A stretch of DNA of 24,493 nt, taken from positions 1 to 24,493 of IMG/VR virus record IMGVR_UViG_3300009788_000290; one strand, written 5' to 3'. The position numbers and the translations under genes were made by a program. The DNA comes from a virus. Shown piece by piece: positions 1 through 24,493 of the stretch (positions within the stretch are counted from its first letter, which is position 1; each line of letters opens with the position of its first letter). The notes beneath the pieces are model-generated. The model saw only the letters and a program-made list of their open reading frames with translations, did not search any database and was not told the origin of the DNA.

Positions 1-3000
1 AAGAGTGTACAACGCGCTGCACGTGTGACTGGTGGAGCTGCTGGTGTTGGTGCACTGGCTGCTACTATGGAAGTTCCTGTAGATGCTGCCGAACAGTTAC
101 GTGAGAAGGGAGCTATCGATTACTCCCAAACAACTGACGCTGCACTAGCTGCTGCTGGTCTGTCTGTTGCTCTGGTCGGTGGTGTTCGTGGTATCGTTGC
201 TGGTACTAAGAAGGTGGCTGCGGATAAACAGCTTACTCAACTACTGGAGGAAGCAGAGACTGCTACACCAGATGACTTGGTAGATAATATTGCTCAACGT
301 GGTATTGATGAGCATGAACTTGTTCTTGACTCTAATAATAACCTAGTAGTTCAACGTTCTCTTGCAGATACTGAAACTGTTACTGATGTACGTGAGCAAG
401 CTTTGTTCACCCGTGCTAAGGATGAGTTAGTAGTTGAACAGACAGAACGGTTGGCTAATAAACTTCCTGAAGGTCAACGTGCTGAGCTAGGTCAACGTGC
501 TCTCGAACTCAAGGGACTTATCCCCAGCCTTTGGCAAACAGTACTAGACACTGACGATATCATGACTCGTCTTACTAGTGATACTGCGGTGATTGACCGT
601 GCTCAGCAGCCCTTGGTGGATGTTAAGGGCAACGTAGTCAATCGTCCCCTCACTACGCCTGAGACAGCTCAGATCTCCAACCGTACTATTAATCGTCAAG
701 ACCGTGACGTACGATCTGCACGTGGTAATGCACGTAAGGCGATGGAAGAATATCAGGTAGCTGCACAAGAGTTACGTGGTATTGAAGACACTCTCCTACG
801 TGATAGAGATATCGGTCTTGAGCTTGTACGTATCCAAGAAGGGCGTGTAGACCTGCAAGATGTTACTGAGATCCAGTCACGTGTTGATGAGATCAAGTCT
901 AACATGGGTCCAGATGATCTTAACTGGTTGGAACGTAGGCAAGCCTTACGTAATCAAGGCGAAGAAGCTAAGAATCCTCGTCTAATTAAACTGCTTGAGA
1001 ATGATCGACGTGGTTGGGAAGAGATGGGTATTGACCCTGAACCCCTAGTCGCTCAGCCCATGCCTAGCACAGGACTCCGTGCTCGTATGGACAACGCTTG
1101 GAACGCTATTGTTGATATCACCTTCGGTAAGTCTGTATCTCGTTTGAACAGTATGGCTAAGGCTTCACCTACTGGACGTGAGTTGTATAACATCTTCCGT
1201 CATGATGGTGAGTCTATCATGGTACAGCCCTCTCACTCCGACCGTGTGATCCAGTCAGCTGGTAAGTTTATGTCTAAGCTAGAGAATGGGCTTGATCCTC
1301 TTCGTACTAGCTTGGGCGGCTTCATGCGTAAGGCAGAGGCTCGACAAGTGTTGGATATCCTACGTGGTAGGAAAGACTTTGCTGTCACCCCTGAGGTACA
1401 GAAAACTGCTACTGAGATGCGTAAGATTCTTAATGAGTTCTTCGCGTTTGCTAAGAAGGCTGGGCATCCTGTAGGTTTCGTAGAGAACTATGTCCCTCGT
1501 GTATATAACGTAGGTAAGCTTAAGACCCCTGAGGTTGCTGCTCGTTTCAAGTCCTTGTTGGTCAGTAAGGGCCTCTCGATTGAAGAAGTCAACAAGACCT
1601 ACAACAAGATCATCCAACAGAGTGGTATCCTTGACTTCGATCCTAAGAAATTAAGTACTGAGCGTGTCTCTGCTGAGACCCGTCCTTTGGGACAACGTTC
1701 CCTTACTATGGTAACTGACCTAGAGCTTGAAGAGTTCTTGGTAAGTGACCTCTACCCTCTACTAAGTGACTACATCCATGCAGGTGTACGGAACATTGAG
1801 TTTACTCGTTCCTTTGGCACCAACGGTAACAAGCTTCATGACATGATCTCTCAGATCACGAAAGAACTTAATGCACAGAACCAGCCATTGGAACCTTTCG
1901 AACTCCGTCGTATCATCGACCTTGCTAATGCACTGCAAGGTACATACAACCAGATTGAAGGTCGCTTCTCTCAGTTGGCAATGTCTACTGCTGTTACCGC
2001 ACAACAGATCTTGTCTCTCCCACTAGCTCAGATCACTTCTCTGGTGGAGCCTTTCATTGGACTCTCTCGTACTCGAACCACATCGTGGGCTGAAGGTCTA
2101 GGTAAGGCTATGAAGAGTGCAGCTAACAGGTCTGTCCGTCGATTCTTTAATAAGATCCCGAAGGATGAGATCACACGTGAGGTGGAACAGCTTGGTCTGA
2201 TTATGCCTCATGCTAGTAATGAGTTCTTAGGTAACCTCTTCGGTGCTGAGATCAACAATAAGAAGTTGAACAAAGTATCTGGTGCATTCTTCCGTGCAAC
2301 TTTCCTTACCCAATGGACAGAGTTCGTACGGACTGCTGCTTTCCAAGCAGGTAAGTCTGACATCGTCAAGAGCTTAAAGGTCTTGTCGGATGGTGACACT
2401 GACTCTGTTCGTGGACGTGATGTCGCTCTTAATTTGAAAGAGTTAGGTCTAGATGTTCAAGAGGGACTCAAGTGGGTTAGCCAAGGTGCAGACACTAATG
2501 CATCTTTCTTCCAAAACAATATCAAGGATGCCGCATTCCGGCACACTAACGAAGTTATGGTACATCCTGATCCTACTAATCGCCCAATCATCTTCAGTAA
2601 TCCAAGACTGGCATGGTTTAACATGCTTCTGTCTTACCCCACCGTATTTAACAACACAGTACTGAAGGGTTGGATCACTAGGTTTGGTAAAGGCAGTGCA
2701 TTCTACAAGACAGAGCACGGCGTTAAGGTCGCTGCCAGTGTCTTGACCATGATGCTTGTATCCGATGCAGCTATCGGTCTTAAAGAGTTCGTTCGATATA
2801 GTGGTGAACAGAATCCTAACACCGTGAACCAGACTGAAGGTGAACGTGTGTTCCGTGCAGCTAACCATGCTGGACTTATGGGCCCTGCTGCTCTTGCAGC
2901 TGATATGTACTCAGGTGTGTTGTATGGTGGTGACGCCTTGACTTCTCGCCTTGGACCTTTGGCAGGTACCATCAACGACTTCGCAGTTGGTGTTGCTAAG

Positions 3001-3780
3001 CTACCAGAGGATGATGGTGACTCCTTGAAGAAGGCAGCTACCCGTATGTTCCCCTTCCTTAACCAGAATCAAGAGGCTAAGGACTATATCTATCGGAACG
3101 TACTGCGTGGTGGTCAAGCTACCCGTGCAATCAACACGAAGCCTATCGAGTTTGAATTGTTAGGTGATCCTAAGCGTCGTGACACCATTCCTCTGTTCAA
3201 TATCTCAAACCTCCCTAGTCCCCCTTCGGAGGAGGCAGTAGGTAGGCCTGCAGTAGAGGAGAAAGTCTCACCAGAGGCCTTACAGGAGCCCTCAGAGGCA
3301 CTTACAGAGCCTGATGTACCTGTTGAGGTAGACAGCTCCACTTCTAGTGCCTTTATAGACAGCACACGTGCGACCGTAGAGCAGATTGTTGCAGAAGAAG
3401 GTACGGAGATCACACCTAAGACTCTCCTAGCCATCACTTCTCTTGAGACAGGTTTTGGTAAGGAAGTTAAGGGAAACTCCTTCTTCGGTATCAAGGCTAG
3501 TCCTTCAGATGAGGATACAGTTACATTCAAGACTAAAGAAGCTGATGCTTCTGGTAAGTTGGTGAGTGAGACTGGTACGTTCAAAGCTTTCGATGACTTT
3601 ACGGACTCTGTTCGTGGAGCTATCGACTTCCTTGAGACTAACCCACGATACAGAGAAGCTATCTCTAAGGATACTCCGGGGCAACAACTCCAGGGTATTG
3701 CTGACGCAGGATTTGCTACTGACCCTGACTATGACAAGAAAGTTCTTAACTTACTTGACCAAATCAACAAGGAGGGCTAA
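1..3780 (+). CDS. Large internal virion (ejection) protein with C-terminal glucosaminidase domain; 5' end outside window
   Basis: The frame is open from base 1 (eight codons precede the GTG at 25), so this is the 3' part of a longer gene; at least 1259 residues are present. The body is helical and Ala/Gln/Glu-rich without cysteine-rich or membrane-dense regions, as in the big internal core proteins of podoviruses that are injected with the DNA. From about base 3361 the protein changes to a FlgJ/GH73-like glucosaminidase fold: a TPKTLLAITSLETGFG stretch with the likely catalytic Glu at bases 3445-3447, then NSFFGIKA and a DFTDSVRGAIDFL segment. This should cut peptidoglycan glycan strands during DNA entry. 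A Pro/Glu-rich linker (bases 3211-3350) joins the two parts. The next gene follows after 2 bases. The body is assigned by size and position only; the enzyme domain is seen directly. Confidence 0.85.
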   Translation, partial: KSVQRAARVTGGAAGVGALAATMEVPVDAAEQLREKGAIDYSQTTDAALAAAGLSVALVGGVRGIVAGTKKVAADKQLTQLLEEAETATPDDLVDNIAQRGIDEHELVLDSNNNLVVQRSLADTETVTDVREQALFTRAKDELVVEQTERLANKLPEGQRAELGQRALELKGLIPSLWQTVLDTDDIMTRLTSDTAVIDRAQQPLVDVKGNVVNRPLTTPETAQISNRTINRQDRDVRSARGNARKAMEEYQVAAQELRGIEDTLLRDRDIGLELVRIQEGRVDLQDVTEIQSRVDEIKSNMGPDDLNWLERRQALRNQGEEAKNPRLIKLLENDRRGWEEMGIDPEPLVAQPMPSTGLRARMDNAWNAIVDITFGKSVSRLNSMAKASPTGRELYNIFRHDGESIMVQPSHSDRVIQSAGKFMSKLENGLDPLRTSLGGFMRKAEARQVLDILRGRKDFAVTPEVQKTATEMRKILNEFFAFAKKAGHPVGFVENYVPRVYNVGKLKTPEVAARFKSLLVSKGLSIEEVNKTYNKIIQQSGILDFDPKKLSTERVSAETRPLGQRSLTMVTDLELEEFLVSDLYPLLSDYIHAGVRNIEFTRSFGTNGNKLHDMISQITKELNAQNQPLEPFELRRIIDLANALQGTYNQIEGRFSQLAMSTAVTAQQILSLPLAQITSLVEPFIGLSRTRTTSWAEGLGKAMKSAANRSVRRFFNKIPKDEITREVEQLGLIMPHASNEFLGNLFGAEINNKKLNKVSGAFFRATFLTQWTEFVRTAAFQAGKSDIVKSLKVLSDGDTDSVRGRDVALNLKELGLDVQEGLKWVSQGADTNASFFQNNIKDAAFRHTNEVMVHPDPTNRPIIFSNPRLAWFNMLLSYPTVFNNTVLKGWITRFGKGSAFYKTEHGVKVAASVLTMMLVSDAAIGLKEFVRYSGEQNPNTVNQTEGERVFRAANHAGLMGPAALAADMYSGVLYGGDALTSRLGPLAGTINDFAVGVAKLPEDDGDSLKKAATRMFPFLNQNQEAKDYIYRNVLRGGQATRAINTKPIEFELLGDPKRRDTIPLFNISNLPSPPSEEAVGRPAVEEKVSPEALQEPSEALTEPDVPVEVDSSTSSAFIDSTRATVEQIVAEEGTEITPKTLLAITSLETGFGKEVKGNSFFGIKASPSDEDTVTFKTKEADASGKLVSETGTFKAFDDFTDSVRGAIDFLETNPRYREAISKDTPGQQLQGIADAGFATDPDYDKKVLNLLDQINKEG

Positions 3781-3782
3781 GC

Positions 3783-4931
3783 ATGGTAGCTCAGATAAGA
3801 CCTAAGACATACAATAAATACATCAGTGATGTTACAGCTGTTGCTTCAGTAGCATTGATTGAGAATGTAGATCAGACACTACTGAATCACTTCATTGGTA
3901 TCCGGTGGTACTCAGATGCAGCTGGGACTACTGTTGTAATTCCTACTGCTGGTCTAGTTACCCTTGAAGTCTTCGATGATGTAACAGAACAATGGACACT
4001 TGCTACCGAGGATCCACTAGAAGCAGGTACCAATACAGACAAAGTGTCATATGAAGCTAACCTTACATCTGTAAGGGCTACAGTTGATGCCGACATTGAT
4101 GTGGCTACCTTCTACCGACTGATCCTCGTCTCTAACCTAGAGGCATCTACTCAAAGTAAGGCGATGTCTTCTTCATTCGAAACATCCAGTCGTGGTACTA
4201 CCGCCTTGGGAGTATTCGTCCAAGATCAGACCACTCAGCCTATCGATGTCTGGTTCACTGAAGATAAAGGGACTGCAACATCTCTGTTACCCGTAACCCA
4301 AGGTGACTACTTTGTGACTTGGGAACCAGGACATAGCATTGTAGTGGGAGATGTTATCGAAGCCCGTACTGCTGAGAACTATGTACAGACAGAGGTCATT
4401 GGTCAAGTTGGAGATGTGTCTGAGGTTAACATCCCTTTTAGCCGAGACTTCCCTATCGGGGTTACCGTTAATGTAGGTAATCCTAATCTAAATGTTGTAG
4501 GCTCTACAGGAACTAATCGTCTCTTCAGAGTAGCCCCCTCTACCTTACAGGTAGTGGATATCACACGAGTCATTGCCGCTATTGAAGATGCTACAGCCAT
4601 GGACTTCACTACCTTTGGTAGCATAGCTGCGTTGACAACTGGCTGCGTTCTCCGATTCTTAAATGGTGATGGTACTTACACCAACCTATTCAATTGGAGG
4701 ACTAATGGTGAGTTCATTGAACGTGCTTTTGACCACACCTTGCAATCTAAAGTAGGTGGTGGTAGTCATGGCTTTGTAGGACGTACTACTTGGGGTGGTC
4801 AAGATAAAAGAGGTGTAACTATCCGACTAGATGGTGCACTTGGAGAAGAACTAGAGATACTTGTACAGGATGACTTGTCAACCTTAGATAAATTTAAAGC
4901 AGTTGCACAGGGACATGTGGTCCAGCAATAA
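3783..4931 (+). CDS. Virion structural protein, beta-rich (unassigned)
   Basis: A 382-residue protein with ATG at 3783 and an excellent Shine-Dalgarno (AAGGAGGG) lying in the end of the preceding ejection protein gene. It is rich in Thr, Val and Asp, has no cysteine cluster or membrane segment, and looks like alternating beta strands (for example GLVTLEVFDDVTEQW and IEARTAENYVQTEVIG). Such composition and its place after the ejection protein and before lysis-like membrane genes suggest a head or tail appendage protein. I do not recognise the family. The C-terminus (DDLSTLDKFKAVAQGHVV) is helical and may be an oligomerisation or docking element; that is inference. Confidence 0.8.
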   Translation: MVAQIRPKTYNKYISDVTAVASVALIENVDQTLLNHFIGIRWYSDAAGTTVVIPTAGLVTLEVFDDVTEQWTLATEDPLEAGTNTDKVSYEANLTSVRATVDADIDVATFYRLILVSNLEASTQSKAMSSSFETSSRGTTALGVFVQDQTTQPIDVWFTEDKGTATSLLPVTQGDYFVTWEPGHSIVVGDVIEARTAENYVQTEVIGQVGDVSEVNIPFSRDFPIGVTVNVGNPNLNVVGSTGTNRLFRVAPSTLQVVDITRVIAAIEDATAMDFTTFGSIAALTTGCVLRFLNGDGTYTNLFNWRTNGEFIERAFDHTLQSKVGGGSHGFVGRTTWGGQDKRGVTIRLDGALGEELEILVQDDLSTLDKFKAVAQGHVVQQ

Positions 4932-4940
4932 GGAGATAGT

Positions 4941-5378
4941 ATGCTGTTACCTCCAGAGATAGTGACCGGTGGTATCGGTCTAATTATAGGTGCTGTCGTT
5001 AAGCTGTTCGCTATGCGAATGGACATGAAGCACCAAGAACAGTCAGCCCTCTTAGAGAAAGCTGGCATCGTAGAGAAGGCTAGGCGTTTCGGTAAACTTG
5101 ATCTTAAGTTTGCATGGACACGAAGAGTCATAGCTCTCACCCTACTAGCCGCTATTACCGCCCCTATATGGGCACCCCTACTCCCATGGATTGTAGGTGT
5201 CAACGTGCCACTACTGGCAGCTACGAGTGACACTTCGGTACTGTTCGGGCTGTTCACCTACTCTATTAAAGTAGAAGAGATGGTAACACTAGTAGGACCT
5301 ACGCTGTTACAACAGCATTTCCATTACTTCGCGGCAGTGATGGGACTTTACTTCGGTGCTTCTATAGCATCAAGGTAG
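4941..5378 (+). CDS. Membrane protein, three predicted membrane segments; holin candidate
   Basis: 145 residues, started by ATG at 4941 after AAGGAGATAGT. Hydrophobic stretches lie near residues 8-24 (GGIGLIIGAVVKLF), 62-86 (VIALTLLAAITAPIWAPLLPW) and 126-143 (YFAAVMGLYFGASIA). Between the first two there is a charged amphipathic stretch (KHQEQSALLEKAGIVEKARR). The size, three membrane segments and position next to another small membrane gene at the end of the virion module are what one expects of a holin, but no family signature was recognised, so the lysis role is inference. The peptidoglycan-cutting partner is not obvious nearby apart from the glucosaminidase domain upstream. Confidence 0.75.
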   Translation: MLLPPEIVTGGIGLIIGAVVKLFAMRMDMKHQEQSALLEKAGIVEKARRFGKLDLKFAWTRRVIALTLLAAITAPIWAPLLPWIVGVNVPLLAATSDTSVLFGLFTYSIKVEEMVTLVGPTLLQQHFHYFAAVMGLYFGASIASR

Positions 5379-5414
5379 TACCCTAATATGTGTATGTACA
5401 TAAGGAAATCAGAT

Positions 5415-5705
5415 GTGAGTATAAAAGTAACGCCTAAAGAGGATAGTGCAGTGGCGGACAAAGAGGGAAGGTTGCAATCTTTTCGACGGGCAGATGATTG
5501 GGAACGCTTAGCGATCCTGGAAGTACGTGTTAATGACCATGGAGAGGACATCGAACATTTGATCCTGAATCAATCGAAGCTCTCATCTTCTTTGGAGTCC
5601 ATCAACAGGACACTCCTCACTATTCGGACAGCCCTTTATACGTCCGTCGGTCTACTCGCTTTACTTCAACTAGGTTTTAAAGATTTCATTTCAGCCATCT
5701 TGTAG
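5415..5705 (+). CDS. Small protein with coiled coil and C-terminal membrane anchor (XhlA-like layout)
   Basis: The best start is GTG at 5415, preceded at 5402-5406 by AAGGA; the upstream in-frame ATG codons at 5388 and 5394 have no ribosome site. This gives 96 residues. Residues about 22-62 form a heptad-like helix (ILEVRVNDHGEDIEHL, then SSSLESINRTLL), followed by one membrane segment (ALYTSVGLLALLQLGF) and a short tail. The coiled coil plus C-terminal anchor recalls the haemolysin XhlA group of phage lysis accessory proteins, but the match is by architecture only. It sits 36 bases after the three-segment membrane gene, supporting a joint lysis or membrane role. Confidence 0.7.
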   Translation: MSIKVTPKEDSAVADKEGRLQSFRRADDWERLAILEVRVNDHGEDIEHLILNQSKLSSSLESINRTLLTIRTALYTSVGLLALLQLGFKDFISAIL

Positions 5706-5718
5706 AGAGGACTCTATC

Positions 5719-5901
5719 ATGGCAGGTGAAAGGAAGAAGGTACGTGGTTTCAAGGAGAATGCTAAGCTTATTGCTAAGCGTCAAGGTATCTCTGAAGAAC
5801 GTGCTGGTGCAATCTTAGCAGCTGGTGCTCGTAAGGCATCTGCGGCAGCTAAGAAGAAAAACCCTAGGCTTAAGAAAGTCCAAGGTAAGAAGAAAAAATA
5901 A
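5719..5901 (+). CDS. Small lysine-rich protein
   Basis: 60 residues with ATG at 5719 and GAGAGGA upstream. It is very basic: Lys/Arg make up about a third, with KKK runs near the C-terminus and a central Ala-rich helix (GAILAAGARKASAAAKKK). A highly basic mini-protein in the virion module suggests binding to DNA or to an acidic virion protein. The 'KRQGISEERAGAILAAGAR' stretch resembles a small helix-turn-helix-like or winged fragment, but this is too short to call. Function unknown; coding is well supported by the Shine-Dalgarno and by tight packing between its neighbours. Confidence 0.75.
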   Translation: MAGERKKVRGFKENAKLIAKRQGISEERAGAILAAGARKASAAAKKKNPRLKKVQGKKKK

Positions 5902-5933
5902 TATTATTTTAAATACTCTTTTGGAGAAACACT

Positions 5934-6356
5934 ATGACACGTGCTGCTATTGGCGGCGCTGATCAAATCGAATACGATCCCCTTGGAACAGACTCTGTAG
6001 TTAAAGTTCTGGACCAGATCGTTAAAGAAAAAGGTACCTACTTTGCAGTAGCTCCTGATACTCGTACCGACGCAGGTGCTGTATCTGTTGCCAGTTACTA
6101 CACCACTGTTGTTACCACTACTGCCTCTGCCATTACCTTGGCTGACGGTACTGAGCCTGGTCAGATGAAGAAGATCATGATGTCTGTCGACGTTGGTGAT
6201 GCTACTCTTACACCTGCTAACCTGGCTGGTGCTACTACTATCGTCTTCAGTGCTGTCGGTGACACCGCTGAGATGGTATGGGATGGTACTAACTGGACCT
6301 CTATTGCTTTGTACAATACCGTGTCTGCTCTGGTAGCTACCCCAGTTCAAGCGTAA
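5934..6356 (+). CDS. Small virion structural protein (decoration-like, unassigned)
   Basis: 140 residues, ATG at 5934 after TTTTGGAGAAACACT. It is Thr/Ala/Val/Asp-rich, acidic, cysteine-free and apparently all beta (VASYYTTVVTTTASAITLADG; TTIVFSAVGDTAEMVWDGTNW). The 'EMVWDGTNWTSIAL' segment is typical of short beta-hairpins in phage tail or head decoration proteins. It is the last + strand gene and ends 34 bases before the convergent terminator. A strong ribosome site and final position before a strong terminator fit an abundant structural protein, but I cannot assign the family. Confidence 0.75.
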   Translation: MTRAAIGGADQIEYDPLGTDSVVKVLDQIVKEKGTYFAVAPDTRTDAGAVSVASYYTTVVTTTASAITLADGTEPGQMKKIMMSVDVGDATLTPANLAGATTIVFSAVGDTAEMVWDGTNWTSIALYNTVSALVATPVQA

Positions 6357-6389
6357 TACATGTAAGGCCTGTTGTTTCTTACAGGCATA

Positions 6390-6444
6390 AAAAAACCCCC
6401 CTAGGTACCTGGTCATATAGACTGGTTGCTTAGGGGGGTTTTTT
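6390..6444. terminator. Bidirectional intrinsic terminator between convergent modules
   Basis: AAAAAACCCCCCTA (6390-6403) pairs perfectly with TAGGGGGGTTTTTT (6431-6444). The A run on one side and T run on the other make a U-tailed hairpin on both strands. It stands between the + strand virion genes and the - strand genes, so it stops both. A second small inverted repeat just before it (TGTAAG 6361-6366 with CTTACA 6379-6384) may strengthen + strand termination. Confidence 0.9.
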
Positions 6445-6449
6445 ATTGC

Positions 6450-6608
6450 CTATAGCTTCTCGTATTCTTGGAAGGATACTCTAGAACTGAAGAAGATTAG
6501 GAGAGATATCATTGTTGCCGTGTGGTTACTTGATGCAAAGCCGTATATCAGGAGACCTATAGCACCAATGCCTGTAAGAAAGCTCCACACTAAGTAGAAT
6601 GTTTTCAT
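6450..6608 (-). CDS. 52-residue membrane mini-protein, last gene of the - strand module
   Basis: Direct reading gives ATG at 6608 and TAG at 6450-6452: it begins MKTFYLVWSFLTGIGAIG and ends SFQEYEKL. Two hydrophobic segments are visible (about residues 4-23 and 32-42) with a short SSNHTAT turn between them, a hairpin membrane topology like small holins or superinfection proteins. The stop lies 5 bases before the bidirectional terminator, which supports it as a real last gene. Weak point: no good Shine-Dalgarno, and a hairpin with a T-rich tail (6612-6650) lies immediately upstream, so it may be translated poorly or from its own promoter. Confidence 0.5.
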   Translation of the reverse strand: MKTFYLVWSFLTGIGAIGLLIYGFASSNHTATMISLLIFFSSRVSFQEYEKL

Positions 6609-6611
6609 AAT

Positions 6612-6650
6612 ACCCAAAAACCCCAGTCAGCTTTACCTGTTACCGGGGTT
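6612..6650 (-). terminator. Hairpin with U-rich tail on the - strand
   Basis: On the - strand AACCCC (6650-6645) pairs with GGGGTT (6624-6619), with an inner CAG/CTG pairing in the loop, followed by a run of five T (complement of 6616-6620). It looks like an intrinsic terminator for the replication module, placed before the 52-residue mini-gene; it may be leaky or act as an RNA 3'-end or processing signal. Confidence 0.55.
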
Positions 6651-6794
6651 ATGGGGGGCCTGCCCTTAGGGCCTTGCATGTACAGATGGGCTTACCTAGT
6701 ACATGCCATTACATAGGATACCACGCGAGTGACGGCTCATCGTGAATGCTTAGATAGGTTTGCGCCCACAGCCTATGTTCTTTGAAGAGAGATG
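6651..6794 (-). ncRNA. Folded noncoding stretch downstream of the last acidic gene
   Basis: No gene is found here. The - strand folds well: GCATGTAC (6706-6699) pairs with GTACATGC (6683-6676), 8 perfect pairs; GCCC-TAA-GGGC near 6662-6672; ATAGG/CCTAT around 6754-6777; and GAAGAG/CTCTTC around the stop codon of the gene ending at 6795. With the terminator at 6612-6650 this could be a structured 3' untranslated region or a small RNA. Confidence 0.4.
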
Positions 6795-7124
6795 TTACTT
6801 CTCTTCGGTAGCCTCAGCTGTTGCAGCTTCAACTTGTGCATCGTCTGCCTTAGGCTCTTCTACTACAGGGGTCTCAACTACTTGACCAGTTGCTTCTGCT
6901 TCCATCATCTCGGGAGTTGCTTCAGTTACGTTTTCCATAGCTTCTTTTACCTTATCATTAAGTAGGGGTAGTGCTTTAAGTGCAAAGGTATCTGCGCCCT
7001 CTGCGTCGAAGTCTTCATCAGTACCGAAACATTCGTGTACGAAAGTAATGAATCCTTCGTGGTCACCTGACTCTGCGAGTGCTAGGTATTCTTCGACTGT
7101 TGCTTCACGTGTTGCTTTAGTCAT
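6795..7124 (-). CDS. Acidic hypothetical protein with Glu/Ala-rich tail
   Basis: 109 residues, ATG at 7124, with a weak AAGAG ribosome site. The N-terminal half (TVEEYLALAESGDHEGFITFVHE) looks helical; the C-terminal third is low-complexity and strongly acidic (VEEPKADDAQVEAATAEATEEK). Overall composition is very acidic with almost no Arg/Lys. Small acidic phage proteins often bind host DNA-binding proteins or mimic DNA, but nothing specific is recognised. It lies 11 bases after the preceding 66-residue gene and its stop codon sits inside a small hairpin. Function unknown. Confidence 0.75.
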   Translation of the reverse strand: MTKATREATVEEYLALAESGDHEGFITFVHECFGTDEDFDAEGADTFALKALPLLNDKVKEAMENVTEATPEMMEAEATGQVVETPVVEEPKADDAQVEAATAEATEEK

Positions 7125-7135
7125 TATGTTATCTC

Positions 7136-7336
7136 TTATAGGATAGATACACGTCGTCGCATATCTTCAACTAGGAAGTCGACGTCTTCGTTGACAATGT
7201 CCTGGACATCAGCCGTAGCTGACTTAGTATATCCTTCAACATTCATCTGAAGATCGTGCTCTACTCCTTTCTTATCTAGTTTGACAGTCAATGTGAAAGA
7301 AAGTTCCCGATTGTTTGTACATTCTACGTTACTCAT
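7136..7336 (-). CDS. Hypothetical 66-residue protein
   Basis: The start is taken as ATG 7336 because AGGAA precedes it by 7 bases; the open frame extends to 7426 but the upstream part lies wholly inside the endonuclease gene and has no ribosome site. It overlaps the endonuclease stop by 8 bases, so translation is probably coupled. The sequence mixes a beta-rich start (RELSFTLTVKLDKKG) with an acidic C-terminal helix (VDFLVEDMRRRVSIL). No cysteine pair, membrane segment or known motif was recognised. Confidence 0.7.
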   Translation of the reverse strand: MSNVECTNNRELSFTLTVKLDKKGVEHDLQMNVEGYTKSATADVQDIVNEDVDFLVEDMRRRVSIL

Positions 7337-7751
7337 TGAGCCATTCCTCTGGTATAAGCTTGTCAGCGTACCTCCAAATAACACCTTTGAACGCCCCACG
7401 TGCCTTGCCATCACATATATCAGCATACGTGGTCTTACTTCCTTTACGGATTCTAGCTTTAGATCTGGTAAATACGAAACGGATATCTATCTCGGGATGC
7501 TGTTCCCTAATGAGCAGATGTTTCTTTCTGTCATCGCTGTCCCAAATTCCTTTGGTCTCAACGACGACAGTCTTACCAGTAGCAGTAGTGAGGACGAAGT
7601 CTGGTGTGTACTTGTGGTAGCTCTCTGGTATAGTATAGACAATCTTTTTATCAGAAGGTTCATACTCATACCGAACTTTCTTTTTACTTAGCTGCTTTGC
7701 AACTGCCGACTCCAGACCGGACCTGTAGCTCGCTGACTTCCTTCTTCGCAT
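7329..7751 (-). CDS. T7 endonuclease I-like Holliday junction resolvase
   Basis: A 140-residue protein closely resembling T7 gp3. It resolves branched DNA, trims replication intermediates and helps to degrade host DNA. The four PD-(D/E)XK residues are visible: E14 in SGLE, D51 in YTPDF, E65 and K67 in VETKG. Also present are the family hallmarks SDDRKKHLLIREQHPE (residues 72-87) and the C-terminal YADKLIPEEWL. ATG 7751 follows GGAGCTGAAGA. The start lies 68 bases inside the preceding coiled-coil gene, an unusually long overlap, but the T7 homology (YRSGLE within 15 residues of the start) supports it. T7 gp3 acts as a domain-swapped dimer; the same is expected. Confidence 0.95.
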   Translation of the reverse strand: MRRRKSASYRSGLESAVAKQLSKKKVRYEYEPSDKKIVYTIPESYHKYTPDFVLTTATGKTVVVETKGIWDSDDRKKHLLIREQHPEIDIRFVFTRSKARIRKGSKTTYADICDGKARGAFKGVIWRYADKLIPEEWLNE

Positions 7752-8034
7752 TCTTCAGCTCCGTGTCTAGTCGGTCACATGCGACCTTCCATTCTTCCAT
7801 CTGTGTCCGTAGAGTATCTCGACCCTTGTAGGCTAGCTTACTCTCTTCCTCAAGACGGTCTACATCATCTTGTAGTTCAGACTGACCACTTACCGTGTTA
7901 ACAATCTTAAAGAACGCTGTCCCCACGACTGCAGCCCAGATCAGATGGACAGATCCCTTAGCTACAAAGTAAGCAATAGCAGCGTTAGCTGCACCTGGCC
8001 CAATCTCAGCAATTAGTTCTAGTTGTTCAAGCAT
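7684..8034 (-). CDS. Membrane protein with C-terminal coiled coil (spanin-like layout)
   Basis: 116 residues, ATG 8034 after GGAGCAGACAACT. The N-terminal 45 residues are hydrophobic with two weak segments (NAAIAYFVAKGS and VHLIWAAVVGTAFFKIV); residues 50-108 form a charged coiled coil (DRLEEESKLAYKGRDTLRTQ; DRLDTELKNAKKEVSEL). An inner-membrane anchor plus periplasmic coiled coil is the layout of Rz-type i-spanins, but it is placed among replication genes and no outer-membrane lipoprotein partner was seen. A cytoplasmic coiled coil attached to the membrane is the alternative. Overlaps both neighbours. Confidence 0.7.
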   Translation of the reverse strand: MLEQLELIAEIGPGAANAAIAYFVAKGSVHLIWAAVVGTAFFKIVNTVSGQSELQDDVDRLEEESKLAYKGRDTLRTQMEEWKVACDRLDTELKNAKKEVSELQVRSGVGSCKAAK

Positions 8035-8257
8035 AGTTGTCTGCTCCGGAGATTAATGTGTGGTATCCTTCGTCATCGATACCTGAGTAAGTACACATGT
8101 AACCTTCAACTTCTACTGTGTCACCTACCTTAGCTTGGACCTCTAGGTTGGTACAAAGTTCATCAATTTCTTCATCACTTAATTCATAAATGATATCAGC
8201 GAGTGTCTCAGTCTTGGACATCACCTTGATATCACAGTCATAATATGTTTCTAACAT
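8027..8257 (-). CDS. Hypothetical 76-residue acidic protein
   Basis: ATG 8257 overlaps the stop of the upstream gene by 7 bases and has AGGT nearby. A later in-frame ATG (8221) is possible but its AAGG lies only 2 bases away. The middle is acidic and helical (IIYELSDEEIDELCTNLE), then a beta-rich half (AKVGDTVEVEGYMCTYSGI) that could form a small beta barrel or SH3-like unit. No known motif. It overlaps the following membrane gene by 8 bases, so the three small genes here are translationally linked. Confidence 0.65.
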   Translation of the reverse strand: MLETYYDCDIKVMSKTETLADIIYELSDEEIDELCTNLEVQAKVGDTVEVEGYMCTYSGIDDEGYHTLISGADNYA

Positions 8258-8505
8258 GATACATTACCTATTTCGTATACCCACCTGCCATCAGCTACAA
8301 TGAATGATTTTGTACACCAGTATCCACCTAACCAGATACCATCAAACCTCTCCATCCCATCGAGACAGTCAAGGTAGTCGTCTTTATTGATTTCATCCAA
8401 CATATCCCACCATCGCTGGATCTCTTTGAGTGCACACTCCTCATATACGAGATTATCAGAACAGCTGATCAGGAAGTTCAGACCTAAGTCTGAGTTGTCT
8501 CTCAT
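8251..8505 (-). CDS. Hypothetical 84-residue Trp/Cys-rich protein
   Basis: ATG 8505 is preceded by GAGGAATTAGAAG, a good ribosome site lying inside the 3' end of the exonuclease gene (50-base overlap). The protein has six Trp and five Cys, an unusual content for 84 residues, in segments such as IQRWWDMLDEI, IWLGGYWCTKSF and GRWVYEIG. No paired CxxC motif, so zinc binding is not implied. Function unknown; coding is supported by the ribosome site and coupling to both neighbours. Confidence 0.65.
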   Translation of the reverse strand: MRDNSDLGLNFLISCSDNLVYEECALKEIQRWWDMLDEINKDDYLDCLDGMERFDGIWLGGYWCTKSFIVADGRWVYEIGNVSC

Positions 8506-9259
8506 CTTCTAATTCCTCTAGCCAATCACGGATATCATCATCTTCAGTACGCATCATCCAGAGTAACCGTGCATTCTCATGCATGAACAGCTTCCAGTAA
8601 CTACCGAACCTTACCTCATACTCATGCTGTACTGCAGTATATAGGCTGAGAGGCTCTGTAAGCTCGCTCAGTAGCTTTTTAGCTGCTACTGCCCCTACCC
8701 TATAGAGTCCAGGGATGTTGTCCGTACTGTCCCCTGTAAGGAGCTGTGTAAAGAACCAATGGATTCCTTGTTCTTCAGTGACGGAGAACCTTTCCTTCTC
8801 TTTCTGCTTACCAGAGCCCCAAGAGTAGTGGTATCCCGGCACCATCTTAAGATCTTTATCACGCGAACAGATGACTGTATGGGACAAAGAACCCATCTCT
8901 GGAAATCCAGCAGACTGTTTGATAGCTAACGCATCGTCAGCCTCATACCCATCTGTTACCGTAACTCTCCCGGAAAAGTTCTTACTCGTTGTAAAATACT
9001 CTTTAAGTCTACCGTAGTGTACGGGCTTGGGAGAGACTCGGTGTCCTTTATAAGGCTTGATAGTCCCTTCTCTAATTCGGAAATTATTAGGGCCTGTGAT
9101 AAAGAGGTGATACTCGCTGCATCCAGCAGACTCAGTAATCTTTTCAATTTTTGCATCTGCCCTAGCCTTGACAAGGGGCCAGGATAGTGGGTGGTTTTCA
9201 TCATCTGTGTAACTCCCTACTTCATATAGCAGAATATCTGCATCAATCAGTGCTAGCAT
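8456..9259 (-). CDS. FEN-type 5'-3' exonuclease (T7 gp6-like role)
   Basis: 267 residues. The FEN/Pol I 5'-nuclease family is clear: metal ligands D6 and D8 in LIDADILLY, GYEADDALAI (about residues 103-112), CSRDKDLKMVPG (about 131-142), and the helix-three-turn-helix DNA-binding region TGDSTDNIPGLYRVGAVAAK (about 175-194). It removes RNA primers and provides nucleotides by degrading host DNA, as T7 gp6 does. ATG 9259 overlaps the ligase stop codon (TAATG) with AAGGTGG upstream. Acidic C-terminal tail. Ligase and exonuclease side by side would process lagging-strand fragments together. Confidence 0.93.
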   Translation of the reverse strand: MLALIDADILLYEVGSYTDDENHPLSWPLVKARADAKIEKITESAGCSEYHLFITGPNNFRIREGTIKPYKGHRVSPKPVHYGRLKEYFTTSKNFSGRVTVTDGYEADDALAIKQSAGFPEMGSLSHTVICSRDKDLKMVPGYHYSWGSGKQKEKERFSVTEEQGIHWFFTQLLTGDSTDNIPGLYRVGAVAAKKLLSELTEPLSLYTAVQHEYEVRFGSYWKLFMHENARLLWMMRTEDDDIRDWLEELEDERQLRLRSELPDQLF

Positions 9260-9900
9260 TATTTATCCCACCTTAATCGTTTGAATCGAGGGTGTCGGAA
9301 CTTACCACCCTTGGTCAGGCCCATGCATTCTACTTCAATGAGCTCGTCACCCCAAGGTGTGTGCCAGAAGTCATAACGCTGTTGGTCAGTAAATCCAGTA
9401 CCTACCTTACCCATATCTGTAATCAGTGCACCCATACGTCCCTTGTGCTTACCGGTACCTTCAATGATACCTGTGACTACTACATCGAAGTTCTCTTTAG
9501 GCTTAACCTTGATCCACTTGTCATCTTGACGGAGGACTAATCCTTCATGCCCATCTTCCAGTACCAATGCTAGGTACATACTAATTATAAAAGAAGATGG
9601 GTTCATTACAGTGGTCATGACAAGCCTAGGATCTAAAGGATCAAGAGAGTATGCACATGAATTGTTTACAAGGAGACCTTCCTTAGTACGCACCATGGAT
9701 ACTGATGTTTCCCAGTCGTCTTTGAAGATTTCTGCATCGGTAATAGAGTCGTCAATTCCTTCGAGATTGTAGAGAGGTTTGCCACTACGTGATACAGGGT
9801 TCCCTTCTTGATCCCGTAACATCCGGACTCCATCGAGCTTAAGTGTGACATTCCACTCTCCTTTCAGGTCTTTACCATTCCAGTTCTTAGGCTTGATCAT
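9259..9900 (-). CDS. ATP-dependent DNA ligase, compact
   Basis: 213 residues from ATG 9900, which overlaps the upstream stop as ATGA and has GAGGTGGA before it; the GTG at 9912 is a poorer choice. Motif I is TLKLDG with the nucleotidyl Lys at K21, then RSGKPLYN, motif III DAEIF, motif IV EGLVLR and motif V WIKVKP. An OB-fold follows (GIIEGTGKHKGRMGAL; IEVECMGLTKGGKFRHPRFKRLR). Well below the size of T7 ligase (about 359 residues), lacking N-terminal additions, so a minimal two-domain enzyme. It seals nicks in replication and recombination. Confidence 0.93.
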   Translation of the reverse strand: MIKPKNWNGKDLKGEWNVTLKLDGVRMLRDQEGNPVSRSGKPLYNLEGIDDSITDAEIFKDDWETSVSMVRTKEGLLVNNSCAYSLDPLDPRLVMTTVMNPSSFIISMYLALVLEDGHEGLVLRQDDKWIKVKPKENFDVVVTGIIEGTGKHKGRMGALITDMGKVGTGFTDQQRYDFWHTPWGDELIEVECMGLTKGGKFRHPRFKRLRWDK

Positions 9901-10160
9901 GATACTTTCCACCTCACGATAGAATCTGGTACAGTTCCAAGATAATCAAGAGGGTTAGCAATATGTACGTGCTCTTCAGCATATACTTTCTCCAATGAAT
10001 CTCGGATGGGTAAGCTCTTGTTGTATGCCAGCTGTTCCTTCAGACAGTGACCGATAGGGGTACCGACATATTTCTTAAGAGCTGCTTCTGTAAGAAAGTC
10101 ATCCACATTGTCGAGGATAAGAGGCTCATCCGTGAGCCCCGCCTCGTCACACTCGATCAT
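9897..10160 (-). CDS. Hypothetical 87-residue protein
   Basis: ATG 10160 overlaps the preceding stop (TAATG) and the stop overlaps the ligase start (ATGA), so it is embedded in a translationally coupled run. It is acidic at the N-terminus (ECDEAGLTDEPLILDNVDDF) and helical after that (LTEAALKKYVG; DSLEKVYAEEHVHI). No catalytic or metal motif was recognised. Its position between SSB and ligase suggests a replication accessory role, which is inference. Confidence 0.7.
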   Translation of the reverse strand: MIECDEAGLTDEPLILDNVDDFLTEAALKKYVGTPIGHCLKEQLAYNKSLPIRDSLEKVYAEEHVHIANPLDYLGTVPDSIVRWKVS

Positions 10161-10348
10161 TACAGCTTATTTTTCATCTTATCGAACGTCTTGATTGCAA
10201 CTGAAGGCATACTCGATGAACGTGGATACCAAGAGTTTGGTGCAGTTTCACACAGGTAGCTAATAAGTTTTTTCAACCCATCGTATTCTTCTTCTGTTTC
10301 AAACGTGATGGTGACAGGCTGATACGCCCGAGAATTAGAAATTTTCAT
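10160..10348 (-). CDS. Hypothetical 62-residue protein
   Basis: ATG 10348 lies inside the 3' end of the SSB gene (14-base overlap) with GGAG 9 bases upstream. Sequence begins with a beta strand (AYQPVTITFETEEEYDGL) followed by a helix and a Ser/Pro loop. No recognised family. Tight coupling to SSB and to the next gene supports expression. Confidence 0.7.
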   Translation of the reverse strand: MKISNSRAYQPVTITFETEEEYDGLKKLISYLCETAPNSWYPRSSSMPSVAIKTFDKMKNKL

Positions 10349-10937
10349 TGTCAGTTTCTCCAGTTACATCTGATTTCAGTAGCTCTTTAGACAGTGCAGT
10401 CTCGTTAAAGTCTAGAGCTTTTTGCATCTTGTCCTTTACATAATCAGGGAGCTTGTGATACAGGTTCATATCAGGCTCATCCATGTTGAAGATCTTAGGA
10501 TCGTTCTTCAACTCAGGTACCGGGATACCTTCGGGAGCGCCGGACACTTCAGAGATCTTTTCGTATCCGTTCTTGTTATGTTGGATGGTTACCATACAAG
10601 GAAGGCCGATAAGTGCTGGCAAGTTCTTCCCGTTATCGGAGATCACGCCAGTAGGATCTAGTGCAAAGACCCGCTTCATCATCTTAGAGATGATACCATC
10701 ACCTACATAATCAGAGACGTTTACATCTTCAGTTACGTGATGAGGCATACCTTCTTGAGTCATTGACCCAGTCAATTCATACGTGAATGCAATCTTGTAT
10801 TGACTCTTGATCTGTTCGCCCTGCCATTCGAAGCCAGGCTGGTGTCCTAGGTCAATCAGATTTACCAGTCGTGCCATTTTAGTACCGACTGATGGAATGT
10901 CTCGCTTCTTAGTGTTACTACGTGCTGCTAGTGCCAT
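10335..10937 (-). CDS. Single-stranded DNA-binding protein, phage OB-fold type
   Basis: 200 residues, ATG 10937 with TAGGT upstream. The early segment KMARLVNLIDLGHQPGFEWQ followed by KIAFTYELTG is typical of a widespread phage SSB-like OB-fold family. The C-terminus is acidic and ends in Phe (GETDNENF), the same arrangement by which T7 gp2.5 contacts polymerase and helicase. Expected role: coating ssDNA and coordinating primase-helicase, polymerase and nucleases. The family match is by pattern and context (between DNA polymerase and ligase). It could instead be a recombination mediator of related fold. Confidence 0.8.
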   Translation of the reverse strand: MALAARSNTKKRDIPSVGTKMARLVNLIDLGHQPGFEWQGEQIKSQYKIAFTYELTGSMTQEGMPHHVTEDVNVSDYVGDGIISKMMKRVFALDPTGVISDNGKNLPALIGLPCMVTIQHNKNGYEKISEVSGAPEGIPVPELKNDPKIFNMDEPDMNLYHKLPDYVKDKMQKALDFNETALSKELLKSDVTGETDNENF

Positions 10938-10944
10938 GGTGTTG

Positions 10945-11163
10945 TTACCTATAGGTTATTGTGTCGTTATAATGTTCAGTCTCACCCTCAATAGTGTCGG
11001 GAAAGTCTGGATGTATCATGTTGCCTTGTTCGAGAGTCTGAAGGAGGACATCAGTGATATCTTTCGTCTCATCGAATGTAAGATCTAGGCTGTAACCTCT
11101 ACCCCACTGCTCTATCTCAGAGAAGACCATATGACGTAGTTCATTCATACTATCGATAGACAT
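10945..11163 (-). CDS. Hypothetical 72-residue protein with GNMIH motif
   Basis: ATG 11163 overlaps the upstream stop (TAATG) and is preceded by AAGG. Acidic, helical N-terminus (NELRHMVFSEIEQWGRG) and a second helix ending in LEQGNMIHPDFPDT. A related word, NEGNMIHRNSTGDT, occurs in the gene at 18519-18749, so the two may be distant paralogues. No known function. Confidence 0.7.
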   Translation of the reverse strand: MSIDSMNELRHMVFSEIEQWGRGYSLDLTFDETKDITDVLLQTLEQGNMIHPDFPDTIEGETEHYNDTITYR

Positions 11164-11462
11164 TATACTGCCTTCTTGATCTGTTCTTTGGTGATGCTAG
11201 GATTCTTCTTGATCTGCTTATAGATCCAACGAGGACTGTTGCGGAATAGACGCATACGTGTGTATGTCATAGGGTCTCCGTTAACATCCCAAAGGTCATG
11301 GTGCTTACATACCTCACTGAAGTGTGTCTCAGGGAAGGCTAGCTTCCACAGTTCCTCACGGTCCATATCGTCTACTACTTCCTCCGGAAAGGCAGCGTGT
11401 AGTAGCTCGAAGCACCACTCCTCTGCCTGTCGGCGGTACTGTTTACTTTTTACGCGACGCAT
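11163..11462 (-). CDS. Hypothetical basic 99-residue protein
   Basis: I start it at ATG 11462 because AGGAG stands 7 bases before; the open frame continues to 11522 without a ribosome site. The N-terminus is basic (RRVKSKQYRRQAEEW) and the C-terminus again (IYKQIKKNPSITKEQIKKAV), with an HFSEVCKHHD segment in the middle that could bind metal. Its arrangement suggests nucleic-acid contact but no family was recognised. It overlaps the preceding gene by 20 bases. Confidence 0.7.
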   Translation of the reverse strand: MRRVKSKQYRRQAEEWCFELLHAAFPEEVVDDMDREELWKLAFPETHFSEVCKHHDLWDVNGDPMTYTRMRLFRNSPRWIYKQIKKNPSITKEQIKKAV

Positions 11463-11772
11463 TAAGTTTCTCCTGTGACTTCTTGTACGCTGGGTCTGCC
11501 ATAACTTTTTCAATATACTCAATACGACGTTCTTTCTCTAGCCTGTCTTTTTCCTCACGTTCGAGATGCCACTCCTTGTAGTTGGGAGACTCCAAGCCTA
11601 AAAAGAAATCTTCCATCTCACCGTAACGTTTATCGATGTCGCAGTATTCTTTATAGACGTCAGCATCTACCTCAACAGCGTCACCTGCGTCATCCTGTTC
11701 AGGGTCATACAGCTCTACACACCAGTCCACATCATAGTCATTGGGTATGACGATTACTTTGATCTTGTCCAT
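11443..11772 (-). CDS. Hypothetical acidic 109-residue protein
   Basis: ATG 11772 overlaps the DNA polymerase stop (TGATG) and has GGAG 8 bases upstream, which favours it over the ATG 18 bases earlier. The first half is very acidic (ELYDPEQDDAGDAVEVDADV), the second is a long charged helix (KEWHLEREEKDRLEKERRI). Being translated directly after DNA polymerase suggests a polymerase-associated or replication role, but nothing in the sequence proves it. Confidence 0.7.
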   Translation of the reverse strand: MDKIKVIVIPNDYDVDWCVELYDPEQDDAGDAVEVDADVYKEYCDIDKRYGEMEDFFLGLESPNYKEWHLEREEKDRLEKERRIEYIEKVMADPAYKKSQEKLNASRKK

Positions 11773-12291
11773 CAGTGAATCTCCGCCCATGTTTGTCCAA
11801 TCTTAGCATCAGCATCAAGAGGACAATTAAACTTGAGGATCTTACCAGCTTCGACTACACTCTGGATCATAAGTTCCTTGACTTGTTCAGCAACTTCGGG
11901 GTCACACTCGTACGTCTCTTCATCATGGTAGTCTAACACCTTGATTGCCCTGTCTTGCAGCCCCAATTCGTTGATCTTCTCGTGTAACCAGATACGTGCT
12001 GTCGTCATGACCACTGCACCTGCACATTGAAGCAATGTATTGAGTGCTTTGTTCTCTTCAATCTGCCCATACTTGTACCGCATCATGGTCTTACGTCCAT
12101 CGATGCCACGTAACCAACCACGTCGACTAGCTTTCCTTACAGACTTAATAAGTTTTTCGAGTCGAGGGTTAGCTCGCAGGAAAGATCGCTTAAGCGCTGC
12201 TCCAGCTGCCTTTTGTTGCTCAAGGCTACCGTCAGGTAGAACGATTGTGCCAAGCTTGGCTTCACCTGCTCCGTAGAGGAAGGCGTATATA
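11772..12291 (-). CDS. DNA polymerase family A, exon 2 (C-terminal palm/fingers)
   Basis: Reading starts in mid-codon at 12291 right after the intron's last G. It completes the split Phe codon and continues IYAFLYGAG, the rest of the O-helix (motif B) with the Tyr that selects nucleotides, through GWLRGIDGRK and ALNTLLQCAGA, to motif C (YHDEETYEC, catalytic HDE) and a C-terminus like T7 gp5. Together with exon 1 the spliced frame is 1953 bases, 650 residues, compared with 704 for T7. Without splicing this half would have no proper start; an internal ATG near 12086 exists but would make a useless fragment. Stop overlaps the next start. Confidence 0.93.
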
Positions 12292-12979
12292 CTTTGTGTT
12301 CGAGGAGAGACGCTACGCCCTCCCCCGTTCTCTTATGAACTGCTGCATGTTCCCATGCAGAACAGACTATATCATCACTTCAGACCCTTGGTCAGTTTCT
12401 CTAATAGCTTAGGTGCCATTAGAGCAGCTAACCAATGTGGGCCTGAAGGCTCACCGCTTCCACCACCAATAGCTTGTGGTGTACTCCCTTTCGGGATAGT
12501 CGTTGCACGTTCTTTACGATGCTCTAGAAGATAATCCACCAGCGAGTGGAGGTGGCCGACACTGTCGTCAACCATACCAAGCGCTATGTTGCAGTTAGCG
12601 CACAGTACTCCTCTTATCTCACCGGACTTGTGACAATGATCTACATGCCACCCTTTCTTAGAGTTAGATCTATCGGTGCCGCAGCACTTACAGACATTCC
12701 CTTGTTCTTCTAGCAGTCTGTCCCTCTCTTCGTGAGAGATTCCTCGCAAGACCTTGAAGGTTCGTTTACGAGATGCTTCCCTATCGCAGTCACGACAGAC
12801 TCTTTTGTTTGTTCGGAAGTATTTTTCAATGTACGGTTTACTGTCTCCGCACTTTCGACATTTTCTGTCTTCTTCCATAAGCCCTCCTGTTGTAGAGAGC
12901 ATCGTAAAGCTTCGCTCAGGATTACCTGGTCTAGGCTTCCCCTGAATTCAATGAGTTTATAGACTTCTATATGGTGTTA
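12292..12979 (-). other. Group I self-splicing intron in the DNA polymerase gene
   Basis: 688 bases. Exon 1 ends AGACTTT (last T at 12980) and this pairs with GAAGTCT just inside the intron, giving P1 with the required terminal U-G pair. ATATA directly before that G pairs with the first exon 2 bases TATAT (P10). The intron ends in G (12292). The classical core is present: GGTAATCCTGAGCGAAGC (12926-12909) for the P4-P6 side and GATGATATAGTCT (12376-12364) for P7. Joining the exons restores KTFIYAFLYG exactly as in T7-type polymerases. DNA polymerase introns at this motif are known in SPO1-like and T7-like phages. It holds an HNH endonuclease gene. Confidence 0.93.
12375..12878 (-). CDS. Intron-encoded HNH (endonuclease VII-like) homing endonuclease
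   Basis: 167 residues from ATG 12878, which has a near-perfect AGGAGG before it; the open frame begins 24 bases earlier without such a site. Two zinc knuckles (CRKCGD and CRDCD; then CKCCG and CANCN) flank the HNH core HVDHCHKSGEIRGVLCANC (about residues 80-98), matching recombination endonuclease VII-type HNH proteins. These cut intronless alleles and spread the intron. The C-terminal 45 residues (Gly/Pro-rich then a helix) are not part of the fold and may bind target DNA. The stop codon overlaps the intron's 3' core (TGATGATATAGTC), as is common for intron ORFs. Confidence 0.9.
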   Translation of the reverse strand: MEEDRKCRKCGDSKPYIEKYFRTNKRVCRDCDREASRKRTFKVLRGISHEERDRLLEEQGNVCKCCGTDRSNSKKGWHVDHCHKSGEIRGVLCANCNIALGMVDDSVGHLHSLVDYLLEHRKERATTIPKGSTPQAIGGGSGEPSGPHWLAALMAPKLLEKLTKGLK

Positions 12980-14412
12980 AAAGTCTTGGCCTGGTCACGT
13001 GTGGACAGTCCAGCCATTTCTTGGTTATGGGTGTGAACATCTCCGTTGAGGATGACATCAGTGTATACTGGGTCATTAATGTAGTGAGCGAAACACCTGA
13101 GTTCAATACCCGCAGCGTCTCGTCCAACAAGAACTTTTCCAGGTGCAGCTCGGAATAAGTCTCGCATTTCAGTTCCAAGAAAGACAGGCTGTGACTTAGG
13201 AAAGTAGAGCAGTTCGTGAGTTTCTTTATCTGAGCTGGCTTTAGGTACATTAGCTACCACCCTATGTCTCATGCGGCCTGTTGGTGTACCCTGTGGGTTA
13301 GCGCTGGCTGCAATTCTGTGATCTTCTCTTACATGACCAACCCAGCCAGTGATCTGACTGCGTCTATGAGAAGCCATACTCCTACGCTTAAGCTTATCCC
13401 CCAACCCAGTAGGCAGTGAATCAAAGGAATCAGGAGTGAGCTTAGGAGATGTACGTAGTGGCTTACCTGCTTCATCGAAATCATTTTTGCTGTAGTTCCA
13501 CTGTGTAGGTACCCAACCCATGCCGTCTAGCCAAGCTTTAACTTGCTTATCACTACCCAGATTAAGAACATTCCACTCCACTCGAGAGAACGGGCCAGAC
13601 ACCAGATCACAGTCAGTATCGAACCAATCCATAACTGCTTTAGTGTAGTCCCCATTCTTTTTAAATGGTGCATTGAGGGACACTCCCTTTTGCTTAGGTG
13701 TGGGCGGTACTTCAGCTAGGATATCGTCCTCAATACCCCCGATGTAGTCCTCTAGTATCTCAAGTAGATTGGTAGCTGATTCAGTGTTGAAGTAACAGCC
13801 ATTCTCTTCTTGGATGTGCATGATCTTTGCTGACTCATGCTCATTCCACATGGCTTGTGACCAGTCATTAGGTCCGTATGCGTTTGAATCAAAGATTGAG
13901 TAGGAAGGGTTGATGATATCAGCTTCTTTCTGTAGTCGCTGATAGATGAGGCATTGTATCTCCACGTCTTCTGCACAACGGTGGAGCATTTCCATGGAGA
14001 ACACTGACCAGTCCGTGTGATCCGGCTTCCATCTGCCGAGTCGCATACCCCAAGCTTCTACACTATGTGGGCCTGCTCTCACTCCCTCTACTCGAGGGCG
14101 GTCAGGGTTAAGGTGACGGGACATAACAAGGGTATCGATGATGATAACCTCTGGCTTAGGTTCCCAACCGTACATCTTCTTAAGGAAGGGTAGGTCGAAC
14201 GTTAGCCCGTTATGCGCGATGATGGTGGTACATCTGTTTAGGAATTGTAGTGCATCTTCCATCCAGGGAAATGTCGGGTATCCATCCGATACTTTATTCC
14301 CTGAGTGAAACTTGTATACTTCCCCGGTATCAATATCTTTAGCTACAAGACAGTGCATCTGTGTAGCTTTGTGAAGCAATCCATCTGCTTCTATGTCAAT
14401 CATTACTCGCAT
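12980..14412 (-). CDS. DNA polymerase family A, exon 1 (exonuclease domain and start of polymerase)
   Basis: ATG 14412 with GGAGGA upstream (a second ATG 9 bases on is possible). 477 complete residues plus two bases of a Phe codon. The 3'-5' exonuclease motifs are clear: Exo I IDIEADGLL (D6, E8), Exo II IIAHNGLTFDLPFL, later Exo III area around DVEIQCLIY. The polymerase domain includes motif A (GRDAAGIELRCFAHY) and the start of motif B, RDQAKTF, where the intron cuts. Unspliced RNA would add only N-T-I and stop. T7 gp5-like; in T7 the host thioredoxin is the processivity factor, and whether this shorter enzyme keeps that insertion cannot be told here. It replicates the phage genome with the primase-helicase 1 kb upstream. 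Confidence 0.95.
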
Positions 14413-14439
14413 CAGTGCTGTCTTCCTCCACAGGTTATG

Positions 14440-14595
14440 TTAATCTATAGGATTAGACAGCTCAAAGTGAGCTTTGTTCCACCCTAACCACCAATACTCT
14501 TCTTCCGTATCAGGTAGGGTAACAGCAGGCCCATCACGTCCTTGCCAGAAGGCGGCGTAGCCTGCTTCCATGGCTGCCTCTTCATACTCACTCAT
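14440..14595 (-). CDS. 51-residue mini-protein, RMF-like pattern (D of four)
   Basis: Read directly: ATG 14595, TAA 14440-14442. It begins MSEYEEAAMEAGYAAFWQ and has GYAAFWQGRDGP followed by YWWLGWNKAHFE. The pattern G-Y-x-A...Q-G-R...W-x-x-G-W is that of ribosome modulation factor and its short phage and plasmid relatives. The start overlaps the preceding stop by 8 bases, so translation is probably coupled. Rich in aromatic residues and acidic. A ribosome-binding role is inference from the pattern; confirmation needs a profile search. Confidence 0.65.
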   Translation of the reverse strand: MSEYEEAAMEAGYAAFWQGRDGPAVTLPDTEEEYWWLGWNKAHFELSNPID

Positions 14596-14941
14596 CCTTA
14601 ATTCTCTCTCGGAACAGCTGGTTGATTACTGTCAGTGTTATCTTGGTCACTGTCTCCGTAACTACCTGCTCGTAAGTATCCCCTACACGAGCTTCCACAT
14701 GAAAGTCAACCTTATACTTACCTGGTGTGGGAAGTACAGGCCTCTGCTTGTCAGACCGTAACATCACAGGGATCGATACTAAGAAGTCGTCCTCCGTGGC
14801 AGCCTTATGGAAGCCAGTCACCCATGATTTTTCTACAGTAGGTGCTGGGGATTTAGAAAAGGCAGAGAGATACCCTAACCATTCAGCTTCTCTTAGCTGT
14901 ATTAGGCTGGGGCCTAACTTCAGCTTCTCATATTCATTCAT
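14588..14941 (-). CDS. 117-residue protein with short RMF-like N-terminal pattern (C of four)
   Basis: ATG 14941 overlaps the preceding stop as ATGA. Near the start it has EAEWLGYLSAFSKS and then SWVTGFHKAA, again the aromatic-x-x-G and W-x-x-G-F-x-x-A spacing seen in its neighbours. The C-terminal half is beta-rich (LVSIPVMLRSDK; KYKVDFHVEARVGDTY; VTKITLTVINQLF). So it may be a two-part protein with the short module fused to another domain. No enzyme motif. The ribosome site is inside the previous gene. It sits two genes after primase-helicase. Confidence 0.7.
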   Translation of the reverse strand: MNEYEKLKLGPSLIQLREAEWLGYLSAFSKSPAPTVEKSWVTGFHKAATEDDFLVSIPVMLRSDKQRPVLPTPGKYKVDFHVEARVGDTYEQVVTETVTKITLTVINQLFRERIKDE

Positions 14942-15126
14942 GAGTAATGGAACTCCTGCTGTTTAGTATAGGTAACATCCCTAACAGCTCCCTCGGAACG
15001 ACCATCTTCGTACACTTCATGTAAGGTTTCATCTGATAGGATGTAATCTGGTACAGTGTGAGTACCTGAGTTACCATGTTGTACTCCCAGTTCGTAGGTG
15101 TCATACTTCAAGTCCATGTCAGTCAT
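14938..15126 (-). CDS. 62-residue mini-protein, RMF-like pattern (B of four)
   Basis: I start it at ATG 15126 (AAGGGTGA nearby, overlapping the previous stop by 8 bases); the open frame extends 14 codons further up without a site. It contains YELGVQHGNSG and VYEDGRSEGAVRDV, the same aromatic-x-x-G spacing as the mini-proteins around it. Acidic overall, no cysteine. Stop overlaps the next start (ATGA). Confidence 0.65.
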   Translation of the reverse strand: MTDMDLKYDTYELGVQHGNSGTHTVPDYILSDETLHEVYEDGRSEGAVRDVTYTKQQEFHYS

Positions 15127-15283
15127 TGTCGTCACCCTTATAGTTGAAGTACCCGAAGATGTAGTCATCTTTTAAATCTTCAGGGTATTCTGGTGGGTAG
15201 TTCATAGCACGGACGTTGTCTGGTTGTGAGTCCCGTCCCTGTTGCCATGCATCTTCATGGTCTTCGTCCGTGCACTCATTCAT
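15119..15283 (-). CDS. 54-residue mini-protein, RMF-like pattern (A of four)
   Basis: Read directly: ATG 15283 following GGTGAGTAAC; TGA at 15119-15121. It has DAWQQGRDSQPDN, NYPPEYPED and DYIFGYFNY, the arrangement A-W-x-x-G-R ... N-Y-P ... Y-x-x-G-Y also found in RMF-type proteins. Strongly acidic at both ends, unlike basic cellular RMF. Starts one base after the preceding gene's stop and overlaps the next gene by 8 bases, making it the first of a coupled four-gene cassette. Confidence 0.65.
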   Translation of the reverse strand: MNECTDEDHEDAWQQGRDSQPDNVRAMNYPPEYPEDLKDDYIFGYFNYKGDDND

Positions 15284-15284
15284 G

Positions 15285-15509
15285 TTACTCACCGTGCTTT
15301 ATGTAGTGATCTCGTAGAGACTCTACACTCTCATGAAGATCTTCGAAAAAAGATAGGGTACACATCTTGGAAGTACACTCGCCAAGCCCTACTAGGTTCT
15401 TATGTACTGGCTGGAGGAGTTGCAGTACTACGTTCAACCGCTCTACATCTGTACGGTCAGTCAACAACTGATCGATGAGTTGTTCATTAGAAGTTTTGTC
15501 GGTAGTCAT
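15285..15509 (-). CDS. Hypothetical 74-residue helical protein
   Basis: ATG 15509 lies inside the 3' end of the primase-helicase gene (23-base overlap) with AAAGG upstream. The sequence is helical (NEQLIDQLLTDRTDVERLNVV; FFEDLHESVESLRDHYI) with two Cys in the middle. No recognised motif. Coupled to primase-helicase, so possibly a replication accessory protein; this is inference. Confidence 0.7.
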   Translation of the reverse strand: MTTDKTSNEQLIDQLLTDRTDVERLNVVLQLLQPVHKNLVGLGECTSKMCTLSFFEDLHESVESLRDHYIKHGE

Positions 15510-17277
15510 CGCCTTTCTTACCTGTCTTGTTATCGTAGTTGAGAGGTTTGGTTACTGGAACCATACGTCCTGTTACATCATTGAAGAATAGGAAGTCGGC
15601 TGTTCCTGTCCGGCCTGTGAACCGGCATTTAAGGACAGTGACCTTAGAGGTATTAGCAGCCATCTTGTCATCATGCTGCTGATTACGAGAGAGACCTATT
15701 ACTGTCATGGATAGCTGCTTAAGGGTGCCAGATCCACGTAGGTCATCGAGGGAGGGAGTCGCACCTTCTTCAAACGATGTCTTAGTACCGTTTGTCTTAA
15801 CAAGGTGGACGATTAGGAAGATTGTAATGTTAAGTTCTTTGACCAGCTTAGCTAGCTTGGTCATGATGGTGTCGATACGCTCTCGTTCACCACCTTCAGC
15901 TGCATACTCAGACACAATGATGGAGAGGTGATCAAGATAGATCATACTGATACCATTAGCTGCGTACCACCTGATCTTACTGAACAGATTGCCATCGTCT
16001 AGGCCACCGAAGTAGTCCAAGCCGTGCCACCTACCTTCCTTGAAGTAGAAGTCGAATGCTTCTTGTTCTTCCTCAGGTGTTGCGTCCACATCAGGTAGTG
16101 AACACCGCTTGTTGAGGTACAGTTCCACCATACCTTCGATGGAATCACCTACGTCTTCTTCTAATGCAATGTCAGCGAACTTAAAGTCTGTTGTTCTATG
16201 GTAATGGTCTCGTAGCTCACGCATGAATTGAGTCTTGCCCATGCCGGAGCCACTAGTGATGGTGACTAGCTCACCTAGTCGGGTGCCGTAAGTCTTAGCG
16301 TTGATCTCAGTCCAAGACTCAGGGAAGGGGTAGGATACTTTGTTGCGGTTGTTCTTATATCGTTCCCAACAGTCAGCGTAGTTAACGATACTGTCAGGCA
16401 TGAACTGCTTAGCATGCTTTAACACATCCCACTTCAGTTCTTCTGCCTTGCCCTTGAGAAGCATGTCGTTAGCATCCTTCTCGGTGTACGTCGCAGTGTA
16501 CACACAACCAGCCAGTAGCTTACATGCGTCCTCTACTGCCCGTTGTCCTGCCTCGTCCATGTCAAAACACAATACGATCTTATCAAAGGACTCAACATAG
16601 TCTAGGTCTTGGGATATGTCCCTTGCAGCAGATGAACTGCCGTGTGATAGAGATACCACAGCAGGATCGTAGAACTCGAGGGTTGACAAGGACGTGAGTA
16701 CTTGGTAGAGAGCAAGCGCATCACACTCACCTTCCGTGATGAATAGTGTCTTACCATTCGGCTTGTGGCAGTGTGTTCCGAACAAGGAAGCATCAGTGCA
16801 GTCACCTTTAGAGAAGATTGTCTTGGTAGCTACGATACGTTCTTTGTAGCCTGAGAGTTTATCTTTTTTGTAGTAGGGGTATTTGTGTGTGACGGTAGAT
16901 TCACCGTCTTGTGGCGAGAGGGACACTCGAACACCATACTTCTCGCAGATGTCTCGTGTAATGCCACGTTCTGGTAGGGCCCTGATAGGGTATGTCTTGA
17001 AGTCAGAAAGGATATCTTCCTGCTGGTACTTCTTGGTGTGTTGCGCCATGCTTCCCAATAGTTCTTTGTTACTTGAGCCAGGGGTGTCTTCTGTAACACT
17101 CTCGCTGGCTCCATAGCCAGGAGGATTAGGCTCGTAGTGTCCACATGAGAAGCATGTTGCATCGTACTTACCGCCCTTCTCATACACCACCATGGCGTCT
17201 GAAGACTGACAGCTTGTGCATGGATCCTTAGCGATCCACTTACCTCTTGGTTCTTTATAATTCACAGCATTCCTCAT
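15487..17277 (-). CDS. DNA primase-helicase, T7 gp4-like
   Basis: 596 residues from ATG 17277 (GGAG 6 bases before); the ATG 12 bases earlier has no ribosome site. Order of domains: zinc-binding primase module (C20, C23, C42, C45); TOPRIM catalytic part with TEGECDA (181-187) and CFDMDEAG (237-243); linker; RecA-like DnaB-type helicase with Walker A SGSGMGKTQ (342-350), E374 in LEED, Walker B IYLDH (446-450), H491 in IVHLVK, the RGSGTLKQ DNA-binding loop (514-521) and LSRNQQ. C-terminus ends in Phe (DDYRQNF) as in T7. It unwinds the fork and lays down RNA primers for DNA polymerase encoded just downstream. Confidence 0.96.
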   Translation of the reverse strand: MRNAVNYKEPRGKWIAKDPCTSCQSSDAMVVYEKGGKYDATCFSCGHYEPNPPGYGASESVTEDTPGSSNKELLGSMAQHTKKYQQEDILSDFKTYPIRALPERGITRDICEKYGVRVSLSPQDGESTVTHKYPYYKKDKLSGYKERIVATKTIFSKGDCTDASLFGTHCHKPNGKTLFITEGECDALALYQVLTSLSTLEFYDPAVVSLSHGSSSAARDISQDLDYVESFDKIVLCFDMDEAGQRAVEDACKLLAGCVYTATYTEKDANDMLLKGKAEELKWDVLKHAKQFMPDSIVNYADCWERYKNNRNKVSYPFPESWTEINAKTYGTRLGELVTITSGSGMGKTQFMRELRDHYHRTTDFKFADIALEEDVGDSIEGMVELYLNKRCSLPDVDATPEEEQEAFDFYFKEGRWHGLDYFGGLDDGNLFSKIRWYAANGISMIYLDHLSIIVSEYAAEGGERERIDTIMTKLAKLVKELNITIFLIVHLVKTNGTKTSFEEGATPSLDDLRGSGTLKQLSMTVIGLSRNQQHDDKMAANTSKVTVLKCRFTGRTGTADFLFFNDVTGRMVPVTKPLNYDNKTGKKGDDYRQNF

Positions 17278-17370
17278 TAACCGCTCCATTGCAGACGTCT
17301 TATTTCAGACGAGCTTAGACTAGGTTAAGTTAGACAGCTGTTAAACAATGTGGTTCCACAGCTGAGAGGA

Positions 17371-17604
17371 TTACTTGCGAACAATCCGAACTTGAGGATG
17401 CTCTTGTAGTTGTTTGATGTATGCGTTCGCATCGTTAAGCTTGATGTCATAACCTGGTACAAATCCCAACGGCCTCCCAAGATTATCTTTCTTAAGCTCC
17501 CACCTGGATTTCATATCACTTATCACATCACTATGGTTCTCCATGAGAAACACAGTGAGATTACGGAACGCCTTCACGTCTGCTGGTGCTGGTACTTTAC
17601 TCAT
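17371..17604 (-). CDS. Hypothetical 77-residue basic protein
   Basis: ATG 17604 with AAGGTGAG upstream. Basic protein with an N-terminal helix (VKAFRNLTVFLMENHSDVI) and a C-terminal half containing GRPLGFVPGYDIK and YIKQLQEHPQVRIV. The layout could be a small DNA-binding protein, but no motif is recognised. It is preceded by a 17-bp inverted repeat, suggesting regulated expression, and is the first gene upstream of primase-helicase; 93 bases separate them. Confidence 0.7.
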   Translation of the reverse strand: MSKVPAPADVKAFRNLTVFLMENHSDVISDMKSRWELKKDNLGRPLGFVPGYDIKLNDANAYIKQLQEHPQVRIVRK

Positions 17605-17614
17605 GGTCTCACCT

Positions 17615-17759
17615 TACTTAGGAACTCACATTGTAAACATCTATCTATCCTTAACTACTAATTATTAGACAGGTCTTTACAATGTAAGTTCCACGACTGC
17701 CACCATTTTACTTTACAATCGCTAGTTTAAGTGCTACCAAGTACCCTCAACCTAGTGAA
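17615..17759 (-). promoter_or_regulatory. Leader with 17-bp inverted repeat; possible promoter and operator of the replication genes
   Basis: On the - strand, bases 17692-17676 (GGAACTTACATTGTAAA) pair with 17637-17621, all 17 positions with one G-U, around a 38-base loop. The word CTTTACAAT occurs twice on the + strand, at 17675 and 17711. Possible sigma70-like elements on the - strand are TTGGTA, 17 bases, TGTAAA near 17720-17750 and a TAATAAT around 17665. The hairpin ends just before the ribosome site of the gene at 17604. Promoter calls are weak; the repeat itself is certain. Confidence 0.45.
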
Positions 17760-18092
17760 TTACCAAAGGTAATCTACAAGAGCAATGAGCCCATCAACGA
17801 GAGCCCCGGACGTCTTCGCCCAAAGCCACCGCATTCCTGTCTCCATTTGGGGCCCGTATCCAATGGTGCTGCCAAGACCGTAGGCCAGCAGCGGTAGAGA
17901 GCCGGGGATCCACACGTAGAACAACCAGCCTAGCTTCAATAGCTTAAGGCTAATCATCTGGGGTTTCCACCAGCTCATTAGGATGACGAAACTAAACGCC
18001 TTCCAAAGTGGTTTGACTACCAGCCCATAGGGCCAATAGAGGGGGTTGCTCCACTTGATAACAGTCCCCATAGTTGAGATTGCGCTGGTCAT
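17760..18092 (-). CDS. Hydrophobic membrane protein, Trp-rich
   Basis: 110 residues, ATG 18092 with GAGGGT upstream. Three hydrophobic regions: about residues 30-42 (KAFSFVILMSWW), 49-74 (LKLLKLGWLFYVWIPGSLPLLA) and 95-110 (GALVDGLIALVDYLW). Nine Trp. An inner-membrane protein by composition; no family recognised. It belongs to a set of small membrane genes on this strand between 17.7 and 24 kb, mostly spaced by folded noncoding DNA. Confidence 0.7.
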   Translation of the reverse strand: MTSAISTMGTVIKWSNPLYWPYGLVVKPLWKAFSFVILMSWWKPQMISLKLLKLGWLFYVWIPGSLPLLAYGLGSTIGYGPQMETGMRWLWAKTSGALVDGLIALVDYLW

Positions 18093-18122
18093 AAGCTGAC
18101 CCTCGTGTTGCCGTTACACAAA

Positions 18123-18287
18123 TTACTTCTGATCGAACTTGCTGATCGCCTGAAAATACTCTTGCTTGCTCCGGCATGGTACTCGATCTCGGCATGATAC
18201 AGAGTACACGGCAGCCGACAGTGCCCAGAAGACACCTTTGCAGAACATCCACAGGGAGATCAGACTTGTTGCAGGATCGACAGCCAT
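18123..18287 (-). CDS. 54-residue single-span membrane mini-protein
   Basis: Read directly: ATG 18287 with AGGAG six bases upstream, TAA at 18123-18125. It starts MAVDPATSLISLWMFCKG; residues about 9-30 are hydrophobic (LISLWMFCKGVFWALSAAVY), followed by a basic, Cys-containing tail (SCRDRVPCRSKQEYFQAISK). The excellent ribosome site prefers it over an overlapping 86-codon frame. Topology: N-out or signal-anchor with a basic cytoplasmic tail. Function unknown; 30 bases before the next membrane gene. Confidence 0.7.
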   Translation of the reverse strand: MAVDPATSLISLWMFCKGVFWALSAAVYSVSCRDRVPCRSKQEYFQAISKFDQK

Positions 18288-18296
18288 CTATCTCTC

Positions 18297-18486
18297 CTAT
18301 TTAAATATGACACAATACACCTGGCTCAGGCCCACTATCCAGCGGCATTGGTTCTTAGTGGGCCTGAGAGTCCCTCAGACCCTACCTAAGGCCATTACTA
18401 GCCCTATGCAGTGTCATGGGAGGGGTTACAAGAAGACGTCCTTGTAGAGCCCCTCACGTGCCCTATTAGGGAACGCCATCTGAATC
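18297..18486 (-). ncRNA. Folded noncoding stretch with a 13-bp hairpin
   Basis: No supported gene in about 230 bases. The - strand holds a perfect 13-bp helix (18368-18356 with 18337-18325), a 6-bp hairpin (18446-18441 with 18432-18427), a CCCT-AAT-AGGG hairpin near 18461-18471 and an alternative CTGAG/CTCAG pairing near 18368-18377. The 13-bp helix has no U tail on either strand, so it is not a plain terminator. Small RNA, RNase processing site or leader of the mini-gene at 18287 are possible. Confidence 0.4.
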
Positions 18487-18518
18487 ATTATCAGTCATCA
18501 GATATCTACCTCGTTGTA

Positions 18519-18749
18519 TTAGTGAATGGTTGGGGGTGTTTGGGTGGAATCAGTGCTGTCCTTTCGCGGCTTGAACTCGACTGCACCTAGATCTTCCAAG
18601 AGAGAGTGACGGATGAAGAATGCATCACGCAACGCTGGCCATGTGTCCCCAGTAGAATTCCGGTGGATCATGTTGCCCTCGTTCACAAACGCCATCAAGC
18701 TATCGCTCAACTCTGCCCAACTTTGTACATCATCGTTGTTGTCAGTCAT
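18519..18749 (-). CDS. Hypothetical 76-residue acidic protein with GNMIH motif
   Basis: ATG 18749 with AGGGGA six bases before; a TTG two codons upstream is less likely. Begins MTDNNDDVQSWAELSDSL, with SLMAFVNEGNMIHRNSTGDT and ALRDAFFIRHSLLEDLG after it; the last 20 residues are Ser/Thr/Pro-rich. Shares the GNMIH word and flanking helix with the gene at 10945-11163. No known function. Confidence 0.65.
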   Translation of the reverse strand: MTDNNDDVQSWAELSDSLMAFVNEGNMIHRNSTGDTWPALRDAFFIRHSLLEDLGAVEFKPRKDSTDSTQTPPTIH

Positions 18750-18762
18750 TGACAATCCCCTT

Positions 18763-19020
18763 TCAAAAGATTAGGGACGCACCTCGTTTCAGGGGCGGCC
18801 CGGAGAAAACTGCGGGCTCGTAACTAACACCAAGGTATTCCTTCGCCATGGGCTTGATGACAGTGTCACCAACACCTGTGAACAGGCCACTGTTGTACGC
18901 CCCGAAGAACATAGCAGACAGCAATACCAGTGCGCACAGGATACCAAGCACAAGTCCAAGAAAGAACTTGGCCAGACCCATGAAGAAGATTCCGAACGGA
19001 GCGAAGAAAGACTTCAGCAT
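18763..19020 (-). CDS. Small single-span membrane protein
   Basis: 85 residues, ATG 19020 with AGGAG upstream. A long hydrophobic stretch covers residues about 5-50 (FGIFFMGLAKFFLGLVLGIL, then CALVLLSAMFFGAYN), enough for two close spans, then a soluble tail with KPMAKEYLGVSYEP and PPLKRGA. Gly spacing in the helices (GLAxFFLGLVLG) suggests oligomerisation. No family recognised. Thirteen bases before the next gene. Confidence 0.7.
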   Translation of the reverse strand: MLKSFFAPFGIFFMGLAKFFLGLVLGILCALVLLSAMFFGAYNSGLFTGVGDTVIKPMAKEYLGVSYEPAVFSGPPLKRGASLIF

Positions 19021-19285
19021 CTGTCAGGTACTCCTAATGTTGAATTGAAAAAGCTACGAACCACACTTTTGGTCACCCCTCAACCTACTAAACATAGAGA
19101 TACTCGAACTCGCTGTCGATTAGGCACCGCCTATTATCGGAGTCGGAACGAAGTCATCTTTGTTGAGAGTAGGGGGCCTAGGCCACGAAAGATCCTAAGA
19201 TCTTTTACAAGGGGTGACCAAGAGTATGGCTCGTAATCGTTTGACAGGCATAACCACCGCGCTATACCCATCTATGCCCAGCTAT
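19021..19285 (-). ncRNA. Noncoding stretch closed by a 12-bp helix
   Basis: No gene was found. TTGGTCACCCCT at 19069-19080 is perfectly complementary to AGGGGTGACCAA at 19210-19221, 129 bases apart. Inside lie a 7-bp hairpin (AAAGATC 19188-19194 with GATCTTT 19199-19205, CTAA loop), a GGCCTAGGCC palindrome near 19176-19185 and further small pairings. A closed, multibranched domain like this suggests a discrete structured RNA of about 155 bases (19066-19222). Strand is taken from the surrounding genes. Confidence 0.45.
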
Positions 19286-20422
19286 CTAGGCTGCAGCATT
19301 GCGAAGCCTTGCAGCTTCAACACGCTGGTCCCTCGTATCTCGGAACGTTTTCCGATAGTTCGCAGTAGCGCGGGCCAGGCGACGAGACTCAAGAGCGAGA
19401 GGGCACTCAGTATCCTGCTTCACAATGGAAGCCTGATGAGTAGGCTTGGTAGCCTTCTTGATTCGAACACTGGCATCGGTAGCATTTTCCATGAGGTATT
19501 TATCACGGCAATAAATCTCTTTACCATTACGTAATACTGCCACTGACATCATGACTGTGCCACGAGATAGAGATTGCCGCATTGCTTTCTTTGCATGAGC
19601 CTGTACCCGCTTCTCACGGCGTACCTGCTCGGTATTACTGAACGATTCAACCAGCTTGGTCTTACCACGTACACTCATGGTGTGATGATAAGGCTCGAAG
19701 CTGTGACCAGGACCATTACGACTAGCAGGAACTGCATGGTCGTTACTATAAGACCCGGTATGGGTGTTGCGGAGGAGGTCTTCACGATTTTTCCCACAGT
19801 TGCCTCCATGTGTATGGACCTTGTCCTTCGGCTCACTCGGCATGTGTTCTACCGAAGATAGGTCACGACACTGTTCTTCACGCTCTCCTCGTGGGTCCAT
19901 AGGTTCCACAGGAGAAGACTTTTTATTACGGATTGTTGTACCCCCGTTCCGGCCAGCCGGCTCGAGGACTTGACCTAACACATCGTAGGGCTTGTTCGGT
20001 CTGTTCTTGTGATGTAGTGCAGGTTCCATATGTGCATTGCAAGAAGGGTTGTGTCGCTCACGACGGCGAGGTGTCACATACGCAGGATCATTCCGAGTTA
20101 TCGGATTAACATCGTACGGACATGGGCCTGGGTGTTCCAACACGGCATGTTTTTCCGGAACATTCCCACGCTCATAGCTCACTATCAGAGATTGCATCAG
20201 CTTGTTAACTGACCCACGCTTCTTCTCACGTCGCTTCTCACTGGTCTTGCGACCAGTACCAGAACCTTGGGGTATCTCAAGATCACCTTGCTTCTTCAGC
20301 ATCTGTCGTTTGACCTCTGCCATTCGAAGGTTAGCCTTACGAAGCGCCTTGGCTGCCCGTTGTTGTTCATGACGTATCTTACGGGCCTCCTTCTTGGACA
20401 TCGCTTCGTATTTCCTTTTCAC
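19286..20422 (-). CDS. Large basic protein of unknown function
   Basis: 378 residues from GTG 20422, chosen because AGGAG stands eight bases before; an ATG lies 21 bases downstream. Very basic throughout. The first 75 residues form a Lys/Arg/Ala/Gln helix (ARKIRHEQQRAAKALRKANL; KTSEKRREKKRGS), the middle is Pro/His/Asn-rich and low in predicted structure (HPGPCPYDVNPITRNDPAYV; RNGPGHSFEPYHH), the last 120 return to basic helices (EQVRREKRVQAHAKKAMRQ; RLARATANYRKTFRDTRDQR). Could coat DNA or RNA or be a virion scaffold. It follows directly downstream of the large structured RNA region, 70 bases after the tRNA-like fragment. No family recognised. Confidence 0.75.
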   Translation of the reverse strand: MKRKYEAMSKKEARKIRHEQQRAAKALRKANLRMAEVKRQMLKKQGDLEIPQGSGTGRKTSEKRREKKRGSVNKLMQSLIVSYERGNVPEKHAVLEHPGPCPYDVNPITRNDPAYVTPRRRERHNPSCNAHMEPALHHKNRPNKPYDVLGQVLEPAGRNGGTTIRNKKSSPVEPMDPRGEREEQCRDLSSVEHMPSEPKDKVHTHGGNCGKNREDLLRNTHTGSYSNDHAVPASRNGPGHSFEPYHHTMSVRGKTKLVESFSNTEQVRREKRVQAHAKKAMRQSLSRGTVMMSVAVLRNGKEIYCRDKYLMENATDASVRIKKATKPTHQASIVKQDTECPLALESRRLARATANYRKTFRDTRDQRVEAARLRNAAA

Positions 20423-20489
20423 GAGTACTACTCCTATCAAGTTAATCAGAATGATTCACGTTTTAACTGGCCCTCACTGTGACCCCTCC

Positions 20490-20545
20490 CTTTACCTGTG
20501 TCGGGATTCGAACCCGAACCTCTTAACCACAGAGCCACCGCAGTA
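20490..20545 (-). ncRNA. tRNA-like T-arm fragment
   Basis: On the - strand TCGGG-TTCGAAT-CCCGA (20517-20501) is a perfect tRNA T-arm. It is stacked on CTGTG/CACAG (20532-20528 with 20500-20496), and a D-arm-like CTCT-AGAG hairpin precedes it. There is no anticodon arm of normal form, and only a few acceptor pairs can be made. It is not a functional tRNA as read; it may be a decayed tRNA or a structural T-arm mimic of the RNA region around it. Confidence 0.4.
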
Positions 20546-20703
20546 TGGTAAGAGTTGTCCCCGTCGGATCTGAGGCGATCCTTTGTACACTAGGAAGAAG
20601 TAGTGAGGGCTGCTGGTCCGTGGGTGCTTAACTCCCACATGATTCCAGATGTTGTAGCGGTGACACAAACTGAATCGGCTGGTCGTATACCATACAAGGC
20701 ACA
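20546..20703 (-). ncRNA. Folded noncoding stretch between tRNA-Trp and tRNA-like fragment
   Basis: No gene with a ribosome site. Hairpins on the - strand include GGATC-GCCTCA-GATCC (20581-20566) and GTGGG/CCCAC (20638-20634 with 20624-20620). ACCTGT at the tRNA-Trp 5' end can also pair with ACAGGT near 20495-20500, which would fold this stretch into one domain. Probably part of the same transcript as the large folded region upstream. Confidence 0.35.
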
Positions 20704-20776
20704 CTATCCCGAGGGGACTCGAACCCCCAACATCCGGTTTTGGAGACCGGCGTTCTGCCAATTGAACTACAGGTCC
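20704..20776 (-). tRNA. tRNA-Trp (CCA), imperfect acceptor stem
   Basis: Arms in order on the - strand: GGACCTG, TA, D-stem GTTC-AATTGGCA-GAAC, G, anticodon stem-loop CCGGT-CTCCAAA-ACCGG (anticodon CCA), variable ATGTT, T-arm GGGGG-TTCGAGT-CCCCT, then CGGGATA and G. D, anticodon and T arms match bacterial tRNA-Trp almost base for base. The acceptor stem pairs at the four inner positions (one G-U) but the outer three contain two mismatches and a wobble, so charging may be poor or the 5' end may be wrong. No CCA is encoded. Confidence 0.7.
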
Positions 20777-20781
20777 GATTC

Positions 20782-21243
20782 ATTGTTACGAATTTCACGT
20801 ACGCAGAGGTAGTACCTTCTGTTATGTGCCTCCAGCTTAAACCAACGGGATCCACTCGGCATGTCATTCCCGTAAGGTAGTGAAGTTAATCACCGGCACT
20901 CTGCATTATGACTCATTTCATGAGGGACCAGCGTTTCACCACTGGCAGGTGTTGACGTGAGACGCCTCCCTATTAACCCTCCACAACTGTAGCACATGGC
21001 TAGTATGCTACGAGATACCTCATTAGCTATGTCGCACGGTATCTCCTATCAATTTCCCACAAGCCCGGTTGTCTCAGTGATTCACCCTGATGTAACAGGT
21101 AACACCGTTTCTCCGTATTCTATTACGGCTTGCCCTCCCCTGTCCCTTCGGAGCCAACGATTATAGGTACCCCCATCAGATCGTGGAGGGTGTGATCATC
21201 ACCCTCTACTGGAATAGTACCGTACGTTGGGAGGCATGGCTCC
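20782..21243 (-). ncRNA. Large, highly folded noncoding RNA candidate
   Basis: No coding frame is supported over 460 bases. At least ten helices can be read on the - strand: CCAACG/CGTTGG (21230-21225 with 21159-21154) enclosing GGTAC/GTACC (21221-21217 with 21170-21166) and a 7-bp, 7-base-loop hairpin (21206-21186); CAAGC/GCTTG with an inner CCGTA/TACGG hairpin (21132-21060); GAGATACC/GGTATCTC, 8 bp (21045-21012); GTAGCA/TGCTAC (21011-20989); CCAGTG/CGCTGG (20945-20928); CTCAT/ATGAG (20924-20912); GCAGA plus GTGCC against GGCAC plus TCTGC (20904-20803); ACGGGA/TCCCGT (20873-20845). Multibranch nesting, length and a flanking phage tRNA recall GOLLD and ROOL RNAs; family membership is not established. 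Confidence 0.55.
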
Positions 21244-21245
21244 AG

Positions 21246-21680
21246 TTAAACTATGAATTCTCTTGCCAATAGGATGTCCGACTTCACCATCAGGAATGGA
21301 TCGTTCGGCCTTACCTTACCGGAGACCCAGACAGTAGCTATCTCAAGAGATCTCTTCTCTGCATCAGCCTCACCATCCCCACGGAATGAGATGTCTCTCT
21401 GCTCCGCATGGATAAACTCATGTGCCAACACAACATACATATGAATGAGACTTGACCTCTTGTGGATATGATAACTGATCAGCGTACACCCCTGCTTACA
21501 GGAGCAACTACCGACAGGAGAACTGTCCCACATATTCTCACGCTTCCAAACCTCCACCCTTACATCAGTGGTGATCTCAAGGAGAGCATGAAGATACCTG
21601 CAGTATTCTTCTAACAGGTGCCAGTTCTGCACTACGTCACTCTTGAGATGCTTACTGACACGTCTTACTATCTTCAGCAT
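21246..21680 (-). CDS. HExxH metallopeptidase-like protein
   Basis: 144 residues, ATG 21680 with GGAGATATTGTT before it. It has VVLAHEFIHAEQ (zinc ligands H87 and H91, catalytic E88) and 13 residues later GEADAEKRS, whose E104 is a likely third ligand, the HExxH+E arrangement of gluzincin-type proteins such as ImmA/IrrE and related phage peptidases. Three cysteines (about C59, C61, C65) in GSCSCKQGC may form another site. No signal peptide, so cytoplasmic. Possible role: cutting a host or phage repressor or modifying host proteins early on; the target is unknown. Its stop lies directly before the large folded RNA region. Confidence 0.8.
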   Translation of the reverse strand: MLKIVRRVSKHLKSDVVQNWHLLEEYCRYLHALLEITTDVRVEVWKRENMWDSSPVGSCSCKQGCTLISYHIHKRSSLIHMYVVLAHEFIHAEQRDISFRGDGEADAEKRSLEIATVWVSGKVRPNDPFLMVKSDILLAREFIV

Positions 21681-21742
21681 AACAATATCTCCAGCGTTGA
21701 CTTACCTACCAGACACTCAAAGGTCGAGTGCCCAGCAGTAAA

Positions 21743-22027
21743 TCAACCCGTATTAGCTACCGAGTCATGAATTGAAGGCGACTTCTCCCAGTCCCGGAGG
21801 ATCAGCTCAGCCTTTTTGATTGACATTTTGCCCTTGGGCTTATGCGCCCGGATCCAGTTGATCTTCTTAGCGTAGCCAAGATCTTCTGGCATCAACGACA
21901 TGTCGATACCACTGGATACTACCTTGTCAGTATGACGGTGCCTCCACTGGTGCACAGTAGTGCCTACCAGGATAGCTCCGATGATCAAGGGCCCTTGCAT
22001 TTCAGTGATGAAGTCGATCAGGTTCAT
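21743..22027 (-). CDS. Small membrane-anchored protein
   Basis: 94 residues; ATG 22027 overlaps the previous stop as ATGA, so translation is coupled. One N-terminal membrane segment (residues about 8-24, EMQGPLIIGAILVGTTV) followed by a basic soluble part (HQWRHRHTDK; GYAKKINWIRAHKPKGKMSIKK). Probably cytoplasmic tail anchored to the inner membrane. No family recognised. Confidence 0.7.
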   Translation of the reverse strand: MNLIDFITEMQGPLIIGAILVGTTVHQWRHRHTDKVVSSGIDMSLMPEDLGYAKKINWIRAHKPKGKMSIKKAELILRDWEKSPSIHDSVANTG

Positions 22028-22329
22028 CCTTTCAACTCCCTCTGTCTCGTAAGGAAGATACCCCAGAGACAGGCAACAACAGTGATTGCCCAGATAAACA
22101 TACTGATACGAGCTTTAGTCCCAACGGCCCAGTCTTGACCGAAGAAAGCACCGACGGCAGTCCAGATGTTTACGAAGATGAAGTCCATGTCAAAGCGAGC
22201 TACTACGAACATAACCATCAATGCTAAGTAGCACCAGAACATGATGCGAGATTGCAATGAAGTCAGATTGTAAGCCCGTTGCTTAGCCTGATCAGCCTGC
22301 TTATTGGCTTGCTGTTGACCATTAGCCAT
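22024..22329 (-). CDS. Three-span membrane protein
   Basis: 101 residues from ATG 22329 with AGGAGAAGTGAT upstream; the frame opens 7 codons earlier without a better site. A Gln/Lys-rich N-terminus (QQQANKQADQAKQRAYN) precedes three hydrophobic spans: about 29-46 (IMFWCYLALMVMFVVARF), 50-66 (FIFVNIWTAVGAFFG) and 77-94 (ISMFIWAITVVACLWGIF). Holin-like in size and topology but no known family. It starts two bases after the preceding stop. Confidence 0.7.
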   Translation of the reverse strand: MANGQQQANKQADQAKQRAYNLTSLQSRIMFWCYLALMVMFVVARFDMDFIFVNIWTAVGAFFGQDWAVGTKARISMFIWAITVVACLWGIFLTRQRELKG

Positions 22330-22330
22330 A

Positions 22331-22777
22331 TCACTTCTCCTGTAGCCCATCGAGGAAGATGTGTAAGTTATCTACACACGACTTCGACTTCGCTAAGTCC
22401 AGGCCGTAGACATAGTCCTTCTCACTGAGTAGGCCTTGTGTACGGATCAGCTCCTCTCGAAGCATCTTGACCTCAGCACGTTTACGTTCAAGGCGCTCAT
22501 CGGTACCGATCACCTGGTTGCCGAACGCCAGCGCCCCCGCCTTTGCTTTCTTGGCAGGCTCAACAGCATACTTCTTCCAGAAGTCACCAGCCTTTTGCTT
22601 AATGGTAAGCTTGGGTGGCTCATCTGGATTGGCAGCTGCATCTTCCGCCTTCTGCGCATCTTCAGTGGCCTGCTGTACCTTGATGGTAGCAACAGTATCC
22701 TCACCGTACCCAATGATCGGGGACATGAGGAGTACGCCAGCTAAAGTCGCACATATTAGTACGGTTCGTTTAGCCAT
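22331..22777 (-). CDS. Secreted (periplasmic) helical protein
   Basis: 148 residues from ATG 22777 (AGAGGTG upstream). The first 25 residues are a classical signal peptide: AKR, then a hydrophobic core VLICATLAGVLLMSP and a small-residue end near IIGYG. No lipobox Cys after the core, so it is soluble and not a lipoprotein. The mature part is helical and charged (VQQATEDAQKAEDAAANPDE; RLERKRAEVKMLREELI). Lys/Ala/Glu-rich. May act in the host envelope, alongside the membrane proteins around it. Function unknown. Confidence 0.7.
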   Translation of the reverse strand: MAKRTVLICATLAGVLLMSPIIGYGEDTVATIKVQQATEDAQKAEDAAANPDEPPKLTIKQKAGDFWKKYAVEPAKKAKAGALAFGNQVIGTDERLERKRAEVKMLREELIRTQGLLSEKDYVYGLDLAKSKSCVDNLHIFLDGLQEK

Positions 22778-22842
22778 AAGGATTGCACCTCTCTTTAGTC
22801 TTGCAAGTTTAAGTAGGGTAACCACGATAGTCCCTCCTACAG

Positions 22843-23136
22843 TTAAGCGATAGCCCGGATGGATCCGTCAGTCTCATTAGCAAAGAAGATCTCACGGACA
22901 TCCCCGAACTTACCACTGAGTAGCTTGTCTAGTGCAGAGTCCTCACTAGGCGTTACCCAGAATGCTATGCTCGCTGACCGTGACAGTTGAGCTGTCACCC
23001 GCTCTCGCTCATCACTATCTAACTTAACGCACTTGAACAGCACCTTGAAGAACTTCTTCGGGCTCTGCACAATGTAGGGTTGCACCTGAACCCGTGTCTT
23101 TAAGTCAGCGCGAGGCCCTTTATTCTTTCCGAACAT
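22843..23136 (-). CDS. Hypothetical 97-residue basic protein
   Basis: ATG 23136 with AAGAGGTACTCAAG upstream. Basic N-terminus (FGKNKGPRADLKTRVQVQPY) then mixed alpha/beta (KKFFKVLFKCVKLDSDERER; ASIAFWVTPSEDSALDKLL). The 'FFKVLFKCVKLDSDERERVTAQL' part resembles the following gene's 'KLRKGFRKALLFANKQEINAIVDQL' in pattern, so the two could be distant relatives. No known family. Confidence 0.7.
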   Translation of the reverse strand: MFGKNKGPRADLKTRVQVQPYIVQSPKKFFKVLFKCVKLDSDERERVTAQLSRSASIAFWVTPSEDSALDKLLSGKFGDVREIFFANETDGSIRAIA

Positions 23137-23148
23137 CTTGAGTACCTC

Positions 23149-23574
23149 TTACTGTGTGTTCAGCTGATGGATAGCAAAGTCTTTTGGACCTAGCCCCTTC
23201 CAGTTCTTCACCGTGGGAGCTAACTGAGACCGGCATGACTCGCAGTTGCAAGTACCCGCATCATCAATGGCCTCATCCACGGTGTCGAATAGGTCGAATC
23301 GTTTGGATGTGATGAAGGAATCCACCTTCCGGAACGAAGAGTACAGCCTGTTAAGATCCTTCTCAGAGAGACGGATTCTAACGTGGCAGTCACCCCCCAC
23401 CTTACCCTTAAGCTGATCAACGATAGCGTTGATCTCTTGCTTATTGGCAAACAGTAACGCTTTCCGGAAACCTTTCCGAAGAACCTTATCCAGAAGGAAA
23501 GGCTTACGAAAGTGGACCCTGTACACCGCAGTCTTCTCATGATTCTTCGAGAAGAGTTTACGGATCAAACGCAT
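23149..23574 (-). CDS. Hypothetical 141-residue protein with CxCxxC cluster
   Basis: ATG 23574 with AAGAGGATAACGAT upstream. A basic N-terminal half (IRKLFSKNHEKTAVYRVHF; RKGFRKALLFANKQEINAI) and a CNCESC cluster near residue 113 that could hold a metal. The start lies 12 bases after a small hairpin. No recognised enzyme motif. Twelve bases separate it from the gene downstream. Confidence 0.7.
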   Translation of the reverse strand: MRLIRKLFSKNHEKTAVYRVHFRKPFLLDKVLRKGFRKALLFANKQEINAIVDQLKGKVGGDCHVRIRLSEKDLNRLYSSFRKVDSFITSKRFDLFDTVDEAIDDAGTCNCESCRSQLAPTVKNWKGLGPKDFAIHQLNTQ

Positions 23575-23631
23575 ATCGTTATCCTCTTATCAGGAGGGCA
23601 CCCTTAGATGCCCTACGTTACGACCGGCAGA

Positions 23632-23973
23632 TTAGCCCGTCGGGCAGGGGATGTCACCGCAATCGGTTACGTTGGGTACTGCAGCTGGGGCGGTATCACC
23701 GGGAAGAAGTTCCTTCACGGTATCATATGCATCACTGGCACCGGTACTTACAGCATCGACACCCGAGCTAACCGTCTCTCGCATGCCGGTGAGAAGGCCT
23801 CCGACACCTTCAAAGACATAGGCGATTGCTTCCAGTGCGACTGCGCCAGCCAGCACTACCAGGGTGATCAGGATGCAGGCCAGGATGAACCGCTTGGCCA
23901 ACGTATCGGCCTGGTCAAACCCGGAGCCTATCGCACCCCAACACATGGCGAGGAACGCCAGTATACTATTCAT
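23632..23973 (-). CDS. Membrane protein with C-terminal soluble tail
   Basis: 113 residues, ATG 23973 with GAGAGGTACATATC upstream. A weak first hydrophobic stretch (SILAFLAMCWGAIGSGF) and a strong one at about 29-54 (FILACILITLVVLAGAVALEAIAYVF), then a Gly/Thr/Ser-rich tail containing two Cys near the end (VTDCGDIPCPTG) that could form a disulfide outside the cytoplasm. Part of the membrane-gene set. No family recognised. Confidence 0.7.
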   Translation of the reverse strand: MNSILAFLAMCWGAIGSGFDQADTLAKRFILACILITLVVLAGAVALEAIAYVFEGVGGLLTGMRETVSSGVDAVSTGASDAYDTVKELLPGDTAPAAVPNVTDCGDIPCPTG

Positions 23974-24057
23974 GATATGTACCTCTCAGTTAATGATAAG
24001 ATGGTCATCGTTGTAATGGCCACCGGATATAGGGTTACCATATCCACTAGCCACTAG

Positions 24058-24219
24058 AGGGGGAAGGGTCGGGGGCATAGAGCCCCCAGTAAACTGAGGT
24101 CAGGGACTTCACAGCTCAACCGTAAGGGAGCCAAAGAGATGTCACAGCCTAGCGCCGGGCTGATCCCGGTAGGTGGGTGTGCCCCTCGACGGTGGACGAG
24201 AGGCTAAAGCAACCTGGCC
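24058..24219 (-). ncRNA. Folded noncoding stretch
   Basis: No gene in 160 bases. Hairpins on either strand: GGGGGC-ATAGA-GCCCCC (24071-24087), CCGGG-CTGAT-CCCGG (24155-24169), CTCG-ACGGTGGA-CGAG (24185-24200). No U tail follows any of them. It may be an untranslated leader of the membrane gene at 23973 or another small structured RNA. Confidence 0.35.
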
Positions 24220-24493
24220 TTAGCCCTGCTGCTGTTGTTGCTGTTGTCCGCCACGTTGACGACGCTGCTTGCTGTTATCTTTCTGCGGGATGCCCATCTC
24301 TTGAGTGTGCTCCGCGATAACCTCAGTTGTTGTACCGTCATCACCACCGTCATCCCCTGGGGATGAGTAGCTTTCAGCCTCTGCCTCACGGTCATCGACC
24401 ATTGAAGACACAGGGTTACGCCACATGTTGGAGGGCTTACCCTTCACCTTGTGGTTGAACTTCTTGCTCGTCTTATCCTTACTGGCTTCGAAC
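24220..24493 (-). CDS. C-terminal part of an unidentified protein ending in a poly-Gln tail; 5' end outside window
   Basis: The frame is open to the window end, so only the last 90 residues are seen. It starts (within the window) FEASKDKTSKKFNHK and proceeds through an acidic, Gly/Asp-rich region (YSSPGDDGGDDGTTTEV) to KDNSKQRRQRGG followed by seven Gln and Gly. A disordered tail like this is typical of the ends of large virion or terminase proteins but is not diagnostic. The CTG/TTG-rich + strand at 24227-24245 is simply the poly-Gln coding. Confidence 0.75.
   Translation of the reverse strand, partial: FEASKDKTSKKFNHKVKGKPSNMWRNPVSSMVDDREAEAESYSSPGDDGGDDGTTTEVIAEHTQEMGIPQKDNSKQRRQRGGQQQQQQQG

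What the first reader, a model, noticed from the sequence alone, without database searches (positions are those of the whole stretch)
20490..21243. A 750-base folded RNA region with embedded tRNA-Trp: candidate giant phage RNA
It is the longest gene-free stretch of the window and is packed with complementary segments: ten or more helices, nested and multibranched, including 6-8-bp perfect ones. It contains a tRNA-Trp and a tRNA T-arm fragment, and lies between a metallopeptidase gene and a basic protein gene. Very large ornate RNAs (GOLLD, ROOL) in phages occur beside tRNAs and have about this length. Either it is a divergent member or an undescribed class.
Basis: partly seen in the sequence, partly recalled or inferred. 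Interest (0 to 1): 0.85.

Follow-up and report, generated by a model that had tools for sequence, protein, structure and literature searches.

The report
Phage noncoding RNA with tRNA-like parts
An 800-base gene-free stretch of an uncultured Zobellviridae-like phage carries a tRNA-Trp body with a broken acceptor stem plus a second tRNA-like fold, and related phages carry other tRNA mimics at the same spot, so it is probably a noncoding tRNA-mimicking RNA rather than a member of the known giant phage RNAs.

Summary
The gap is real: about 805-823 noncoding nt on the gene strand, with a tRNA-Trp body and a second tRNA T-arm. Folding beats chance on the gene strand only (z about -3), and that signal lies in the last ~335 nt; the 5' 470 nt does not differ from shuffles. 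GOLLD and ROOL models do not match. The tRNA is not ordinary: its core is 90% identical to a phage tRNA-Trp, but the acceptor stem keeps 4 contiguous pairs and lacks CCA.

At the matching place, phage GX1-k141_326647 (Zobellviridae) and contig L003 have gaps of similar length with tRNA-like modules: a covarying module with arms in the order T-arm, CUCCAAA (Trp anticodon) loop, D-arm, and a conserved 3' tRNA-like domain on a ~25-bp helix (87% identical; 3 doubly compensated, 0 broken pairs). The window's own RNA cannot be aligned to them, so its homology rests on position, length and architecture. L074, also syntenic, lacks the elements.

Best reading: a divergent tRNA-mimicking noncoding RNA, perhaps a decoy or scaffold for tRNA-binding proteins. 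A decayed tRNA locus remains the main rival. In passing, L003 and GX1 carry a second ~860-nt RNA with strong covariation and no Rfam match; that is the better giant-RNA candidate.

The parts
20441..21245 (-). noncoding locus (RNA-A position); probably runs to ~20423 if the downstream gene starts at GTG 20422
   Evidence: ORF list; fold z -2.9 to -3.2 on this strand; similar-sized gaps at the same relative position in L003 6680-7407 and L070 11359-12121
20705..20775 (-). tRNA-Trp body (anticodon CCA); acceptor stem reduced to 4 contiguous pairs, outer 3 positions not a helix, no CCA
   Evidence: ARAGORN; RF00005 52 bits, model positions 4-67 of 71; 90% over 60 nt to Erwinia phage Kwan tRNA-Trp, which has an intact 7-bp acceptor and CCA
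20671..20782 (-). possible clamp TGAATCGG/CCGATTCA around the tRNA body
   Evidence: 8 perfect pairs; in the MFE of a 145-nt local fold, but p about 0.02 in the full-length ensemble: uncertain
20470..20610 (-). 3' domain: 19-bp closing helix enclosing two hairpins and a T-arm, cloverleaf-like
   Evidence: outer 9 pairs p 0.98-1.0; 3' part z -3.2 vs +0.5 on the other strand
20566..20581 (-). hairpin GGATC..GATCC at the D-arm position of the 3' domain
   Evidence: 5 pairs, p 0.99-1.0; the D-arm role is inferred from position
20520..20554 (-). long hairpin at the anticodon-arm position of the 3' domain
   Evidence: first 5 pairs p 0.95-1.0; aligned by the relatives' TLS model, weakly
20501..20517 (-). 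tRNA T-arm TCGGGTTCGAATCCCGA
   Evidence: 20501-20560 is the best R2 hit in 6.5 kb, 9.3 bits, E 0.41
20441..20459 (-). GTGAATCATTCTGATTAAC, where relatives have Fur-box-like TTGATAATCATTCTCA
   Evidence: direct reading
21246..21680 (-). upstream gene, 144 aa with HEFIH (metallopeptidase-like)
   Evidence: ORF; no Pfam/PHROG match, no relative in phages
19286..20440 (-). downstream basic protein gene (384 aa from TTG; GTG at 20422 more likely)
   Evidence: ORF; L074 has a basic 317-aa ORF right after its gap, no detected sequence similarity

Best explanation
The gap encodes a noncoding RNA, or a noncoding segment of a longer transcript, that mimics tRNA: a tRNA-Trp body plus a 3' cloverleaf-like domain on a long helix, both built into the RNA instead of being released as working tRNAs. 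Shown: tRNA sequences in a noncoding locus, a broken acceptor, above-chance folding of the 3' part, and tRNA mimics at the same locus in two relatives with compensatory changes. Inferred: that the window RNA is their homologue, and that it acts by presenting a tRNA elbow and Trp anticodon arm to proteins, most likely as a decoy for a tRNA-cutting host nuclease or other tRNA-binding factor, or as a scaffold. The decoy step alone I would put at about 0.2-0.25.
For: tRNA body conserved while the acceptor is lost; four IMG/VR tRNA-Trp genes with the same D-arm, plus Kwan and RGL3, keep paired acceptors by reading. Relatives: T-arm/CUCCAAA-hairpin/D-arm module in L003 and L070, 17 pairs, 5 doubly compensated, 0 broken in a hand alignment; 3' TLS, 42 pairs, 3 double, 0 broken, z -7.7. 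L070 second module 31.8 bits to YrlA, E 1e-6 per record; same order in L078. Local order is kept among relatives. [quoted passage not shown]
Against: No alignable relative of the window RNA; L074, 64% identical in primase and syntenic, has 450 nt without tRNA elements, z +0.2. Arm order differs: D-ASL-T in the window, T-ASL-D in L003/L070. The 5' 470 nt is not more structured than chance. No expression data, promoter or terminator signal.
Confidence: 0.45

Rival explanations
1. A decaying tRNA locus: the phage lineage once carried tRNA genes here and the window keeps a tRNA-Trp that has lost its acceptor and a fragment of another tRNA.
For: Broken acceptor, isolated second T-arm, L074 without tRNA elements at the same place; other phages have ordinary tRNA arrays in such gaps.
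Against: The tRNA core stays 90% identical to a phage tRNA-Trp; 3' domain z -3.2 on the sense strand only; in relatives the modules show compensatory changes and a T-ASL-D order that decay would not produce.
Confidence: 0.3
2. A working tRNA-Trp gene with a poor acceptor stem, beside an unrelated structured leader of the basic-protein gene.
For: ARAGORN and RF00005 accept it, 52 bits; noncanonical acceptors can be edited in some systems (general knowledge).
Against: Outer acceptor pairs absent; comparison tRNA-Trp genes have intact acceptors.
Confidence: 0.12
3. A giant ornate RNA of the GOLLD/ROOL type, possibly a cage with a tRNA in its linker.
For: Length; GOLLD linkers sometimes contain tRNAs and the RNAs lie near phage tRNA islands (PMC12286853).
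Against: No GOLLD/ROOL match; 5' 470 nt not more structured than shuffles; no covariation for the window RNA.
Confidence: 0.06
4. A tRNA-like processing signal: RNase P/Z or other enzymes cut the polycistronic transcript at these folds.
For: It lies between co-directional genes; no intrinsic terminator found.
Against: Acceptor broken in the window and extended to ~25 bp in relatives, neither a normal RNase P substrate (inference).
Confidence: 0.07

Closest known systems
YrlA bacterial Y RNAs (RF02553)
   Same: tRNA-like module with T-arm, closed hairpin and D-arm in permuted order on a closing helix, in relatives L070, L003 and L078
   Different: Scores far below the gathering cut-off (31.8 and 17.8 vs 69), none for L078; no TROVE/Ro60 gene in the records searched; the window's module has normal tRNA order
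GOLLD (RF02032)
   Same: Phage noncoding RNA of ~800 nt; [quoted passage not shown]
   Different: No model match; no evidence of a conserved ornate fold in the window
ROOL (RF03087)
   Same: Large phage RNA found near tRNAs
   Different: No model match
phage tRNA-Trp (e.g. Erwinia phage Kwan)
   Same: 90% identity over 60 nt, CUCCAAA anticodon loop
   Different: Acceptor stem disrupted, no CCA, embedded in a longer noncoding region
viral tRNA-like structures
   Same: tRNA-like fold as a domain of a longer RNA (general knowledge)
   Different: DNA phage, internal position, no CCA end

Membership tests
GOLLD (RF02032) | match to the covariance model | tested here: not met
   no match at E<=10
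ROOL (RF03087) | match to the covariance model | tested here: not met
   no match at E<=10; no positive control rang
GOLLD/ROOL | elaborate covarying fold over the whole length | tested here: not met
   5' 470 nt z -1.3; no covariation with relatives
GOLLD/ROOL | homo-oligomeric cage | not testable with these tools
   needs cryo-EM
functional tRNA | cloverleaf with conserved D, anticodon and T arms | tested here: met
   52 bits, ARAGORN
functional tRNA | 7-bp acceptor stem and CCA acceptance | tested here: not met
   4 contiguous pairs, no encoded CCA; CCA addition not testable
YrlA Y RNA | match above the gathering score | tested here: not met
   window 11.9 bits, L070 31.8, L003 17.8 vs 69
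YrlA Y RNA | permuted T-hairpin-D module | tested here: not met
   window: none by descriptor (the descriptor also misses the L003/L070 modules with 3-bp T-stems), normal order by reading; present in L003, L070, L078
YrlA Y RNA | Ro60/Rsr partner encoded nearby | tested here: not met
   no TROVE match in six records
RNA-A of L003/L070 | sequence/structure match of the 3' TLS | tested here: inconclusive
   best hit of R2 in 6.5 kb falls at 20501-20560, only 9.3 bits, E 0.41

The most novel reading that the evidence does not exclude
A Zobellviridae-like lineage uses large noncoding RNAs assembled from rearranged tRNA arms (including a Trp anticodon arm in T-ASL-D order) as tRNA decoys or scaffolds, and the window carries a divergent member of this class.
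Probability: 0.25. Interest if true: 0.85.

Novelty: new variant of a known kind. Interest (0 to 1): 0.55.

Why it matters
Phage-encoded tRNA mimics could explain how lytic phages withstand tRNA-cutting defences or handle tRNA-binding proteins. Arms of one tRNA in two different orders at one locus would be an unusual case of RNA rearrangement. The locus also led to a second, strongly covarying 860-nt phage RNA without an Rfam match, a concrete candidate for a new large-RNA class.

Tried and rejected
Rfam at E 10 on the region: only tRNA plus a chance snoRNA. Searches with the metallopeptidase and the basic protein found no relatives in viral contigs, nor the peptidase in phages. Genome contigs gave only distant primases. 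Exact patterns of the TLS, module 1 and RNA-B found only the L003 contig. The tRNA-body pattern found four contigs, ARAGORN calling tRNA-Trp there. My impression that L076's 1.4-kb gap is an RNA-B homologue was not supported. Erwinia phage Prophecy (first hit) is an ordinary tRNA array. The Y RNA/Ro60 pathway lost weight: no TROVE gene found.

Full report
What is there. The window is an IMG/VR virus record of a podovirus with T7-like replication genes; the best primase match among annotated phages is phage GX1-k141_326647, Zobellviridae (61%). Its replication-side genes run on the - strand. Between a 144-aa HExxH gene (21246-21680) and a basic protein gene (19286-20440) lies an 805-nt gap.

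tRNA content. ARAGORN and Rfam find a tRNA-Trp at 20705-20775; a weaker tRNA match with T-arm TCGGGTTCGAATCCCGA lies at 20493-20536. A strict T-arm descriptor finds only these two in the record, both strands. The tRNA core is 90% identical over 60 nt to tRNA-Trp of Erwinia phage Kwan, but the similarity stops at the acceptor. Kwan has AGGGAAG/CTTCCCT and CCA; the window keeps only CCTG/CGGG in its seven-position stem. Comparison genes L160-L163 and RGL3 show paired acceptors on reading.

Folding. On the gene strand the gap is more stable than dinucleotide shuffles (z -3.2 and -2.9), not on the other strand (-0.8 and -1.0). The signal is in the last 265 nt (z -3.2; +0.5 antisense); the first 470 nt give -1.3, against coding controls of -1.5 and -2.0. 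The 3' domain 20470-20610 has a 19-bp closing helix around two hairpins and the T-arm.

Relatives. Primase searches gave L002 (75%), L003 (63%), L070 = GX1 (61-62%), L073, L074, L076, L077 and L078. L003 6680-7407 and L070 11359-12121 are gaps of 728 and 763 nt before a homologous small membrane protein. They share a module (78% over 50 nt) and a 3' TLS (87% over 145 nt). The module reads T-arm, hairpin with CUCCAAA loop, D-arm, closed by GUCUAC/GUAGAC or GUGAGG/CCUCAC: 17 pairs, 5 doubly compensated, none broken, in a hand alignment. The TLS has 42 pairs, 3 double, none broken, alifold z -7.7 against column shuffles. Outside these, RNA-A shows no clear conserved structure (5' z -0.9, middle -1.4). 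An automatic alignment of module 1 alone gave only z -1.7. L070 has a second module matching YrlA at 31.8 bits (E 8e-5 in 901 nt; cut-off 69); L078 has the same order by descriptor, without a YrlA match. The descriptor had 4 hits in 0.7 Mb of shuffled sequence and 27 in 3.2 Mb of other loci, so a single descriptor hit is weak evidence.

Is the window RNA the same thing? Position, length, a Trp anticodon loop and a 3' T-arm domain on a long helix agree. Sequence does not, alignment to L003 or L074 gives z near 0, and the TLS model's best hit in 6.5 kb, although at the right place, has only 9.3 bits. L074, with a basic-protein gene after its gap, has 450 nt without tRNA elements. Homology is plausible, not shown.

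Known families. GOLLD and ROOL do not match. YrlA-like RNAs are the closest structural relatives of the modules in L003/L070; no TROVE gene was found. [quoted passage not shown]

Mechanism. I favour a tRNA-mimicking RNA acting on tRNA-binding proteins; decoy against a tRNA-cutting nuclease is the most specific version, inferred only. A decayed tRNA locus is the main rival.

RNA-B. L003 2898-3749 and L070 8015-8872 (~860 nt) lie ~2.5-2.9 kb upstream of RNA-A, at 61% identity over a 526-column stretch. Consensus folding is far beyond column shuffles (-132.9 vs -70.7 +- 5.1, 50 double changes vs null maximum 43; core z -7.7; coding control -1.5). The reverse strand also scores high (-6.7), so strand is not settled by this test. 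No Rfam match at E 5. A core model found no third member in the loci searched.

Noticed in passing
L070 8015-8872 and L003 2898-3749: Second large RNA (RNA-B, ~860 nt) conserved between two Zobellviridae-like phages with many compensatory changes and no Rfam match at E 5; a stronger giant-RNA candidate than the window's gap.
   Followed up: partly
window 12343-12989 (-): Group I intron (56 bits) with an endonuclease VII/HNH ORF at 12375-12902, apparently splitting the DNA polymerase gene after ...RDQAKTFN.
   Followed up: no
L003 ~7374-7395, L070 ~12086-12107, window 20441-20459: Fur-box-like TTGATAATCATTCTCA directly after the 3' tRNA-like domain in both relatives; the window has GTGAATCATTCTGATT at the same place.
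   Followed up: no
L076 1378-2789: 1.4-kb gap with two good T-arms (2001-2017, 2591-2607) and weak tRNA matches; not an RNA-B homologue by model.
   Followed up: partly
L078 2485-3060: Noncoding stretch starting with a T-hairpin-D module overlapping the stop of the upstream ORF; 2461-3060 folds with z -2.9.
   Followed up: partly
L003 3480-3550: tRNA-like piece near the RNA-B 3' end with GAGGGTTCGAGTCCCTC T-arm, 15.6 bits to the tRNA model, absent from L070 RNA-B.
   Followed up: no
L073 ~400-600: AT-rich TATATATA insert in the noncoding stretch after the basic-protein gene.
   Followed up: no
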